A DNA stretch of 64,000 nt from Shinella sp. CPCC 101442 (GTDB lineage: Bacteria; Pseudomonadota; Alphaproteobacteria; Rhizobiales; Rhizobiaceae). The DNA is taken from positions 248,001 through 312,000 of the forward strand of contig NZ_JALIQS010000001.1 in the NCBI RefSeq assembly GCF_024704725.1. Reading direction: 5' to 3'. The position numbers and the translations under genes are program-made. Within the stretch, counting starts at the first letter, position 1, and the number at the start of each line of letters is the position of its first letter. The notes below the pieces were generated by a model. That model did not search any database, was not told the origin of the DNA, and was given only the letters and a program-made list of their open reading frames with translations. This document shows positions 1 through 64,000 of the stretch, piece by piece.

Positions 1-2
1 TG

Positions 3-206
3 ACGCACGACACCTATTCGGCCGAGCGCGCAGCACTCTCCAACAACGCCCAGATCATCACCATGGGCGCCCGCGTCATCGGTTCGGAACTCGCCAAGGC
101 CATCGCCGACGCCTACCTCGCCCAGACTTTTGACGAAAACGGCCGTTCGGCCGGCAACGTCCAGGCGATCAACGAGGTCGACGCCAAGTACAACGCCGGC
201 AAGTAA
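3..206 (+). CDS. rpiB: Ribose 5-phosphate isomerase B, C-terminal part (partial)
   Basis: This is the C-terminal 67 residues of a gene that begins before the window. It reads from the first bases to TAA at 204-206. The segment [13 protein letters not shown] followed by [14 protein letters not shown] is characteristic of RpiB/LacAB sugar-phosphate isomerases, which interconvert ribose 5-phosphate and ribulose 5-phosphate in the cytoplasmic pentose phosphate pathway. Full-length members are about 145-155 residues, so roughly half is missing. A hairpin follows the stop. The family is clear from the motif; which sugar phosphate the enzyme uses cannot be told from this fragment. Confidence 0.85.
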
Positions 207-217
207 ACCGGCCTTGC

Positions 218-245
218 GCCGACACGCCTGTTCGGGCGTGTCGGC
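218..245. terminator. Stem-loop after rpiB
   Basis: An 11-bp perfect inverted repeat (GCCGACACGCC at 218-228 against GGCGTGTCGGC at 235-245) with a 6-base loop lies 11 bases after the rpiB stop. It sits between convergent genes and could serve both, but neither side has a clear T-run, so termination is only likely. Confidence 0.55.
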
Positions 246-253
246 AACCGCCT

Positions 254-1585
254 TCACACGGACTGAAAACTCCGGAAGATCCGATCCGATTCCCCTTCGA
301 CGGACCATGGCCGGCTGACGCCGCCGAGACTTTCCCCGACCGCAAGCCCCGCCTGGATCGCGTCCTCGTGGAAGCCGGAGCCGAAGTAGGAGCCGCAGAA
401 CCAGGTGTTGGACTGGCCCTGCAGCGACCAGAGCTGCTGTTGCGCCGACAGCGTCGCGGCGTTGAACAGCGGATGCTGGTAGAGGCCGCGCCAGATCACC
501 TTGTCTTCCGCCGGCTGATGCAGCGGGCTCAGTGTTACGAAGAACGGGTGCTCGTCAGGAATGCCCTGCAGGCGGTTCATCCAGTAGGTCACGCACGGTT
601 TGCGCGGCGCAGCGCCTTTGCGCCCGGAGCTGGCAAGGTAATTCCAGCTCGCCCAGACCCGCTTCCGACGCGGCATCAGGCTTTCATCGCTGTGAAGCAC
701 GGTCTCGTTATCGCCATAGGCGAAGGCGCTCAGAAGGTCGGCCTCCCGGTCCGACCGGTCGGCCAACATGCCGAGCGCCTGGTCGGCATGGGCGGCGATG
801 ACCACACGGTCGAACCATTCGGGTTCGGCACCCGGCACCGTGATCTCCACCGCGCCGTTGACCCGGCGGATCGCCTTGACCGGTGCGTTCGTGCGGATGC
901 GATCCCGGAAGGGCGCCGTCAGCCGCTCCACATAGGCCCGGCTGCCACCGTCCACCGTGCGCCACGCGGGGCGGCGTACGAATTTCAGGAGACCGTGGTT
1001 TTCGCAAAACCGTACGAAGGAGAGGGCTGGATAATTGCCGATCTCCAGCGCCGGCGTCGACCAGATCGCCGCCGCCATCGGATAAAGGTGATCCTCGCGA
1101 AAAGCCCGGCCGAAACCCGCGCCGTCAAGATAGTCGTCGAGACTTGCGGCGGGGTCGAGATTGCGCACGCCGCTCGGCGCCTGCCGATAAAAGCGCACGA
1201 GATCGCGCAGCATCGACCAGAAGCGGATGCTTGCCAGGTTGCTGCGTTGCGCGAACAGGCCGGCAAGGTTGGTGCCGGCATATTCGAGCTGCCCCTCATC
1301 CATCGATACGGCGAAGGACATGTCCGAGACCTTGGTCGGAACGCGGAGATGCTGAAACAGCGCCGTGAGGTTCGGATAGGTCGTTTCGTTATAGACGATA
1401 AAGCCGGTATCGACGGGCGTGCCGCCACCATCCACCGTATGGCAATGCCCGCCGATCCGCGCCTCCGCCTCGAACACGGTCACATCATGACGCTGCGCGA
1501 GCAGCCAGGCCGCGGAAAGGCCTGCAATGCCCGTGCCGACCACGGCGATTTTCATGGGCCGGTCCGATTGGGGAAAATGGCGCAT
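254..1585 (-). CDS. FAD/NAD(P)-dependent amine-oxidase-like oxidoreductase of the RpoE-ChrR lipid module
   Basis: This is a 443-residue flavoprotein. The Rossmann motif GTGIAGLSAAW is at about residues 17-27, followed by an acidic strand end (FEAEARIGGHCHT) typical of FAD-binding amine oxidase/desaturase-like proteins. Homologues commonly travel with DUF1365, cyclopropane-synthase-like and DUF1295 genes under RpoE-ChrR control, which is the arrangement here. The role is probably oxidation or desaturation of a fatty acyl chain in the membrane stress response; that is inference. The ATG at 1585 has AAGGAC upstream; an internal ATG at 1555 starts MKIAVVG directly and is an alternative with a poorer ribosome site. 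It is divergent from the sigma factor gene and has its own RpoE-type promoter at 1631-1660. Confidence 0.85.
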   Translation of the reverse strand: MRHFPQSDRPMKIAVVGTGIAGLSAAWLLAQRHDVTVFEAEARIGGHCHTVDGGGTPVDTGFIVYNETTYPNLTALFQHLRVPTKVSDMSFAVSMDEGQLEYAGTNLAGLFAQRSNLASIRFWSMLRDLVRFYRQAPSGVRNLDPAASLDDYLDGAGFGRAFREDHLYPMAAAIWSTPALEIGNYPALSFVRFCENHGLLKFVRRPAWRTVDGGSRAYVERLTAPFRDRIRTNAPVKAIRRVNGAVEITVPGAEPEWFDRVVIAAHADQALGMLADRSDREADLLSAFAYGDNETVLHSDESLMPRRKRVWASWNYLASSGRKGAAPRKPCVTYWMNRLQGIPDEHPFFVTLSPLHQPAEDKVIWRGLYQHPLFNAATLSAQQQLWSLQGQSNTWFCGSYFGSGFHEDAIQAGLAVGESLGGVSRPWSVEGESDRIFRSFQSV

Positions 1586-1630
1586 CGCGGTCCTTCTGCG
1601 GCTGTCGATTTGATCGGCGACTTTCTATAC

Positions 1631-1660
1631 CTTCTACGATGAGGGGCCTCCGGCGGATCA
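1631..1660 (-). promoter_or_regulatory. RpoE (ECF) promoter of the FAD oxidoreductase
   Basis: Reading the minus strand, TGATCC (1660-1655), an 18-base spacer and TAGAAG (1636-1631) match the Rhodobacter sphaeroides RpoE consensus, recalled as TGATCC-N18-TAAGA. The site is about 45-75 bases upstream of the start codon. It faces the matching site at 1687-1716. Confidence 0.75.
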
Positions 1661-1686
1661 CCGTCCGACGCCTGTTCGAAAACCGG

Positions 1687-1716
1687 TGATCCGCTCCCAA
1701 AGCGGTCCCGTAAAAG
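1687..1716 (+). promoter_or_regulatory. RpoE (ECF) promoter of the rpoE-chrR operon
   Basis: TGATCC at 1687-1692, exactly 18 bases, then TAAAAG at 1711-1716. This is nearly the canonical alphaproteobacterial RpoE promoter and implies autoregulation. It also shows that translation cannot begin upstream of about 1720, which constrains the sigma factor start. Confidence 0.8.
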
Positions 1717-1793
1717 GGTGCATGTATGAAGCTTCGAGCCCCGTCGTGTTGGAAATACCGCCTGCTTTTGCGGCTGGCCGGCGGCTTGCCGTC

Positions 1794-2360
1794 GTGAGTT
1801 CGATCGACACACCGCAGATGCCGACGCCCGACGTTTTGGCGGGCCTCATGATGCAGGTTGCCCGTGACCGGGACCGGCAGGCCTTCGCGCTGCTCTTCCG
1901 CCATTTCGGACCGCGGCTGAAGACCTTCTTCCTGCGCTGGACGATCTCGTCCGGCGTGGCGGAGGACCTGGTGCAGGAAACGATGCTGACCGTCTGGCGC
2001 AAGGCCTCCTACTTCGATCCGGCGCGGGCTGGCGTCGCGACCTGGATTTTTACGGTGGCGCGCAATATCCGCATCGATCACCTGCGTCGGCAACGCGATC
2101 CTTCCACCCTGCCGCCCGATCCGGAGGAGGCACCGGAGACGGTAGAGGACGGACTGCTCGGTGCCGAACGGGACGCGCAGGTGCGCCATGCGCTGACGGC
2201 GCTGTCCACGGAGCAGCAGACGATCATCCGCCTCTCCTATTTCAGCGAGAAATCGCAGACCGAAATCGCCGATGAACTGGGAATACCCCTCGGCACCGTG
2301 AAATCGAGAACACGCCTCGCGATGAACCGTCTGCGCGCGCTGCTGGAAGACCAACCATGA
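1794..2360 (+). CDS. rpoE: ECF RNA polymerase sigma factor, RpoE/SigK type (ChrR partner)
   Basis: The product is a group IV sigma factor of about 188 residues. Region 2 contains RQAFALLFRHFGPRLKTFF, AEDLVQETMLTVWRKA and WIFTVARNIRIDHLRR. Region 4 contains LSYFSEKSQTEIADELGI and LGTVKSRTRLAMNRLR, a helix-turn-helix for the -35 element. The frame is open from 1686, but the promoter at 1687-1716 excludes the most upstream starts. GTG at 1794 fits the family length of 170-190, and ATG at 1818 is an alternative. The stop overlaps the chrR start by four bases (ATGA), so sigma and anti-sigma are translationally coupled. In Rhodobacter this factor answers singlet oxygen; that role is inferred here. 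Confidence 0.88.
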   Translation: MSSIDTPQMPTPDVLAGLMMQVARDRDRQAFALLFRHFGPRLKTFFLRWTISSGVAEDLVQETMLTVWRKASYFDPARAGVATWIFTVARNIRIDHLRRQRDPSTLPPDPEEAPETVEDGLLGAERDAQVRHALTALSTEQQTIIRLSYFSEKSQTEIADELGIPLGTVKSRTRLAMNRLRALLEDQP

Positions 2361-3010
2361 GCCAAACACATCACGCAACCGACGAGACCCTGATGCGTTA
2401 TGCCGCCGGCACGCTCGCCGCCGCGCCTGCCATCGTCGTGAAGGCGCATCTGGCAAGCTGCCCGGCCTGCCGTGCCCGCGTCGCAACCTATGAGGCGCTC
2501 GGCGGCGCCCTGCTCGAAGACATCGAACCCACGCCGCTTTCGGCGACGGCGCTGAACGACGTTCTTGCCCTCCTTGATGACGAGGACGACGCGGCGGTTG
2601 CTGTGCCCCCGCCACTGGCGCCGGTGGAGATCGAGGGCATTCGCCTGCCGGAGGCGCTGCGCGGCTGCGATATCGGGCGCTGGCGCTGGATCGGTCCCGG
2701 CATGAAGATGAGCCGGGTCGGCGTGCCGCAGGATCCGGATGCCAATCTCATTCTGCTCAAGGTCGGCCCGGGCCGCGCCCTGCCCGATCACGGGCATGTC
2801 GGAACGGAATTCACCTATATCGTCTCGGGCTCGTTCACCGATAGGTTCGGCACGTTCCGGCCGGGAGACCTCGCCGAAATGGACGATGACGTCGAACACC
2901 AGCCGGTGGTCGACACGGACGGCGAATGCATCTGTCTCGCAGCCATGGAGGGCAGGATGCGCTTCAAGAGCGTCATCGGCCGTATGCTGCAACCCATCTT
3001 CGGGATCTGA
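2357..3010 (+). CDS. chrR: ChrR-family zinc anti-sigma factor with cupin domain
   Basis: The 217-residue product has two parts. The N-terminal anti-sigma domain carries H6, H31, C35 and C38 (HLASCPAC), the same positions I recall for the structural zinc ligands of R. sphaeroides ChrR. The C-terminal cupin domain includes DHGHVGTEFTYIVSGSF and DDDVEHQP, which hold His and Glu ligands of the second metal site. ChrR keeps RpoE inactive, and the cupin domain is needed for release on singlet oxygen. The gene overlaps the sigma gene and is followed after 3 bases by the DUF1295 gene, so all are one transcript. Identification is strong because both metal sites are visible. Confidence 0.9.
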   Translation: MSQTHHATDETLMRYAAGTLAAAPAIVVKAHLASCPACRARVATYEALGGALLEDIEPTPLSATALNDVLALLDDEDDAAVAVPPPLAPVEIEGIRLPEALRGCDIGRWRWIGPGMKMSRVGVPQDPDANLILLKVGPGRALPDHGHVGTEFTYIVSGSFTDRFGTFRPGDLAEMDDDVEHQPVVDTDGECICLAAMEGRMRFKSVIGRMLQPIFGI

Positions 3011-3013
3011 GCC

Positions 3014-3829
3014 ATGGGCCCGGCGGCGTTCTTCCTCCTCCTCGCCGCCGCCCTGTCCCTTGTCATGACCCTCGCCTGGCTTCTCGTCCTGCGCGGCGCC
3101 AAGTCCGGCTGGGTCGATGCGATCTGGTCCTTCCTTGTGGGATCGGCGGGAATGGCCGCGGCGCTCCTTCCGGTCAGCGGATGGGAGGGAGACGGCGAGC
3201 GGAGGATCTTGATTGCCATCCTCGTGGGTCTCTGGTCCTGCCGCCTCGGCCTCCATATTGCCAGGCGCACGCTGCATGGCGGCGAGGACCCGCGTTATGC
3301 CAGGCTGCGCGAAGAGTGGGGGCAACATTGGCGCTCCCGTCTCTTCCTCTTCCTGCAGATACAGGCGGCCGCCGCACTCCTGCTGGCAACGACCATTTTC
3401 TTCGCTGCCCGCAATCCCGCGCCGGGTTTGCGGTGGAGCGACATTGCCGGCACCGCCGTCCTGCTCATCGCCGTGCTTGGCGAAGGGTTGGCGGATGCCC
3501 AGCTGACGCGGTTCCGCGGCACTTCCACTAACAAGGGAAAGGTCTGCGATGTCGGGCTGTGGGGCCTTTCGCGCCATCCCAACTACTTCTTCCAGTGGCT
3601 CGGCTGGACGGGATATGCGGTCATCGCCATCGGTCCGGCGGGGACATGGGGCTGGGGCTGGGTGGCGCTCGCCGGTCCGGCCTTCATGTACTGGCTGCTC
3701 GTGCATGTCTCGGGAATTCCGCCGCTGGAAGCGCATATGCTGCGTTCACGCGGCATCGCCTTCGCCTCCTATGCCAGTCGCGTCAACGCCTTCTGGCCAG
3801 GCCCGCAAAACAGGGAGAAGCCGACATGA
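3014..3829 (+). CDS. DUF1295 / steroid 5-alpha-reductase-like membrane protein
   Basis: This 271-residue polytopic protein starts MGPAAFFLLLAAALSLVM and has about six hydrophobic segments. The C-terminal signature GLSRHPNYFFQWLGW is typical of DUF1295, a family related to steroid 5-alpha reductases and isoprenylcysteine methyltransferases. Such proteins normally reduce or modify lipid substrates in the membrane. It begins 3 bases after chrR and its stop overlaps the next start (ATGA at 3826-3829). Operon position suggests a step in remodelling membrane fatty acids under RpoE control. No substrate can be assigned from sequence. Confidence 0.8.
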   Translation: MGPAAFFLLLAAALSLVMTLAWLLVLRGAKSGWVDAIWSFLVGSAGMAAALLPVSGWEGDGERRILIAILVGLWSCRLGLHIARRTLHGGEDPRYARLREEWGQHWRSRLFLFLQIQAAAALLLATTIFFAARNPAPGLRWSDIAGTAVLLIAVLGEGLADAQLTRFRGTSTNKGKVCDVGLWGLSRHPNYFFQWLGWTGYAVIAIGPAGTWGWGWVALAGPAFMYWLLVHVSGIPPLEAHMLRSRGIAFASYASRVNAFWPGPQNREKPT

Positions 3830-4863
3830 ACCTCGCCGTCACCGCCATCACTGCCGCCGAGCGGCTGCCCCTTCCCGACAGCGCGCTGCGCTTCGGCATC
3901 GACCAGCTCATCAGCCGCACGCGCCGCCTGCTGGCGGACGGGGACGACCCGACGGACCGCGATTTCGCAAAGGCGATGGGCGAATGGCCGATCGCCGTGC
4001 ACACCGACGAGGCCAATGCCCAGCATTACGAACTGCCGCCGGAATTCTTCGCACTGGCGCTCGGGCCCCGGCGCAAATATTCCTGCTGCCTCTATCCCGG
4101 AGCCGGCACGACGCTCGCGGACGCCGAGATCGCGGCGCTTGAGGAGACCTGCAGTCATGCCGACCTCGCCGACGGGCAGGACATTCTGGAACTCGGCTGC
4201 GGCTGGGGCTCGCTCTCGCTCTTCATGGCCGAGCGCTATCCCAATGCGCGCATCGTCTCCGTGTCGAATTCCGCCCCGCAGCGTTTTTACATCGAGACGG
4301 AAATCGAACGGCGCGGCCTTCAAAATCTCACGGTGATCACCGCCGACATGAACGTCTTTTCCCCGGAAGGCACTTTCGACCGCATCGTCTCCGTCGAAAT
4401 GTTCGAGCATATGTCCAACTGGCAGGCCCTGCTCGCGCGGGCGCGCAGCTGGATGCGCCCCGATGGCCGGCTTTTCCTGCATGTGTTCTCCCACCGAACG
4501 ACGGCCTACCGCTTCGACCATGCCGACAAGGCGGACTGGATCGCCCAGCATTTCTTCACCGGTGGCGTGATGCCGAGCCATGGCCTGGTGCGCGAATTCG
4601 GCGAGAGCTTTACCGTCGACAAGGACTGGCGCTGGAACGGCAAGCACTACGCGCGGACGGCCCTCGACTGGCTCGACAATTTCGACCGGAACCGCGAGGC
4701 GATCCGGACGATCTTCGAGGCGACCTATGGCCATGACGCCGCGCTCTGGCTGCGGCGCTGGCGCTTGTTCTTTCTTGCGACGGCGGGGCTTTTCGGCCAT
4801 GCGGACGGTGAGGAATGGGGCGTCAGCCACTACAGGCTGCGCCCCACCGGCCAAGAACGATGA
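3826..4863 (+). CDS. SAM-dependent methyltransferase, cyclopropane-fatty-acid-synthase family
   Basis: The product is 345 residues from ATG 3826, which overlaps the DUF1295 stop. Motif I is ILELGCGWGSLSLFMAE, followed by SVSNSAPQRFYIE and VEMFEHMSNW, as in CFA synthase-like enzymes that methylate unsaturated acyl chains in phospholipids. The N-terminal lipid-binding domain of true Cfa is replaced by a shorter helical segment. In Rhodobacter a related RpoE-controlled methylase (UfaM, from memory) makes the methylated precursor of furan fatty acids, and this gene is a candidate for that role. A frame open upstream to 3559 lies inside the preceding gene and is not used. Confidence 0.85.
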   Translation: MNLAVTAITAAERLPLPDSALRFGIDQLISRTRRLLADGDDPTDRDFAKAMGEWPIAVHTDEANAQHYELPPEFFALALGPRRKYSCCLYPGAGTTLADAEIAALEETCSHADLADGQDILELGCGWGSLSLFMAERYPNARIVSVSNSAPQRFYIETEIERRGLQNLTVITADMNVFSPEGTFDRIVSVEMFEHMSNWQALLARARSWMRPDGRLFLHVFSHRTTAYRFDHADKADWIAQHFFTGGVMPSHGLVREFGESFTVDKDWRWNGKHYARTALDWLDNFDRNREAIRTIFEATYGHDAALWLRRWRLFFLATAGLFGHADGEEWGVSHYRLRPTGQER

Positions 4864-5456
4864 CGCTGCTGAACGCCCTGGCCGGAGCGGTGCGGACCTA
4901 CGCCCGCCATCCGGATCCACGCGTCGCCGCGGCGAACATCATTTCCCTGCTGGTCGCCTCGAACCAGCCGTTCTATCCGCTCTACCTGCTCTGGTTCGTC
5001 GGCAGTGACATCAAGCCCGCCTGGTTCACGTTTTTCTCGACGCCCTTCTTCCTCGCCGTGCCGGCCGTTGCGCGCTGGAACACGCTGGCGGGCCGAGCAC
5101 TGCTGCCGCTTGCGGGCATCGGCAACACGGTCCTCTCCGCCTGGCTTTTCGGCACGCCCTCGGCAGTCGAAATCTTTCTCATCCCCTGTGGCGTGATTGC
5201 CCTGCTGCTCTTCCGCCCGACCGAACGTCTTGTCGGATTGTCGCTCGCGGGCCTCGCGTTCGGTGCCTTCCTTTTGCTGCACGGCGTCTACGGACAGCCG
5301 CTGGCGCACTATGACGCAACGGAATATGCCGCGCTCGCCCGTCTCAACATCATGAGCGCGAGCGCACTCACGGCTTTCGTCGCCCTTCTCTTTTCCAATA
5401 TGCTCTCGGAGGCAGAACGGTCAGCCGAAGCGGCGCGCGGCGAGAAATCCGGCTGA
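4860..5456 (+). CDS. Small polytopic membrane protein of the RpoE operon, function unknown
   Basis: The 198-residue protein starts at ATG 4860, overlapping the methyltransferase stop (ATGA). It has about five hydrophobic segments, including ASNQPFYPLYLLWFVG, FFSTPFFLAVPAV, LIPCGVIALLLF and LAGLAFGAFLLLHGVYG, and a charged C-terminal tail. I do not recognise a named family. Its place as last gene of the rpoE-chrR operon implies a membrane role in the same stress response. Its last 36 bases overlap the convergent gene at 5421-5822 on the other strand, so the C-terminal tail is encoded inside a second gene. Confidence 0.75.
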   Translation: MTLLNALAGAVRTYARHPDPRVAAANIISLLVASNQPFYPLYLLWFVGSDIKPAWFTFFSTPFFLAVPAVARWNTLAGRALLPLAGIGNTVLSAWLFGTPSAVEIFLIPCGVIALLLFRPTERLVGLSLAGLAFGAFLLLHGVYGQPLAHYDATEYAALARLNIMSASALTAFVALLFSNMLSEAERSAEAARGEKSG

Positions 5457-5822
5457 GGCGCCGACGGCGGTCACGAAGGCACCCCAGGGAATGTCGGCAA
5501 GCGTGATGGCGAGCGGCCAGCCCCTGAGCGTCGCCTGGTTGGTAAGGTCGTAGGTGGCATAGGCGACGAGGCCGAGCACCGCGCCGTTCAACGCCGCCTT
5601 GGCAAGCCCACCGCTCTGAAGCGCCGGCAGGATCGCGAAGAACACGATGCCGGCGATATAGATCAGGTAGAAGCAGACCGCCGGCGCAAGCCGGAACTGG
5701 GGCTCCAGCTTGTCGCCGAGCAGCGGTCGGTAGAGCATGTCGGCCATCGTCGTCAGCCAGATCGCATCGACGATCAGGAAGGCGATGCCGGCCGCGAGAT
5801 AGGCGGTGATGACGGTTTTCAT
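5421..5822 (-). CDS. DUF2177 family membrane protein
   Basis: The 133-residue protein has four hydrophobic segments. It begins MKTVITAYLAAGIAFLIVDA and carries the DUF2177 features IWLTTMADMLYRPLLG and ATYDLTNQATLRGWP. Family members are small bacterial inner-membrane proteins of unknown function. It is convergent with, and overlaps by 36 bases, the membrane protein at 4860-5456. It is divergent from the DUF2147 gene. A TGATCC -35-like element with a weak -10 lies upstream and may put it in the RpoE regulon; this is tentative. Confidence 0.8.
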   Translation of the reverse strand: MKTVITAYLAAGIAFLIVDAIWLTTMADMLYRPLLGDKLEPQFRLAPAVCFYLIYIAGIVFFAILPALQSGGLAKAALNGAVLGLVAYATYDLTNQATLRGWPLAITLADIPWGAFVTAVGASAGFLAARRFG

Positions 5823-5849
5823 GCCGGAGCCTCCGCTGGCGTTTAAAGA

Positions 5850-5879
5850 TGGCTACGCGATTCCCGCTTCGCCGGATCA
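5850..5879 (-). promoter_or_regulatory. Possible RpoE promoter upstream of the DUF2177 gene
   Basis: On the minus strand TGATCC (5879-5874), 18 bases and TAGCCA (5855-5850). The -35 is perfect but the -10 shares only its first bases with the two strong sites at 1631-1716, so this is weak. Confidence 0.35.
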
Positions 5880-5887
5880 CCCTCGAG

Positions 5888-5919
5888 TGAACCGGTCGGC
5901 ACCCGTCTGCGTATAGAAG
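5888..5919 (+). promoter_or_regulatory. Possible RpoE-like promoter upstream of the DUF2147 gene
   Basis: TGAACC at 5888-5893 and TAGAAG at 5914-5919. The -10 equals that of the site at 1631-1660, but the spacer is 20 instead of 18 and the -35 has one mismatch. An 18-base spacing would give TATAGA. Confidence 0.3.
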
Positions 5920-5940
5920 GCAAAGCGAGGAGATCGACCG

Positions 5941-6321
5941 ATGATGAAGACGGTTTCGGCTGCCTTTGCCGTGCTGATGGTCACGATTGCCCCTGGGCTC
6001 GCACAACAATCCGTCGACCCAACCGGCGTGTGGCTGCGGGACGATGGCAATGCGCGCGTGCGCATCGCACCCTGCGGCAGCAATATCTGCGCAACCAATC
6101 TCTGGATCGGCGATACCAGCAAAGGCGAAGAGCCGGGCGATCGTCTGGTCATGTCGCTCAAGCCGAAATCGCCGGACACGCTGACGGGAACGGCGTACGA
6201 TGCCAAGCGTGACCGTACCTATGCGATCACCGTACAGGTTTCCGACAACGCGCTTCTTACGCGCGGCTGCATTCTCGGCGGCGTGCTGTGTAAGAACGTG
6301 CACTGGAAACCGGCGAAGTGA
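5941..6321 (+). CDS. DUF2147 family exported protein
   Basis: The 126-residue protein has a signal peptide (MMKTVSAAFAVLMVTIAPGL, cleavage probably near residue 22) and a short mature domain. The phrases PTGVWLRDDGNARVRI and PCGSNICATNLWIG are typical of DUF2147, a small periplasmic beta-rich fold of unknown function. Cysteines at PCGSNIC and near the C-terminus (GCILGGVLC) could form disulfides. A second ATG at 5944 is possible. It lies 22 bases ahead of the DUF1365 gene and is probably cotranscribed with it. Confidence 0.8.
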   Translation: MMKTVSAAFAVLMVTIAPGLAQQSVDPTGVWLRDDGNARVRIAPCGSNICATNLWIGDTSKGEEPGDRLVMSLKPKSPDTLTGTAYDAKRDRTYAITVQVSDNALLTRGCILGGVLCKNVHWKPAK

Positions 6322-6343
6322 CGATGGCGGCAGGGGTCGAGAC

Positions 6344-7183
6344 ATGAAGGCCGAGCGCATCACCAGCATGGAGGAGAACGGTCCGCCACCCACGTCCGCC
6401 GGAACGCTTTATCCCGGCAAGGTCATGCACCAGCGGCTCAACCCCTTCGGCCACCGCTTCAGCTACACGGTCTTTTCGCTGCTGGTCGATATCGACCGGC
6501 TCGGGGAACTTGCTCGCCTCTCCCGCCTGCTTGCGGTCAACCGGCCCGGCGTCCTCTCCTTCCACGCGCGCGACCATGTGGAAGAGGATGGCGAGACGCT
6601 GCGCCAGTTCGTGGACCGCCTGCTGGCGCGCGCCGGACTTGAGGAGCCGGCGGCGCGCATCCTGCTTCTGGCCTATCCCCGGATGTTCGGCTACGTCTTC
6701 AATCCGCTCTCGACCTATTTCGCCTATGACACGGCGGGACGCCTGATCGCGATCATCTATGCCGTGCGCAACACGTTCGGCGAACGGCACAGCTATGTGG
6801 CGCCGGTCCTTCCCGGCGAGGAAAGCCCTGCCGGCATTCGCCAGACGCGCACGAAGGTTTTTCACGTCTCGCCTTTCATGGATATGGGTCTGCGCTACCA
6901 TTTCCGCATCCTGCCGCCGGGAAAAACCGTGCGCGTGCGCATCCACGAAACCGCCGGCACGGAACCGCTGCTTGCCGCCACCTTCAATGCGGAAGCTGCG
7001 GCGCTCACCGATGTAAATCTCGCGCGCTGCCTCCTGCGCTTTCCCTTTATGACGCTGAAGGTGATGGCCGGCATTCACTGGGAAGCGCTCAAACTCTGGC
7101 TCAAGGGGGCCCGCTTCCGCACCAGCCCCCACCCACCGGCAACGGCGAGTTTCCGCGACGAGGAGCAAGCACCGGCACCGTGA
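6344..7183 (+). CDS. DUF1365 domain-containing protein
   Basis: The 279-residue cytoplasmic protein contains the DUF1365 signatures GKVMHQRLNPFGHRFSYTVF, YPRMFGYVFNPLSTYFAYD and FHVSPFMDMGLRYHFRI. DUF1365 genes are regularly adjacent to the FAD amine-oxidase-like gene and the CFA-like methyltransferase in RpoE-ChrR loci, as they are here within 7 kb. Function is unknown; a part in acyl-chain modification is the usual guess. ATG 6344 follows AGGGGT at a suitable distance. The frame is open upstream through the DUF2147 gene, but that part has no family similarity. Confidence 0.8.
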   Translation: MKAERITSMEENGPPPTSAGTLYPGKVMHQRLNPFGHRFSYTVFSLLVDIDRLGELARLSRLLAVNRPGVLSFHARDHVEEDGETLRQFVDRLLARAGLEEPAARILLLAYPRMFGYVFNPLSTYFAYDTAGRLIAIIYAVRNTFGERHSYVAPVLPGEESPAGIRQTRTKVFHVSPFMDMGLRYHFRILPPGKTVRVRIHETAGTEPLLAATFNAEAAALTDVNLARCLLRFPFMTLKVMAGIHWEALKLWLKGARFRTSPHPPATASFRDEEQAPAP

Positions 7184-7632
7184 CGCACAGAATCAGCGCC
7201 GGCCACGAAGGACGAATCATCGCGCGACAGGCCAAAGACCCGCGAATCCCATGGCGGTCGGGCAGAACCCGCAAATGGCAGAGTGTTGCGCGGTCTGGCC
7301 GATTTTTCGCCAGCCATTCCCCAGAGGATCGCCCCGGTTTTCGGCGCCCCTTGAATTGCCAGTCGTCAATCGGGGAAGAGCGTGCGACGGACGCGCGTTC
7401 GCGGGAAACCCAGGATAGGCGCGCAGCTCCACTAACACTCGATTTTCGCAAAGAATGAAACATATTCAGTCTGTTAATAGAGGCTCGTCGCCGGAGTAAA
7501 GATGCAATCCGCGTTCGCCACACGGTCAGCGGGCACATTGTGGCACGGCATGCCTCGCACCAGCCAGCACTGTAAATTAACGCTTTGTTAACCATTTCAC
7601 CGGTACACCGAAGCAACCGAAAATTAACCAAG
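7184..7632. other. Long intergenic region before minC
   Basis: About 450 bases without a convincing gene. A 92-codon plus-strand frame at 7180-7458 has a low-complexity, Arg/Ser-rich product and no clear ribosome site, so I leave it out. The right end holds the CtrA-like box and presumably the min promoter. Confidence 0.6.
7577..7591. promoter_or_regulatory. CtrA-type binding box upstream of minCDE
   Basis: TTAA at 7577-7580, seven bases, then TTAA at 7588-7591: an exact TTAA-N7-TTAA site, the alphaproteobacterial CtrA consensus. It ends 41 bases before the minC start. I recall the min operon being a CtrA target in Sinorhizobium meliloti, which supports the call. Confidence 0.7.
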
Positions 7633-8388
7633 ATGACTGACGTGTTAACTCAACCCCGGCCGATCCGCCTCAAGGGGCGCTCCTTCCTTGCGCTCGCCTT
7701 GACCCCTGAGCTGCCCGTCCAGGACTGGCTGGTGCGGCTCGACGATCTGGCTGCCCGTTCGGCCGGCTTCTTCCTTCGCCGGCCGGTCGTGCTCGACGTC
7801 GAGGGCCTCGACATCGACCGTCAGGAATTGCGCGATCTCGTCAACGAACTCTCGACCCGCAACGTGCGCGTCATGGGTATCGAGGGCGCTCGCACCTCGC
7901 AGCTCGGCCCGGACATGCCGCCCGCCATGACCGACGGCCGCGCGGCCGCCGATTTCGAGGCCCCGGCGGTTTCAGAGAAGACCGCTTCCGAAAAGACGGG
8001 CGCGGCCGATCCGGTGCAGAGTGTTGTGATGGAGCCCGTCTCCGGCGCCGCCACGACGACACCCTCGCTGGTCGTCTCCCGGCCCGTGCGCTCCGGCCAG
8101 TCGATCTTCTTCCCAGAGGGCGACGTCACTATTATCGGCTCGGTCGCTTCTGGCGCGGAAGTCGTCGCCGGCGGCTCGATCCATGTCTACGGCCCCTTAC
8201 GCGGCCGTGCCATGGCCGGCACGATGGGCAATGCGGAAGCACGCATTTTCTGCCGAAAGCTCGAGGCGGAACTGATCGCCATCGACGGCTTCTACAAGAC
8301 GGCTGACGACATGGAACCCGAACTGCGCGGCAAGCCGGTACAGGTCTGGCTCGAAGGCGAAACCATCAAGGCCGCGACACTCGGCTGA
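7633..8388 (+). CDS. minC: Septum site-determining protein MinC
   Basis: The 251-residue inhibitor of FtsZ assembly acts near the cell poles with MinD. The N-terminal MinC domain begins MTDVLTQPRPIRLKGRSFLA. A Pro/Ala/Glu-rich linker spans about residues 95-150. The C-terminal beta-helical domain carries SGQSIFFPEGDVTIIGSVA, GSIHVYGPLRGRAMAG and NAEARIFCRKLEAELIAIDG, the surface that binds MinD. The frame is open from 7585, but ATG 7633 gives the expected N-terminus and leaves the CtrA box outside the gene. First gene of minCDE; minD follows after 28 bases. Confidence 0.95.
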   Translation: MTDVLTQPRPIRLKGRSFLALALTPELPVQDWLVRLDDLAARSAGFFLRRPVVLDVEGLDIDRQELRDLVNELSTRNVRVMGIEGARTSQLGPDMPPAMTDGRAAADFEAPAVSEKTASEKTGAADPVQSVVMEPVSGAATTTPSLVVSRPVRSGQSIFFPEGDVTIIGSVASGAEVVAGGSIHVYGPLRGRAMAGTMGNAEARIFCRKLEAELIAIDGFYKTADDMEPELRGKPVQVWLEGETIKAATLG

Positions 8389-8416
8389 ACAGAATCCCCA
8401 ACCACTGGAGAGGTAC

Positions 8417-9232
8417 ATGGGTAAGGTAATCGTTGTCACATCGGGCAAGGGCGGCGTCGGCAAGACGACGTCGTCGGCAGCCCTTGGCGCAGCACTCGCA
8501 CAGGGCGGCGAAAAGGTCGTCGTCGTGGACTTCGACGTCGGCCTGCGCAATCTCGATCTCGTCATGGGTGCGGAACGCCGCGTCGTCTACGATCTCGTCA
8601 ACGTCATCCAGGGCGAGGCCAAGCTCACCCAGGCGCTGATCCGTGACAAGCGCGTCGAAACGCTCTACCTGCTGCCGGCGTCCCAGACCCGCGACAAGGA
8701 CAACCTGACGCCCGAAGGCGTCGAGAAGGTCATCGCTGCGCTGAAGAACGCTTTCGACTGGGTGATCTGCGACAGCCCCGCCGGCATCGAACGTGGCGCC
8801 ACGCTCGCCATGCGCCATGCGGATGTCGCCATCGTCGTGACCAACCCGGAAGTCTCCTCGGTTCGTGACTCCGATCGCATCATCGGCCTGCTCGATTCCA
8901 AGACGCTGAAGGCGGAGAACGGCGAGCGCGTCGAAAAGCACCTGTTGCTCACCCGCTACGACGCCCTGCGCGCCGAGCGCGGCGACATGCTGAAGGTCGA
9001 CGACGTCCTGGAGATCCTCTCCATTCCGCTGCTCGGCATCATTCCCGAAAGCATGGACGTCCTGCGCGCCTCCAACGTCGGCGCCCCCGTGACGCTCGCC
9101 GACAATCGCAGCGCGCCGGCCATCGCCTATTTCGAAGCGACGCGCCGCCTCAAGGGCGAAAACCTGCCGATCACCATCCCTGGCGACAAGCGCGGATTCT
9201 TCGGCAAGATCTTCGGAAGGAAAGCGGCATGA
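8417..9232 (+). CDS. minD: Septum site-determining ATPase MinD
   Basis: The 271-residue ParA/MinD-family ATPase recruits MinC to the membrane. The deviant Walker A motif GKGGVGKTT is at about residues 10-18, the switch region VDFDVGLRNLDLVMG follows, and DWVICDSPAGIERGA is the Walker B region. The C-terminal FFGKIFGRK is an amphipathic membrane-targeting helix, as in MinD of other proteobacteria. GAGAGG precedes the ATG. The stop overlaps minE by four bases (ATGA), so their production is coupled, as is usual for the ratio-sensitive pair. Confidence 0.97.
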   Translation: MGKVIVVTSGKGGVGKTTSSAALGAALAQGGEKVVVVDFDVGLRNLDLVMGAERRVVYDLVNVIQGEAKLTQALIRDKRVETLYLLPASQTRDKDNLTPEGVEKVIAALKNAFDWVICDSPAGIERGATLAMRHADVAIVVTNPEVSSVRDSDRIIGLLDSKTLKAENGERVEKHLLLTRYDALRAERGDMLKVDDVLEILSIPLLGIIPESMDVLRASNVGAPVTLADNRSAPAIAYFEATRRLKGENLPITIPGDKRGFFGKIFGRKAA

Positions 9233-9492
9233 ACCTTTTCCGCTTTTTCTCCCGTGCCCAGTCGGCACCGGCCGCCCGCGAGCGGCTGCAGGTGCTGCTC
9301 GCCCATGAGCGGGCCGCGACAGGCGACATCGATCTCGTCAACAAGCTGCGCGACGAAATCCTGAAGGCGATTTCCAAGCACATGCAGGTCGACGACGAAA
9401 AGGTCACGATCAAGATGGAACGAGGTCCACAGGTCTCGACGCTTGCCGTCGATATCGAGATCCCGTTCGACGCCGGCAAGAAAGCCGCCTGA
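9229..9492 (+). CDS. minE: Cell division topological specificity factor MinE
   Basis: The 87-residue protein displaces MinC and stimulates MinD ATPase to set the Min oscillation. The N-terminus MNLFRFFSRAQSAP is the membrane-binding amphipathic helix. The anti-MinCD segment follows (ARERLQVLLAHERA), then the dimerisation domain (ILKAISKHMQVDDEKVTIKM). Length is normal for the family. It overlaps minD and ends the conserved trio; a 137-base gap without a gene follows. Confidence 0.96.
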   Translation: MNLFRFFSRAQSAPAARERLQVLLAHERAATGDIDLVNKLRDEILKAISKHMQVDDEKVTIKMERGPQVSTLAVDIEIPFDAGKKAA

Positions 9493-9629
9493 CGCCAGAA
9501 ACATTCAACCGCCGCGCCCTTCAGGGACAGCGGCAACGGGCAATCCCGAAGAAGGACCACAACCCAGGCCACCGGCGCCTCAAAAGAGGACCGGAGCCGC
9601 ATGCTTAAACCACTGAAAAGGAGAGTGTC

Positions 9630-9818
9630 ATGAGCCGTTTAGCGTTGCTGGAGAGACTGAAAGTCGCCCAGAAGATGCCCAAATACCAGGGCCGTGACAT
9701 CACCACGATCAGCGCCATCCTCTCCAATCAGGCGCTGGCACGGCATGTGGACGTGTGCGAGCAGGCAGCGGGTATTGTGCAACAACAGACCGGCGATGCC
9801 GCCCGGCAGCAGGCTTAG
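9630..9818 (+). CDS. Small protein of unknown function downstream of minE
   Basis: The 62-residue protein starts MSRLALLERLKVAQKMPKYQ. It has a strong ribosome site (AAGGAGAG, 5 bases before the ATG) and is followed 10 bases later by a good terminator, which argues for a real gene. It contains no signal peptide or membrane segment; the C-terminal half (DVCEQAAGIVQQQTGDAA) is helical and Gln/Ala-rich. I do not recognise a family. It could be cotranscribed with minCDE or have its own promoter in the 137-base gap. Confidence 0.55.
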   Translation: MSRLALLERLKVAQKMPKYQGRDITTISAILSNQALARHVDVCEQAAGIVQQQTGDAARQQA

Positions 9819-9828
9819 CCACGAACAA

Positions 9829-9860
9829 AACAACCCCGCCTACGCGGGGTTGTTGCTTTT
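9829..9860. terminator. Bidirectional rho-independent terminator between the small gene and dctA
   Basis: AACAACCCCGC (9829-9839), loop CTAC, GCGGGGTTGTT (9844-9854), then GCTTTT on the plus strand. On the minus strand the hairpin is followed by a T-rich stretch. It sits between convergent genes and can serve both. Confidence 0.85.
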
Positions 9861-9871
9861 GGGGTGTCGGA

Positions 9872-11203
9872 TCACTCGGCGGGCTGCAGGGCCGGCGTCT
9901 CGACAAGCGTTTCCGTGACGCCGCCTTTCAGCGCCGCGTTCAGCTTCTCGACATCGAGCTCGTTTTCCCAGCGGGCGACGACGATCGTCGCGACCGCGTT
10001 GCCGACGAAGTTGGTCAGCGCACGGCATTCGGACATGAAGCGGTCGATGCCGAGGATCAGCGCCATGCCGGCGACCGGCACGGAGGGCACGACCGAGAGC
10101 GTCGCGGCCAATGTGATGAAGCCAGCGCCGGTAATGCCGGCCGCGCCCTTCGAACTCAGCATGGCGACGAGCAGCAACAGGACCTGGTCACCGAACGACA
10201 AGGGGATATCGACGGCCTGCGCGATGAAGAGCGCCGCCAGCGTCATGTAGATGTTCGTGCCGTCGAGGTTGAAGGAGTAGCCGGTGGGGATGACGAGGCC
10301 GACGACCGAGCGCTTGCAGCCCGCCTGCTCCATCTTCTGCATCAGGCCCGGCAGCGCCGCTTCCGACGACGAGGTGCCGAGGACGAGGAGCAGTTCTTCC
10401 TTGATATAGCGGATGAGCGCCACGATCGAGAAGCCGTTGTACCTTGCCACCGCCCCCAGCACCACGAAAACGAAGAGGAGCGCGGTGAGGTAGAAGGTGG
10501 CGATCAGGAAGGCGAGGTTGGCGACGGAGCCGATGCCATATTTACCGATGGTGAAGGCCATCGCGCCGAAGGCGCCGATCGGGGCGGCCTTCATGAGAAT
10601 GGCGACCAGACGGAAGACCGGTGTCGTCAGCGATTGCAGGAAATCGACGACGGGCTTGCCCTGTTCGCCGACCATGCCGAGCGCGATGCCGAAGAGCACC
10701 GAGAAGAACAGCACCTGCAGGATGTCCCCTTCGGCAAAAGCGCCGACGATGGTCTGCGGGATGATGTTCATCAGGAAGCCGGTGATGGTCGATTCATGCG
10801 CCTTGGTGGCGTAAGTCGCAACCGCATTGGCATCGAGCGACGCCGGATCGATATGCATGCCCGCGCCCGGCTGCACGACATTGGCGACCAGCATGCCGAC
10901 GGCGAGCGCCAGCGTCGAGAACGTGAAGAAGTAGATCATCGCCTTGCCGGCGACGCGGCCGACCTTCTTCAGATCCGACATGCCGGCAATGCCCGTTGCG
11001 ACCGTCAGGAAGATCACCGGGGCGATGATCATCTTGACCAGCTTGATGAAGGCATCGCCGAGCGGCTTCAACCCCGCACCGAAATCAGGATAGAAATGGC
11101 CGACGAGCATGCCGGCGACGATGGCGACGATCACCTGGAAATAGAGATGGGTGTAGAAGGGTTTCGGGTCACGCGTTTCCGTGACGGCAGACGAGATATG
11201 CAC
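9872..11203 (-). CDS. dctA: C4-dicarboxylate:H+/Na+ symporter DctA
   Basis: This is a 443-residue inner-membrane transporter of the DAACS (GltP/DctA) family for succinate, fumarate and malate. Visible signatures are [18 protein letters not shown], the serine-rich re-entrant loop [13 protein letters not shown] and the substrate/cation site [19 protein letters not shown]. The GTG start at 11203 is preceded by AAGGAGGAAGCC and gives the known N-terminus type (about 441-443 residues). The frame is open to 11293, but that would overlap the sigma-54 promoter at 11276-11292. It is divergent from dctBD, which should activate it when dicarboxylates are present. Confidence 0.97.
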
Positions 11204-11275
11204 GGCTTCCTCCTTTCGCACCCCAACCGGAGAACCGGCTCTTCCCGGGGTGACTTGCTGTAACTGCGACAAGCT

Positions 11276-11292
11276 CAGCAAGGGATGTGCCA
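11276..11292 (-). promoter_or_regulatory. Sigma-54 promoter of dctA
   Basis: On the minus strand TGGCAC (11292-11287), five bases, TTGCTG (11281-11276): a perfect -24/-12 element. It lies 73 bases upstream of the dctA GTG start and explains the need for the sigma-54 activator DctD. Confidence 0.9.
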
Positions 11293-11366
11293 ATTCGTAA
11301 TTCGCAATCTAAGCTATTATAATCGCTGGATTATTTCTCCTGGCACAGAACTCGACGTCAAGCACT

Positions 11367-11414
11367 GTGCGGATTTCCGCACGCGCACATTGAAAGTCGT
11401 GCGGCTTTATGCTC
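11367..11414. promoter_or_regulatory. DctD upstream activator sites (one perfect, one degenerate)
   Basis: GTGCGGATTTCCGCAC at 11367-11382 is a perfect palindrome matching the DctD site type. A second half-conserved copy starts GTGCGG at 11399 and runs to 11414. Centres are 32 bases apart, about three helical turns, as expected for cooperative dimers. They are 75-140 bases upstream of the dctA sigma-54 promoter and next to the dctB start. Confidence 0.8.
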
Positions 11415-11424
11415 AAATTACACA

Positions 11425-13266
11425 ATGGACGCCCCATCGGCCAATCGCAGCTCCGCCGACCTCTCCCGCTCGACACGGCGGCAGTGGCTTGCTTTCGCCG
11501 CGCTTCTTCTCGTCCTGTCGTTCGGCGCGCTCCATGCAGCCGGCGTCTACGGCCGGGCCACGGCGCTTTCCGTCTTGGAGCAACAGGGGCGAACCGAGGC
11601 GAACCTCAAGGTCGCCCTTCTGCGCGCCGTGCTGGAGCGTCCGCGCGCCCTGCCGTTCCTGCTTTCCCGCGACAGGGACGTTTCGGATGCGCTGACGGAC
11701 ACCGCAGCCGGCAAGCGTGAATTCCTCGACCGCAAGCTGGAAGAGCTCGTCACCGGCACGAGTGCGGCGGTGATCTACGTCATCGACCCCAGGGGCGTGG
11801 CGGTCTCGGCGAGCAACTGGCGCGAACCGACGAGTTTCGTCGGCAACGACTATTCCTTTCGCGCCTATTTTTCCCGCGCGATGAAAGACGGCACAGCCGA
11901 GCACTTCGCGCTTGGTTCGGTCAGCAAGCGGCCCGGCCTCTACATCTCGCACCGGATCGGCCCGGCGACCGCGCCGCTCGGCGTCGTGGTGGTGAAGATG
12001 GAGTTCGACCAGCTCGAAAGGGACTGGCACGAAACGCAGCGCCCCTCCTATGTGGTCGACGCCAACCATGTCGTGCTGATCAGCAGCATCCCCTCCTGGC
12101 GTTTCATGACCACCGAGCCGCTGCCGGCCGACGGTCTGGCTGCCATCCGCGAAAGCCTACAGTTCGGCGAAGCGCCGCTCGCGCCCCTCCCTTTCGAAAG
12201 GCAGGCCGACGATAACCTCATTCGCGCCCTCCTGCCCGGCGGGGGCACGCAATCCTACCTGCGCATCACCGTCCCCGTCATCTCGACGCCGTGGCAATTC
12301 GAATATCTCGTCCCGACGGGCGAAGCCGTCGCCGCAGCCATGCGCGAAGCCCGGCTCTTCGCCCTTCTCCTGCTTGGCGCCATCACCCTTCTCGCCGCCT
12401 TCTGGCTGCAGCGTCGCCAGAGGGCACTCGCCAATGCGGCGCGCGAACAGGCAGCGCGCGAGGAACTGGAGCGACGCGTCGTCGAGCGAACGCGCGATCT
12501 GAGCCTGGCGCGCGATCGCCTCGAGACCGAGATCGCCGATCACCGGGAGACCGAGACAAAACTTCAATTCGTGCAGCAGGATCTGGTACAGGCAAACCGG
12601 CTTGCCATTCTCGGCCAGGTCGCGGCCGGCGTTGCCCATGAGATCAACCAGCCGCTCGCCACCATTCGCGCCTATGCCGACAATGCGAAAGTATTTCTCG
12701 GCCGCAGCAAACCCGAACCCGTCCTCGAAAACCTTGATCACATCGCCGGCCTGACCGACCGCATCGCCACCATCACGGAAGACCTCAAGGCACTGGCACG
12801 CAAGGGCCGCACCGCCGAGGAGCCGGTCGCCGTGCGCGAGGTCATCGACGGTGCGATCCTCCTGCTACGCAGCCGCTTCACCGGTCGGCTGGAGCGGCTT
12901 GTCATCGCGCCGCTGCCAGCGGGTCTTCAGGTTTTCGGCAACCGGCTGCGGCTGGAGCAGGTGCTGATCAACCTGTTCCAGAATGCGCTGGAAGCCGTCG
13001 AGCCCCGCGCCGATGGCCGCGTCGACGTCACCGTGGAGGTTCACGAGGGCGCAGTGTTGATCGCCGTCACCGACAACGGCCCGGGCCTGTCTGACACGAT
13101 CCTCGCCCAACTCTTCGAACCCTTCAACACCTCGAAGGAAAAGGGTCTTGGACTGGGGCTCGTCATCGCCAAGGACATCGTCTCCGACTATGGCGGGCAG
13201 CTGGAGGTCAAGACCGATGCCGGCGGCGCCAGCTTCCGTATCCATCTCAGAAAGGTTGGGAAATGA
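11425..13266 (+). CDS. dctB: C4-dicarboxylate sensor histidine kinase DctB
   Basis: The 613-residue membrane kinase has a first transmembrane helix at about residues 21-42 ([20 protein letters not shown]), a periplasmic tandem PAS-like sensor, and a second helix around 310-330. A coiled linker follows, then the dimerisation domain with phospho-acceptor His405 ([19 protein letters not shown]). The C-terminal ATPase has N, G1 and G2 boxes ([30 protein letters not shown]). It phosphorylates DctD in response to dicarboxylates. Its stop overlaps the dctD start by four bases. Confidence 0.96.
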
Positions 13267-14618
13267 ACCCACCTGTCCTTCTCGTCGATGACGACAAGCA
13301 GTTGCTGCATGCCACGGCACAGACGCTGGAACTGGCGGATTTCACCGTCACGGCGCTCGGCTCGGCAACCGAGGCATTGTCGGTTCTCCGCGCGGATTTT
13401 TCAGGCGTGGTCGTCTCCGATATCCGCATGCCGGGCATGGACGGTCTCCAGCTCTTCGAACGAATCCGCCAGATCGATGCGGAAATTCCCGTCATCCTCA
13501 TCACCGGCCACGGCGACATTCCCACCGCCGTCAAGGCTATCCAGGATGGCGTCTACGACTTCATCGCCAAGCCCTTCGCCGCCGAGCGGCTGATCCAGTG
13601 CGTGCATCGCGCGGTGGAAAAGCGCGGCCTCGTGCTCGAAAACCGCCGCCTTCGCGAGGCCGTGCGGCAGGCGGAGGACGACTTCCCGTTGATCGGCCAG
13701 ACACCCGTGATGGATCGGCTGCGCCAGACCCTGCGTCAGATCGCCGATACCGATGTCGATGTGCTGGTGACGGGCGAAACGGGGAGCGGCAAGGAGGTCG
13801 TGGCACGCCTGCTGCATGGCTGGAGCCGCCGCGCGCGCGGCAACTTCGTGGCGCTCAACTGCGGCGCCCTGCCCGAACAGGTGATCGAGAGCGAGCTTTT
13901 CGGCCACGAGCCCGGCGCCTTCACCGGCGCGCAGAAGAAGCGCATCGGCCGTATCGAGCATTCGAGCGGCGGCACGCTTTTCCTCGACGAACTGGAGAGC
14001 ATGCCGCTCTCGACGCAGATCCAGATGCTGCGCGTTCTGGAAATGCGCGAAGTGACACCGCTCGGCACCAACGAGGTGCGTCCCGTCGATATCCGCATCG
14101 TCGCGGCCGCCAAGGTCGATCTTGCCGATCCCGAACAGCGCAGGGCGTTTCGCGAGGATCTCTACTACCGCCTCAACGTCGTCTCTCTCACCATCCCGCC
14201 GCTGCGCGAACGGCGCGACGACATTCCGTTGCTCTTCAGGTACTTCGCCGAACGCGCCGCCCGTCGTTTTCAACGCGAGGCACCGACGCTGTCGGCCGAT
14301 ATCCTGCGTCACCTGCGCGAACACGACTGGCCGGGCAATGTGCGCGAACTCTCCCACTTCGCCGAGCGTGCCGTGCTGGGCATGGTGCCACCGGCGGCCA
14401 CGTCGCAGGTCTCCGCCACGGCATCGATGGAAACCGGCTCGCTTCCCAGGAGGCTGGAACGACTGGAAGCGGAGATCATCCGTGAAGCGCTCGCCACCCA
14501 TGGCGGCAATGTGCAGGAAACGATCGCCGCGCTCGGCATCCCGCGAAAGACCTTCTATGACAAGCTCCAGCGCCACGGCATCGTCAGGAAAGAATTTTCC
14601 GCGAGCGACGATCTCTAG
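13263..14618 (+). CDS. dctD: Sigma-54-dependent response regulator DctD
   Basis: This is a 451-residue NtrC-family activator. The receiver domain has D9/D10 and phospho-acceptor D53 ([12 protein letters not shown]). The AAA+ domain has Walker A GETGSGKE, the sigma-54 contact loop GAFTGA (in [15 protein letters not shown]) and [14 protein letters not shown] as Walker B. The C-terminal Fis-type helix-turn-helix is [20 protein letters not shown]. It should bind the palindromes at 11367-11414 and activate dctA at 11276-11292. Translationally coupled to dctB. Confidence 0.97.
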
Positions 14619-14789
14619 CCTCTCCGATGCTCGGCGAGTGCCATGCAGGGAAAGACGATGGTTTGCGTCGCAATTCCCCGCGCCGGGCTTGCTGCAGGCG
14701 GTTGCCGGCAACGAAAGCAGGGACGTATTGTACCATCCTTCTCAAAACCGCTTCGGCGATCTGCCAAATAGTTGCTTCCCGGACATGCC

Positions 14790-15326
14790 ATGCTGACGCT
14801 GACACCTTTCACCTCAGCGCATTTCGCGCTCCTCCTCGACTGGTTTCCAACCCATGTCGAGCTCGTGCAATGGGGCGGGCCGCTGCTGGAGTTTCCGTTG
14901 TCGCATGATCAGTTGGAACGCATGCTCGCGGAAGGCAGGTCCGATCCCCCGGCACGGCTATGCTGGATGGCGGAAAGCGAAGGCGTTCCCGTCGGCCATG
15001 TCCAGCTCGGTTTCGACTGGCGCAATGGAAACGCCCTGCTCTCGCGCGTCGCCATCGCACCTGACATGAGAGGCCGGCGCCTGGCGTTTCCGCTGATTGC
15101 GCTGGCGATCGAAACGGCATTCCGTTTCGAGACGGTTGAACGGCTGGAATTGAACGTCTACACCTGGAACGCCCCGGCCATACGGACCTACGAGCGATCG
15201 GGCTTCAGTCTGGAAGGGGTGCGCAGATCCTCCGCACGCGTCGAAGGCGCGCGTTGGGACACGGCCATGATGAGCTTGCTGCGGCAAGACCTCCCCGATC
15301 AGCGGCCTGCATCGCCCAGCATCTGA
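14790..15326 (+). CDS. GNAT family N-acetyltransferase
   Basis: The 178-residue protein has GNAT fold markers: LTPFTSAHFALLLDWFP at the N-terminus, VGHVQLGFDW, the acetyl-CoA loop VAIAPDMRGRRLAFPLI and the C-terminal NAPAIRTYERSGF. This pattern is like ribosomal-protein or small-molecule acetyltransferases of the RimJ/RimL type; the substrate cannot be told. Start choice is uncertain: ATG at 14790 (MLTLTPF) matches the fold, while the frame is open to 14772. It stands alone between dctD and the convergent pta gene; no promoter is obvious in the 170 bases before it. Confidence 0.82.
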   Translation: MLTLTPFTSAHFALLLDWFPTHVELVQWGGPLLEFPLSHDQLERMLAEGRSDPPARLCWMAESEGVPVGHVQLGFDWRNGNALLSRVAIAPDMRGRRLAFPLIALAIETAFRFETVERLELNVYTWNAPAIRTYERSGFSLEGVRRSSARVEGARWDTAMMSLLRQDLPDQRPASPSI

Positions 15327-15365
15327 ACCGAGAAACAGAGGACGCTGCCGTCCGGGTTCGGCCTT

Positions 15366-16394
15366 TCAACGTGACGCGTCGGGCCGATCCCGGCGCTGGC
15401 CTTCGTTTGCCTGCACCACCGTGATGGCGATCATGTGAAAGACGTCGTCGGCATTGCAGCCGCGGGACAGATCGTTGGCCGGCTTGGCAAGGCCCTGCAG
15501 GATGGGGCCGATTGCGGAGGCGCCGCCGATACGCTGGGCGATCTTGTAGCCGATATTGGCCGCATCGAGGTTCGGGAAGACGAAGACATTGGCCTCGCCG
15601 TTGAGCGCCGACTGCGGCGCCTTGGCCGCGCTGACGGCCTCGACGAAGGCGGTGTCGAACTGCAACTCGCCGTCGATGACGAGACCGGGCGCGGCCTCGT
15701 GCGCCAGCCGCGTCGCCTCCACCACCTTGGAGACGCGCTCGTGCGCCGCACTGCCCGCCGTCGAGAAGGAGAGCATCGCCACCTTCGCCGGCTTGCCGGC
15801 CAATGCCTCGAAGGAGCGCGCCGACATGACCGCAATGTCGGCAAGGCCCGCGGCGTCCGGATCGACCACCAGCCCGCAATCGGCGAAGACGAAGGCGCCT
15901 TTCTTCACATGATGGGACGCGCACAGCATCATCAGGAAAAAGCTCGACACCAGGCCGACATCCGGCGCACGGCCGATGGTCTGGAGCGCGGCGCGCACCG
16001 TATCGGCAGTGGTCGCGACCGCCCCGCCCACCGTGCCGTCCGCCTCGTCCTCGCGCACCATCATCGCGGCGAAGACGAGTGGCGAGCCCATCGCGGCCGC
16101 CGCCGCCGCCGCGTCGATGCCCTTGCTCTTGCGAAGCGCATGATAGGCGGCCGCAAGGCGGGGCGTGAGCGCGGACGTCGCCGGATCCTCGATGCGGATC
16201 TCGCCTGCATCGGCACCGAGCGCCGCCAGCCGGGCTTCGACGGACTTTTGATCGCCCACCAGCGTGATCGACGCGATGCCGGCACGCACCGCGCGCACGG
16301 CCGCCTCGACGATGCGCGCGTCCTCTCCCTCGGGGAGCACGATATGACGGGGTGCGGCTTTCGCGGCTTCGAGAATGCGGTCGAGCGGTTTCAT
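15366..16394 (-). CDS. pta: Phosphate acetyltransferase (taurine catabolism)
   Basis: The 342-residue protein is the short Pta form, lacking the N-terminal regulatory domain of enteric Pta. It carries HIVLPEGEDARIVEAA, GTVGGAVATTADTVRAALQ and MLSFSTAGSAAHERV, and ends in a region with IGPILQGLAKPANDLSRG. It converts acetyl phosphate from Xsc plus CoA into acetyl-CoA. The ATG at 16394 shares one base with the stop of the upstream YeiH-type gene. The long frame open upstream is read-through of that gene in another phase and is not coding. Last gene of the tau cluster, convergent with the GNAT gene. Confidence 0.94.
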   Translation of the reverse strand: MKPLDRILEAAKAAPRHIVLPEGEDARIVEAAVRAVRAGIASITLVGDQKSVEARLAALGADAGEIRIEDPATSALTPRLAAAYHALRKSKGIDAAAAAAAMGSPLVFAAMMVREDEADGTVGGAVATTADTVRAALQTIGRAPDVGLVSSFFLMMLCASHHVKKGAFVFADCGLVVDPDAAGLADIAVMSARSFEALAGKPAKVAMLSFSTAGSAAHERVSKVVEATRLAHEAAPGLVIDGELQFDTAFVEAVSAAKAPQSALNGEANVFVFPNLDAANIGYKIAQRIGGASAIGPILQGLAKPANDLSRGCNADDVFHMIAITVVQANEGQRRDRPDASR

Positions 16395-17431
16395 CAGGCG
16401 TGTCCCAGATAGTGAATGCCGACAAGGATGAAGACGGCGATGAAGACGGTCTCGGCAACGACGAGAGCCACCGCATCGCCGCCGACATCGAGTACCCGGC
16501 GCAAAGAGGTTCGCATGCCGACCGCGACGATGCCGGCAAGCAGCGCCCAGCGGGAGGTTTCCATCCCGGCTTTCGCCACCATCTCCGGAACGAGGCCGAA
16601 AGAATTGAGGGCGGCCAGGATCAGGAAGGCAACGACGAAGCCCGGCAGCAGCGGCGGGCGCTTGCCGGTTTCGCCCTCCGGCTGCGGCACGTTGCGCAGC
16701 GAGATCGAATAGACCAGCACCACCGGCGCCAGCATGGTGACGCGGATCAATTTGACGAGCGTCGCGGTTTCGCCCGCCTCCGGCGAAACGGAGAAGCCGG
16801 CACCGACCACCTGGGCAACATCGTGAATGGTGCCGCCGAAGAAGATGCCGGTGGCGCGCGCGTCGAGCCCCATGGTCTGGGCGATGATCGGATAGGCGAT
16901 CATGGCGAGCGTGGAGAGCACCGTGACCGACAGCACCGTGAAGATAAGGTTGCGTTCGGAGAACTCGTTCTTGGGCAGCACGGCGGCAATGGCCATGGCG
17001 GCGGACGCGCCACAAATGGCGACCGATCCGCTGGTGATCAATGCCATCCGCCAGCCGCGGCCGAGCAGCTTTGCCGCGAGCAGCCCGAAACAGATCGTGG
17101 CGACCAGCGCCGAGACGAGCAGCAGGATCGTGCTCGCACCCAACCCGATCAGCAGTTCGACGCTGATGCGCATGCCGAGCAGAGCCACGCCGATCCGCAA
17201 CACCTTCTTGGCGCACAAGTCGATGCCTGCCACGCAGCGCCCCTCTTCGGACAGGAAATGGAAGGCAATGCCGAGCAGCAGCGCCATCAGCATGGCCGGT
17301 GCCCCGTAATGGTCGGACAGGAACTGGGCCGCCACGGCGACGGCCGCGGTGACGGCGATACCCGGCCAATAGGTGGCAAACCCGGAGGGCATGCCCCGGA
17401 AACGGTCTTGGACGGAGGCGGCGAAGGTCAT
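16394..17431 (-). CDS. YeiH-family (UPF0324) membrane protein, putative sulfite/sulfate exporter
   Basis: The 345-residue inner-membrane protein has about ten hydrophobic segments. It carries the family signatures LCAKKVLRIGVALLGMRIS, ITSGSVAICGASAAMAIAA and TGIFFGGTIHDVAQVVGAG. YeiH/UPF0324 proteins are annotated as putative sulfate exporters. Lying between xsc, which releases sulfite, and pta, it is well placed to remove sulfite; the exporter of other taurine degraders (TauZ) belongs to a different family. The transported ion is inference. Confidence 0.87.
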   Translation of the reverse strand: MTFAASVQDRFRGMPSGFATYWPGIAVTAAVAVAAQFLSDHYGAPAMLMALLLGIAFHFLSEEGRCVAGIDLCAKKVLRIGVALLGMRISVELLIGLGASTILLLVSALVATICFGLLAAKLLGRGWRMALITSGSVAICGASAAMAIAAVLPKNEFSERNLIFTVLSVTVLSTLAMIAYPIIAQTMGLDARATGIFFGGTIHDVAQVVGAGFSVSPEAGETATLVKLIRVTMLAPVVLVYSISLRNVPQPEGETGKRPPLLPGFVVAFLILAALNSFGLVPEMVAKAGMETSRWALLAGIVAVGMRTSLRRVLDVGGDAVALVVAETVFIAVFILVGIHYLGHA

Positions 17432-17505
17432 GATGTCTTTCCGGTCGCTGGCGGGGCCTCGCCCGCCCGACTTCCGCCGGGCAGGACATGGATCGTTCGG
17501 GCCGA

Positions 17506-19281
17506 TCAGGCGCGCTTCTGCGGGCGCATGTCGGCACGGTCGATGCCGGCAACCGGCACCGGCTTCTTCATCGCGTCGCGGCGGAAGGGCTCGCCGAGTT
17601 CCTGGTTGAGGATGACTTCGACGAAGGTCGTCACGCCACGCGCCTGGTCAGTGATCGCCTTCGACAGCGCCTCGGTGAGCGCGGCGGGCGTATCGACGGA
17701 AACACCCTTCAGCCCGCAGCCCTCGGCCACCTTGGCGTAGCTGAGATTGGGGTTGAGTTCGGTGCCGACGAAGTTGTTGTCGTACCAGAGCGTCGTGTTG
17801 CGCTTTTCCGCACCCCACTGGTAGTTGCGGAAGATCACCATGGTGATCGCCGGCCAGCCCTCGCGACCGATGGCGCCCATCTCGTTCATCGAGATGCCGA
17901 AGGCTCCGTCGCCGGCAAAACCGACCACCGGCACATCCGGGCAACCGATCTTGGCGCCGACGATCGACGGGAAGCCGTAGCCACAGGGACCGAACATGCC
18001 GGGTGCGAGATATTTCCGGCCCTGCTCGAAGGTCGGATAGGCGTTGCCGATGGCGCAGTTGTTGCCGATGTCGGTCGAGATGATCGCTTCCTTCGGCAGC
18101 GCAGCCTGGATCGCCCGCCAGGCCTGGCGCGGCGACATCCGGTCCGGCTCGCGGTTGCGGGCGGCCTCGTTCCACTCAGTGCCGACATCGTCGTCCTCAT
18201 GGTCCATCGAGGAGAGCTGCTGCTGCCAGGCCGAGCGGGTCTGGTGGATGGTCGCCTTGCGCTCGTCGCGGCCGGCATTGCCGGCAGTCGAGGAAAGCTG
18301 CTCGAGAATCTGGCCCGCCACCTGCCTGGCGTCGCCACAGATGCCGACGCTCACCTTCTTGGTGAGGCCGATGCGGTCGGCATTGATGTCGACCTGGATG
18401 ATCGCGGCATTCTTCGGCCAGTAGTCGATGCCGTAGCCCGGCAGGGTCGAGAACGGATTGAGCCGCGTGCCGAGCGCCAGCACGACGTCGGCCTTGGAGA
18501 TCAGCTCCATCGCCGCCTTCGAACCGTTGTAGCCGAGCGGGCCGACCGACAGGCGGTGGCTGCCGGGGAAGGCGTCGTTGTGCTGGTAGCCGCAGCAGAC
18601 CGGGGCATCAAGCCGTTCGGCAAGCTTCATGGACGCGTCGATCGCGCCGCCGATGACGACGCCGGCACCATTGAGGATGACCGGGAACTTGGCTTCCGAC
18701 AGCAACCTTGCCGCCTCGGCGATCGCCTCCGGTCCGCCGGCCGGGCGCTCGAAGCGCACAATGGACGGCAGATCGACGTCGATCACCTGGGTCCAGTAGT
18801 CACGTGGGATGTTGATCTGCGCCGGGGCGCAGCCTCGGATCGCCTTCTCGATGACCCGGTTGAGCACTTCGGGAATACGCGAGGGGTCACGCACCTCTTC
18901 CTGGTAGCAGACCATCTCCTCGAACATCGCCATCTGGTCGACTTCCTGGAAGCCGCCCTGGCCGATGGTCCTGTTGGCCGCCTGCGGCGTCACCATCAGG
19001 AGCGGCGTGTGGTTCCAGTAGGCGGTCTTGATGGCGGTGATGAAGCCGGTGACGCCGGGGCCGTTCTGGCCGATGGCAATCGACATCGTGCCGGTCGCGC
19101 GGCTGAATCCGTCCGCCATCATGCCGGCATTGGTTTCATGCGCGCAGTCCCAGAAGCGGATGCCGGCCTTGGGAAACAGGTCCGACACCGGCATCATGGC
19201 CGAGCCGATGATGCCGAAGGCATGTTCGAGGCCATGCATCTGGAGAACTTTGACGAAGGCTTCCTCGGTGGTCATTTTCAT
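17506..19281 (-). CDS. xsc: Sulfoacetaldehyde acetyltransferase
   Basis: This 591-residue thiamine-diphosphate enzyme converts sulfoacetaldehyde plus phosphate into acetyl phosphate plus sulfite. It has the acetolactate-synthase architecture: the N-terminal PYR domain with activating Glu49 (DCAHETNAGMMADGF), a middle domain, and a C-terminal PP domain with GFAGDGAFGISMNEMGAI. ITAIKTAYWNHTPLLMVTPQ and GCAPAQINIPRDYWTQ are typical of Xsc and not of acetolactate synthase. ATG 19281 follows GGGAAAGGAACC and gives the normal family length. Downstream of tauY, upstream of the exporter and pta. Confidence 0.96.
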   Translation of the reverse strand: MKMTTEEAFVKVLQMHGLEHAFGIIGSAMMPVSDLFPKAGIRFWDCAHETNAGMMADGFSRATGTMSIAIGQNGPGVTGFITAIKTAYWNHTPLLMVTPQAANRTIGQGGFQEVDQMAMFEEMVCYQEEVRDPSRIPEVLNRVIEKAIRGCAPAQINIPRDYWTQVIDVDLPSIVRFERPAGGPEAIAEAARLLSEAKFPVILNGAGVVIGGAIDASMKLAERLDAPVCCGYQHNDAFPGSHRLSVGPLGYNGSKAAMELISKADVVLALGTRLNPFSTLPGYGIDYWPKNAAIIQVDINADRIGLTKKVSVGICGDARQVAGQILEQLSSTAGNAGRDERKATIHQTRSAWQQQLSSMDHEDDDVGTEWNEAARNREPDRMSPRQAWRAIQAALPKEAIISTDIGNNCAIGNAYPTFEQGRKYLAPGMFGPCGYGFPSIVGAKIGCPDVPVVGFAGDGAFGISMNEMGAIGREGWPAITMVIFRNYQWGAEKRNTTLWYDNNFVGTELNPNLSYAKVAEGCGLKGVSVDTPAALTEALSKAITDQARGVTTFVEVILNQELGEPFRRDAMKKPVPVAGIDRADMRPQKRA

Positions 19282-19325
19282 GGCGGGTTCCTTTCCCTGA
19301 CGGAATTGATCGAGATGTCTGGCGG

Positions 19326-20726
19326 TTAGAGGATTTCGTCGCGCAGGGCGTACCAGCGGTACATTCCCCACTGGCCGAGCCGACGGAACGGCGTGAGAAG
19401 CCCGTGGCTCGGGAGCGGCGAGGTGAAGATCGGAAGGTCGAGGCTGGCGCTTTTTCCAGCGACCATCTGCGCCATGCGACGGCCGGCCTGGGCCGAATAC
19501 ATGACGCCGTTGCCGCCGTAGCCCATGGCGTAGAACAGCCTCTGGCTGGCATCCGGCTGGAAGATGCGCGGCATCATGTCATGGCTGACATCCACCCATC
19601 CCCACCAGGAATAGTCGACCTCGATACCGCGCAAGGTCGGGAATTTTCGGTAGAGCCCTTCGAGCAACAGCGTGAGATGTTTCGGGTTGGTCGCGTCGCG
19701 CCCGGTGATGGCGCTGCGGCTGCCGATCTGCACCCGGCCGTCCGGCAGCATGCGGTAATAGTGGCGCAGCGTGCGCGTATCGGTCAGCGGAATGCGCGCC
19801 TTGAAATTCAGCGCCTGCTGCTCGCCCGCCGTCAGCGGCCGCGTGACGATGGAGTTCGACAGGATCGGCATCAGGCGATGCTTCGTCAGCGCGTTCATGC
19901 CGGGAGACGTGTAGCCGGCGGTCGCGATGCAGACGGCGCGGGCGCGCACCGTACCGCCCGGGGTGCGGAGGTAATGCACGCCGCCCTTGGCGGTGCAGTC
20001 GAGCACGGGGCTCGACGTGTGTACCGTGGCACCAAGGCGTCGCGCCAGCCGGAGATAGCCGAAGGCGAGCTTGGCGGCGTGGATGCCCATGCCGTCCGGC
20101 TCGTACATGGCGCCGCGGGCTTCTGCATCATTGACGAAATCGCTGTGGATTTCCTCACGCGAAACCATGCGGGCGCGGTAGCCGAAGACATCGTTTAGAA
20201 TGCGGGTCTCGCTTTCGAGCGCCGGAAGAACCTTGTCGCGATGCGCGATGTAGAGATGGCCGCCATCCTGCGGATCGCAGTCGATCTCCGGCTCGCGGAC
20301 CAGCGCGCGGAACAGGTCGAAACCCTCGGCGATCTCGGAATGCATGCGCTTTGCGACATCGACGCCCCAGCGGGCGATCCATTGCGAGCGCTTCAGCCGG
20401 CCGGCGGAGAGTTGGGCCTGCCCGCCATTGCGGGTGCTGCATCCCCAGGCGACGCCATTGGCTTCCAGCACGGTCGCCTTGATGCCGTGCTCGCGCGCCA
20501 GATGGATGGCGCAGGAGAGACCGGTATAACCCGAGCCGATGATGGCGACGTCGACATCGACGTCGCGCGTGATCGGGCCGTCATCTTCCGGTTCCGGGCC
20601 GGCCGTGCCGATCCAGTAGGTCGGGGCATAGTCCTTTCCAGTGCCGGGGCTCGGGGCATGGTTGGGGTCGTAGGCGGGATCAAAGGGCCGTCTTTCGGCC
20701 TTCAGGGGCGTGGCGTGCTGATGCAT
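19326..20726 (-). CDS. tauY: Taurine dehydrogenase large (FAD) subunit TauY
   Basis: The 466-residue DadA/GlpO-type flavoprotein has the dinucleotide motif VDVAIIGSGYTGLSCAIHLA at about residues 55-75, then VLEANGVAWGCSTRNGGQAQ, where FAD is bound. The C-terminal half includes RMLPDGRVQIGSRSA and YAMGYGGNGVMYSAQAGRRM. With the small subunit TauX it oxidatively deaminates taurine to sulfoacetaldehyde, passing electrons to the respiratory chain. The start at ATG 20726 matches the family; the frame is open to 21029 only as overlap with tauX. It follows tauX after 16 bases. Confidence 0.9.
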   Translation of the reverse strand: MHQHATPLKAERRPFDPAYDPNHAPSPGTGKDYAPTYWIGTAGPEPEDDGPITRDVDVDVAIIGSGYTGLSCAIHLAREHGIKATVLEANGVAWGCSTRNGGQAQLSAGRLKRSQWIARWGVDVAKRMHSEIAEGFDLFRALVREPEIDCDPQDGGHLYIAHRDKVLPALESETRILNDVFGYRARMVSREEIHSDFVNDAEARGAMYEPDGMGIHAAKLAFGYLRLARRLGATVHTSSPVLDCTAKGGVHYLRTPGGTVRARAVCIATAGYTSPGMNALTKHRLMPILSNSIVTRPLTAGEQQALNFKARIPLTDTRTLRHYYRMLPDGRVQIGSRSAITGRDATNPKHLTLLLEGLYRKFPTLRGIEVDYSWWGWVDVSHDMMPRIFQPDASQRLFYAMGYGGNGVMYSAQAGRRMAQMVAGKSASLDLPIFTSPLPSHGLLTPFRRLGQWGMYRWYALRDEIL

Positions 20727-20742
20727 GGCTTTGCTCCGGCCA

Positions 20743-21129
20743 TCAGTAGCGGGGTTGCAGGACCGGGCGGTTCTTGCGGAACGCCTGCTTGCGCACGATC
20801 TTGCCGTCGCGGAAGGTGAAGAGGTCGCAGCCCTCCGCTTCGATGCGGCTGCCATCGGCCGCCGTTCCGGAGAAGGTCCATTCGGAGACGCCGCGCTCGC
20901 CATCGGCGAAGTGGCTGTGGTTGCCCCATTCCGCATCGGGCATCGCCGTCCAGACACCGCTGAAGGCTTCGGCAATCGCCTGCCCCCCGGTGATGCGGGT
21001 GCCATGGACCTCCGGGCCGCCAACCGCATTGAAGACGCAGTCCTCGGCGAAGAAATGCATGACCCCGTCGATGTCGTGCCGGTTGAAGGCGTCGAAAAGC
21101 GATTTCAGGTCGGTTGCGGTCAAAGTCAT
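20743..21129 (-). CDS. tauX: Taurine dehydrogenase small subunit TauX (SnoaL-like)
   Basis: The 128-residue protein has a SnoaL/ketosteroid-isomerase-like fold: LKSLFDAFNRHDIDGVMHFF, then DCVFNAVGGPEVHGTRITGG and GCDLFTFRDGKIVRKQAF. TauX proteins of this type are the partner of TauY in taurine dehydrogenase. Two in-frame ATGs lie at 21135 and 21129; AGAGGA is seven bases before the second, which I prefer. It sits between tauC and tauY on one transcript. Confidence 0.85.
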   Translation of the reverse strand: MTLTATDLKSLFDAFNRHDIDGVMHFFAEDCVFNAVGGPEVHGTRITGGQAIAEAFSGVWTAMPDAEWGNHSHFADGERGVSEWTFSGTAADGSRIEAEGCDLFTFRDGKIVRKQAFRKNRPVLQPRY

Positions 21130-21229
21130 CGTCATGTCCTCTGTCTGTCGGAAGGCATGGCTCCGCCGTGGGCGGCGAATGCCGTCCTGCAGGGCCGCCA
21201 TGGCCGGGGTCGAAATGGGGTGGTGGGGC

Positions 21230-22057
21230 TTAGATGCGCCCCTTCCAGGGGATCAGCACCTTTTCGAGGTAGCGGATCAGAAGGTCGAAGGCGAAGGCGA
21301 AGATGCCGATGATGAAGATGCCCATGATCACGGTATCGCTTTCGAGGTTTTCGGCCGCGTTCAGCACCATGAAGCCCAGACCGCGATTGGCCGCCACCAT
21401 TTCGGCGGCCACCAGCGTCGTCCAGCCGACACCGATGCCGATGCGCATGCCGGTGAAGATTTCCGGCAGGGCGGCTTTCATGATCACCTGGCTGATGACC
21501 TGCCCGCGGGTGGCCCCCATCGCATAGGCGGCATGGATCTGCTCCGTCGAGACCGAGCGGACACCTGCCCTTGCAGCAATCGCCATCGGCGCGAAGATCG
21601 CCAGATAGATCAGGAAGACCTTCGGGAATTCACCGATGCCGAGCCAGATGATGACCAGCGGCAGGTAGGCGAGCGGCGGCAGCGGACGGTAGAACTCGAT
21701 GATCGGATCGAACAGGCCGCGCACGAAGCGGTTGACGCCCATCAGGACGCCGATCGGCACCGCCGTGACGAGAGCGAGCGCAAAGGCGCCGAAGACGCGG
21801 CCGATACTGGCCAGCGTGTGCTGCCAGAGCGTGGAATTGGAGACCCCCTCCGTCAGCGCCATCACGAACTTCTCCCAGACCGCCAGCGGCGATGGCAGGA
21901 AGAGCGGTTTGACCCAGCCGGATTCCGTGACGAGGAACCACAGCGCGATCAGCACGGTCGCAGTCATCAGACTGATCATTCCGCTGGCACCCTCGCCGGG
22001 GGCGCCGAAGATCCTGCCCGCCTTGGCGGGTTTGGCGCGGGTCACACGGTCAAGCAT
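21230..22057 (-). CDS. tauC: Taurine ABC transporter permease TauC
   Basis: The 275-residue inner-membrane permease has about six hydrophobic segments. The EAA loop near the C-terminus reads AYAMGATRGQVISQVIMKAALPEI, the coupling helix for TauB. PSPLAVWEKFVMAL and PLPPLAYLPLVIIWLGIGE are typical of the SsuC/TauC/NtrB permease family for sulfonates and nitrate. The ATG at 22057 lies inside the end of tauB (8-base overlap). The substrate is inferred from the xsc-tauXY context. Confidence 0.9.
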   Translation of the reverse strand: MLDRVTRAKPAKAGRIFGAPGEGASGMISLMTATVLIALWFLVTESGWVKPLFLPSPLAVWEKFVMALTEGVSNSTLWQHTLASIGRVFGAFALALVTAVPIGVLMGVNRFVRGLFDPIIEFYRPLPPLAYLPLVIIWLGIGEFPKVFLIYLAIFAPMAIAARAGVRSVSTEQIHAAYAMGATRGQVISQVIMKAALPEIFTGMRIGIGVGWTTLVAAEMVAANRGLGFMVLNAAENLESDTVIMGIFIIGIFAFAFDLLIRYLEKVLIPWKGRI

Positions 22058-22862
22058 GGGCCACCTCCGGATTGCCGGACGCTCGCTCGTCACCATAGAT
22101 GATGCCCAGGACCTCTTCGCGCATGCGGATGAATTCGGGGCTGGACTTGATGGCGCGGGCATTGCCCTCTTCGAGGAACCGGCGATTGAAATCGAGTTCG
22201 TAGGTATGGGTGATGCGGCCGGGGCGCGGCGACATGACGATCAGCCGCGAGCCGAGGAAGAGCGCCTCCTCCACGCTGTGCGTGATGAAGAAGAACATCT
22301 TGTTGGTGAGCTGCCAGACCTTCAGCAGCAGTTCCTGAATGGTTTCGCGCGTCAGCGCATCGAGCGCCGCCATCGGCTCGTCCATCAGCAGCATGGCGGG
22401 ATCGCAGGTCAAGGCGCGTGCGATGCCGACGCGCTGCTGCATGCCGCCCGAAAGATGATAGATCATGTGGTTGTGGAAATCCTGCAGCCCCACAAGGGCA
22501 AGGTTCTTGGCCGCCAGCTCCCGGCGTGTCGTCTTGTCGACGCCGCGCAGCTTCAGGCCGAATTCCGTATTTTCCATGACGTTCAGCCAGGGCAGGAGCG
22601 CGTGTTTCTGGAACACCACGCCGCGCTCGGCGCCCGGGCCGTTGACCCGGTGGTTGCCAAGCGAGATATCGCCGTCCGACGGCGCCATGAAGCCCGCCAT
22701 CAGGTTGAGCAGCGTCGTCTTTCCGCAGCCCGATGCGCCGAGTGCCACGACGAAGTCGCCGCTGTTGATGGTGAGATTGACCCCCTTGAGGGCGATCACC
22801 GCCTGGTCCGAGTAGAGCCCCGGATAGGTTAGACTGATATTCCTGACGCTAAGCGTTTCCAT
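22050..22862 (-). CDS. tauB: Taurine ABC transporter ATP-binding protein TauB
   Basis: The 270-residue ATPase has Walker A GASGCGKTT, Q-loop VVFQKHALLPWLNV, signature LSGGMQQRVGIARAL, Walker B AMLLMDEPMAALDALTR and the H-loop FFITHSVEEALFLG. It energises sulfonate import with TauA and TauC. ATG 22862 begins METLSVRNISLTYPG, a proper beta-strand start; the extra upstream codons are not needed. It follows tauA after about 150 bases that hold no gene. Confidence 0.92.
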   Translation of the reverse strand: METLSVRNISLTYPGLYSDQAVIALKGVNLTINSGDFVVALGASGCGKTTLLNLMAGFMAPSDGDISLGNHRVNGPGAERGVVFQKHALLPWLNVMENTEFGLKLRGVDKTTRRELAAKNLALVGLQDFHNHMIYHLSGGMQQRVGIARALTCDPAMLLMDEPMAALDALTRETIQELLLKVWQLTNKMFFFITHSVEEALFLGSRLIVMSPRPGRITHTYELDFNRRFLEEGNARAIKSSPEFIRMREEVLGIIYGDERASGNPEVAHA

Positions 22863-23014
22863 GCGACATGCCTCCCTGCACTCGGTCACGGTTCGTATAG
22901 AGTTTTACGCAACTCCGGACGCAACCCGTTCAAACACGTTTGCTGAAATTGCTCTATGCGATGACGGTGGCACCGGCCGCCGGGAGCGGCCAGTGCCAGA
23001 GCGGCGATTGTGCG

Positions 23015-24031
23015 CTATTTCGCGGCCGCTTTCGCAAAATCGGCGTTCACGAAGGGCGCATAGTCGTCGAGCGCCTTGCCGATCTGCTTCTGCTCGACGA
23101 GGAATCTCGCGCTTTCATTGAGCGCGCGGGTCGCCCCGCCGCCAAGCCAGGTATCGGATGCCTGTTCGTCGGCATTGGGGAAGGACAGCAGGCCCAGCGC
23201 CTCGACCGTGCTTGGACCGTCGCCGCCGATGAGTTTGACGATGTTCTGGACCGGGGCTGAATCCGCCGTCCAGGCCGCTTTGTCGGCATTGTAGTCCGCA
23301 TAGGACTGGGCGAGCACCTTGGTGAAGGCCTCCATCAGCTTCGGGTTCTCCGCCGCCCAGGCCTTGTCGACCACCAGGCCGTCGAAGGTGGGCACGCTCG
23401 CCGCGCCGACGACCTCGCTGTCTGAGATCGCCTTGCCGGTTTTCAGGATTTCCGACAGTGCCGGCGGCCAGACGTAGGCGGCGTCGATATCGCCGCGCTG
23501 CCAGGCGGCGACGATCTGCGGCGGCTTCAGGTTGAGGATTTCGACCTCCTTCGGATCGACCTTCCACACCTGGCTCATGCCGACGAGCAGGTGGAAATGC
23601 GAGGTGGACACGAAAGGCACCGCGACCTTCTTGCCCTTGAGGTCTTCCGGCGTCTCGATGCCCGAGCCGTTGCGGGCAACCAGCGCTTCGGACTTGCCGA
23701 TATTGTCGAGGATCCAGAACAGTTGCAGGTCGACGCCACGCGTCGCCGCCGCAGCCGTGCCGGTGGAACCGATCACGCCGATCGGCACGTCACCCGAGGC
23801 GAGCGCCGTCGTGATGTCGCCGGCCGACGAGAACTGGCGCCAGTCGATGGCGTAGCCCGCTTCCTTGGCGGCGGCATCGAAGCGGCCGTCGGCGATGGCG
23901 GCGACGAAGGGGCCGACGATCTGCTGGTAGCCGACGACCAGCTGGGTTTCAGCGTAAGCGGCGCCTGACGCAAAAAGCCCTGCAATGATGCTCGTCGTGG
24001 CCGCGAGGCCACGAATAGTTCTGAAAAGCAT
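23015..24031 (-). CDS. tauA: Taurine-binding periplasmic protein TauA
   Basis: The 338-residue binding protein has a signal peptide (MLFRTIRGLAATTSIIAGLF, cleavage near AYA at residue 27). The mature part begins TQLVVGYQQIVGPFVAAIA. SSAGDITTALASGDVPIGVIG and FVSTSHFHLLVGMSQ are the usual SsuA/TauA substrate-site stretches. ATG 24031 is preceded by AAAGGAGGACAAC, an excellent ribosome site; the longer open frame would read through the divergent promoter region. First gene of the taurine operon, divergent from tauR. Confidence 0.93.
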   Translation of the reverse strand: MLFRTIRGLAATTSIIAGLFASGAAYAETQLVVGYQQIVGPFVAAIADGRFDAAAKEAGYAIDWRQFSSAGDITTALASGDVPIGVIGSTGTAAAATRGVDLQLFWILDNIGKSEALVARNGSGIETPEDLKGKKVAVPFVSTSHFHLLVGMSQVWKVDPKEVEILNLKPPQIVAAWQRGDIDAAYVWPPALSEILKTGKAISDSEVVGAASVPTFDGLVVDKAWAAENPKLMEAFTKVLAQSYADYNADKAAWTADSAPVQNIVKLIGGDGPSTVEALGLLSFPNADEQASDTWLGGGATRALNESARFLVEQKQIGKALDDYAPFVNADFAKAAAK

Positions 24032-24152
24032 GTTGTCCTCCTTTGGTGGTTCCCAGCCGGATGTCCCGGTCTTGTCCGAATAGAGATAATGGTGACATCC
24101 CACTTGCCTTATATCCAGTCTGGAAGTTGAATAATGCCAGTTTAGCTTCGTG
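24032..24152. promoter_or_regulatory. tauA-tauR divergent regulatory region
   Basis: The 121-base gap should hold both promoters. TATCCAG and CTGGAA around CCAGTCTGG (24115-24123) resemble inverted copies of the CTGGAC-type TauR direct repeat that I recall from Rhodobacter capsulatus. The match is partial, so the operator is only a candidate. Confidence 0.4.
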
Positions 24153-25640
24153 ATGGAGATGCCTGTGCGCACCAATGTGTCCGAGACGATCTTCTTCATC
24201 GACCGGGACACGCGTGTCGGTTTGCAGGCCCAGTTGCGCGAGGCGGTGGTTTCGGCCGTTCTGGCCGGGCGCGTGCAACCCGGAGCGCACCTGCCCTCGA
24301 CCCGCAAGCTCGCGGACTATCTCAACATCTCGCGCATCACCGTAACCCTTGCCTATCAGGAGCTCGTCTCCCAGGGCTATGCCGAAGCCGCCGATCGCAG
24401 TTCCTACCGCATCGCACTCAACCCGCCTCATCAGGCATTGGGGCGGGATCTCCCGACCTCGGGATCCGCCACGGTGGACTGGAGCGGCAAGCTGAAGATG
24501 GATTTCGGCGTCGTCCGCCGCGTCGAGAAACCTCTGGACTGGCGACGATATCCCTATCCGTTCCTTTACGGCCAGATGGACCCGACACTGTTCGATCTCA
24601 ACGCTTGGCGCGACTGTGCCAGGCGGGCGCTGGCGCAGGAGGACTTCATCCTGATGGCGAGCGATTTTGCTGCCGCCGACGATGTACAGCTCGTCAACTA
24701 CATCTGCTCACGAACCCTGCCGCGACGCGGTATTCACGCGACGCCGGACGAAATCCTCGTCACCGTCGGCGCGCAGAACGCATTGTGGATCGTCACACGG
24801 CTGATCCTCGAAAAGGGATCGAGCGCCGTATGCGAAAATCCGTGCCATCCCGATATCAGCGCCTCGCTCCTGCTCAGCGGTGCAAGGGTCACGACCGTGG
24901 ATGTCGATGGCGAGGGGTTGCCGCCGGAAAATCTTCCTGACGACACGGAAGCCGTTTTCGTAACGCCGAGCCACCATTCGCCGACAGGCGCGACCATGCC
25001 GATCGACAGGCGCATACGGCTTCTGCAGGCTGCCGCCGAGCGGGATTTCGTGATCGTCGAGGACGACTACGAGTTCGAGATCAGCTACCTCGCCCCACCC
25101 TCGCCGGCGCTGAAGTCCTTCGATACGGCGGGGCGTGTCCTTTACATCGGCAGTTTTTCCAAATCGCTGTTCCCAGGCCTCAGGCTCGGTTATCTGGTGG
25201 CGCCCGCCCCCTTCATCCGGGAAGCGCGCGCCCTGCGCTCGCTGATGCTGCGTCATCCGCCGGGCCACCTGCAGCGCACCGTCGCCTACTTCCTTGCACT
25301 CGGGCACTATGACGCGGTGCTTCACCGTATGCGGTCCGAATATCATAAACGTCACGATGTGATGGCCACGGCACTGCGCGGGAAGGACCTGAAGATCGTC
25401 GGAGCATCCACGTTCGGCGGAACGTCCTTCTGGATGGAGGGACCTGAAGGCCTCGACGCCGACCAGCTTGTCAGCGAGCTGCGTCGCGATGGCGTCCTCG
25501 TCGAATCCGGATCGCCCTTCTTCCCGCAGAGCGATCAGCCCTGCCGCTTTTTCCGCATGGGCTATTCCTCGATCCCGCGCGGCAACATCGTGGAGGGCGT
25601 TGCACGCGTGAAGGCATGCATCGATCGGTTGACGGGATAA
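24153..25640 (+). CDS. tauR: MocR-type regulator of taurine catabolism TauR
   Basis: The roughly 495-residue product is a GntR/aminotransferase fusion. The winged helix (about residues 20-85) includes LAGRVQPGAHLPSTRKLADY, then ISRITVTLAYQELVSQGYAE. The large C-terminal domain has the fold-type I aminotransferase features TVGAQNALWIVTRL, VIVEDDYEFEIS and the PLP lysine in YIGSFSKSLFPGLRLGYL. TauR in Rhodobacter is a PLP-dependent activator of taurine genes, and this gene is divergent from tauA. Starts GTG 24150, ATG 24153 and ATG 24159 are all possible; none has a strong ribosome site. Confidence 0.88.
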   Translation: MEMPVRTNVSETIFFIDRDTRVGLQAQLREAVVSAVLAGRVQPGAHLPSTRKLADYLNISRITVTLAYQELVSQGYAEAADRSSYRIALNPPHQALGRDLPTSGSATVDWSGKLKMDFGVVRRVEKPLDWRRYPYPFLYGQMDPTLFDLNAWRDCARRALAQEDFILMASDFAAADDVQLVNYICSRTLPRRGIHATPDEILVTVGAQNALWIVTRLILEKGSSAVCENPCHPDISASLLLSGARVTTVDVDGEGLPPENLPDDTEAVFVTPSHHSPTGATMPIDRRIRLLQAAAERDFVIVEDDYEFEISYLAPPSPALKSFDTAGRVLYIGSFSKSLFPGLRLGYLVAPAPFIREARALRSLMLRHPPGHLQRTVAYFLALGHYDAVLHRMRSEYHKRHDVMATALRGKDLKIVGASTFGGTSFWMEGPEGLDADQLVSELRRDGVLVESGSPFFPQSDQPCRFFRMGYSSIPRGNIVEGVARVKACIDRLTG

Positions 25641-25874
25641 CAACGCGTCTGGAATCGACCGCCCCCTCCCGATAGGAGGTCTCCCCTTGACCCCGACTGC
25701 CAGAGGAGACGAAGCCGCTTCTTGGAAAGCCCAGACTTACCTTTTCAACTGAATGCCATGTTATGCCCACGAACGACCGCCACCGGCCGTCCGTAACGAC
25801 AACCGGCTAAGTTCCTCGATAGACAGGGAGTACGGTATTCGAACAAGGCTTGAACCGACCCATTTGACGAAGCG

Positions 25875-27611
25875 TCAGAACAGCGCATCGTCAAAGAGAT
25901 CTTCGTCACTCATGGCAACGGTTTGCGCGGCCTGCGCATCGATCATCCCGCCGAACACGCGCATATGGATCTCGCGCTCGGAGGCCATGGTGTAGACACG
26001 CGCAATACGGCTGCCGAGATCGGCCATCGCGTCTTCGAGGCCGGCAGTGTCGGGCATGTCGCGATCGATCAGGGTTCCCGCGCTTGCCGCGCAGTCGGCG
26101 AGCACGTCGCCGAGTTCGGCGTTGAAGTCGAGGCCTGCAATGGTCCGGCTGGCCTTGGCCGAAATGTCCGCGCCGCAATCGCGCAGCGCTGCCATATCCT
26201 CTTCCATGCGGTCACCCGCACGGCGGATATGCTCGAGCACTTCTTCGAGATGGGCGTCGAGCGAGCCGCCCGCCGCATTGCCGGCTTCGCCAAGCTTGAC
26301 GGCATCGCCTTCCAGCGACTGCAGCTCCGTGAGAATGCGTTCGGCCGTCTCGTCGAGCTGCGCGGAAAAGCTGCGCAGTTCCGCGGTTACCACATTGATC
26401 GCCCGCCCCTCTTCACCGAGCTTGCTGCAGCGCAGGTTTGTGTTGAGCGCCATATAGTGGATGTCGGTGCGAACCAGCTGGATCGTCTTCACGCCCTTCA
26501 AAAGCTCCTGCACCGTCTCGACCGTGCTGGTACCCAGCGCATTCGCCTTGCCGGCAGCCTGCTCGATGTCGCGCACGACGGTGCGGGCCGCATCGATATC
26601 GGCCTCCAGCGTGCGCATCGCCCGGTCGGCCGAGTGGCCGTCGGTCGCATCCATATCGCCGTAAAGCGCCATCAGCCTGTCGATATCAGCGCCGAAACTG
26701 CGGATCGTACCGACGACGGTCTTGCATTCGCGCCCGAAGTCGCTGGTGATTTCGACAAGCTGGTCGTGCACGAGATGGCGCACGAGGACGGTGAGGCGTC
26801 CAGCGGCCTCGCCATCGAGTGTGGCAGCCGCAAGATACTCTTCCAGGAATGCAAAGGCCGACTGGCAATGTTCGATGCGCTGGCGCGTGATGTCGCCAAT
26901 CTGCATGGAGGAGAGCGTGGTCGCAACCTTTGTCTGCACGAGGCGCGCAGAGCTGCCGACCTTGCCGGCGAGCTGCGAAAGGTGCTTGCGTTGAGAAGTG
27001 AGTTCCGCCGCATTGCGCGAGAGATTGCCGGCAATATCCGGCACGCTGCGGCGAAAGCGCTCCAACGCTTCACCGCCGCCGGCCGAAGCCGCGTCGATCA
27101 CGCTGCCGAGCGTGTCGATCTTGGCGCCGAGCGCATTGACCTCGCGCGTGCCGAACTGGATGCGTTCGAGGATCTCTTCCGCGAAGCCGGAAAAATCCGG
27201 AATGGCGGCACCCGTGATTTTGGCCGTCGTCGCGAAGGTGCGCAGATATCGCAGCGTCTCCTGCATATCCGCGATATAGGTGCAGAGCGACTTCTTCGTC
27301 ACCGCCACGCCGGCGAGACGCTGCTGGCGCGTATCCTCGATGGCAGGCAGAGCCGTAAGATGATCGACCGTCGCGACCAGCCGGCCGATCGTCGCCTCGG
27401 CTGTCTCGTCATCGAGAGACCGTGACAGATTCTCCAGCGATGCAACCAGACGGTTCAGGACGTCGAGTACGGCGAGCAGCACGACACCGCCGTCGAGGAA
27501 GCGCTGTTCGATGCGGGAACGGGCCCCTTCGAGACGGGAAACGAGTTCCGTCTCGGTCGTCTGCCGCTCTACGCGGACTGCGCTCGCTGTTCTTGACACG
27601 CCATACCCCAC
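25875..27611 (-). CDS. Soluble chemoreceptor-like coiled-coil protein of the che cluster
   Basis: The roughly 578-residue protein has no membrane segment or signal peptide. It is almost wholly alpha-helical with long heptad-like stretches and a segment resembling an MCP signalling region (QLVRTDIHYMALNTNLRCSK, then LGEEGRAINVVTAELRSFSA), equivalent to the [13 protein letters not shown] hairpin but diverged. It probably acts as a cytoplasmic receptor or scaffold for CheA/CheW; that is inference. GTG 27611 has AGGTCAGGG upstream; TTG 27647 is another candidate. It is divergent from the STAS-cheY-cheA operon. Confidence 0.7.
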   Translation of the reverse strand: MGYGVSRTASAVRVERQTTETELVSRLEGARSRIEQRFLDGGVVLLAVLDVLNRLVASLENLSRSLDDETAEATIGRLVATVDHLTALPAIEDTRQQRLAGVAVTKKSLCTYIADMQETLRYLRTFATTAKITGAAIPDFSGFAEEILERIQFGTREVNALGAKIDTLGSVIDAASAGGGEALERFRRSVPDIAGNLSRNAAELTSQRKHLSQLAGKVGSSARLVQTKVATTLSSMQIGDITRQRIEHCQSAFAFLEEYLAAATLDGEAAGRLTVLVRHLVHDQLVEITSDFGRECKTVVGTIRSFGADIDRLMALYGDMDATDGHSADRAMRTLEADIDAARTVVRDIEQAAGKANALGTSTVETVQELLKGVKTIQLVRTDIHYMALNTNLRCSKLGEEGRAINVVTAELRSFSAQLDETAERILTELQSLEGDAVKLGEAGNAAGGSLDAHLEEVLEHIRRAGDRMEEDMAALRDCGADISAKASRTIAGLDFNAELGDVLADCAASAGTLIDRDMPDTAGLEDAMADLGSRIARVYTMASEREIHMRVFGGMIDAQAAQTVAMSDEDLFDDALF

Positions 27612-27964
27612 TTTCAAGAAACCCTGACCTGAGCCTAGGGCGAACAATGTAACGCACCGTAAATTCGCATCCCCTCATGTAGTAGAAACAGCCTTCCGGA
27701 AGCCGTTTTGCACAGCCCTACCCGTGGATGTGAGCATCACTAGAATTAGGGATTTATAAATAATATCTCTAATGTAGTCTCCTTTAATTTATATATTTAA
27801 ATCAGTAACTTAATGCAAATTCCTCACTTTACGTGACCTGGTGTATAAGCACTGCAGCAACCACCGAGGGATGAATTTAGCAACCGTACTTTACGATTCA
27901 TTAAGCCTATCGAGGAATTCTGGCGCGGGGAATACTCCCTTGCAAAACGTTTATCGGGGCCAGC
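27612..27964. other. AT-rich intergenic region ahead of the che operon
   Basis: About 350 bases between divergent che genes, with no gene. The stretch around 27740-27840 is far more AT-rich than its surroundings (runs such as TTTAATTTATATATTTAAAT). TATAAG near 27843 could be a -10. AT-rich stretches like this are typical targets of MucR/H-NS-like repressors in this group; that is inference. Confidence 0.55.
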
Positions 27965-28291
27965 ATGTCCTCCACCTTGTCCGGTGACGCGTCATTAACC
28001 TTACCAAATACGCTCACCATCAAGAATATATTAGCCGTTCAAGAGATTATCTTGAACCATTTGGCCGATAATTCAGCAGCGATACTTGATATCGACGCGG
28101 AGGCGCAGGTCGACCTCAGCTTCGTCCAGCTCGTGACGGCAGCGCGCAAGCAGGCTGAGTCGCGCGGGGTCCAGCTTCTACTTTCCCGCCCGGCGGCAGG
28201 AGACCTTTACGACGTGCTGAAGCGTGGCGGCTTTCTCGACGAGATGACGCCGGACGCCGCACATTTCTGGTTGCATCAGGAGAAAAATTGA
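27965..28291 (+). CDS. STAS-domain protein at the head of the che operon
   Basis: The 108-residue single-domain protein has a STAS (anti-sigma antagonist/MlaB-like) fold: LTIKNILAVQEIILNHLADN, then AAILDIDAEAQVDLSFVQLV, where the serine after D-L marks the phospho-site loop, and GGFLDEMTPDAAHFW. Such proteins often precede cheY and cheA in alphaproteobacterial che operons; their role there is not settled. ATG 27965 has only a weak ribosome site. The stop shares one base with the cheY start. Confidence 0.8.
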   Translation: MSSTLSGDASLTLPNTLTIKNILAVQEIILNHLADNSAAILDIDAEAQVDLSFVQLVTAARKQAESRGVQLLLSRPAAGDLYDVLKRGGFLDEMTPDAAHFWLHQEKN

Positions 28292-28659
28292 TGACCGCGA
28301 AAATCTTGACCGTGGACGATTCCGCCAGCATCCGGCTGACGACACGCGTCACCCTGAGCAATGCCGGCTACACCGTGACCGAAGCGGTCGACGGACTTGA
28401 CGGTCTGAGCAAGCTGCAGGCCGGTGAATACGACCTCGTGATCACCGACCTCAACATGCCGAACATGGACGGCCTCACGATGATCCGCGAACTGCGCAAG
28501 TTGCCCGCGCATACCGGCGTGCCGGTCATCTTCCTCACCACGGAATCCGACGGCGAAATCAAGGCGCAGGCCAAGGCCGCCGGCGCCACCGGCTGGCTGA
28601 CCAAGCCGTTCGATCCGGAAAGCCTCGTCAAGATCGCCAGGAAGGTTCTCGGCAAATGA
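28291..28659 (+). CDS. cheY: Chemotaxis response regulator CheY
   Basis: The 122-residue single receiver domain has acidic pocket D9/D10, phospho-acceptor D53 (VITDLNMPNMDG), the switch Thr in FLTTES and the conserved Lys in LTKPFDPES. With no output domain it is CheY-type, controlling the motor or acting as a phosphate sink. It starts at ATG 28291 (TGATG overlap with the STAS gene) and overlaps cheA by four bases. Confidence 0.92.
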   Translation: MTAKILTVDDSASIRLTTRVTLSNAGYTVTEAVDGLDGLSKLQAGEYDLVITDLNMPNMDGLTMIRELRKLPAHTGVPVIFLTTESDGEIKAQAKAAGATGWLTKPFDPESLVKIARKVLGK

Positions 28660-30653
28660 GCAACCCGGACCCGATCTCAGTTTTCCGGACAGAAGCGGCC
28701 GAACTGCTGGAACAGATCGAGTCCGGCCTGCTCGACCTGACGCGCAGCCTCGACGACCGCGACCAGATCGATGCCGTCTTCCGCGGCCTGCACACGCTGA
28801 AGGGCTCCGGCGCGATGTTCGGTTTCGAGGCGCTCGCCGCCTTCACGCACCATTGCGAAACCGCCTTCGACCGTGTGCGCAAAGGCGATGTGCCCGCGAC
28901 GCACGAGCTGGTCTCGGCGGTCCTTTCCGCGCAGGACCATATGCGCGCCCTGCTCGAGACGCCGAACGGCGACCACGACGCGATGAGCGCCAGCCTGCTC
29001 GACAATCTGCACCGCGCCGTCAACGGTGCGGGTTCTCCTACCCCCGCCGTCAGCATTGCCCCAACGGCGGCACCCCGGGCCGAAGCCGCTGGCGGGATGC
29101 GCGAATGGCGCATCCGCTTCAGCCTGCCGGTCAATGCCATGGCGAACGGCACCAACCCGCTTGGCCTGCTCGATGAAATGCGCGACCTCGGCGAATGCCG
29201 GATCGTCGCCGACACGGCAAAGGTTCCCGACCTCGCCACGCTCGAACCGCGCGACATCCATCTTGCCTGGGACGTGACGCTCAAGACCGAAAAGCCCCGC
29301 AGCGACATCGAGGACGTCTTCATCTTCGTCATGGACGACATGGAGCTCGACATCACGCAGATCGCCGCCGAAGGCCCGGCCCCGGCCCCCGTTGCAGCGG
29401 CCATACCGAAGGCCGTGGTGGTCACGGAGCGCGAGGCGCCGGCCATCCAGGCCGCCAATGATTCCAAACAGGCGAAATCCGCGGAAAACGTCCGCGTGCC
29501 AGCCGAACGCCTCGACGAGATGATGGATCGTGTCGGCGAGCTGGTCATCGCCCAGTCCCGCCTCACCCAGCTCGCGGGCAGCGCGGCCGATCTTGGCCTG
29601 CGTTCCGTCTCCGAGGAAATCGAACGTCTTTCCGGCGAGTTGCGCGACACGATGATGGTGCTGCGCATGATGCCGGTCGCCAGCCTCTTCAGCCGCTTCC
29701 GCCGCCTCGTGCACGACCTGTCGCGCGAAACCGGCAAGGAAATCGAGCTTGTCACCGAGGGCGAAAGCACCGAGGTCGACAAGACGGTCATCGACCGCCT
29801 CGCCGATCCCCTCGTCCATCTCGTGCGCAACTCGATCGACCACGGTCTGGAACAACCTGAAGAGCGTATCGCCGCCGGCAAGGACCCGAAGGGCAAGGTC
29901 ATTCTCTCGGCGCACCAGACGGGTGGCGAGGTCATCATCACCATCAAGGACGACGGACGCGGCATCAACCGCGAGCGCGTGCGCGCCAAGGCCGAATCCT
30001 CCGGCCTGATCCAGCCGGGACAGGCGCTTTCCGATCCGGAACTGCTGCAACTCATCTTCCAGCCCGGCTTCTCGACGGCCCAGGCCGTCACCAACCTCTC
30101 CGGCCGCGGCGTCGGCATGGACGTGGTGAAGAAGACGGTGGAAGCGCTGCGCGGGGCCATCGACATCACCAGCAAGCCGGGCGACGGCTCGGAAGTGTCG
30201 CTGCGCATTCCGCTGACGCTCGCCATCATCGAAGGCCTGCTCGTGCGCGTCGGCGGGGGCTGCTACGTCATCCCGCTCTCGGCCGTCGAGGAATGCCTCG
30301 AACTGTCGCTCGAAGACGACCTGCGCTCGCGCGGACGCTCCTTCATTTCGCTGCGCGACAGTCTCGTACCGTTCCTGCGCCTGCGGGAACTCTTCCGTAC
30401 CGGTACCCAGCCCGATCAACACCAGAAGGTCGTCGTCATCTCGACCGGTTCGGAGCGTGTCGGCCTCGTCGTCGACCAGATCATCGGCGACCACCAGACA
30501 GTCATCAAATCCATGTCCAAGCTGCACCATGACGTCGCCACCTTCTCGGGCGCGACCATCCTCGGGGACGGCAGCGTCGCGCTGATCCTTGACGTCACGC
30601 ATCTCGTCGCGGCCGGACAGCACCAGGAGGCGCAAATGCGGGCGGCAGGATGA
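28656..30653 (+). CDS. cheA: Chemotaxis histidine kinase CheA
   Basis: The 665-residue kinase has the P1 HPt domain with His46 (GLHTLKGSGAMFGFEA), a P2-like linker region at about 150-260, the P3 dimerisation helix pair (ERLDEMMDRVGELVIAQS), and the P4 ATPase with N box HLVRNSIDHGLEQPEE, G1 IKDDGRGI and G2 GRGVGMDVVKKTVEAL. It ends in the P5 CheW-like regulatory domain. It phosphorylates CheY and CheB when coupled to receptors through CheW. Overlaps cheY and cheW at ATGA junctions. Confidence 0.96.
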   Translation: MSNPDPISVFRTEAAELLEQIESGLLDLTRSLDDRDQIDAVFRGLHTLKGSGAMFGFEALAAFTHHCETAFDRVRKGDVPATHELVSAVLSAQDHMRALLETPNGDHDAMSASLLDNLHRAVNGAGSPTPAVSIAPTAAPRAEAAGGMREWRIRFSLPVNAMANGTNPLGLLDEMRDLGECRIVADTAKVPDLATLEPRDIHLAWDVTLKTEKPRSDIEDVFIFVMDDMELDITQIAAEGPAPAPVAAAIPKAVVVTEREAPAIQAANDSKQAKSAENVRVPAERLDEMMDRVGELVIAQSRLTQLAGSAADLGLRSVSEEIERLSGELRDTMMVLRMMPVASLFSRFRRLVHDLSRETGKEIELVTEGESTEVDKTVIDRLADPLVHLVRNSIDHGLEQPEERIAAGKDPKGKVILSAHQTGGEVIITIKDDGRGINRERVRAKAESSGLIQPGQALSDPELLQLIFQPGFSTAQAVTNLSGRGVGMDVVKKTVEALRGAIDITSKPGDGSEVSLRIPLTLAIIEGLLVRVGGGCYVIPLSAVEECLELSLEDDLRSRGRSFISLRDSLVPFLRLRELFRTGTQPDQHQKVVVISTGSERVGLVVDQIIGDHQTVIKSMSKLHHDVATFSGATILGDGSVALILDVTHLVAAGQHQEAQMRAAG

Positions 30654-31168
30654 GCGAAGCGGCACGGAAACTCGACTACGGCACGATCTGGGGTAACGAG
30701 GACGACCTTTCCGTCCTCACCTTCAACCTCAACGGCGAGACCTTCGCCATCGAGGCGATCGTCGTGCAGGAAATCCTCGACCTTCTGCCGGAAACCCATG
30801 TTCCCGGCAGCAAGCCCTTCGTTTCGAGCGTCATCAACTTCCGTGGCAAGGTGATCCCGCTTGCGGACATTCGTCTCGCCTTCGGCATGGAGGCGACGGA
30901 AACCACCATCGACAGCCGCATCATCGTCATCGAACTCGACCTCGACGACGAACCCACGCTGGTCGGCATCCGCACCGACAAGGTCAATGAAGTCACGACG
31001 CTGTCGAAGGTCGCAAGCGAGCCGCCGCCGAGCGTGGGCATGCGCTGGCGCGCCGACTACATCAATTGCCTCGTCAAGCGAGGCGGCGAATTCATCATCG
31101 TTCCGAACCTGCACGCGATCTTTTCATCCCGGAAGGATCGAGCCGGCAACGCGCAAGCGCCAAACTAG
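30650..31168 (+). CDS. cheW: Chemotaxis adaptor CheW (first copy)
   Basis: The 172-residue CheW-domain protein includes [40 protein letters not shown] and [11 protein letters not shown], the standard adaptor signature linking MCPs to CheA. It has an unusually long acidic middle and a basic C-terminal tail. It overlaps cheA by four bases and is followed by an MCP gene. A second CheW lies at 34872-35366. Confidence 0.93.
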
Positions 31169-31185
31169 GCGCTCAGGAGAGACCC

Positions 31186-32877
31186 ATGCGCTTTACCATC
31201 AAACTCAAGCTGTTCCTGACTTTCGGCTTCATGATCGCCGTGCTCGTCGGCACCGCGGGCTACGGCATCATGAGCCTCGGTGGCCTCAACACGACGCTTG
31301 GCGACGTGCTGAATGGTCCGGCCGAGCGTCTGAAGCTCGCCCAGTCGCTGAACAACCTGCAACTCCAGCAGATCCGCCAGCAGAAGAACATGCTTCTGTC
31401 CGCAAATGCCACGGAGACGAACCGCTACATCGGCCTCAGCGACGAAGCGCGCAAGGAATTCGATGCGACGATTGAAAAGGTCCTCGCCAAGGCGACGGAA
31501 CAGGGCAAGGTGATGTGGAGCAAGCTCTCCGCCTTCACCACCGATTTCCGCCGCGACGACGACCGCATCCGCACCCTGGCGCTTGCCGGCGACATGGCCG
31601 GTGCGACACGCATCTCGACCACCGATGCGCGCGCCGTGACCAACGAGATCGACACCCTGCTCAGCGAAGTCGTCAAGCTCGAGGAAGGCCGTCTCGAGGA
31701 AGCCGAGGCGAATGCCCAGGCCCAGTATGAAGGCACGCGCACGCTCATGGTCACAGCCGCCGCCATCGCGGTCCTCGTTGCCATCATGGCGGCCGTCTGG
31801 ATCGTGCTGTCGATCAACCGCGGCCTCAATCGCGCTGCAAGCGCCGTACAAGGCGTGGCGGATGGCGACCTCACCCGCTTTGCCGAAATCACCACGAAGG
31901 ACGAGATCGGCGACATGCTCGGCCACGTCAACACGATGATCGAGCGCCTGCGCGGCGTTGTCGCCGATGCGCTCTCGGCCTCCGACAACGTTTCCTCCGG
32001 CAGCCAGGAACTCTCGGCCAGCTCCGAGCAACTCTCGCAGGGCGCGACCGAACAGGCGTCGTCGGCCGAAGAGGCTTCCGCCTCGATGGAAGAAATGGCC
32101 GCCAACATCAAGCAGAACGCCGATAACGCCGCCCAGACCGAAAAGATTGCCCGCCAGTCCGCCAAGGACGCCGAAGCCTCCGGCGAGGCCGTCGGTCGCG
32201 CCGTCGGCGCCATGCGCACCATTGCGGAGAAGATTTCCATCGTCCAGGAGATCGCCCGCCAGACCGACCTGCTCGCCCTGAACGCCGCCGTGGAAGCGGC
32301 CCGTGCCGGCGAGCACGGCAAGGGCTTTGCCGTCGTCGCCTCGGAAGTGCGCAAGCTCGCCGAGCGCAGCCAGGCGGCAGCCGCCGAAATCAGCACGCTG
32401 TCGGGCCAGACGGTCTCCGTCGCCACCGAAGCCGGCGACATGCTGAACCGGCTGGTGCCCGACATCCGCAAGACCGCCGAACTGGTCTCGGAAATCTCGG
32501 CCGCCTGCCGCGAGCAGGATATCGGCGCCTCGCAGATCAACGAGGCCATCCAGCAACTCGACAAGGTGACCCAGCAGAATGCCGGGGCCTCGGAAGAGAT
32601 GTCCGGCACCTCGGAGGAACTCGCCGCACAGGCCGAGGAGTTGCAGGCTTCGATTGCCTTCTTCCGTGTCGACAATGCCGGCCGCAGGGAAGCGAAGCAC
32701 GCCGAAAAGCTGCGCGCGACCGCCGCGAAGATGGCGGCCCCTGCCGCCGTCAAGCGCCCGGCCGTGCACCGCACCGCAACGGCGGCGTCCAAGACGCCGC
32801 GCAGCAACGGCTTTGCCCTCGACATGTCGATGGGTGGCCCGGACTCGGACGACGCGGACTTCCGTGAAAGCGCCTGA
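31186..32877 (+). CDS. Methyl-accepting chemotaxis protein (first of tandem pair)
   Basis: This is a 563-residue receptor. TM1 is at about residues 8-30 ([20 protein letters not shown]), followed by a periplasmic four-helix-type sensor of about 160 residues, TM2 around 190-212 ([20 protein letters not shown]), one HAMP domain, and a cytoplasmic signalling hairpin with [20 protein letters not shown]. The C-terminus ends [10 protein letters not shown]...DFRESA and lacks an NWETF-type CheR tether. ATG 31186 follows GGAGAGACCC. It shares 281 identical bases with the next MCP (32179-32459). The ligand is unknown. Confidence 0.93.
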
Positions 32878-32894
32878 TCGAAATCAATGATGAC

Positions 32895-32918
32895 GGCGCG
32901 CCCTGCGACGGGCGCGCC
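32895..32918 (+). terminator. Stem-loop between the two MCP genes
   Basis: GGCGCGCCC (32895-32903) and GGGCGCGCC (32910-32918) form a 9-bp stem with a 6-base loop, 18 bases after the first MCP stop. There is no T-run, so it may attenuate or stabilise the transcript rather than end it. Confidence 0.5.
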
Positions 32919-33063
32919 GTGCAATCGAACCCGGCGCATGTAGACGCCGGAAAAGGGCTGCATCCGCAGCCCGCGGAAGGGTGAGTGTATCGGTCTTCAC
33001 GCATGGGAGTGTCGCAATCGCGCCACTCCGCCCTAAAGGCATCTGCGACAAGGAGAATCCGGG

Positions 33064-34869
33064 ATGCGTCTTACCATCAAGCTGAAGCTGGGCCTCGCCT
33101 TTGGCTTCCTGATCACCCTACTTTGCATTTCGGCTGGCATCGGCGTTCGCAGCCTCAGCGAAATGAACACGCTGCGCAACGAGCTCATCGAAGGCCCGAT
33201 CCAGCAGGACGACTACGCCAACGATCTCGCCGCCGCCTTCGACGGGCTCGGCCTTGCCGAAGGCGACCTGCTGATGGCCACCACGCCGGAGCGGGCGAAC
33301 AAGGCGAAGGCGACCATCGCGGCGGAACGGGAAACATTCGAAAAGGCGCTCAACGACGGCCAGAACGACGCGACCGGCGAATTCAAGGCGAAGTGGCAGG
33401 AAGTCCGGGATTTCTGGGACGACTACATGGCCATCAACGACAGGATCGTTTCCCTCATCGCCTCCGGCCAGCGCGACCTCGCTCTTGAAGTCAACCAGAC
33501 GGAAGGCGGCGCCGCAGCCGACAAGCTCGACGAAATGACCGCAGGTCTTTCGGCATTGACCGAGGCCGCCATCAAGGATTCCGATACCGTGGCCGACGCG
33601 AGCTACGAGACGGCCTTCTACACGCTCGTTACGCTGACGGTTGCCGCCTTCCTGCTCTCGGTCGGCGCTGCCCTCTGGATTGCACTCGGCATCAACACCG
33701 GCCTGCGCAAGATCAGGGCGGTCGCGGAAGCTGTCGCCATCGGCGACCTTAACCAGAATGTCGAAATCAAGACGAACGACGAGATCAAGGATCTGGTCGA
33801 TACGATCAACGTGATGACCGGCAATCTGCGCAATACGGCAACCATTGCCGACCAGATCGCCAATGGCGACCTGACCGTGACGCCGAAGCCGCTCTCCGAC
33901 AAGGATACGCTCGGCGCTTCCCTGGAAAGCATGGTCGAACGCCTGCGCGGCGTCGTCGGCGATGCCCTTTCGGCCGCCAACAACGTCTCCTCCGGCAGCC
34001 AGGAACTCTCGGCCAGCTCCGAACAGCTTTCGCAGGGCGCGACCGAACAGGCTTCGTCGGCCGAAGAGGCTTCCGCCTCGATGGAGGAAATGGCCGCCAA
34101 CATCAAGCAGAACGCCGACAACGCCGCCCAGACCGAAAAGATCGCCCGCCAGTCCGCCAAGGATGCCGAAGCTTCCGGCGAGGCCGTCGGTCGCGCCGTC
34201 GGCGCCATGCGCACCATTGCGGAGAAGATTTCCATCGTCCAGGAGATCGCCCGCCAGACCGACCTGCTCGCCCTGAACGCCGCCGTGGAAGCGGCCCGTG
34301 CCGGCGAGCACGGCAAGGGCTTTGCCGTCGTCGCCTCGGAAGTGCGCAAGCTCGCCGAGCGCAGCCAGGCGGCAGCCGCCGAAATCAGCACGCTGTCGGG
34401 CCAGACGGTCTCCGTCGCCACCGAAGCCGGCGACATGCTGAACCGGCTGGTGCCTGACATCCGCAAGACCGCCGAGCTGGTCTCGGAAATCTCGGCCGCG
34501 TGCCGCGAGCAGGATATCGGCGCCTCGCAGATCAACGAGGCCATCCAGCAGCTCGACAAGGTGACCCAGCAGAATGCCGGCGCCTCGGAAGAAATGTCCG
34601 GCACCTCGGAAGAACTCGCCGCACAGGCCGAGGAGCTTCAGACGTCCATCGCCTTCTTCCGCGTCGATCGCGCGGCAGGTGCGCCGGCTTCCGCGCAGCG
34701 CCGTCCGGCACCGGTCGCGACCCGTCCGGCGGCAAAACCCGCCGCCGCGCCGTTCCGAAAGGCCGACAACACCGTCAACGCCCAGCAGGCTCGCGCCCGC
34801 GGCTTCGCCCTCGACATGTCGATGGGCGGTCCGGATGCCGACGACGCTGATTTCCGGGAAAGCGCCTGA
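33064..34869 (+). CDS. Methyl-accepting chemotaxis protein (second of tandem pair, double HAMP)
   Basis: This is a 601-residue receptor. TM1 is at about residues 8-28 ([19 protein letters not shown]), then a four-helix-type sensor, then TM2 around 185-205 ([19 protein letters not shown]). Two consecutive HAMP segments follow ([20 protein letters not shown] and then [20 protein letters not shown]), whereas the first MCP has one. The signalling domain is nearly identical to that of the upstream MCP, and the C-terminus again ends DFRESA. The sensor domains differ, so the pair shares output but not input. Confidence 0.93.
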
Positions 34870-34871
34870 TC

Positions 34872-35366
34872 ATGGCCGGCACGTCCTCCGAATCCCAGTA
34901 TGTCACCTTCTCCCTCGACAACGAGGTTTTCGCGGTCCCCGTTTCGGTGGTCCGGGAAATCCTCGACCATGAGGAGGCCTTCAGGATCCCGAATGGGCCG
35001 GACTATCTGCTCGGTCTCAGGGACGTGCGCGGCCAGGGCGTGCCGGTCATCGATCTGCGTCTTCGTCTCGGCATGACGAAGACGCAGAAAACGCAGCACA
35101 CGCGAGCGCTGGTGCTCGACGTGCCGATCGGCGAGAAGACCCTGACGCTCGGCCTCGTCGCCGATCGCGTCTACGAGGTCATTCCCTTCCGAAACGAGGA
35201 GATCGAGGGCGCGCCGGACATCGGCGTGCGCTGGTCCTCCGACTACATCGCAGGCGTCGTGCGCCGCAACGGCGGCTTCGTCGTCATCGTCGACCTCGCC
35301 CGTCTCTTTTCCGGTGCGGAAGTCGCGATGATGGGCTCGGCAAACCGCATCGCCGCCACGGCATAA
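34872..35366 (+). CDS. cheW: Chemotaxis adaptor CheW (second copy)
   Basis: The 164-residue CheW-domain protein includes [40 protein letters not shown] and [11 protein letters not shown]. It starts two bases after the second MCP stop and is clearly diverged from the first CheW in the cluster. Two adaptors in one operon may serve different receptor sets, for example the membrane MCPs and the soluble receptor-like protein. Confidence 0.92.
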
Positions 35367-35383
35367 TTTTCGAGGAGACGGGC

Positions 35384-36235
35384 GTGGGAGCAGCATTGCG
35401 AGCACAGGCGAGCGGAGACGGCTTGAGCAGCCGGAATTTCGAGGCCCTGTCGCGCTACATCTACGATTACAGCGGCATCAAGATGCCGATCACCAAGCTG
35501 ACGATGCTGGAAGGCCGCCTGCGGCGACGCCTCCGGGCCACCGGCATCGCCGACTTCAATGCCTATTGCGACTATCTCTTCAAGCATGGCGGCATCGAGA
35601 AGGAAGCGATCTTCCTGATCGATGCCGTGACGACGAACAAGACGGACTTCTTCCGGGAGCCGAAGCATTTCGAGTTCATGGAACGAACCGGTCTGCCGGA
35701 ACTCGCCGCGGCCGGACACAAGCGACTGCGCCTGTGGAGCGCAGCCTGCTCCGTCGGCGCCGAACCCTATACGATGGCGATGGTGCTGCAGGATTTCGCC
35801 GAGAGCACACCGGGCATCGATTATCGCATCCTGGCGACGGATCTTTCGACGGACGTGCTGCAGGCGGCACGCCGCGGTGTCTATCCGCGCGACATGGTCC
35901 AGCCCGTGCCGACAGACGTACAGCGGCGCTACGTGATGGTCTCGCGCGATGCCTCGCGTGGCGAAGTGCGTATCCATCCCCGGCTGCGCGCAGCCATCGG
36001 CTTTGCGCGCATGAACCTCATGGACAGCGCCTACAAGGTGGGCGAGCCGATGCACATGATCTTCTGCCGCAACGTGCTCATCTATTTCGACAAGCCGACG
36101 CAGGCGAAGGTGCTGTCGCGGTTGTGCGATTGCCTGATACCCGGCGGCTATCTCTATGTGGGCCATTCCGAAACGGTCACCGGCATCTCCCTGCCGGTGC
36201 GCCAGGTCGCCAACACGGTTTTCAAGAAGATCTGA
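35384..36235 (+). CDS. cheR: Chemotaxis protein methyltransferase CheR
   Basis: The 283-residue SAM-dependent methyltransferase modifies glutamates on MCPs. It has an N-terminal helical domain ([17 protein letters not shown]), [15 protein letters not shown], the SAM motif [37 protein letters not shown] and [19 protein letters not shown]. The GTG start at 35384 is preceded by CGAGGAGACGG. The stop shares one base with cheB, forming the normal adaptation pair. Confidence 0.95.
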
Positions 36236-37323
36236 TGCCCCTTCCGGTCAAGAAGATCCGCGTTCTCATCATCGACGACTCGGCAAGCGTGCGCCAGGCG
36301 CTGACCCACGTTCTGGAGCAGGATCCGGAGATCGAGGTGATGGGGGCCGCCTCCGACCCGTTCATGGCGGCCAAGAAGATCCAGGAGGAAATTCCCGACG
36401 TCATCACGCTGGACGTGGAAATGCCGCGCATGGACGGCATCACCTTCCTGCGCAAGCTGATGTCGCAGCGGCCGATCCCAGTCGTCATGTGCTCATCGCT
36501 GACCGAGGAAGGCTCCGAAACGCTGATGCAGGCCCTGGAGGCCGGCGCCGTCGACATCATCCTGAAGCCCAAGATCGGCGCCGCCGACCACCTTGCCGAA
36601 TCCGGCACGCGCATCCGTGAGGCGGTCAAAGGCGCCGCGGTGGCGCGCCTTGGCCACGGCCGGCGCGCGGCAGTTTCGAGCGGCCCGACGGCAAAGCTCA
36701 CCGCTGACGCCGTGCTGCCGCCGCCAAGCGGCCGCGCCATGGCAAAGACGACGGAAATGGTTACCTGTATCGGCGCATCGACCGGCGGCACCGAGGCGCT
36801 GCGCGTGCTGCTCGAGCAACTGCCGGCCAACTCTCCAGGCATCGTGATCGTGCAGCACATGCCGGAAAAATTCACCGCCGCCTTCGCCAAGCGGCTGAAC
36901 AGTCTGTGTGACGTCGAGGTCAAGGAGGCCGTGCATGGCGATCCTGTGCTGCGCGGCCATGTGCTGATCGCGCCCGGCGACAAACACATGATGCTGGAGC
37001 GGCAGGGCGCGCGCTATCACGTCGCGGTGCGCGAAGGCCCTCTGGTCTCCCGTCACCGGCCATCCGTCGATGTGCTCTTCCGTTCCGCCGCCCGTTCGGC
37101 CGGCGGCAATGCGATGGGCGTCATCATGACCGGCATGGGGGACGATGGGGCACGCGGCATGGCCGAGATGCATCAGGCCGGCGCCTATACGGTGGCGCAG
37201 GACGAGGCAACCTCCATCGTCTTCGGCATGCCGAAGGAAGCAATTGCCCATGGCGGCGTCGACAAGATCCTGCCCCTCGACCAGCTTGCCCGCGAAATCC
37301 TTGCGGCGGACCGTCGCCGATAA
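36235..37323 (+). CDS. cheB: Chemotaxis response regulator protein-glutamate methylesterase CheB
   Basis: The 362-residue protein has a receiver domain with D14/D15 and phospho-acceptor D60 ([13 protein letters not shown]). A linker follows, then the methylesterase domain with catalytic Ser in [15 protein letters not shown], His in [13 protein letters not shown] and Asp in [12 protein letters not shown]. It removes methyl groups (and deamidates) on receptors. ATG 36235 overlaps the cheR stop; the long upstream frame lies inside cheR and is not coding. Last recognised che gene. Confidence 0.95.
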
Positions 37324-37428
37324 AGCATTTTCACCGGCCGTTAACCATAATTGGCCAGAGTGACGAAGCACCATGCGGGGTGTCTTGTTCGAGCGATGAC
37401 CGGCTCACGAACCGATCCAGAGAGGCTC

Positions 37429-38136
37429 ATGCCCGTCATCACCTTCGCCAATACCAAGGGCGGCGCCGGCAAGACGACCGCGGTGCTGCTGCTCGCGACC
37501 GAGCTTGCACGGCTTGGTTTTCGCGTCTCGGTGCTCGACGCGGATCCGCAGCACTGGATCACCCGCTGGTATGAGAATTCCGAGGGCGCTCGCGGCAATC
37601 GGCTGCATGTCGTTCCCTATGTCACCATGAGCACGATCGACCGGCAGCTCGCCGAAGAGAAGGCCAGGGCCGACTTCGTGCTGATCGATCTGCCGGGATC
37701 ACGCAGCTCCCTGCTCGCCAAGGCGGTCGGTCATGCCGACTACGTGCTGATCCCCGTGCAGGGCTCGGCCATGGATGCCCAGGGCGGCGCCAATGTCATC
37801 GAGCTCCTTCAGTATCTCGAGGACAAGGCCAACATCCGCATCCGCCACTCCGTGGTGCTCACCCGCGTCAATTCGATGGTGACGACCCGCGCGATGAATG
37901 CCGTGAAAGACCTCCTCGCCGCGCGCCGCGTGCACCTGCTCGAAACGCCTATCGTCGAACGCTCCGCCTTCCGTGACATCTTCGGCTGCGGTGGCACGCT
38001 CTACTCGATGGATGCGAGACAGGTCAGCAACCTCGACAAGGCGCAGGAAAACGCCCGCGCGCTGGCGCTCGAAGTGCTCCGGCAGATTCCCAGCGCTGTC
38101 TCCGTCGATGGCCACGGCATGAAAGAGGTCGCGTAG
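37429..38136 (+). CDS. ParA/VirC1-like ATPase downstream of cheB
   Basis: The 235-residue P-loop ATPase has a deviant Walker A NTKGGAGKTTAVLLLATELA at about residues 7-26, DADPQHWITRWYEN and VLIDLPGSRSSLLAKA (Walker B). It resembles VirC1 and stand-alone ParA proteins; there is no HTH and no ParB partner nearby. ATG 37429 follows AGAGGCTC and matches the usual MPVITFAN start, so upstream codons are unlikely to be used. A palindrome at 38154-38167 lies just after it. It could position chemoreceptor clusters or plasmid DNA; see findings. Confidence 0.8.
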   Translation: MPVITFANTKGGAGKTTAVLLLATELARLGFRVSVLDADPQHWITRWYENSEGARGNRLHVVPYVTMSTIDRQLAEEKARADFVLIDLPGSRSSLLAKAVGHADYVLIPVQGSAMDAQGGANVIELLQYLEDKANIRIRHSVVLTRVNSMVTTRAMNAVKDLLAARRVHLLETPIVERSAFRDIFGCGGTLYSMDARQVSNLDKAQENARALALEVLRQIPSAVSVDGHGMKEVA

Positions 38137-38153
38137 CCACAGGACGCCCCCTA

Positions 38154-38167
38154 CCGGATCGATCCGG
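38154..38167. repeat. 14-bp perfect palindrome after the ParA-like gene
   Basis: CCGGATCGATCCGG lies between the convergent ParA-like and PhnD-like genes. It could be a weak hairpin or a protein-binding site. No T-run follows. Confidence 0.4.
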
Positions 38168-38237
38168 CGACGGACCTTGCTTGGTTTGCAGCCGATGCCA
38201 ACAGCGCCATGTCGCGGAGAAACACCAGCAATCAACC

Positions 38238-39038
38238 TCAGGCGATTGCTGGATAGCCGTGACGCGCGGCCTCCCGATCCAGCTCCGCCAGCACCTCGTA
38301 GTCGGCATCGCCAAGCAGGCGGATACCGCGCAGCGACAGCGTATCGCAGGTCTCGGCAAGATCGGGATCGGCAATGGTTTCGGCCAAAGCGCGGCGCAGG
38401 ATGGCGAGATCCTTCGCCGGGGTCGAGGCGGAGGTGATGAAGGGTAGGCCCGGCCCCCTGGCGGTTTCGGCGAGAATACGCACGCCGGCAACACGATCGG
38501 CATCAAAGCGCAGCGTGTTGCCGAAGGTGACACAGTCGATCGACGCAATGTCAGCCTCGCCACGGGCAACCGCATCGATGCTCTCCCGATGGCCCCCGGT
38601 CTCGATCACCGACGAGAAGAAGCGACCGTCGATCGCATGAGGCGCGACAGAATGGCGAAAGAGATTGTATCCGGAATTGCTGCCGGGTTCGTTGATCGCG
38701 GCACGCGCGCCTCTCAAATCCTCGATCGCGGTGGCGCAGGATTGGGCGTTGACGATAATGAAGCTGCATGTGAGCGGACCATCGCAGCCCGCGAGCCCGT
38801 AGACCGGCGTTGCGACAAGCTGCACCTTGCCGCGCAGATGCTGGACATAGGGATATCCGCAGGTCTGGCTAAACAGCAGATCCGGCCTGAGCCAAGTGTC
38901 GGGAGAGATATCGTCAAGCGTCGCCGGTGCTTCAAGGCCAAGTGCGCGGGCGCGCCGGCCCAGCGCCGCCCAGAACAGATGCGTCGCCTGCGCAACCGGC
39001 GGCGGGCTGACATACATGAAGAGGCTGGCGAGCGGCAT
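38238..39038 (-). CDS. PhnD/SsuA-like substrate-binding-fold protein without signal peptide
   Basis: The 266-residue protein has the type II periplasmic-binding-protein fold of phosphate/phosphite/phosphonate binding proteins: LLFSQTCGYPYVQHL, DLRGARAAINEPGSNSGYNL, GHRESIDAVARGEADIASID and a C-terminal AILRRALAETIADPDL. The N-terminus (MPLASLFMYVSPPPVAQATH) shows no Sec or Tat signal or lipobox, so the product may be cytoplasmic. No permease or ATPase gene is adjacent. It is divergent from pqqA. ATG 39038 is the best start; the longer open frame runs into the pqq promoter. Confidence 0.75.
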   Translation of the reverse strand: MPLASLFMYVSPPPVAQATHLFWAALGRRARALGLEAPATLDDISPDTWLRPDLLFSQTCGYPYVQHLRGKVQLVATPVYGLAGCDGPLTCSFIIVNAQSCATAIEDLRGARAAINEPGSNSGYNLFRHSVAPHAIDGRFFSSVIETGGHRESIDAVARGEADIASIDCVTFGNTLRFDADRVAGVRILAETARGPGLPFITSASTPAKDLAILRRALAETIADPDLAETCDTLSLRGIRLLGDADYEVLAELDREAARHGYPAIA

Positions 39039-39229
39039 GGACGAACTCCGGAACCGAAAAACCAATGCAATGCGCGGATTTGAATAGCAACGGGATTTCG
39101 TTGCTCGCGCGCTCCATAGACCGCTCCGGGTTGGCGATCGAGAGGATCGAGACCTTGGTCGCATTGTGTGGCCACCGGCAACGAGCGCAAGCTGACGGGG
39201 TGGCTGTTCCACATCTGGAGGAGAAGCAT

Positions 39230-39331
39230 ATGGCCTGGAAGAAACCCGTCATCAAAGACATTGCCTGCGGCATGGAAATCAACATGTACGGACCTTCGGA
39301 AGACGATCCGCGTCCGGATCATCCGTTCTGA
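39230..39331 (+). CDS. pqqA: PQQ precursor peptide PqqA
   Basis: The 33-residue peptide begins MAWKKPVIKDIACGMEINMY. Glu16 and Tyr20, spaced E-x3-Y, are the residues cross-linked by PqqE and retained in pyrroloquinoline quinone. An excellent ribosome site (GGAGGAGAAGCAT) supports the short start over the longer open frame. The stop lies within the pqqB leader (TGAGGAGACC), so the two are coupled. First gene of pqqABCDE. Confidence 0.95.
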   Translation: MAWKKPVIKDIACGMEINMYGPSEDDPRPDHPF

Positions 39332-39338
39332 GGAGACC

Positions 39339-40226
39339 GTGCGTATCGTTGTTCTCGGGGCAGGCGCCGGGGGGGGCCTGCCCCAATGGAACTGCGGCTG
39401 CCCGCAGTGCGCCGCCGCGCGGCAGGGCCTGATTGCTCCGATGAGCCAGAGCACGCTTGCCGTGAGCGTCGATGGCGAAGGCTGGGTGCTGCTCAATGCC
39501 TCGCCGGATCTGCGTCAGCAGCTCGCCGCCTGCTCGTCGCTGCATCCGAAGGGGCTGCGGGACAGCCCGGTGAAAGCGGTGGTGGTGACCAATGGCGATG
39601 TCGATCATATCGCGGGTCTTCTGACCCTGCGCGAGAAGACCGGCTTCACCCTCCATGCCACCGAGGCGACCCATCGGGTCCTTTTGGAAAATGCTGTCTT
39701 CGGCGTTCTCGATCCGGCTTTGGTGGAGCGCCGGACCATCACCCTAGACCAGCCCTTCAGCCCGCTTCCGGGCCTGATGGTCACGGCCTATGCCGTTCCG
39801 GGAAAGGTCCCGCTCTATCTCGAAGACGGCGCGCCCGATCTGGCGATGCTCGGCGAGCAGACGGTTGGGCTGCGTTTACAATCCGGGGAGCATGAGGCGC
39901 ACTACGTTCCCGGATGTGCTGCGCTGCCGGACTGGCTCGTGGATCGGCTGACGCCCGCCGCAGCCGTGCTTTTCGACGGTACAATCTGGACCGACGACGA
40001 GATGCCCCGGTCCGGCACCGGCGCCAAGACCGGCGCGCGCATGGGGCATATCGCGATGAGCGGTGCGGGCGGCTCGCTTGAACGCCTCGCCGGGCTTCGG
40101 GGCCGACGCATCTACACGCATGTCAACAACACGAACCCGGCACTGATACCCGAAAGCGCGGCACGCATCGCGATCGCCGCCGCCGGATGGGAAATCGCGA
40201 GCGATGGCATGGAGGTCGTCCTGTGA
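39339..40226 (+). CDS. pqqB: PQQ biosynthesis protein PqqB
   Basis: The 295-residue metallo-beta-lactamase-fold protein has VLGAGAGGGLPQWNCGCPQC at the N-terminus, the metal-site stretch VVTNGDVDHIAGLL, and GHIAMSGAGGSLERL and YTHVNNTNPAL near the C-terminus, all standard for PqqB. It hydroxylates a Tyr-derived intermediate in the pathway. The GTG start at 39339 is right after TGAGGAGACC. The stop overlaps the pqqC start (GTGA). Confidence 0.94.
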   Translation: MRIVVLGAGAGGGLPQWNCGCPQCAAARQGLIAPMSQSTLAVSVDGEGWVLLNASPDLRQQLAACSSLHPKGLRDSPVKAVVVTNGDVDHIAGLLTLREKTGFTLHATEATHRVLLENAVFGVLDPALVERRTITLDQPFSPLPGLMVTAYAVPGKVPLYLEDGAPDLAMLGEQTVGLRLQSGEHEAHYVPGCAALPDWLVDRLTPAAAVLFDGTIWTDDEMPRSGTGAKTGARMGHIAMSGAGGSLERLAGLRGRRIYTHVNNTNPALIPESAARIAIAAAGWEIASDGMEVVL

Positions 40227-40993
40227 GCCCGAGCCAAAAGCACGAAGACCAGCCCCTCGGCCGCGACGAATTCGAGGCGCGCCTGCGCCGGGTCGGCGAG
40301 GAGCGCTATCACGACAAACATCGCTTTCACGACCGGCTGCACGGTGGCGCCTGCACGATGGACGAGGTGCAGGCCTGGGTGATCAACCGCTGGCAATACC
40401 AGTGTTCCATTCCCATGAAGGACGCCGCTTTCTTGTCGCGTTGCCGCGATCCGGATCTGCGCCGCATCTGGCGGTCGCGCATCGAGGACCACGACGGCAG
40501 CCCCGAGGATGGCGGCGGCATCCGGCGCTGGCTGCGGCTTGCGGAAGGCGTCGGGCTGGATCCGGCCTATGTCGCCTCCGGTCGCGGCGTGATGCCGGCA
40601 ACGCGTTTCATCGTCGATGCCTATATCCGCTTCGTGCGCGATGAACCGCTCATTGCCGCGATGGCGAGTTCCCTGACCGAGATGTTCGCGCCCGCCATCC
40701 ACACGCGCCGTATCGACGGCCTGCTGGAGCATTACGATTTCGCCGATCGCGAAACGATCTCCTATTTCCGCCACCGCCTGAGCGAAGCGCCGAAGGATGT
40801 TCGGTTCACGCTCGACTGGGTGCTGACCCACGCCGCGACCCGCACGGAGCAGGAAGCCGCGATCGCCGCGCTGACCTTCAAGACGGATGTGCTCTGGGCG
40901 CAGCTCGATGCGCTCTGGGGCGGCTATGTCGAGGGACACAGACCGCCGGGCGCCTGGAAGCCCGGCGAAGGACAAAGGATGGAGCGCGCATGA
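40223..40993 (+). CDS. pqqC: Pyrroloquinoline-quinone synthase PqqC
   Basis: The 256-residue cofactorless oxidase of heme-oxygenase-like fold closes the last ring of PQQ. It contains YHDKHRFHDRLHGGACT, WVINRWQYQCSIPMKDAAFL, RIEDHDGSPEDGGGIRRW and SSLTEMFAPAIHTRRI, which carry the active-site His, Arg and Tyr residues. The GTG start overlaps the pqqB stop (GTGA) and the stop overlaps pqqD (ATGA). Length is normal. Confidence 0.95.
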   Translation: MSPSQKHEDQPLGRDEFEARLRRVGEERYHDKHRFHDRLHGGACTMDEVQAWVINRWQYQCSIPMKDAAFLSRCRDPDLRRIWRSRIEDHDGSPEDGGGIRRWLRLAEGVGLDPAYVASGRGVMPATRFIVDAYIRFVRDEPLIAAMASSLTEMFAPAIHTRRIDGLLEHYDFADRETISYFRHRLSEAPKDVRFTLDWVLTHAATRTEQEAAIAALTFKTDVLWAQLDALWGGYVEGHRPPGAWKPGEGQRMERA

Positions 40994-41262
40994 CGGACGA
41001 TCCCGTTCCCCTCCTCCCGCGCGGAACCCGCCTGCACCATGACCGGGTGCGCGGCACGATGGTTCTGCTCGTTCCGGAGCGCGCGCTTCTGCTCGACGAA
41101 ATCGGCAGCGCCATTCTCGGCGAGGTCGATGGCCGCTTGTCCCTCGGAGCGATTTCCGCCCGCCTCGCAGAGCGCTATGGCGCGCCGGAGGCGGATGTTG
41201 CGTCGGATGTCCGCGACTTTCTCGGCGGGCTCGTTGCCCAGAGGCTGGTGGACTATCGATGA
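40990..41262 (+). CDS. pqqD: PQQ biosynthesis peptide chaperone PqqD
   Basis: The 90-residue RiPP recognition element has LPRGTRLHHDRVRGTMVLLV and EVDGRLSLGAISARLAERYG, the beta-strand and helix that hold the PqqA leader for PqqE. It overlaps both neighbours by four bases. Not fused to PqqC or PqqE, unlike in some methylotrophs. Confidence 0.93.
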   Translation: MTDDPVPLLPRGTRLHHDRVRGTMVLLVPERALLLDEIGSAILGEVDGRLSLGAISARLAERYGAPEADVASDVRDFLGGLVAQRLVDYR

Positions 41263-42347
41263 CGGACCGTCCCGCCCCACCGATCGCCATGCTCGCGGAA
41301 CTGACGCATCGCTGTCCGCTGTCCTGCTCCTATTGCTCGAACCCGCTGGAGCTGACAGCGCGTGACAATGAGCTGTCGACCGAAGTCTGGTCGGACGTCT
41401 TTCGCCAGGCCGCCGATCTCGGAGTGCTGCAACTGCACCTTTCCGGCGGCGAACCGGCATCCCGGCGCGATCTCGAAGCCCTCGTGAAGGCGGCGCGGGA
41501 TGCGGCACTCTACGTCAACCTGATCACGTCGGGCATCGGGCTCACGCCGGCGCGTCTCGATGCGCTCGAAGTAGCAGGGATCGACCACGTCCAGCTCTCG
41601 CTGCAGGCGACGACGGCCGAAAAGGCCGACTGGGTCGGAGGCTACAAGGGGGGATTTGTCCGCAAACTCGCCTTCGCCGACGAAGTCCGTCGGCGCGGCA
41701 TTCCCTTGACGGTCAATGCCGTCATGCACCGGCACACGATCGACGACATCGAGGCCGCAATCGACTTCGCCGCCGATCTTGGCGCCCGCCGGATCGAGGT
41801 GGCCTGCGTGCAATTCTACGGATGGGCTCTGGCAAACCGCGCCGCCCTGCTCCCGACGCGCGCACAAGTCCAACATGCCAAGGAGGCCGTCGCCGCCGCA
41901 CGTCGGGTCTATGCCGGGCGCATGACCATCGATTTCGTTCCGCCCGACTACTATGCCGATTACCCCAAGGCCTGCATGGGCGGCTGGGGCTCGACCGGCA
42001 TCAACATAGCCCCCGACGGCGCCGTCCTGCCGTGCCACGCCGCGGCGACCATCCCCGGTCTCGTATTCGACCGGGTGACCGAAACATCCCTTTCGACCAT
42101 CTGGTACGAGGGCGCCGCCTTCAACGCGTTCCGGGGCCATGAATGGATGCAGGAGCCTTGCCGGAGCTGCGCCCGGCGCGACCACGACCATGGCGGCTGC
42201 CGCTGCCAGGCGATGGCGCTGGCCGCCGATGCCACGGCGACCGACCCGGTCTGCCGCCATGCGCCGGCTCGCCCCATCGTGGATCATATCATCGCCGAAC
42301 AGGCTTCGACGGCCGCGCACTTCACCTACCGAACCCACAAGCACTAG
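41259..42347 (+). CDS. pqqE: PqqA peptide cyclase (radical SAM) PqqE
   Basis: The 362-residue radical SAM enzyme has the cluster motif C19-x3-C23-x2-C26 (CPLSCSYC), SGGEPASRRDLEALV for SAM binding, and a C-terminal SPASM region (CMGGWGSTGINIAPDG, then CRSCARRDHDHGGCRCQ) with auxiliary iron-sulfur ligands. It joins Glu16 and Tyr20 of PqqA, guided by PqqD. No pqqF protease is present in the window, so the peptide is trimmed by a product encoded elsewhere. Confidence 0.95.
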   Translation: MTDRPAPPIAMLAELTHRCPLSCSYCSNPLELTARDNELSTEVWSDVFRQAADLGVLQLHLSGGEPASRRDLEALVKAARDAALYVNLITSGIGLTPARLDALEVAGIDHVQLSLQATTAEKADWVGGYKGGFVRKLAFADEVRRRGIPLTVNAVMHRHTIDDIEAAIDFAADLGARRIEVACVQFYGWALANRAALLPTRAQVQHAKEAVAAARRVYAGRMTIDFVPPDYYADYPKACMGGWGSTGINIAPDGAVLPCHAAATIPGLVFDRVTETSLSTIWYEGAAFNAFRGHEWMQEPCRSCARRDHDHGGCRCQAMALAADATATDPVCRHAPARPIVDHIIAEQASTAAHFTYRTHKH

Positions 42348-42356
42348 CGGCAGCTT

Positions 42357-43334
42357 TCAAGCGCGGAAATCGACCGCCAGCGACCGCACGTCGGCGACGT
42401 AACGCTGCAAGCGGGCGGCGTTGTCGGCAAGGTCCGGACGGGCCGCAGCCCAGCCGATATAGGTGAGCGCACGCAAGAGCAGGAAGAGCGGCAGATATTC
42501 GAATTCCGCCTGCGCCTGCGGCCTGATGGCGGCGTAACCGTCAAGCAATGCGGCACGCAGGATCGGATAGGATTGTTCGCGCCGGTTGCGCAGCAGCGTC
42601 GTCGCCAGGTCGAACAGGCGGAAGCCGAAGCCGCAATCGTCGAAATCGATGAAAGCGACCGCACCTTTGCGCACGAAGATGTTTTCCCGCACGATATCGG
42701 CGTGGATCAGGCCGTAATCGAGGCGCAACGCGACGGATGCAAGGCGAACCGAGAGCGTTTCACGCAGCGCCGTCAAATAGGTCCGGTCTTCGGCAGAGAG
42801 CGCTGCGCAATCCCAGAACCGGCCCCAGAACGGCGTTTCGCCGAGCAGGCCGGCAGCATCCCAGGCGGGACGTTCGAAACCCACCGGCTGGCGAAAGGCA
42901 TCGGCGGCACCGTGCAGCAGCGCCATTTCTCGGCCAATGGCATCGAAGATCACCGGCAGGTCGCGGCCCTCTTCGGAGAGCGGAACACCGGTCTCGCCGA
43001 GCGGTTCGCCATCGATCCAACCTATAAGGTCGGCGTAATGCGGCCCATCGCCGAAGGCGACGAGCAAGGCGCCGTTTGCCGCCGGAATCGGCTGCGGCAC
43101 GGCAAGGCCACGATCGCGCAGGTTCGCCATGAAGGCGAGTTCCGAGGCGAGTGCTGCCTGCGAATGATAGGCCGGGCGATGCAGCCGCAGTGCCGCAGGA
43201 TCGCCCCAGGCGAGCTTTACCTTGAACACCGCGTTTTCGCGGTATTTGATGAGTTCGGGCACCTGCTCCGGCAGATCCCAATGGGCAAGCGCGGCGATGG
43301 CCCGCCGCGTCAGCATCTCCTCCATGCCGCCCAT
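42357..43334 (-). CDS. APH-family kinase, hydroxylysine-kinase-like
   Basis: The roughly 325-residue small-molecule kinase of the aminoglycoside phosphotransferase fold has the catalytic loop LIHADIVRENIFVRKG and the metal motif FIDFDDCGFGFRLFDL (usually D-F-D-D in this group), with ENAVFKVKLAWGD as the ATP-binding strand. It resembles hydroxylysine kinase (AGPHD1/HYKK) and other amino-alcohol or choline-type kinases. ATG 43334 is four bases after the upstream gene's stop; other ATGs at 43358, 43325 and 43316 are possible. Directly downstream of a phospho-lyase-like gene, which strongly suggests they act in sequence. Confidence 0.75.
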   Translation of the reverse strand: MGGMEEMLTRRAIAALAHWDLPEQVPELIKYRENAVFKVKLAWGDPAALRLHRPAYHSQAALASELAFMANLRDRGLAVPQPIPAANGALLVAFGDGPHYADLIGWIDGEPLGETGVPLSEEGRDLPVIFDAIGREMALLHGAADAFRQPVGFERPAWDAAGLLGETPFWGRFWDCAALSAEDRTYLTALRETLSVRLASVALRLDYGLIHADIVRENIFVRKGAVAFIDFDDCGFGFRLFDLATTLLRNRREQSYPILRAALLDGYAAIRPQAQAEFEYLPLFLLLRALTYIGWAAARPDLADNAARLQRYVADVRSLAVDFRA

Positions 43335-43338
43335 CGGC

Positions 43339-44622
43339 TCAGAGCCCGCCCAGGACATCGTCGAGCGTCGACAACATCAGGTCCGCGTTCTCTTTCGAGA
43401 AAGGCATGGGCGGGCGGATTTTCGTGGCGTTCTGGTGGATGCCGAGCTTGCCCATCAGCACGCCGCGCTCGCGCATGCCGTTGATGACGCGGGTGGCAAT
43501 GTCGGAGGCCGGGGTCTTCTCCGCCCGGTCGAGCACCAGTTCGGCGCCGAAGAACAGGCCGCTGCCGCGTACATTGCCGATCAGCGGGTGTTTATCCGCC
43601 AGTTTCTGCAGGCCTGCACGGGCATAGGCGCCGACGTCCAGCGCGTTTTCCTGCAGCTTTTCATCCTCCAGCACGTCGAGCACCGCCAGGGCCGCCGCGC
43701 AGGAGACGGGATTGCCGCCGAAGGTGTTGAAGTAGCGAAAAGCCTTGCGGAAGGCGTTCAGCGTCTCGGCACCGGCGACGACACCGCCGACCGGATGGCC
43801 ATTGGCCATCGGTTTGCCGAGGGTAACGACGTCGGGGACGATACCCGCTTTCTGGTGGCCCCACATATGGGTGCCGGCGCGGCCGAAACCGGGCTGCACC
43901 TCATCGCAGATCACGATGCCGCCAGCCTTGCGCACGGCAGCGACGGCGGGGGCGAGAAAGTTTTCCGGCAGGTCCGGAAAACCCTCATTGGCGAAGAAGG
44001 GATCGATGATCAGCGCGGAAAAGCCGAAGGGGCTTTCCTGCAACGAGGCGATGGCCTCCTCCACCTTCACCGCCCAGGCCGTTGCGAAAGCAGCACCGCC
44101 CTCGCCGCCGAGCGGCCGATAGGCATCGGGTGCGGGCACATGGCGGACATGGCCGCCATAGCCGCCGACCGGCGGCATGCGGGTCGAAAGCTGCGATACC
44201 GCCGTGGTGTTGCCGTGATAGGTGAAGTCGGTGGCGATCACGCCCGTCTTGCCGGTCACGGCCTGCGCCATGCGCAGCGCCACGTCGTTCGCCTCGCTGC
44301 CGGTGCAGGTCAGGATGGCACTGTCGAGGCTCTTGTCGAAGGTCGCGGTCAGGCGCTCGACATAGTCAAGGATGCCTTCGTGCAGATAGCGGGTGTGGGT
44401 GTTGAGCGTCGAGGCCTGCCGGCAGATCGCCTCCACAACGCGCGGATGGCAATGGCCGACATGCGGCACATTGTTGTAGCAGTCGAGATACTGTTTCCCG
44501 TCCGCATCCCACAGCCACACACCCTCGCCCTTCACGAGATGAACCGGGTCCTCGTAGAAAAGCGACATGTTGCGGCCGAGCAGTTTTTCGCGCCGGGCGC
44601 GCAGAGCCTCCTCGCCCGCCAT
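43339..44622 (-). CDS. Class III PLP enzyme, ethanolamine-phosphate/phosphohydroxylysine phospho-lyase-like
   Basis: The 427-residue fold-type I protein includes YLDCYNNVPHVGHCHPRVVE, TCTGSEANDVALRMAQAV, TDFTYHGNTTA, VICDEVQPGFGRAGTHMWG and TLGKPMANGHPVGGVVAG, where the Lys is the PLP lysine. NNVPHVGHCHP and NTHTRYLHEGILDY match human AGXT2L1/AGXT2L2 phospho-lyases closely from memory, more than ordinary omega-aminotransferases. Those enzymes eliminate phosphate and ammonia from phosphorylated amino alcohols to give aldehydes. The partner kinase is the next gene. Start at ATG 44622 is just before the upstream gene's stop; the longer open frame is inside that gene. Confidence 0.8.
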   Translation of the reverse strand: MAGEEALRARREKLLGRNMSLFYEDPVHLVKGEGVWLWDADGKQYLDCYNNVPHVGHCHPRVVEAICRQASTLNTHTRYLHEGILDYVERLTATFDKSLDSAILTCTGSEANDVALRMAQAVTGKTGVIATDFTYHGNTTAVSQLSTRMPPVGGYGGHVRHVPAPDAYRPLGGEGGAAFATAWAVKVEEAIASLQESPFGFSALIIDPFFANEGFPDLPENFLAPAVAAVRKAGGIVICDEVQPGFGRAGTHMWGHQKAGIVPDVVTLGKPMANGHPVGGVVAGAETLNAFRKAFRYFNTFGGNPVSCAAALAVLDVLEDEKLQENALDVGAYARAGLQKLADKHPLIGNVRGSGLFFGAELVLDRAEKTPASDIATRVINGMRERGVLMGKLGIHQNATKIRPPMPFSKENADLMLSTLDDVLGGL

Positions 44623-44623
44623 C

Positions 44624-45982
44624 CTACTTGCCTTCCGCCGCGCTGAGGCCTTCATCGAGCGCCGAGACGATCTTCTGCACATCGGCCGCGGTGATGATGA
44701 GCGGCGGCGAGATGATGACGTTGGCACCAGAGGTACGCACCATGACGCCCGCCTCATAGGTCGTGTCATAGACCTTCTGCACCACATCCTTGGCGGCAGC
44801 GCTCTTCTTGGCGCGGTCGGAGACAAGCTCCAGCGCCGCCATCAGGCCCTTGCCGCGCACGTCGCCCACGAGCTCGTGCTTCGCTTTCAGGCCTTCGAGG
44901 CCTGCCATGAGTTCGATGCCGCGGGCGGCGGCATTGGCGGCCGTGTTGACCTTGGCGGTCTCCCTGAGCGTCGCAAGGGCGGCGGCCGCACCCACCGGAT
45001 GGCCGGAATAGGTGTAGCCATGGCCGATCGAGCCGAACGAATCCTTGTTGGATTCGAAGGCCGTCGCCACCTTGTCGGAGATCATTAAGGCGCCGAAGGG
45101 GAAATAGCCGTTGGTGATCGCCTTGGCGGTCGTCATCATGTCGGGCTTGACGCCCCAGCCGCGCGAGCCGGTCCAGGCGCCAGTTCGGCCGAAGGCGGTG
45201 ATGACCTCGTCGGCGATCAGGAGGATGCCGTGTTTGTCGCAGATGGCGCGCATAAGCGGCATGAAGGTTTCATGCGGCACGATCACGCCGCCCGCCCCCA
45301 GCACCGGCTCCATGATGAAGGCCGCGATCGTATCGGCGCCCTGGAAGGCCACCTCGTCCTCGAACTGGCGGGCGATCGCCTGCGCGATCTCGGCCGGATC
45401 GGTCGTGTTGAACGGATTGCGATAGGGATAGGGCGCGGCGAGATGGAAGACGCCGGGCAGGAGCGGCTCGTAGTTGCGGCGGAAATTGGCGTTGCCGTTG
45501 ACCGAGGCGCCGCCGAAATGCGTGCCGTGATAACCCTTCTTGAGCGCCACGAACTTGGTGCGTTCCGGCTGGCCGTTGATCTTGTGGAACTGGCGGGCGA
45601 GCCTGAGCGCCGTCTCCACCGAATCAGAACCGCCCGACGTGAAGAACGAGCGCGTCAGGCCGTCCTCCTTGAAGAATTCGGCAAGTTCATAGGACAGTTC
45701 GATCAGGGGCGAATTGGTGGTGCCTCGGAAGGTGGAGTAGTAGGGCAGCGTGTCCAGTTGGTCGCGGATCGCCTGCTTCACCGGCTCGCAGGAATAGCCG
45801 AGATTGACGTTCCACAGGCCGCCGACGGCGTCGAGCACCGTCTTGCCATGGATATCCACCACATCCACGCCCGCGCCGCCCTGAATGATGCGCGGCGGCT
45901 TGGCCTGCATTTCAGCCGGATGGGCCATGGGGTGCCAGAGATGGCGGGCATTGTTCTCGATCAGGAAGTTGGAATCGCGCAT
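44624..45982 (-). CDS. Class III omega-aminotransferase
   Basis: The 452-residue PLP enzyme has HLWHPMAHPAEMQAK, FTSGGSDSVETALRLARQF, KGYHGTHFGGASVNGN, LIADEVITAFGRTGAW and MMTTAKAITNGYFPFGALMI with the PLP lysine. These are typical of omega-amino acid/polyamine:pyruvate aminotransferases. It is clearly a different branch from the neighbouring phospho-lyase-like enzyme and probably acts as a true transaminase on an amine or beta-amino acid. The gene overlaps or abuts both neighbours in the minus-strand operon. Substrate not assignable. Confidence 0.82.
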   Translation of the reverse strand: MRDSNFLIENNARHLWHPMAHPAEMQAKPPRIIQGGAGVDVVDIHGKTVLDAVGGLWNVNLGYSCEPVKQAIRDQLDTLPYYSTFRGTTNSPLIELSYELAEFFKEDGLTRSFFTSGGSDSVETALRLARQFHKINGQPERTKFVALKKGYHGTHFGGASVNGNANFRRNYEPLLPGVFHLAAPYPYRNPFNTTDPAEIAQAIARQFEDEVAFQGADTIAAFIMEPVLGAGGVIVPHETFMPLMRAICDKHGILLIADEVITAFGRTGAWTGSRGWGVKPDMMTTAKAITNGYFPFGALMISDKVATAFESNKDSFGSIGHGYTYSGHPVGAAAALATLRETAKVNTAANAAARGIELMAGLEGLKAKHELVGDVRGKGLMAALELVSDRAKKSAAAKDVVQKVYDTTYEAGVMVRTSGANVIISPPLIITAADVQKIVSALDEGLSAAEGK

Positions 45983-45994
45983 GGGGATATCCTT

Positions 45995-46639
45995 TCAAAT
46001 TCCAAGCATTTTCAGCGCCTGCGCGTAGCTTTCGGCAGGCCGGGTCACGTCGAAATGCACGTAGGGGAGGTTCACGGCGTGCGCACCCTCGATGTTTTTC
46101 TTCTGGTCGTCGACGAAGACGCAGTCGGCGCGGTCGATGCCGACCTCGGCGATCACCCGTTCATAGGCGCGCGGATCGGGCTTCAGGATCTTCGTATAGG
46201 TGGCATCGACGATGACGTCGAAAAGCTCGATCAGCGGAAAACGCTTGCGGAACTCGACGCCGTAGAAGAGGTCGAGTTCGTTGGAGAGGATGGCGAGCTT
46301 CAGTCCGGCCGCCTTGGCTTTTAGGATGGCATCGCGCGCTTCCGGGCGGAGCACCAGCTCGGCATCCGCCCCGCGTGCCCGCTGCACGAAGGTCTTCATG
46401 TCCGTCCACTCTTCGCCGAGCAGGCTGCCCACCTCACGGGTGCGGGTCATCCAGTAGTCGCGCTCGGTGATTTCCCGCGCCTGCATCGACACCCAGAGCG
46501 GGTCGGTCGCGGGATCGAAGGGGCCACGCCACGTCAGGGTGCCCGCCGGCAGGCCGAGCGCGCGTTCGGTGATGTCATGCGTCTCGAACAGCGTGCGGGT
46601 GACGACCCCGCCGAAATCGAGGATCAGTGCCTTGGTCAT
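45995..46639 (-). CDS. HAD-superfamily hydrolase
   Basis: The 214-residue protein has a modified HAD motif I (ILDFGGVVTRTLFE, where the second Asp is replaced by Gly-Val), motif II LAILSNE, Lys in TYTKILKPDPRAYE and motif IV VFVDDQKKNIEGA. This pattern is like the epoxide-hydrolase N-terminal/HAD-IA-v3 group; loss of the usual second Asp makes phosphatase activity uncertain. ATG 46639 overlaps the stop of the upstream Tm-1-like gene (ATGA). Confidence 0.78.
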   Translation of the reverse strand: MTKALILDFGGVVTRTLFETHDITERALGLPAGTLTWRGPFDPATDPLWVSMQAREITERDYWMTRTREVGSLLGEEWTDMKTFVQRARGADAELVLRPEARDAILKAKAAGLKLAILSNELDLFYGVEFRKRFPLIELFDVIVDATYTKILKPDPRAYERVIAEVGIDRADCVFVDDQKKNIEGAHAVNLPYVHFDVTRPAESYAQALKMLGI

Positions 46640-47892
46640 GCGATACGGCCTTTCTCGACGATGCCTTCGGCAACCCAGCGATCGAAGACTTCCAAAGCCT
46701 TGGCGGCGAAGGCCGGGGCGTTGATATGCGTATCGACCTCCTCGAAGGCGACGGCGGCGGTTACGACCTTGCGCATCTCGTCCAGGAAGGCAGCGAGGGC
46801 GGCGGGCTCGTGCAGCGGCTCGCCCTCCTGGTCCCATTCCTGAATGCCTTGCGACGGCAGGAGGAAGGCGACGGGAGCAGAGGCGCCGGCCATCTTGGCG
46901 GCGACGACGCGGGCGACCTCCCGGCGCTGCTCGGGCGAGACCGTCACGGAGGCGATCAGCCGGTTGTGAGCATGATAGGGCCGGCCGGCAAAGCGTGCAG
47001 GCGTATCCTGCCAGGCTGGCATGTCCACCATGTCGACGGCGCCGGGTGCGACGATCTGCGGAATGCCGGCGCGACCGGCATTTTCCAGACGATCCGGCCC
47101 CGAGGTGACAACAGAACCGTTTTCGGCATTGGTGACTTCCTGGATGCAAAAATCGAAGACGGCGGCAAAGCCTCTGTCTGCGGCCACGGCCTCATAGGCC
47201 CGGCCGCCCATGCCGGTGGCATGGAAGACGGCGACGTCATAGCCGCGTTTTTCCAGCTCCGGCTTCAGGTATTTCATATATTTGAGGCAGGAGGAGCCGA
47301 GCGATGTCATGCCGATCAAGGGCCGCACACGGTCCGGCCGTTCGGCAGCCTTCGCCGCGCCGACGACGGCGCCACAGGCCTGCGACAGCACCGCCCGGCA
47401 GATCGGGTTCAATCCATAGAGCCCGCCGGCCCATAGGATCATCATGAGGTCGGGCGCGATACGCTCCGGCGGCAGGAGATGGGAGTAGGCAATGGTGGAG
47501 ACGATGAACTTCGGCACGCCGAGCGGCAGCACGGCGGCGACGTCGAGCGCCAGATCCGTGCCGAGCGAACCGCCGAGCGCGATCATGCCGTCCACCGCAC
47601 CGGCATCCGAGAGCCCGCGCACCAGTTCGGCCGCCCCCTTGGCCATCAGCGCCATGGCGGTATTTTCGTCACCACTGTCGACGATGTTCTGAATGCTCGT
47701 ACCAGCAGCCTTGGCGATGTCGTGCTTGGAGTGCTCAGGCGCATAGGGCGGCTCGCCGAGCACACTGACATCGACCATGACGGGAACGCCGCCGGCCTTG
47801 CCGATGACTTCGGCCATGAACAGCAGTTCTTCGCTCTTGGTGTCACCGGTGCCGATCACCAGAATCTTCGGCGGACGGGCGCTCAGGCTCAT
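46636..47892 (-). CDS. Tm-1-like ATP-binding domain protein (UPF0261)
   Basis: The 418-residue cytoplasmic protein of the UPF0261/Tm-1-like family has ILVIGTGDTKSEELLFMAEV, DGMIALGGSLGTDLALDVAA, RPLIGMTSLGSSCLKYM, GYDVAVFHATGMGGRAYEA and PGAVDMVDMPAW. The family includes the ATP-binding N-terminal domain of tomato Tm-1; the bacterial role is unknown and often lies in catabolic operons. ATG 47892 gives the expected start. First gene of the minus-strand operon, divergent from hpaD, with a TTAACATG motif at 48005. Confidence 0.85.
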   Translation of the reverse strand: MSLSARPPKILVIGTGDTKSEELLFMAEVIGKAGGVPVMVDVSVLGEPPYAPEHSKHDIAKAAGTSIQNIVDSGDENTAMALMAKGAAELVRGLSDAGAVDGMIALGGSLGTDLALDVAAVLPLGVPKFIVSTIAYSHLLPPERIAPDLMMILWAGGLYGLNPICRAVLSQACGAVVGAAKAAERPDRVRPLIGMTSLGSSCLKYMKYLKPELEKRGYDVAVFHATGMGGRAYEAVAADRGFAAVFDFCIQEVTNAENGSVVTSGPDRLENAGRAGIPQIVAPGAVDMVDMPAWQDTPARFAGRPYHAHNRLIASVTVSPEQRREVARVVAAKMAGASAPVAFLLPSQGIQEWDQEGEPLHEPAALAAFLDEMRKVVTAAVAFEEVDTHINAPAFAAKALEVFDRWVAEGIVEKGRIA

Positions 47893-48004
47893 CAACCATT
47901 CCTCCTCGTTGGTATGGCGGGCTCTACCGGGACATCCATTCGGTTCTCCCGGCGTCAAGCCCGATCCGCACACCCTACCCCTCCGGCATGAGCAAGCGGA
48001 TTAC

Positions 48005-48016
48005 TTAACATGAGAA
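48005..48016. promoter_or_regulatory. TTAACATG operator-like site (UPF0261 side)
   Basis: TTAACATGAGAA keeps the left half of the TTAACATGTTAA palindrome seen at 49140. It lies about 115 bases upstream of the UPF0261 start. Confidence 0.45.
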
Positions 48017-48065
48017 TTAATCTGGCAAGAAACCAAACGCATTGCAAGTCTATATTTGAAGCGTT

Positions 48066-48082
48066 GGTTCAGATGTTGAACC
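48066..48082. promoter_or_regulatory. GGTTCA-N5-TGAACC inverted repeat
   Basis: A 17-base inverted repeat with perfect 6-base arms, midway between the divergent genes. It is distinct from the TTAACATG sites and may be a second regulator's operator. Confidence 0.45.
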
Positions 48083-48104
48083 ATTGATGTCAGCCGGTTG
48101 ATAT

Positions 48105-48116
48105 TTAACATGTTTA
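48105..48116. promoter_or_regulatory. TTAACATG operator-like site ahead of hpaD
   Basis: TTAACATGTTTA, 11 of 12 bases of the perfect palindrome at 49140. It lies 75 bases before the hpaD start, where a MarR repressor could block transcription. Confidence 0.55.
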
Positions 48117-48191
48117 GTATTTGATCTGGATCAACGTGCGCTCGTCCGCCCCGGTTATCCTTTTCCCACACGGCCAAAGGAGGAGAAAGCC

Positions 48192-49043
48192 ATGGGAACC
48201 CTGTCGCTCGCTGCCAAGATCACGCATGTCCCATCCATGTTCATTTCCGAAATGCCCGGCCCGAACCACGGCTGCCGACAGGCCGCGATCGACGGATTGA
48301 AAGAGATCGGTCGGCGCTGCGATACGTTCGGCGTCGATACGATCGTCGTCTTCGACACGCACTGGCTGGTCAACACGGCCTATCACATCAATGCCCGCGA
48401 GCGGTACAAGGGCATCTATACGAGCAACGAATTCCCCCACTTCATCCAGAACCTCGACTACGACTATCGCGGCGCCCCTGAGCTCGGCGACAACATCGCC
48501 CGCCGCGTCTCGGCCGAAGGCATCCGCATGATGGCGCATCACGTCGATACGCTGGAACTGGAATATGGCACGCTCGTGCCGATGCGCTACATCAACGCCG
48601 ACGCCCGCTTCCGGGTTCTGTCGATCTCGGCCTGGTGCCCCTGGCACGAGATGGAGGAAAGTTTCCGCATCGGCCGCGCGGTGCGCGAAGCGATTGAAGC
48701 GAGCGGCTGCAACGCCGCGATCCTCGCCAGCGGCTCGCTTTCGCACCGCATCCACGACAACAACGCCGCGCCCGCCGGCATCCACACCATCTCCGACGAG
48801 TTCTACAAGCAGGTGGATCTGCGCGTGCTCGACCTCTGGCGCGAAGGCCGCCACGACGAATTCGTGAAGATGCTGCCGCTCTATTCGAAGCTCTGCCACG
48901 GCGAAGGCTTCATGCATGACACCGCCATGCTTTTTGGCGCGCTCGGCGGTGAGCGTTATGGCGGCCAGGCCGAAATCCTGACAGAGTATTTTACCTCGTC
49001 CGGCACGGGGCAGGTCAACGCCGTTTTTCCACTCGCGGCCTGA
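48192..49043 (+). CDS. hpaD: 3,4-dihydroxyphenylacetate 2,3-dioxygenase
   Basis: The 283-residue class III (LigB-type) extradiol dioxygenase opens the ring of homoprotocatechuate. It includes FISEMPGPNHGCRQAAIDGL, IVVFDTHWLVNTAYHINAR, IYTSNEFPHFIQNLDYDYRG and ILASGSLSHRIHDN, where the His residues bind Fe/Mn, and matches HpaD/HpcB proteins well. ATG 48192 follows AAGGAGGAGAAAGCC. The other hpa pathway genes (semialdehyde dehydrogenase, isomerase, hydratase, aldolase) are not in the window. The substrate is inferred from family and the HpaR-like neighbour. Confidence 0.87.
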   Translation: MGTLSLAAKITHVPSMFISEMPGPNHGCRQAAIDGLKEIGRRCDTFGVDTIVVFDTHWLVNTAYHINARERYKGIYTSNEFPHFIQNLDYDYRGAPELGDNIARRVSAEGIRMMAHHVDTLELEYGTLVPMRYINADARFRVLSISAWCPWHEMEESFRIGRAVREAIEASGCNAAILASGSLSHRIHDNNAAPAGIHTISDEFYKQVDLRVLDLWREGRHDEFVKMLPLYSKLCHGEGFMHDTAMLFGALGGERYGGQAEILTEYFTSSGTGQVNAVFPLAA

Positions 49044-49139
49044 CCGGTTCAGGCCGCGTATGCGGCCATCCCTTGAGAGAACGCGCCAGCAAGCCGGCCA
49101 CACACCTGTCTTCTCGCCCTTGACAGCCCTCCCATGTTT

Positions 49140-49151
49140 TTAACATGTTAA
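49140..49151. promoter_or_regulatory. Perfect TTAACATGTTAA palindrome ahead of the decarboxylase
   Basis: A 12-bp perfect palindrome 83 bases before the decarboxylase start, between hpaD and that gene. The same core recurs at 48105 and 48005, making it a good candidate operator for the MarR/HpaR-like protein at 50660. Confidence 0.6.
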
Positions 49152-49234
49152 TTAAAACACCCCTGAAGGAGCCCAGGGGCCATTGCAATTGCACATCCGA
49201 GCGCCGAAAAAGGCAACCGGACAGGGAGTGAGAC

Positions 49235-50641
49235 ATGGACAGCGAAGAATTCCGCCAGTGGTCGCGAACAGTGGCCGATTGGGGCGCCGACTACCGTGCC
49301 GGCCTGCGCGAGCGGCCAGTAAGGGCGCAGACGAAGCCGGGCGACATCATCAAACAGATCGCCGATGCGGCGCCGGAATCCGGCGAAGCGATGGACGCGA
49401 TCTTCGCCGATTTCGAGCGTATCATTCCCGATGGCCTCACCCATTGGCAACATCCGCGCTTCTTCGCCTATTTCCCGGCCAATGCCGCGCCGGTATCGGT
49501 GATCGCGGATTACCTCATCACGTCGGTCGCCGCCCAGTGCATGCTCTGGCAGACCTCACCGGCCGCAACCGAGCTGGAAACCCGCGTCGTCGACTGGCTG
49601 CGCCAGGCCATGGGCCTGCCCGACGGCTTTGCCGGCGTCATCCAGGATTCCGCCTCCACCGCCACGCTCGCCGCCGTGCTCGTCATGCGCGAGAAGGCGC
49701 TGGCCTGGAAGGGCAACAGCGAGGGGCTGGCGGCGCACAAGGCCGTGCGCGTCTACGCCTCCAAACAGGTCCACACCTCCATCGACCGCGCGATCTGGAT
49801 CGCCGGCATCGGCGAGGCGAACCTCGTGCGCATCCCGACCAAGGGGCCTCTCAACGGCATGGACCCGGAGGCGCTGGACGCCGCCATCAAGTCGGATCTG
49901 GCAGCCGGCCACATCCCCGCCGGCGTCATCGCCTGCACCGGCGGCACCTCGATCGGCGCCTGCGATCCGATCCGCGCCGTCGCTGCTGTCGTCAAGGCGC
50001 ACGGGCTCTACCTGCATGTCGATGCCGCCTGGGCGGGATCGGCGATGATCTGCCCGGAATTCCGCACCTTGTGGGACGGCGTCGAGGAGGCGGATTCCAT
50101 CGTTTTCAACCCGCACAAATGGCTCGGCGCGAATTTCGATTGCTCGGTGCAATTCATCCGCAGCCCGGAAGACCAGGTCCGCACGCTCGCCATCCAGCCG
50201 GAATATCTGAAGACCCACGGCCATGACGGCATCATCAACTATTCCGAATGGTCGGTGCCGCTCGGCCGCCGTTTCCGCGCGCTGAAACTATGGTTCCTCA
50301 TGCGCTATCATGGGCTCGAGGGCCTGCGCGGCATGATCCGCAATCATGTGGCGTGGTCGGAGGAACTGGCGGAACGCCTTGCCAAGGAACCGGATTTCGA
50401 GATCGTCAGCACGCCGGTGCTATCGCTCTTCTCCTTCCGCCACACGGGTGGTGCAGACGCCGACCAGCACAATATCGCTCTCGTCAACGCCATCAACGAC
50501 GATGGCCGCATCTACCTCACGCAGACGCGCGTGGAAGGCCGCATCGCCATCCGCTTCCAGGCCGGCCAGTTCGAAATGACACGTGACGATGCCGAGACCG
50601 CCTTTACGGTCATCACCGAGATCGCCCGCGGACGGATATAG
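49235..50641 (+). CDS. PLP-dependent aromatic-L-amino-acid decarboxylase
   Basis: The 468-residue group II decarboxylase has HPRFFAYFPANAAPVSVIAD, the PLP lysine in FNPHKWLGANFDCSV, and VYASKQVHTSIDRAIWIAG with the stacking His. The catalytic loop is IINYSEWSVPLGRRFRALKL, where the loop Tyr that protonates the quinonoid is kept, so decarboxylation rather than aldehyde synthesis is expected. It would turn DOPA, tyrosine, tryptophan or a hydroxyphenylserine into the amine. Placement next to hpaD favours a catechol or phenol amino acid; this is inference. Confidence 0.88.
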   Translation: MDSEEFRQWSRTVADWGADYRAGLRERPVRAQTKPGDIIKQIADAAPESGEAMDAIFADFERIIPDGLTHWQHPRFFAYFPANAAPVSVIADYLITSVAAQCMLWQTSPAATELETRVVDWLRQAMGLPDGFAGVIQDSASTATLAAVLVMREKALAWKGNSEGLAAHKAVRVYASKQVHTSIDRAIWIAGIGEANLVRIPTKGPLNGMDPEALDAAIKSDLAAGHIPAGVIACTGGTSIGACDPIRAVAAVVKAHGLYLHVDAAWAGSAMICPEFRTLWDGVEEADSIVFNPHKWLGANFDCSVQFIRSPEDQVRTLAIQPEYLKTHGHDGIINYSEWSVPLGRRFRALKLWFLMRYHGLEGLRGMIRNHVAWSEELAERLAKEPDFEIVSTPVLSLFSFRHTGGADADQHNIALVNAINDDGRIYLTQTRVEGRIAIRFQAGQFEMTRDDAETAFTVITEIARGRI

Positions 50642-50659
50642 AAAATCGCGGCGGCGGGA

Positions 50660-51178
50660 CTATTCCTCGCCGCCCGCCTTGCCATCCAGCTTGAGGGCGG
50701 CAAGCTCCTCCAGCATGTCCAGCAGCTGCTCGACGCGCTCGGCGCCGAAGCGCGCATCGAGATCCGCATAGACGCGGCGCGAATCCGGCATGACCTCATC
50801 GATAATCGTCTGCCCCGCCGGCTCGAGCCGCAGCAGTACGCGGCGGCCGTCGGCCTTGTCCTTGTGGCGCGTGATGAAACCGCGCTCTTCAAGCGAACGC
50901 AGCATGCGCGTCAGGCTCGGCGCGAGAATGAAGGCTTTTTCCGCCACTTCGGTCGCATCGAGCAGGCCGGCTTCCGACAGCGTACGCAGCACGCGCCATT
51001 GCTGCTCGGTCACGTCGTGATCGGCGAGAATCGGGCGGAAATGGCTCATGACGGCTTCGCGCGCCTTGAGGAGGCCGATGGCAAGCGACCGCCGGCGCTC
51101 GCGCCGCGGCTTGTCTTTTGCCGCACCGGCGGGCGTCGTGTCGGGGGGCATCGTGTCCACAGAGGCATCCTTCGTCAT
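50660..51178 (-). CDS. MarR-family regulator, HpaR-like
   Basis: The 172-residue protein has the winged-helix pattern of HpaR, the homoprotocatechuate operon repressor: LAIGLLKAREAVMSHFRPIL, DVTEQQWRVLRTLSEAGLLD, APSLTRMLRSLEERGFITRH and DGRRVLLRLEPAG. ATG 51178 follows GAGGCAGG; the longer frame lacks a ribosome site. A charged N-terminal extension of about 25 residues precedes the domain. It is divergent from the FAA-hydrolase gene and is the likely reader of the TTAACATG sites; that is inference. Confidence 0.83.
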   Translation of the reverse strand: MTKDASVDTMPPDTTPAGAAKDKPRRERRRSLAIGLLKAREAVMSHFRPILADHDVTEQQWRVLRTLSEAGLLDATEVAEKAFILAPSLTRMLRSLEERGFITRHKDKADGRRVLLRLEPAGQTIIDEVMPDSRRVYADLDARFGAERVEQLLDMLEELAALKLDGKAGGEE

Positions 51179-51309
51179 CCTGCCTCTATCCGCGATTTTT
51201 GGAGTTCGCGCAATCATGAGGCCATACGGGCCAGGAAGAACGAATCGATTGCCGCCTCCCGCCATGCTAGCGTGCCACGCAAATCAGCCACTCGAAAGTG
51301 CCGTACGCC

Positions 51310-52005
51310 ATGACATCGCAAGCTTACGTCTTCACTCCCGCCCCGGTTCCCGCGCTGCCGGTCGAAGGCCGTGCTGCGCTCTTTCCGGTGCACCGCGTCT
51401 ATTGCGTCGGCCGGAACTTTGCCGACCACGCCATCGAGATGGGGCACGACCCGGACAAGGAACCGCCTTTCTTCTTTCAGAAGAACCCTGACGCACTGAC
51501 GGCCCCGTCCGAAGGCTTTCCCTATCCGCCCGCAAGCAAGGACGTACATCACGAGGTCGAACTGGTCGTCGCCCTGAAAGACGGCGGCAGCGACATTCCG
51601 GTCGAACAGGCGCTCGACTGCGTCTTCGGCTATGCCATCGGCCTCGACATGACGCGCCGAGACCTGCAGGCGGAAGCGAAGAAACACGGGCGCCCCTGGG
51701 AAATCGCAAAAGCCTTCGAAAAGTCCGCGCCCTGCGGCCCGCTCCATGCCGCGAGCGATATCGGCCACCCTGCGGAGGGCGCTATCCGGCTTTCCGTCAA
51801 TGATGCGTTGCGCCAAAACGGCAATCTCGACCAGATGATCTGGAAAATACCGGAAATGATCACCTATCTCTCCCGCTTCTTCACGCTGCAACCGGGCGAC
51901 CTCATTTTCTCCGGCACGCCGGCCGGTGTGGGCGCCGTCGAAAAGGGCGATATCATGAAGGCAGAGATCGACGGCCTCGGCGCGATCACCGTCACGGTCC
52001 TCTGA
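51310..52005 (+). CDS. Fumarylacetoacetate hydrolase-family protein (fumarylpyruvate hydrolase-like)
   Basis: The 231-residue FAH-fold enzyme has YCVGRNFADHAIEMGHDPDK, FFFQKNPDALTAPSEGFPYP, the metal-site glutamates in VHHEVELVVAL, and FSGTPAGVGAVEKGD. This length and N-terminus fit NagK/acylpyruvase (FAHD1) types more than HpaG isomerase/decarboxylases, though both are possible. It could act on a ring-cleavage product of the neighbouring dioxygenase. ATG 51310 or GTG 51298 may start it; neither has a good ribosome site. Ends 14 bases into the convergent AraC gene. Confidence 0.82.
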   Translation: MTSQAYVFTPAPVPALPVEGRAALFPVHRVYCVGRNFADHAIEMGHDPDKEPPFFFQKNPDALTAPSEGFPYPPASKDVHHEVELVVALKDGGSDIPVEQALDCVFGYAIGLDMTRRDLQAEAKKHGRPWEIAKAFEKSAPCGPLHAASDIGHPAEGAIRLSVNDALRQNGNLDQMIWKIPEMITYLSRFFTLQPGDLIFSGTPAGVGAVEKGDIMKAEIDGLGAITVTVL

Positions 52006-52918
52006 CGACAGGTGCCGTGGGGCCGTCCCGCTCTGCCGGCAGGCTGGCATACATGCCGGTCGTTCGGAACTCCGTGGGACTTGCGCCGAAATGCCGGCGA
52101 AAAACCTTTGCGAAGTAGTTGGCATTGTCGAAGCCACAGCGGGCGGAGACGTTCTTGACGGATACGGCCTGCGTCTCCGTCAAAAGCTTCGTTGCCCTGG
52201 CGAGCCGCCGGGCAAGCACGAATTCTGCCGGCGGCATGCCCTCTGCCCTCAGGAAGGCGCGGGAGAAATGCGCGCGGCTGAGACCCGACAGGCGTGCCAG
52301 CTCCTCGACCGGGAGCGGCTGGTCGAGGTTTCGTTCGATATGCTCGACGACATGCCGCATCGCGCCCTCCTCCCGACCATCCGGCGCATGCGCGCCAAAG
52401 ACGTCGTCATAGAGCGCCATCGCCGCCTCATAGGCCGCGGCCGAAGCGCGGCCGGGGGTTTCGCCCTCGCCTTCGGCCAGGCGCAGACTGCATAAGGCGA
52501 ACTGGTCGATCGTTGCGGGCTTCAGCCGCAGAACGGGACCGGCCGCGGCAAGGATAGCCCTGTGCAAACGCAGCGCCTCCTCCCCGTTCATCGACAGCCA
52601 GAAAAACGCCCAGCGCCCCCCCTCCTCCAGCCAGTAGCGATGATTGTGCGGCACGGTGAGCAACAGCGTTTCGCCGGGCCTGATGCGATAGGTGCGGCCC
52701 TCGTAGCAAAGGTTCCCAGCTCCCTCCAGCGTGTGCTGCAGCACCGTGAACGGCGTCTGGCCGCGCTTGCGGCCATCCCAGTCATAGCTCGGCTGCGTGC
52801 GGATCTCGTAACCCGTGCTGGTCGGCATGGTATGCAGGCGCTGGCGCCCGTGCGGCAGCGATATGGTCTTCATGAAAGATCCGGAAGCGACGAGCTTGTT
52901 CAGCACAGAATTACCCAT
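51992..52918 (-). CDS. AraC-family regulator of a sugar glycosidase gene
   Basis: The 308-residue protein has an N-terminal cupin-type sensor (YRIRPGETLLLTVPHNHRYW, then WAFFWLSMNGEEALRL) and a C-terminal AraC double helix-turn-helix with LARLSGLSRAHFSRAFLRAE and VSARCGFDNANYFAKVFRRH, ending ASPTEFRTTG. The sensor type is common in regulators of plant sugar use. It is divergent from the GH4 gene at 53042 and so probably controls it. ATG 52918 is preceded by GGGAGGG at a long spacing; ATG 52873 is an alternative. It overlaps the convergent FAH gene by 14 bases. Confidence 0.82.
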   Translation of the reverse strand: MGNSVLNKLVASGSFMKTISLPHGRQRLHTMPTSTGYEIRTQPSYDWDGRKRGQTPFTVLQHTLEGAGNLCYEGRTYRIRPGETLLLTVPHNHRYWLEEGGRWAFFWLSMNGEEALRLHRAILAAAGPVLRLKPATIDQFALCSLRLAEGEGETPGRASAAAYEAAMALYDDVFGAHAPDGREEGAMRHVVEHIERNLDQPLPVEELARLSGLSRAHFSRAFLRAEGMPPAEFVLARRLARATKLLTETQAVSVKNVSARCGFDNANYFAKVFRRHFGASPTEFRTTGMYASLPAERDGPTAPVVRGP

Positions 52919-52955
52919 GAAAGCACAATCCCTCCCTATACGCGCACATATAGCC

Positions 52956-52966
52956 AGAATAATTCT
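52956..52966. promoter_or_regulatory. AGAATAATTCT palindrome between the AraC and GH4 genes
   Basis: An 11-base perfect palindrome in the 123-base divergent gap. It is an AT-rich core in a GC-rich region and may be an operator or promoter element. AraC proteins more often use direct repeats, so the link is weak. Confidence 0.35.
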
Positions 52967-53041
52967 TGTTGTGACCAGTCGGCAAGCCGGTTGGTGGCGC
53001 GCGATTTTACCCCACCCCCTGCGAAGAGAACGAAGACGCCC

Positions 53042-54394
53042 ATGCAGCACCCTAGGATCACCTTCATCGGCGCCGGTTCAACGGTCTTCATGAAGAACAT
53101 CATCGGCGACGCCCTGCAGCGGCCGGCGCTGGCCAATGCGACGATCGCCCTGATGGACATCGACCGGGAGCGCCTCTCCGAAAGCGAGACCGTCGCGCGA
53201 AAACTCGCGGCGACCCTCGGCAGCAAGGCCGTGATCGAAACGCATACGGACCAACGCAAGGCGCTCGAAGGGGCCGACTTCGTCGTCGTGGCTTTCCAGA
53301 TCGGCGGATACGAGCCCTGCACCGTCACCGATTTCGAGGTGCCGAAGAAATATGGCCTGCGCCAGACGATCGCGGACACACTCGGCGTCGGCGGCATCAT
53401 GCGCGGCCTGCGCACCGTGCCGCATCTCTGGAAAATCTGCGAGGACATGCTCGAGGTCTGCCCGCGTGCGATCCTGCTGCAATATGTCAACCCGATGGCC
53501 ATCAACACCTGGGCGATCGCCGAGAAATATCCTGATATCCGCCAGGTCGGCCTCTGCCATTCCGTGCAGGGCACGGCCTATGAGCTGGCGCGCGATCTCG
53601 ATATCCCCGTCGGCGAAATCCGCTACCGCGCCGCCGGCATCAACCATATGGCGTTTTATCTCGCCTTCGAACACCGCCAGCCCGACGGCAGCTGTCGCGA
53701 CCTTTATCCGGACCTTCTCGCCGGCTATCGCGAAGGCCGTTTCCCCAAGCCCAGCCACTGGAATCCGCGTTGCCCCAATAAGGTGCGCTACGAGATGCTG
53801 ACGCGACTCGGCTATTTCGTCACCGAAAGTTCGGAGCATTTCGCCGAATACACACCCTATTTCATCAAGGAAGGCCGCGAGGACCTGATCGAGAAATTCG
53901 GCATCCCGCTCGATGAATATCCCAAGCGCTGCATTGAGCAGGTGGAGCGATGGAAGAGCGAGGCGGCGGCCTACAAGGCGGCCGAGACGATAGAGGTGAA
54001 GGCGAGCCACGAATACGCCTCCTCCATCATGAATTCGGTCTGGACCGGCGAACCTTCCGTCATCTACGGCAATGTGCGCAACAATGGCTGCATCCCATCG
54101 CTGCCGGAAAACTGCGCCGCGGAAGTGCCCTGCCTCGTCAACGCCTCCGGCATCCAGCCGACCCATATCGGCGCGCTGCCGCCACAGCTGACCGCACTGA
54201 TGCGCACCAACATCAACGTGCAGGAACTCACCGTCGCGGCCTTGATGACGCAAAACCGCGAGCACCTCTACCACGCCGCCATGCTGGACCCGCACACCGC
54301 CGCCGAACTCGACCTCGACCAGATCTGGGCGCTGATGGACGATCTGCTGATTGCCCATCGCGACTGGATCCCCGAATGGGCGCGTGTCGGCTAG
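53042..54394 (+). CDS. Glycoside hydrolase family 4 enzyme (alpha-galactosidase/alpha-glucosidase type)
   Basis: The 450-residue NAD+- and metal-dependent glycosidase has the N-terminal dinucleotide-binding motif ITFIGAGSTVFMKNIIGDAL, TIADTLGVGGIMRGLRTVP, LQYVNPMAINTWAI, the metal-site GLCHSVQGTAYELA and the catalytic stretch AGINHMAFYLAFEH. It matches MelA-type alpha-galactosidases in length and motifs; a galacturonidase role cannot be excluded. It is cytoplasmic. ATG 53042 is the natural start; the long upstream frame lies in the divergent AraC gene. The following LacI-controlled beta-galactosidase cluster suggests use of a galactoside. Confidence 0.87.
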   Translation: MQHPRITFIGAGSTVFMKNIIGDALQRPALANATIALMDIDRERLSESETVARKLAATLGSKAVIETHTDQRKALEGADFVVVAFQIGGYEPCTVTDFEVPKKYGLRQTIADTLGVGGIMRGLRTVPHLWKICEDMLEVCPRAILLQYVNPMAINTWAIAEKYPDIRQVGLCHSVQGTAYELARDLDIPVGEIRYRAAGINHMAFYLAFEHRQPDGSCRDLYPDLLAGYREGRFPKPSHWNPRCPNKVRYEMLTRLGYFVTESSEHFAEYTPYFIKEGREDLIEKFGIPLDEYPKRCIEQVERWKSEAAAYKAAETIEVKASHEYASSIMNSVWTGEPSVIYGNVRNNGCIPSLPENCAAEVPCLVNASGIQPTHIGALPPQLTALMRTNINVQELTVAALMTQNREHLYHAAMLDPHTAAELDLDQIWALMDDLLIAHRDWIPEWARVG

Positions 54395-54553
54395 GACAGT
54401 TTTTACCGATCACCGTGCCTCAAACGACCGTTTGGCCATTCCTGCGTCGATCCGCAGACCCCGCTTGAGAAGATTTTACCGCTTGGCTATACCGGCAACC
54501 TGCGGCATTCACGCCGTTATCGCCGTCCGGGCGGGGTTTTCGCGCGTCACGCT

Positions 54554-54567
54554 GAAGTAAAAATTTA
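54554..54567. promoter_or_regulatory. AGTAAAAATTTACT palindrome (putative LacI-family operator)
   Basis: A palindrome with perfect 6-base arms around a 2-base centre, 62 bases before the lacI-type start. A 12-of-14 match recurs at 55702-55715 ahead of the ABC operon. It lacks the central CG usual in LacI operators. Confidence 0.55.
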
Positions 54568-54628
54568 CTGAAAGCGATTTCGATTTTCCCAAATCCGTGT
54601 CACATTGCGGCGAGCAAGGAATGTCGGA

Positions 54629-55675
54629 ATGGTGACGATCAAGGAAATCGCCAAGGCCGTCGGGGTCTCCTCCGCGACGGTCTCGCGCGTTTTGAACTAC
54701 GACCCGGCTTTGTCGATCTCGCCCGTCAAGCGGCAGGCGATCATCGAGACGGCGGAGGCGCTCAACTACGAGACGCCGCGCAACCGCAACAAGGCGAATG
54801 GCCCTGTCGCGCCGAGCTTGCTCACCAAGCTCGTCATCGTGCATTTCCTGGAGCCTTCGGACGAGATCGCCGACCCCTATTATGTCGGCGTGCGCCTCGG
54901 CATCGAAACGAGGTGCCGCGATCTCAAGACGGAGATCGTCAAGGTCTTTCATTCCGACGACCTGCCGGAGGCTTCGCTACTCGAAAGCGCCTCCGGGATC
55001 ATCGTCATCGGCAAACATTCCGACAATGAAATTGCCTGGCTGAGACAGCATGCCCGCCACGTCGTCTTCGCCGATTTCGACCCCAAGAGCGACCACCTCG
55101 ATAGCGTCTTCTCCGATGTCGGGCTTGCCACGCAAAAGATCCTCGATTCCTTGAAATCCAGCGGCTACAAGCGTGTCGGCTTCATCGGCAGCCACGAGAG
55201 CCTGAACGGCAGCGTCCAGCATTTCGCGGAAAAGCGTTGCGTCGCCTTCATCGACTGGCAGAAGAAAAACGGCACCTTCGATCCGGACCTTCTGGTGCTC
55301 GCCGACTGCTCCAACGGCCAAAGCCTCAGGCTCGACACCGGCTACCGCCTGGCACAGGATCTCCTTGCCCTGACGGAACGGCCTGACGTCATCGTCACCT
55401 CCAACGACAACATGGCGATCGGCGCCTATCGCGCGCTACAGGAAGCCGGTCTTTCGATCCCCAGGGATATTGCCGTCATCTCCTTCAACGACATCCCCGT
55501 CGCGCAATTCCTCACCCCGCCGCTCACCACCGTGCGCATTCACGGCGAGCATATCGGCGAGACGGCGGTCGATCTTCTGCTGGAGCGCCTTTCCGGGCGC
55601 AGCTACGGCAAGCAGGTGCGCATCGCGACCGAGTTGATCTGGCGCGACAGCTGCCGCAAGCCATTGGAATTATAA
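54629..55675 (+). CDS. LacI-family transcriptional regulator
   Basis: The 348-residue regulator has an N-terminal HTH (MVTIKEIAKAVGVSSATVSRV) followed by the hinge region, and a periplasmic-binding-like sensor with LLESASGIIVIGK, VFSDVGLATQKILDSL, GFIGSHESLNGS, VIVTSNDNMAIGAYRAL and AVISFNDIPVAQFLTPPLTT. It most likely represses the adjacent galactoside ABC/GH2 operon. ATG 54629 follows AAGGAATGTCGGA; the extra upstream codons are outside the family alignment. Confidence 0.9.
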   Translation: MVTIKEIAKAVGVSSATVSRVLNYDPALSISPVKRQAIIETAEALNYETPRNRNKANGPVAPSLLTKLVIVHFLEPSDEIADPYYVGVRLGIETRCRDLKTEIVKVFHSDDLPEASLLESASGIIVIGKHSDNEIAWLRQHARHVVFADFDPKSDHLDSVFSDVGLATQKILDSLKSSGYKRVGFIGSHESLNGSVQHFAEKRCVAFIDWQKKNGTFDPDLLVLADCSNGQSLRLDTGYRLAQDLLALTERPDVIVTSNDNMAIGAYRALQEAGLSIPRDIAVISFNDIPVAQFLTPPLTTVRIHGEHIGETAVDLLLERLSGRSYGKQVRIATELIWRDSCRKPLEL

Positions 55676-55701
55676 TACTTTTCAAAAGCCTTCGCAGGCG
55701 C

Positions 55702-55715
55702 AATAAATATTTACT
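55702..55715. promoter_or_regulatory. AATAAATATTTACT, second copy of the putative LacI operator
   Basis: It matches the palindrome at 54554 in 12 of 14 bases and lies 96 bases before the binding-protein gene, in an AT-rich leader. This places the same regulator on both its own gene and the transport operon. Confidence 0.5.
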
Positions 55716-55810
55716 AAATTTTCCTTGCGCGTTTCCTGAAATTCGGTAAATCTTCCCTCCGACGGCGGGAGAGGAGATCCCTGCCGCATCAGGTTTCTTG
55801 GGAGGAAACG

Positions 55811-57076
55811 ATGAACAAGATGATTCTGTCGCGCCTTGCTGCCGGCCTGTTTGCCGGTGCGAGCCTCTTGGCATCCACGGCCGCCTTTGCAGGCGAAGTC
55901 ACCGTCTGGTGCTGGGACCCGAACTTCAACGTCGCCATCATGAAGGAAGCCGCCGCGCGCTATACCGCGAAGCATCCGGACACGACCTTCAACATCGTCG
56001 ATTTCGCCAAGGCCGATGTCGAGCAGAAGCTCCAGACGGGCCTGTCCTCCGGCACCACGGACGCGCTGCCGGATATCGTGCTGATCGAGGACTACGGCGC
56101 GCAGAAGTACCTCCAGTCCTTCCCCGGCGCCTTCGCCGAACTGTCCAGCAAGATCGATTTCTCCGGCTTCGCACCCTACAAGGTCGAGCTGATGACGCTC
56201 GACGGCGCCGTCTACGGCATGCCCTTCGATTCCGGCGTCACCGGCCTCTACTACCGCAAGGATTATCTGGAACAGGCCGGCTTCAAGCCCGCGGACATGC
56301 AGGACCTGACCTGGGACCGCTTCATCGAGATCGGCAAGGATGTCGAAGCCAAGACTGGCAAGAAGATGCTCGGTCTCGATATCAACGACGCCGGCTTCAT
56401 CCGCATCCTCATGCAGTCTGCCGGCGGCTGGTACTTCGACAAGGACGGCAATCTCTCGATCGCCGACAACCCCGCGCTGAAGGCCGCGCTCGAAACCACG
56501 CAGAAGATCCTCCAGGCCAACATCTACAAGCCGTCCGCCGGCTGGACGGAATGGGTCAACGCCTTCACGTCGGGCGATGTCGCCACGGTCACGACGGGTG
56601 TGTGGATCACCGGTACGGTCAAGGCGCAGGCCGACCAGAGCGGCAAGTGGGGCATCGCCCCCATTCCGAAGCTCAATGTCGAGGGTGCGGGACATGCATC
56701 CAACCTCGGCGGTTCCAGCTGGTACGTCACGGCGGGCTCGGCGGAGAAGGACGAGGCGATCGACTTCCTCAACGAGGTCTATGCCAAGGATGTCGATTTC
56801 TACCAGAAGATCCTGGCGGACCGCGGTGCCGTCGGCTCGCTGCTCGCCGCCCGCACGGGTGCGGCCTATTCCGAGGCCGACGCCTTCTTCGGCGGCGAAA
56901 AGGTCTGGCAGAGTTTCTCGGACTGGCTCGCCAAGGTTCCCGCCGTCAACTACGGCGTCTTCACCAACGAGGTGGACACCGCCGTCACGGCACACCTGCC
57001 GTCGCTCGGCCAGGGCGCCAATATCGATGAGGTGCTCAAAGCCATCGACAGCCAGGCACAGGGCCAGATCCAGTAG
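55811..57076 (+). CDS. Sugar ABC transporter substrate-binding protein
   Basis: The 421-residue family 1 (MalE/UgpB-like) binding protein has a signal peptide MNKMILSRLAAGLFAGASLL ending near AFA at residue 27. The mature part starts with EVTVWCWDPNFNVAIMKEAA. DIVLIEDYGAQKYLQSFPGA, YGMPFDSGVTGLYYRKDYLE and HASNLGGSSWYVTAGSA are the usual sugar-binding regions. GGGAGGAAACG precedes the ATG. Two stem-loops (57086-57145) separate it from the permeases, consistent with its higher expected abundance. The substrate, likely a galactoside, is inferred from the GH2 gene. Confidence 0.9.
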   Translation: MNKMILSRLAAGLFAGASLLASTAAFAGEVTVWCWDPNFNVAIMKEAAARYTAKHPDTTFNIVDFAKADVEQKLQTGLSSGTTDALPDIVLIEDYGAQKYLQSFPGAFAELSSKIDFSGFAPYKVELMTLDGAVYGMPFDSGVTGLYYRKDYLEQAGFKPADMQDLTWDRFIEIGKDVEAKTGKKMLGLDINDAGFIRILMQSAGGWYFDKDGNLSIADNPALKAALETTQKILQANIYKPSAGWTEWVNAFTSGDVATVTTGVWITGTVKAQADQSGKWGIAPIPKLNVEGAGHASNLGGSSWYVTAGSAEKDEAIDFLNEVYAKDVDFYQKILADRGAVGSLLAARTGAAYSEADAFFGGEKVWQSFSDWLAKVPAVNYGVFTNEVDTAVTAHLPSLGQGANIDEVLKAIDSQAQGQIQ

Positions 57077-57085
57077 TATCCTCCC

Positions 57086-57145
57086 GGCGGGCGCCTGGCG
57101 CCCGCCCCACTCCCGGACCCTTCCTGCCTTCGGGCGGGAGGTCCG
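57086..57145 (+). repeat. Two stem-loops between the binding-protein and permease genes
   Basis: The first hairpin pairs GGCGGGCGC (57086-57094) with GCGCCCGCC (57098-57106). The second has CGGACC (57114-57119) against GGTCCG (57140-57145) and an inner CCTGCC/GGCGGG stem with a TTCG loop. There is no T-run. Such structures after a binding-protein gene usually protect the upstream mRNA or attenuate the downstream genes. Confidence 0.7.
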
Positions 57146-57175
57146 GTCCTTGTTCCCTGCACTGAAGGTCGTTCC

Positions 57176-58072
57176 ATGGCTGCCGGCAAAACAGGCGGAT
57201 TGAAGCGCTATCATGATCTGAACGGCTGGCTGTTCATCGCCCCGTCCGTCCTCTTGATTGCGATCTTCCTCGTCTATCCGATCTTCCGCTCGCTCTATCT
57301 GTCCTTCTTCTCCGGCAAGGGCATGATGATGAAGTTCGCGGGCTTCGGAAACGTCGTGCGCCTGTGGAACGACCCGGTCTTCATCCAGGCGCTCATCAAC
57401 ACCGTCACCTTCTTCGTGGTGCAGGTGCCGATCATGATCCTGCTCGCCCTGATGCTGGCGTCGGTTCTCAACAATGAAAAACTGAAGTTCATCGGCTTCT
57501 TCCGCACGGCGATCTTCCTGCCCTGCGTCGCCTCGCTGGTGGCCTATTCCGTGCTGTTCAAGAGCATGTTCTCGGTCGATGGCGTCGTGAACCAGGCGCT
57601 CATGACGATCGGCCTCATCGGCTCGCCGATCGGCTGGCTGACCGAGCCTTTCTGGGCCAAGGTGCTCGTCATCCTCGCCATCACCTGGCGCTGGACCGGC
57701 TACAACATGATCTTCTACCTCGCCGCTCTCCAGAACATCGACAAGTCGATCTATGAGGCGGCGAAGATCGACGGCGTGCCGGCCTGGGCGCGGTTCGTCT
57801 ATATCACCATCCCCATGCTCAAGCCCGTGATCCTCTTCACGACGATCATCTCGACCATCGGCACGATCCAGCTATTCGACGAGGTCTACAACCTCACCGA
57901 GGGCAAGGGTGGCCCGGCCAATTCGACCATCACGCTCTCGCTCTACATCTACAACCTCACCTTCCGCTTCATGCCGAGCTTCGGCTACGCGGCGACGATC
58001 TCCTACGTCATCGTCATCATGGTGGCGCTGCTCTCGTTCCTCCAATTCTATGCCGCGAGGGACCGGTCATGA
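57176..58072 (+). CDS. Sugar ABC transporter permease (MalF/UgpA type)
   Basis: The 298-residue inner-membrane permease has about six hydrophobic segments; the first is GWLFIAPSVLLIAIFLVYPI. The EAA loop near residues 205-225 reads YEAAKIDGVPAWARFVYITI, which contacts the ATPase. It forms the transport channel with the next gene, whose start overlaps its stop by four bases. ATG 57176 lies 99 bases after the binding-protein stop, beyond the two hairpins. Confidence 0.9.
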   Translation: MAAGKTGGLKRYHDLNGWLFIAPSVLLIAIFLVYPIFRSLYLSFFSGKGMMMKFAGFGNVVRLWNDPVFIQALINTVTFFVVQVPIMILLALMLASVLNNEKLKFIGFFRTAIFLPCVASLVAYSVLFKSMFSVDGVVNQALMTIGLIGSPIGWLTEPFWAKVLVILAITWRWTGYNMIFYLAALQNIDKSIYEAAKIDGVPAWARFVYITIPMLKPVILFTTIISTIGTIQLFDEVYNLTEGKGGPANSTITLSLYIYNLTFRFMPSFGYAATISYVIVIMVALLSFLQFYAARDRS

Positions 58073-58884
58073 ACACCTCGCGTCACTTCGGCACGGCGCT
58101 GCAATATGCCTTTCTCGGCCTTGCCGCCTTCCTGTCGATCTTCCCGTTCTTCTGGATGCTGGTCAGCGCGTCGAACACCTCGATCGACATCATCGGCGGC
58201 AAGACGAGTTTCGGCGCGGCGTTCCGCACCAACGTCGTGAACTTCTTCACGCAGGTCGATGTGCCCTTGGTCTTCTGGAACTCGACCAAGGTCGCGGTGC
58301 TGGCGACGGTGCTCACCATCGTCGTCTCGTCGCTCGCCGGCTACGGCTTCGAGATGTTCAAGTCGAAGGCGCGCGAGCGCGTCTATTCACTGGTGCTCTT
58401 GACGCTGATGATCCCCTTCGGCGCGCTGATGATCCCGCTGTTCCTGATGATGGCGAAGACCGGGCTCATCAACACGCATATCGCGATCATGCTGCCCACC
58501 ATCGCATCGGCCTTCATCATCTTCTACTTCCGTCAGTCGACGAAAGCGTTCCCGACGGAACTGCGCGACGCCGCCAAGGTGGATGGGCTGAAGGAGTGGC
58601 AGATCTTCTTCTACATCTACATGCCGGTGATGCGTTCCACCTATGCGGCCGCCTTCGTCATCGTCTTCATGACGAACTGGAACAACTATCTCTGGCCGCT
58701 CATCGTTCTCCAGTCGAACGAGACCAAGACGATCACCCTCGTCGTCTCCTCGCTCGCCTCCGCCTACTACCCCGATTACGGCGTGGTCATGATCGGCACG
58801 ATCCTCGCCACGCTCCCCACCCTCTTCGTCTTCTTCGTCATGCAGCGCCAGTTCGTGCAGGGCATGCTCGGCTCGGTCAAATAG
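58069..58884 (+). CDS. Sugar ABC transporter permease (MalG/UgpE type)
   Basis: The 271-residue permease has about six hydrophobic segments. The EAA loop is LRDAAKVDGLKEWQIFFYIY and the C-terminal NWNNYLWPLIVLQSNETKTI stretch is typical of carbohydrate MalG-like permeases. It starts inside the stop of the first permease (ATGA). The beta-galactosidase gene follows after 10 bases, so uptake and hydrolysis are in one operon. Confidence 0.9.
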   Translation: MNTSRHFGTALQYAFLGLAAFLSIFPFFWMLVSASNTSIDIIGGKTSFGAAFRTNVVNFFTQVDVPLVFWNSTKVAVLATVLTIVVSSLAGYGFEMFKSKARERVYSLVLLTLMIPFGALMIPLFLMMAKTGLINTHIAIMLPTIASAFIIFYFRQSTKAFPTELRDAAKVDGLKEWQIFFYIYMPVMRSTYAAAFVIVFMTNWNNYLWPLIVLQSNETKTITLVVSSLASAYYPDYGVVMIGTILATLPTLFVFFVMQRQFVQGMLGSVK

Positions 58885-58894
58885 GAATACCTCC

Positions 58895-61141
58895 ATGCGC
58901 ATTACCGAAAACTTCAACGGCAACTGGCTCTTCCGTCATGGTTTCGACGCCGCCCGTGCAGGCGTGGTGCAGGAGGGCGAGACCGTGCGCCTGCCGCACA
59001 GCGCCGTCGAGCTGCCCTACAATTATTTCGACGAGACGGAGTACCAGAAGCCCTTCACCTACCAGAAGGTGCTCGATTGGCGGCCAGATTTCGAAGGCCG
59101 GGAAGTCTCACTCGTCTTCGACGCCGCCATGGCCGACAGCGTGGTCTATCTGAACGGCAAGGAAATCATCGCCCACAAGGATGGCTACACGCCCTTCACG
59201 GCGCGGCTGACGCCGCATCTGAAGCAGGGCGAAAACCTGATCACCGTGAAGATCGACGGTTCGGAAAACCCGGAGATCCCGCCCTTCGGTGGCCAGATCG
59301 ACTATCTCTGCTATGCCGGTCTCTATCGCGACGTCTGGCTCAAGGTGGCAAGCCCCGTCTCCATCGCCAATGTGAAGATCGAGACGCCGGATGCGCTGGC
59401 CGAGGAAAAGACCGTCACCGCCCGCGTCTTCCTCGCCAATCCGCAGGGCCTTGCGATCTCCGGCACGCTCGACGCGAAAATTCGGCGCAAGGGCGGCGGG
59501 GATGTCGCGGCGACCTCGGCTGCCATCGACGGCAACGAAGCGACGCTCACCTTCACCGGCCTCACCGGCATCGAACTCTGGGACATCGACAACCCGAGCC
59601 TCTATGCCCTCTCGCTGAAACTTTCGACCGGTCACGGCGAGGACGTGCTGACGCAGCGCTTTGGCTTCCGCACGGCACTCTTCACGCCGGACGGGTTCCT
59701 GCTCAACGGCCGGCCGCTGAAGCTGCGTGGCCTCAACCGCCACCAGGCCTGGCCGCATACCGGCTATGCCATGGGCCGGCGCGCGCAGGAGAAGGATGCC
59801 GACATCCTGAAATACGAGCTTGCCTGCAATATCGTACGCACCTCGCACTATCCGCAGTCGAAATGGTTCATCGAGCGCTGCGACGAGATCGGCCTGCTCT
59901 GCTTCGAGGAAATCCCCGGCTGGCAGCATATCGGTGGCGCGGCCTGGCAGCAGGAATCCATCGAGAACGTCCGCCGCATGATCGAGCGTGACTGGAACCA
60001 CCCCTCGATCATCATCTGGGGTGTGCGCATCAACGAGAGCCAGGATAACCACGCCTTCTATGCCGAGACGAACCGCCTCGCCCGCGAACTCGACCCGACG
60101 CGCCAGACCGGCGGCGTGCGCTTCATCACCAACTCCGAGATGCTCGAAGACGTCTACACGATGAACGATTTCATCCTGGGCCAGGAGGAAATGCCCGGCA
60201 ACAACCGCGGCCGCGTCGTGCTGCGCGACCGGGTGGAGACGACGGGCATCACCAAGCCGATCCCCTATATGATCACCGAATATAACGGCCACATGTACCC
60301 GACCAAGCGCTTCGACCAGGAGCAGCGACAGGCCGAACACGTCACCCGCCACCTGCTGATCCTAAATGCGGTGGCCGGCGACAGCGACATTTCGGGTTCC
60401 ACCGGCTGGTGCATGTTCGACTACAACACGCACAAGGATTTCGGCTCCGGCGACCGCGTCTGCTATCACGGCGTGCTCGACATGTACCGCATCCCGAAGC
60501 TCGCGGCCTACGCCTATGCATCGCAGGGCGATCCGAAGGACAATGTCGTGATGCAGCCCGTGACCTTCTGGGCGCGCGGCGAGCGCAACATCGGCGGCGT
60601 GCTGCCGCTGATCGTTCTCACCAACTGCGACTATGTCGAGGTGAAGTTCGGCGAATGGCCGGCCAAGCGCGTCTATCCGGACAAGGAAAACTATCCGCAT
60701 CTGGCGCATCCGCCCGTCGTGCTCGACCTGCGCTCGGTCACGCCGGAGGAGTTCGGCACCTGGGGCCGCGTCTGGCGTGAAGGCACCTTCACCGGCTATG
60801 TCGACGGTAAGGCCGTGAAGACCCTGACGCTGCCGGCCGATCCGGTGCCGACGACGCTGGAAGTCGTGGCCGACGACACGGCGCTCCGCGCCGGCGAGAA
60901 GGATGCCGTGCGCGTCGTCGTGCGCGTGCTCGACCAGTGCGGCAACCTCTTGCCGTATTTTGAGGAACCGGTGTCGCTTGTGCTCTCCGGCCCCGGCCGT
61001 ATCATCGGCCCGAGTGAGCACACGCTGAAGGGCGGCGCGACCGGCTTCTGGGTGGAGGCCGGCGACGAGAAGGGCAAGCTCTACCTGACCGCCTCGACAC
61101 GCCGCCTGCTGCCGCAGTCCATCACCTTCACCGTCAGCTGA
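58895..61141 (+). CDS. Glycoside hydrolase family 2 beta-galactosidase-like enzyme
   Basis: The 748-residue enzyme has a jelly-roll sugar-binding domain (WLFRHGFDAARAGVV, then VYLNGKEIIAHKDGYTPFTA), an Ig-like domain, and a TIM barrel. The barrel has LRGLNRHQAWPHTGYAMGRR, acid/base Glu in HPSIIIWGVRINESQD (NE pair) and nucleophile Glu in MITEYNGHMYPTKRFD. The C-terminus has extra beta domains. It has no signal peptide, so it acts on imported oligosaccharide. beta-galactosidase is the most likely activity, but GH2 also covers glucuronidases and mannosidases. Confidence 0.88.
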   Translation: MRITENFNGNWLFRHGFDAARAGVVQEGETVRLPHSAVELPYNYFDETEYQKPFTYQKVLDWRPDFEGREVSLVFDAAMADSVVYLNGKEIIAHKDGYTPFTARLTPHLKQGENLITVKIDGSENPEIPPFGGQIDYLCYAGLYRDVWLKVASPVSIANVKIETPDALAEEKTVTARVFLANPQGLAISGTLDAKIRRKGGGDVAATSAAIDGNEATLTFTGLTGIELWDIDNPSLYALSLKLSTGHGEDVLTQRFGFRTALFTPDGFLLNGRPLKLRGLNRHQAWPHTGYAMGRRAQEKDADILKYELACNIVRTSHYPQSKWFIERCDEIGLLCFEEIPGWQHIGGAAWQQESIENVRRMIERDWNHPSIIIWGVRINESQDNHAFYAETNRLARELDPTRQTGGVRFITNSEMLEDVYTMNDFILGQEEMPGNNRGRVVLRDRVETTGITKPIPYMITEYNGHMYPTKRFDQEQRQAEHVTRHLLILNAVAGDSDISGSTGWCMFDYNTHKDFGSGDRVCYHGVLDMYRIPKLAAYAYASQGDPKDNVVMQPVTFWARGERNIGGVLPLIVLTNCDYVEVKFGEWPAKRVYPDKENYPHLAHPPVVLDLRSVTPEEFGTWGRVWREGTFTGYVDGKAVKTLTLPADPVPTTLEVVADDTALRAGEKDAVRVVVRVLDQCGNLLPYFEEPVSLVLSGPGRIIGPSEHTLKGGATGFWVEAGDEKGKLYLTASTRRLLPQSITFTVS

Positions 61142-61151
61142 GATTGAGCCC

Positions 61152-62240
61152 ATGGCCGATGTGCGCCTTACCGACATTCGCAAGCGTTTCGGCTCCCTTG
61201 AGATCATCAAGGGTGTCGACCTCTCGATCAAGACAGGCGAGTTCGTCGTCTTCGTCGGCCCCTCGGGCTGCGGAAAATCGACGCTGCTGCGCATGATCGC
61301 CGGCCTGGAGGATATTTCCTCCGGAGAACTGACGATCGGTGGCACGGTCATGAACGATGTCGATCCGTCGAAGCGCGGCATCGCCATGGTCTTCCAGTCC
61401 TACGCGCTCTATCCGCACATGACGGTGCGCGAGAACATGGGCTTCGCGCTGAAATTCGCCGGCATGGCCAAGGACGAGATCGAGCGGCGCGTCAACGACG
61501 CCGCCCGCATCCTCGAACTCGGCCCCCTGATGGAGCGCAAGCCCAAGGCGCTCTCCGGCGGTCAGCGCCAGCGCGTCGCCATCGGCCGCGCCATCGTGCG
61601 CAATCCCGATGTCTTCCTGTTCGACGAACCGCTATCCAACCTCGACGCGGAACTGCGCGTGCATATGCGCGTCGAGATCGCCAAGCTGCACAAGGCGTTG
61701 AAATCGACCATCATCTACGTCACGCACGATCAGGTGGAGGCGATGACGCTGGCCGACAAGATCGTCGTGCTGCGCGCCGGCATCGTCGAGCAGGTCGGCG
61801 CGCCGCTCGATCTCTATGACGACCCCAACAACACCTTCGTCGCCGGCTTCATCGGCTCGCCGCGCATGAATTTCCTGAAGGCCCGCGTGGTCACCGGCGA
61901 GCCGGGCTATGTCACCGTGGCGCTGGCGAGCCAGCCCGAGGGCAAGCTTCGCCTTCCCCTTGCCTCGACGACGGCGAAGCCCGGTGACGAGGTGAGCCTC
62001 GGCGTGCGCCCTGAGCACTTTCTCCCGGCCGGCAGCGGCGATGCGGACCTGGCACTCGACGTCGATGTGGCGGAACATCTCGGCAATACGAGCTATGTTT
62101 ACGCGAATGCCTCGCCGGAAGAGCGTATCATCGTCGAACATCAGGGCTTTCGCGGAACCGGCAACCGCGACCGGCTGACCGTCGGCCTCTCCGCCGCAAA
62201 ATCCTTCCTCTTCGACGCCGCAGGTGCCCGCATCCGCTGA
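61152..62240 (+). CDS. Sugar ABC transporter ATP-binding protein (UgpC/MsmK type)
   Basis: The 362-residue ATPase has Walker A GPSGCGKST, Q-loop VFQSYALYPHMTV, signature LSGGQRQRVAIGRAI, Walker B VFLFDEPLSNLDAELRV, H-loop IYVTHDQVEAMTLADKI and a C-terminal TOBE/OB domain (VSLGVRPEHFLPAGSG). This layout is that of CUT1 importers and matches the binding protein and permeases upstream. It lies 10 bases after the GH2 gene. Last clear gene of the operon; a 126-base gap precedes the amidohydrolase. Confidence 0.93.
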   Translation: MADVRLTDIRKRFGSLEIIKGVDLSIKTGEFVVFVGPSGCGKSTLLRMIAGLEDISSGELTIGGTVMNDVDPSKRGIAMVFQSYALYPHMTVRENMGFALKFAGMAKDEIERRVNDAARILELGPLMERKPKALSGGQRQRVAIGRAIVRNPDVFLFDEPLSNLDAELRVHMRVEIAKLHKALKSTIIYVTHDQVEAMTLADKIVVLRAGIVEQVGAPLDLYDDPNNTFVAGFIGSPRMNFLKARVVTGEPGYVTVALASQPEGKLRLPLASTTAKPGDEVSLGVRPEHFLPAGSGDADLALDVDVAEHLGNTSYVYANASPEERIIVEHQGFRGTGNRDRLTVGLSAAKSFLFDAAGARIR

Positions 62241-62366
62241 TGCGGATATCCGTCTTCCCGGCAGGCACCTATCCCTTTGGTGTATTCCTTCGTCTTGTCG
62301 CCTGCGCCAAAGGACAGACACGGTCGCTCGATGATCGCGTCCGGGGTAGCAAGAGGAGGAACCTGC

Positions 62367-64000
62367 ATGCCCGTAACCGCCGATCTGATTGTCACAAATG
62401 CGCACATCCTGACGATGGATGACGCCAATCCGCGCGCGGAAGCCATCGCGCTCGCTGGCGGGCGGATCCTCGCCGTCGGCAGCACCGGCGATGTTCTCGC
62501 GCTGAAGGGCGAGGAGACGCAGATTATCGATGCGGGCGGCACGTCCGTACTGCCGGGCTTCATCGAAAGCCATATCCACATGTTCGGCGGCGCCGAGGAG
62601 CTGCCGCATTTGCAGGTCGCGGAGATCGAGGGCTTCGAGGCGCTGAAGGCGAGCCTTTCGGCCCACGCCGCAGCCCACCCGGACGATGCCCTGCTGAAGG
62701 CGCATGGTGCCGGCTACACGATCATCTCCGAAACCGAGACGCTGACACGCCATCATATCGACCGCATCGTCGCCGACCGTCCCGTGGTCATCGTCGCCGC
62801 CGACCACCACACCTGCTGGGCCAATACCAGGGCGCTGGAACTGGCCGGCATCCTGCATGGCAAGGTGGTCAATCCCGGCAACGAGGTGGTCATGGGGCCG
62901 GATGGCCTTGCGACGGGCGAATTGCGCGAGGGCGAGGCCATGTCGCCCGTCCTGCACCTTGCCGGCCCGAACCGCACGCATCTCGGCATCGAGACCGGCG
63001 GCGAGCCCGATCCGGCACCGACGGCGGCGGAATGGGAGGCCGACAAGGCGATCATGCGCGCCGGCCTTGCGCACGCCGCCAGACACGGCATCACCTCGTT
63101 CCATAATATGGATGGCAATCTCTACCAACTCCAGCTCCTGTCGGCGCTGGAGGAGGACGGCACCATCACCGTGCGCGGCCAGGTCCCCTTCCACTTCAAG
63201 AAGCCGATGACGTTCGCCGACCTCGAAAAGGCAAGCGAGATGGACAGGCGTTACCGCGGAGAATGGATCTCCTCGGGCATGGTCAAGGTCTTCATGGACG
63301 GCGTGATGGAATCCGGCACCGCCTTCCTCGTGGAACCCTATGCCGACCGGCCCGACTGGCACGGCGAGCCCTATTTCAGCAATGAGGAATTTGCCGAACT
63401 CGCCACCGAGATCGACCGGCGCGGCCTGCAGATCGCCGTGCACGCCATCGGCGACGGCGCCGTGCGCCGCGTGCTGAACGGTTACGAGGCGGCGCAGAAG
63501 GCCAATGGCGTGCGCGACAGCCGCCACCGCGTCGAGCATGTCGAACTGATCACCGAAGAGGACATGCCGCGTTTCGCCGAACTCGGCGTCGTCGCCTCCA
63601 TGCAGCCGCCCCATCCGCCGGGCGGCATGTGCTTTCCGCTCGAGCCGACCCTCTCGCGCATCGGTGAAAAGCGCCGCTACCTCGCCTATGCCTGGCGGCG
63701 CATCAAGGAGACGGGCGCCGCACTCGCTTTCTCTTCCGACTGGCCGGTCTCGCCGATCGATCCCATCGCCGGCATCCACGCCGCGGTGACGCGGAAGCTC
63801 TGGCAGGAGGGCGATCCCGACCATTCCGTCAGCCTGCACGACGCCATCGCCGCCTATACGATCGGCAGCGCCTATGCCGGATTTGCCGAAGACCGCAAGG
63901 GCATGCTCAAACCGGGCTACTTCGCCGACCTCGTCATCCTCGACAACGACATCGAGGCCATCGATCCGGAACGCATCCACGAGATCCGTCCGAAGACGAC
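62367..64000 (+). CDS. YtcJ-like amidohydrolase (partial, cut by window end)
   Basis: At least 544 residues are read from ATG 62367, which has AAGAGGAGGAACCTGC upstream; the stop is beyond the window. It is an amidohydrolase-superfamily enzyme: LIVTNAHILTMDDANPRAE, metal motif PGFIESHIHMFGG (H-x-H), VHAIGDGAVRRVLNGYEAA, HRVEHVELITEEDM and ALAFSSDWPVSPIDPIAG with the last metal Asp. YtcJ-type proteins hydrolyse N-acyl or cyclic amide substrates; none can be assigned here. A 782-codon open frame on the opposite strand (61632-63980) is a GC-bias shadow. Same direction as the sugar operon but separated by 126 bases, so perhaps a different unit. Confidence 0.88.
   Translation, partial: MPVTADLIVTNAHILTMDDANPRAEAIALAGGRILAVGSTGDVLALKGEETQIIDAGGTSVLPGFIESHIHMFGGAEELPHLQVAEIEGFEALKASLSAHAAAHPDDALLKAHGAGYTIISETETLTRHHIDRIVADRPVVIVAADHHTCWANTRALELAGILHGKVVNPGNEVVMGPDGLATGELREGEAMSPVLHLAGPNRTHLGIETGGEPDPAPTAAEWEADKAIMRAGLAHAARHGITSFHNMDGNLYQLQLLSALEEDGTITVRGQVPFHFKKPMTFADLEKASEMDRRYRGEWISSGMVKVFMDGVMESGTAFLVEPYADRPDWHGEPYFSNEEFAELATEIDRRGLQIAVHAIGDGAVRRVLNGYEAAQKANGVRDSRHRVEHVELITEEDMPRFAELGVVASMQPPHPPGGMCFPLEPTLSRIGEKRRYLAYAWRRIKETGAALAFSSDWPVSPIDPIAGIHAAVTRKLWQEGDPDHSVSLHDAIAAYTIGSAYAGFAEDRKGMLKPGYFADLVILDNDIEAIDPERIHEIRPKT

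What the first reader, a model, noticed from the sequence alone, without database searches (positions are those of the whole stretch)
42357..51178. Candidate aromatic beta-hydroxyamine (octopamine/norepinephrine-type) pathway: kinase plus phospho-lyase feeding homoprotocatechuate cleavage
An APH kinase (42357-43334) is directly downstream of a class III PLP enzyme whose NNVPHVGHCHP and NTHTRYLH stretches resemble AGXT2L phospho-lyases. Kinase plus phospho-lyase turns ethanolamine-type alcohols into an aldehyde, ammonia and phosphate. For Ar-CH(OH)-CH2-NH2 the product would be an arylacetaldehyde, one oxidation from (homo)protocatechuate. Divergent are hpaD and an aromatic amino acid decarboxylase that could make the amine, and an HpaR-like repressor lies close by. 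I know of no described cluster of this composition. The aldehyde dehydrogenase would be encoded elsewhere. The link is inference.
Basis: partly seen in the sequence, partly recalled or inferred. Interest (0 to 1): 0.82.

Follow-up and report, generated by a model that had tools for sequence, protein, structure and literature searches.

The report
Predicted octopamine-type amine breakdown gene cluster
A soil bacterium carries, next to genes that cut open an aromatic ring, a kinase and a vitamin-B6 enzyme that together probably strip the amine off octopamine- or noradrenaline-like molecules; the same gene set recurs in many related bacteria, but the reaction itself has not been tested.

Summary
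The 43339-44622 product groups with proven PLP phospho-lyases, not transaminases. Of 80 related loci, 57 have at least one homoprotocatechuate (hpa) gene within the flanks held, up to 10 kb. In 199 family genomes, hpaE is present in 19 of 19 with the lyase orthologue and 31 of 180 without (p=1.9e-13); paralogue-only genomes show no link. A class-wide sample agrees: 7 of 8 against 9 of 377. In a genome of another family the pair follows hpaI on the same strand (L204). An aldehyde dehydrogenase, a permease, HpaB and further hpa genes are elsewhere in this Shinella genome. A palindrome between operon and hpaD (48065-48083) has two other core matches in 6.1 Mb, both at the dehydrogenase-permease-IclR locus. 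Best reading: an aryl-ethanolamine funnel (octopamine/norepinephrine type); kinase plus phospho-lyase give an arylacetaldehyde that feeds homoprotocatechuate cleavage. Substrate and chemistry are inferred. No such pathway appeared in the papers listed by my searches.

The parts
42357..43334 (-). APH-fold kinase (KIN), predicted aryl-ethanolamine O-kinase
   Evidence: PF01636 86 bits; best solved relative 6ef6, 122 bits (recalled to be the aminopropanol kinase of a mycobacterial microcompartment); H211, D213, N218, D230 near-invariant (98% or more) in 86 sequences, window included
43339..44622 (-). class III PLP phospho-lyase (LYA)
   Evidence: NCBIfam PRK06148 508 bits, PRK06149 410, next 255; PDB 5g4i 'phospholyase' 407 bits, 6tor ethanolamine-phosphate phospho-lyase 352, next 188; tree and 28 signature columns
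44624..45982 (-). class III omega-aminotransferase (AT), PRK07481 type; predicted arylethylamine transaminase
   Evidence: NCBIfam PRK07481 783 bits, cut-off 575; HpaE in 36 of 43 genomes with AT against 14 of 156 without
45995..46630 (-). HAD-IA family hydrolase, role unknown
   Evidence: PF00702 66 bits; in 58 of 80 neighbourhoods
46636..47895 (-). UPF0261 / Tm-1-like protein, role unknown
   Evidence: PRK02399 720 bits; PDB 9mpy 173 bits; in 71 of 80 neighbourhoods
48065..48083 (.). palindrome TGGTTCA-N5-TGAACCA in the divergent promoter gap, predicted IclR-type operator
   Evidence: only perfect match in the genome; core (trimmed by one base on each side) in 50 of 80 loci and in 42 of 49 divergent permease/IclR gaps; 2-mer block shuffles give 0.05 per set
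48192..49043 (+). hpaD, LigB-type 3,4-dihydroxyphenylacetate 2,3-dioxygenase
   Evidence: TIGR02298 447 bits, cut-off 316
49235..50641 (+). aromatic L-amino acid decarboxylase (AADC)
   Evidence: PF00282 309 bits; best PDB match 7xin DOPA decarboxylase, 392 bits; His180 and the loop Tyr336 near-invariant in 23 sequences, window included; in 22 of 80 neighbourhoods
50660..51265 (-). HpaR, MarR-family regulator
   Evidence: TIGR02337 167 bits, cut-off 121
51298..52005 (+). FAH-family hydrolase, HpaG-like
   Evidence: PF01557 206 bits; PRK10691 169 bits and HpaG C-terminal 140 bits, both below cut-off

Best explanation
The operon is the upper part of a route for aromatic beta-hydroxyamines, Ar-CH(OH)-CH2-NH2 (octopamine, norepinephrine or 2-phenylethanolamine type). 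The kinase phosphorylates the beta-hydroxyl with ATP. The PLP phospho-lyase then eliminates phosphate and, through an enamine/imine, ammonia, leaving an arylacetaldehyde. The adjacent omega-aminotransferase probably makes the same aldehyde from the amine without the hydroxyl (tyramine, dopamine), and AADC can supply amines from amino acids. The aldehyde dehydrogenase encoded elsewhere oxidises the aldehyde to 4-hydroxyphenylacetate or 3,4-dihydroxyphenylacetate. HpaBC hydroxylates it if needed, and HpaD-E-F-G-H-I carry it to central metabolism. An IclR-family regulator encoded next to the permease and aldehyde dehydrogenase probably controls the set through the palindrome. Shown by computation: family assignments, conserved linkage, presence of the remaining genes, shared palindrome. 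Inferred: substrate, reactions, regulator-site pairing, roles of AT, HAD and UPF0261.
For: Phospho-lyase identity: profile, PDB relatives and tree, with Lys270 near-invariant in 88 sequences. Kinase catalytic residues near-invariant in 86; LYA and KIN on the same strand in 85 of 87 loci, median 35 nt between aligned ends. hpa linkage: at least one hpa gene in 57 and at least two in 54 of 80 neighbourhoods, against only two stray 39%-identity hits in 22 paralogue neighbourhoods. Presence/absence: HpaE in 19/19 against 31/180 (family), 7/8 against 9/377 (class). Different arrangements in other families: hpaF-E-D-G-H-I-LYA-KIN-MarR-HpaB-like on one strand in L204; Ruegeria L129/L130/L132 with LigB hpaD. 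Own genome holds ALDH 80%, APC permease 82%, HpaB 89%, and hpaC, hpaF, hpaE, hpaD, hpaG, hpaH, hpaI. Shared palindrome: exactly three core sites in 6.1 Mb. A dimethylglycine-dehydrogenase-like protein near LYA-KIN in 6 of 80 loci would suit N-methylated substrates, though see against.
Against: No enzyme, growth or expression data. 23 of 80 neighbourhoods show no hpa gene within the flanks held, among them all 6 that have the dimethylglycine-dehydrogenase-like gene. Only 9 of 19 family genomes have HpaE within 20 kb of LYA. G220 has the lyase (61%) but no HpaE above cut-off. The cluster aldehyde dehydrogenase (tested on the R. leguminosarum copy) is closest to PuuC/KauB aminoaldehyde enzymes and only then to phenylacetaldehyde dehydrogenases, all below cut-off. 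AT, HAD and UPF0261 are not needed by the scheme. General chemistry: a p-hydroxybenzylic phosphate may break down spontaneously to a quinone methide, so a para-hydroxy substrate would need tight channelling. Genomes share ancestry, so the Fisher p-values overstate independence. 7 of 49 permease/IclR gaps lack the palindrome, as do the C9 hpa stretch, L140 and L204.
Confidence: 0.72

Rival explanations
1. The kinase and lyase process a small aliphatic amino alcohol (ethanolamine, 1-amino-2-propanol) or 5-hydroxylysine, as their proven relatives do, and sit beside hpa genes only because both are catabolic islands.
For: The closest proven lyases act on O-phosphoethanolamine (5g4i recalled; 6tor named so). 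Best kinase relative 6ef6 (recalled as an aminopropanol kinase).
Against: 19/19 and 7/8 co-occurrence with HpaE and repeated rearranged linkage, while paralogues in the same family show none. The genome already has two other members of the lyase clade: one beside an APH kinase with no hpa cluster around it (L057), and one fused to an APH domain in a 1035-aa frame.
Confidence: 0.12
2. The operon is a tyramine/dopamine pathway that runs through the aminotransferase; kinase and lyase have a side role, such as clearing a phosphorylated by-product.
For: AT is tied to HpaE more widely than LYA (36 of 43 genomes; 17 of 24 among those without LYA). AADC makes non-hydroxylated amines from Tyr or DOPA.
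Against: LYA-KIN also occur with hpa genes without AT within the stretch held (L204, L137), so the pair is linked to hpa on its own. A dedicated kinase suggests a hydroxylated substrate.
Confidence: 0.1
3. Another aryl C2 amino alcohol is the substrate, for example 2-amino-2-arylethanol (arylglycinol) or beta-hydroxytyrosine after decarboxylation by AADC; phospho-elimination would again give an arylacetaldehyde.
For: Same product by chemistry; AADC in 22 of 80 neighbourhoods.
Against: Proven relatives carry the amine on CH2 and the phosphate on the neighbouring carbon (ethanolamine, hydroxylysine; recalled). Beta-hydroxytyrosine is not known to me as an abundant nutrient.
Confidence: 0.06

Closest known systems
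Ethanolamine-phosphate phospho-lyase (human ETNPPL, PDB 6tor; Arthrobacter phospholyase, PDB 5g4i, source organism recalled)
   Same: Same class III PLP subfamily; 352 and 407 bits; shared signature columns such as N50, N51, V52, H54, R78, Y87, W254, F298, N299, K401.
   Different: Context is homoprotocatechuate catabolism; eight columns are conserved only in this orthologue group (W38, T134, F201, N212, F215, P216, H256, R292).
Kinase plus phospho-lyase pairs: hydroxylysine kinase with phosphohydroxylysine lyase, and the mycobacterial aminopropanol microcompartment (both recalled)
   Same: Same two-step logic, phosphorylate a beta-amino alcohol then eliminate to an aldehyde; kinase closest to 6ef6.
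   Different: Predicted aromatic product; partner genes hpa, ALDH, APC permease, IclR. Microcompartment genes were not searched for; none is among the annotated neighbours.
hpa (4-hydroxyphenylacetate/homoprotocatechuate) meta-cleavage pathway
   Same: HpaR, HpaD, HpaE-F-G-H-I and HpaBC present in the genome or cluster.
   Different: Here an amine-funnelling operon with kinase and phospho-lyase is attached.
Tyramine/dopamine catabolism through amine oxidase (recalled, Pseudomonas/E. coli)
   Same: Same arylacetaldehyde and downstream route.
   Different: Deamination by phospho-lyase or transaminase rather than an oxidase; covers beta-hydroxylated amines.
Synephrine dehydratase of Arthrobacter synephrinus (recalled)
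   Same: Also turns an aryl beta-hydroxyamine into 4-hydroxyphenylacetaldehyde.
   Different: Direct dehydration with release of methylamine; no kinase.

Membership tests
Class III PLP phospho-lyases | Sequence closest to proven phospho-lyases rather than transaminases | tested here: met
   clade with 5g4i and 6tor, support 0.944; 12 other own-genome class III enzymes outside
Class III PLP phospho-lyases | Catalytic lysine and phospho-lyase signature residues | tested here: met
   Lys270 (taken as catalytic from family knowledge) near-invariant in 88 sequences; 28 columns shared with both proven lyases and rare in transaminases
Class III PLP phospho-lyases | Releases phosphate and ammonia from an O-phospho amino alcohol, no transamination | not testable with these tools
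   Needs enzyme assay
Ordinary class III aminotransferases | Clusters with characterised transaminases | tested here: not met
   best non-lyase PDB match only 188 bits
APH-type amino-alcohol kinases | APH fold with HxD...N and DxD catalytic residues | tested here: met
   PF01636; H211, D213, N218, D230 near-invariant in 86
APH-type amino-alcohol kinases | Phosphorylates an amino alcohol | not testable with these tools
   Needs enzyme assay
Homoprotocatechuate (hpa) catabolic cluster | HpaD ring-cleavage dioxygenase | tested here: met
   TIGR02298 above cut-off in the window; a second, VOC-type copy at G000:C9
Homoprotocatechuate (hpa) catabolic cluster | hpaE-F-G-H-I encoded in the genome | tested here: met
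   hpaE and hpaF at C9 start, hpaG-H-I at C13 start
Aromatic L-amino acid decarboxylase (not aldehyde synthase) | PLP-stacking His and catalytic-loop Tyr | tested here: met
   His180 and Tyr336 align with the DOPA decarboxylase residues and are near-invariant in 23 sequences; diagnostic meaning recalled
IclR-family regulon | Common operator at the regulator's own promoter and at targets | tested here: met
   Core palindrome at 3 sites in the genome, all in this gene set
IclR-family regulon | The IclR protein binds the operator | not testable with these tools
   Needs gel shift or footprint

The most novel reading that the evidence does not exclude
A dedicated bacterial route for adrenergic-type amines (octopamine, norepinephrine; synephrine or epinephrine after N-demethylation by the dimethylglycine-dehydrogenase-like partner): beta-hydroxyl phosphorylation and PLP phospho-elimination to an arylacetaldehyde, under an IclR regulon, widespread in rhizobia and present in Roseobacter-group bacteria.
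Probability: 0.58. Interest if true: 0.8.

Novelty: new variant of a known kind. Interest (0 to 1): 0.7.

Why it matters
How bacteria break down beta-hydroxylated aromatic amines has no genetically defined route known to me. If right, this explains how root-associated bacteria could use octopamine and its plant amides, and how microbes could remove noradrenaline-like signals. It would add an aromatic substrate class to the phospho-lyases, of which only two class III members were described as documented in 2021 (PMC8154272, passages seen). It also gives a function to genes annotated only as 'aspartate aminotransferase family protein' and 'phosphotransferase'.

Tried and rejected
Rejected: lyase as an ordinary transaminase. 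Rejected: AADC as an aldehyde synthase, because the loop Tyr and His are kept. Considered and dropped: a link with the neighbouring PQQ genes, because they were not found beside the operon in the two same-genus genomes examined (L039, L040; pqqB, pqqC, pqqE) or in the 80 loci scanned with pqqC and pqqE. Literature: ten searches used; no paper on such a cluster among the rows listed, but several lists were cut far short (15 of 217, 8 of 876, 10 of 1,332), and the library holds only CC-licensed PMC papers. Two papers I wanted (phospholyase structure; hydroxylysine kinase/phospho-lyases) are not held. No structure prediction was run: by its description it returns no coordinates for pocket comparison, and the fold is not in doubt. 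The first tree had wrong reading frames for many own-genome enzymes and was replaced, where one row (own_L198) duplicates the aminotransferase.
Full report
Observation. The window lies in a genome of 6.1 Mb whose lyase is 96% identical to that of Shinella curvata; I take it as a Shinella. The kinase and PLP genes are the last two of a tight five-gene operon on the - strand: UPF0261 (46636-47895), HAD hydrolase (45995-46630), class III aminotransferase AT (44624-45982), lyase LYA (43339-44622), kinase KIN (42357-43334).

What the PLP enzyme is. Its best NCBIfam models are PRK06148 (508 bits) and PRK06149 (410), long proteins containing this domain; the next scores 255. In the PDB it matches 'phospholyase' 5g4i (407 bits) and ethanolamine-phosphate phospho-lyase 6tor (352), then drops to 188 for dialkylglycine decarboxylase. 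Its own genome has 15 class III enzymes at E<=1e-30. In the tree it groups with 5g4i, 6tor and two own-genome paralogues (support 0.944), while the other 12, AT included, fall outside. 28 columns are shared with both proven lyases and rare in transaminases; they were picked on the same alignment. Lys270 is near-invariant in 88 sequences. That 5g4i lacks transaminase activity and acts on phosphoethanolamine is recalled, not read.

What the kinase is. APH fold; the best solved relative is 6ef6 at 122 bits, which I recall as the aminopropanol kinase of a mycobacterial microcompartment. H211, D213, N218 and D230 are near-invariant in 86 sequences. LYA and KIN are on the same strand in 85 of 87 loci, median 35 nt between aligned ends.

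Conserved neighbourhood. A scan of genome contigs kept the best 80 of 357 confirmed relatives, with up to 10 kb flanks. A local tblastn count (E<=1e-20, identity >=38%) finds KIN in 78, AT 71, UPF0261 71, aldehyde dehydrogenase 66, IclR 62, HAD 58, hpaE 52, hpaF 52, APC permease 50, VOC-type hpaD 48, hpaG 47, hpaH 46, hpaI 41, hpaR 31, hpaB and hpaC 28 each, AADC 22. At least one hpa gene is present in 57 of 80 and at least two in 54; 23 show none within the flanks held. An annotated example is Rhizobium leguminosarum ATCC 14479 (hpaF and hpaG are my names for the annotated isomerase and fumarylacetoacetate hydrolase). Its order is 4-hydroxyphenylacetate 3-hydroxylase and flavin reductase; aldehyde dehydrogenase and APC permease; then IclR, UPF0261, HAD, AT, LYA and KIN, converging on hpaR; then hpaF, hpaE, hpaD, gabD, hpaG, hpaH and hpaI. 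Agrobacterium leguminum has hpaIHG-gabD-hpaDEF on the kinase side. A plasmid labelled Roseateles has LigB-type hpaD and, further off, a hydroxylase/reductase pair. The Shinella sp. WSC3-e plasmid has permease, aldehyde dehydrogenase and AADC beside the operon but no hpa gene in the 37 kb seen.

Controls. 22 neighbourhoods of lyase-clade paralogues (47-55% identical; three cut short by contig or stretch ends) from the same family show no match to KIN, AT, HAD, UPF0261, IclR or APC at the same threshold, and only stray hits: one hpaE and one hpaI at 39%, one aldehyde dehydrogenase at 49%, two GMC at 40-43%. They may have kinases too distant for this query; the own-genome paralogue does. In 199 family genomes, HpaE above the TIGR02299 cut-off occurs in 50: 19 of 19 genomes with the LYA orthologue (at least 65% identity) and 31 of 180 without (Fisher p=1.9e-13). 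Genomes with only paralogues show no excess (4 of 40 against 27 of 140, p=0.24). Class-wide (385 genomes), LYA matches at E<=1e-160 (56-71% identity apart from the own copy) occur in 8 and HpaE in 16, overlapping in 7; 9 of 377 otherwise (p=3.8e-10; without the own genome 6 of 7, p=8e-9). The exception is G220 (61%). These tests ignore shared ancestry. HpaE lies within 20 kb of LYA in 9 of 19.

Rearranged linkage in other families. In L204 (a family other than the window's) hpaR, hpaF-E-D-G-H-I, LYA, KIN, a MarR gene and an HpaB-family gene (PF11794 283 bits, PF03241 180 bits; 30% identical to the R. leguminosarum hydroxylase) lie on one strand in that order. Three Ruegeria arenilitoris loci have LigB-type hpaD, hpaE, hpaF and hpaR beside AT, aldehyde dehydrogenase, LYA, KIN and UPF0261. 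Of 13 loci that I judged from their titles to be Roseobacter-group, 6 have at least one hpa gene.

Two modules. All 19 LYA genomes also have the AT orthologue (E<=1e-170). AT occurs in 24 more, 17 of which have HpaE (11 within 20 kb), against 14 of 156 with neither (p=1.8e-10). In G153, AT, HAD and UPF0261 sit beside hpaBC and hpaFEDGHI, while LYA-KIN is on another contig. So AT is linked to hpa on its own. I infer that AT handles amines without the beta-hydroxyl, and KIN-LYA those with it.

The rest of the pathway in this genome. Aldehyde dehydrogenase (80%) and APC permease (82%) adjoin at C13:21066-24037, with IclR next to them. HpaB (89%), HpaC, HpaF, HpaE and VOC-type HpaD lie at the start of C9. 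The end of gabD plus hpaG, hpaH and hpaI lie at the start of C13. In a same-genus genome (G157, C15) these form one region. Thus each step from arylacetaldehyde to ring-cleavage products has a candidate gene. The aldehyde dehydrogenase family is broad: the R. leguminosarum copy is nearest to PuuC/KauB, then to phenylacetaldehyde dehydrogenases.

A shared operator. The gap between UPF0261 and hpaD holds TGGTTCA-GATGT-TGAACCA at 48065-48083. With up to two mismatches the genome has 13 such places. The core GGTTCA-N5-TGAACC, trimmed by one base on each side after seeing that list, occurs at three of them: here, between the APC permease and IclR genes (C13:24137), and about 20 nt upstream of an amidohydrolase-ABC transporter operon as called by my script (C13:20843). 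Chance expectation for the core is 0.22. In the 80 loci there are 56 core sites in 50 loci (2-mer block shuffles 0.05), including 42 of 49 divergent permease/IclR gaps; 421 kb of paralogue neighbourhoods have none. Seven gaps lack it, as do the C9 hpa stretch, L140 and L204. I infer that the IclR protein binds this site and that the window operon belongs to its regulon.

Substrate. HpaBC beside the cluster in 28 of 80 loci suits para-hydroxylated amines. A protein like dimethylglycine dehydrogenase (404 bits for the L052 copy) near LYA-KIN in 6 of 80 loci suits N-methylated amines such as synephrine; none of those 6 shows an hpa gene in its flanks, so this is weak. Octopamine, norepinephrine and phenylethanolamine cannot be told apart. 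The possible instability of p-hydroxybenzylic phosphates argues for channelling or for another ring pattern.

Literature. Ten searches listed no paper on such a cluster; only the listed rows were seen, and only CC-licensed PMC papers are searchable. [quoted passage not shown] Hydroxylysine, aminopropanol and synephrine comparisons are recalled.

Verdict. It is a new variant of a known kind: known enzyme families and a known lower pathway, combined for a substrate class for which I know no genetically defined route.

Noticed in passing
window 39168-42347 (+): A PQQ-type gene set (metallo-beta-lactamase fold PqqB-like, PQQC-family, PqqD, radical SAM/SPASM PqqE-like) ends convergently against the kinase; pqqB, pqqC and pqqE were not found beside the operon in the two same-genus genomes examined, so this looks like a chance neighbour.
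   Followed up: partly
L142 (NZ_CP084753.1): A plasmid deposited as 'Roseateles sp. XES5' (UNVERIFIED_ORG) carries this operon with a lyase 92% identical to the window's; it is probably a mislabelled Shinella-type replicon.
   Followed up: no
L184:7167-8825 (G000:C13): An Amidohydro_3 protein starts about 20 nt from a core palindrome; it might release amines from N-acyl conjugates such as feruloyl-octopamine, which is speculation.
   Followed up: partly
L052 and L171 (G021): Two UPF0261 copies in one genome, one beside LYA-KIN and a dimethylglycine-dehydrogenase-like gene, one beside AT and hpa genes; UPF0261 seems tied to both amine modules, function unknown.
   Followed up: no
L057 (G000:C1:482300-502200): The paralogous split kinase/lyase pair lies beside a 595-aa frame with alanine-racemase and arginase domains and an FAD oxidase (DAO) gene; the Shinella WSC3-e plasmid has an annotated alanine racemase and D-amino acid dehydrogenase near its own cluster.
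   Followed up: partly
L140:6745-9494 (Agrobacterium leguminum): A cytochrome P450 with 2Fe-2S ferredoxin and FAD reductase flank the cluster; possibly a ring or side-chain hydroxylase for related amines.
   Followed up: no
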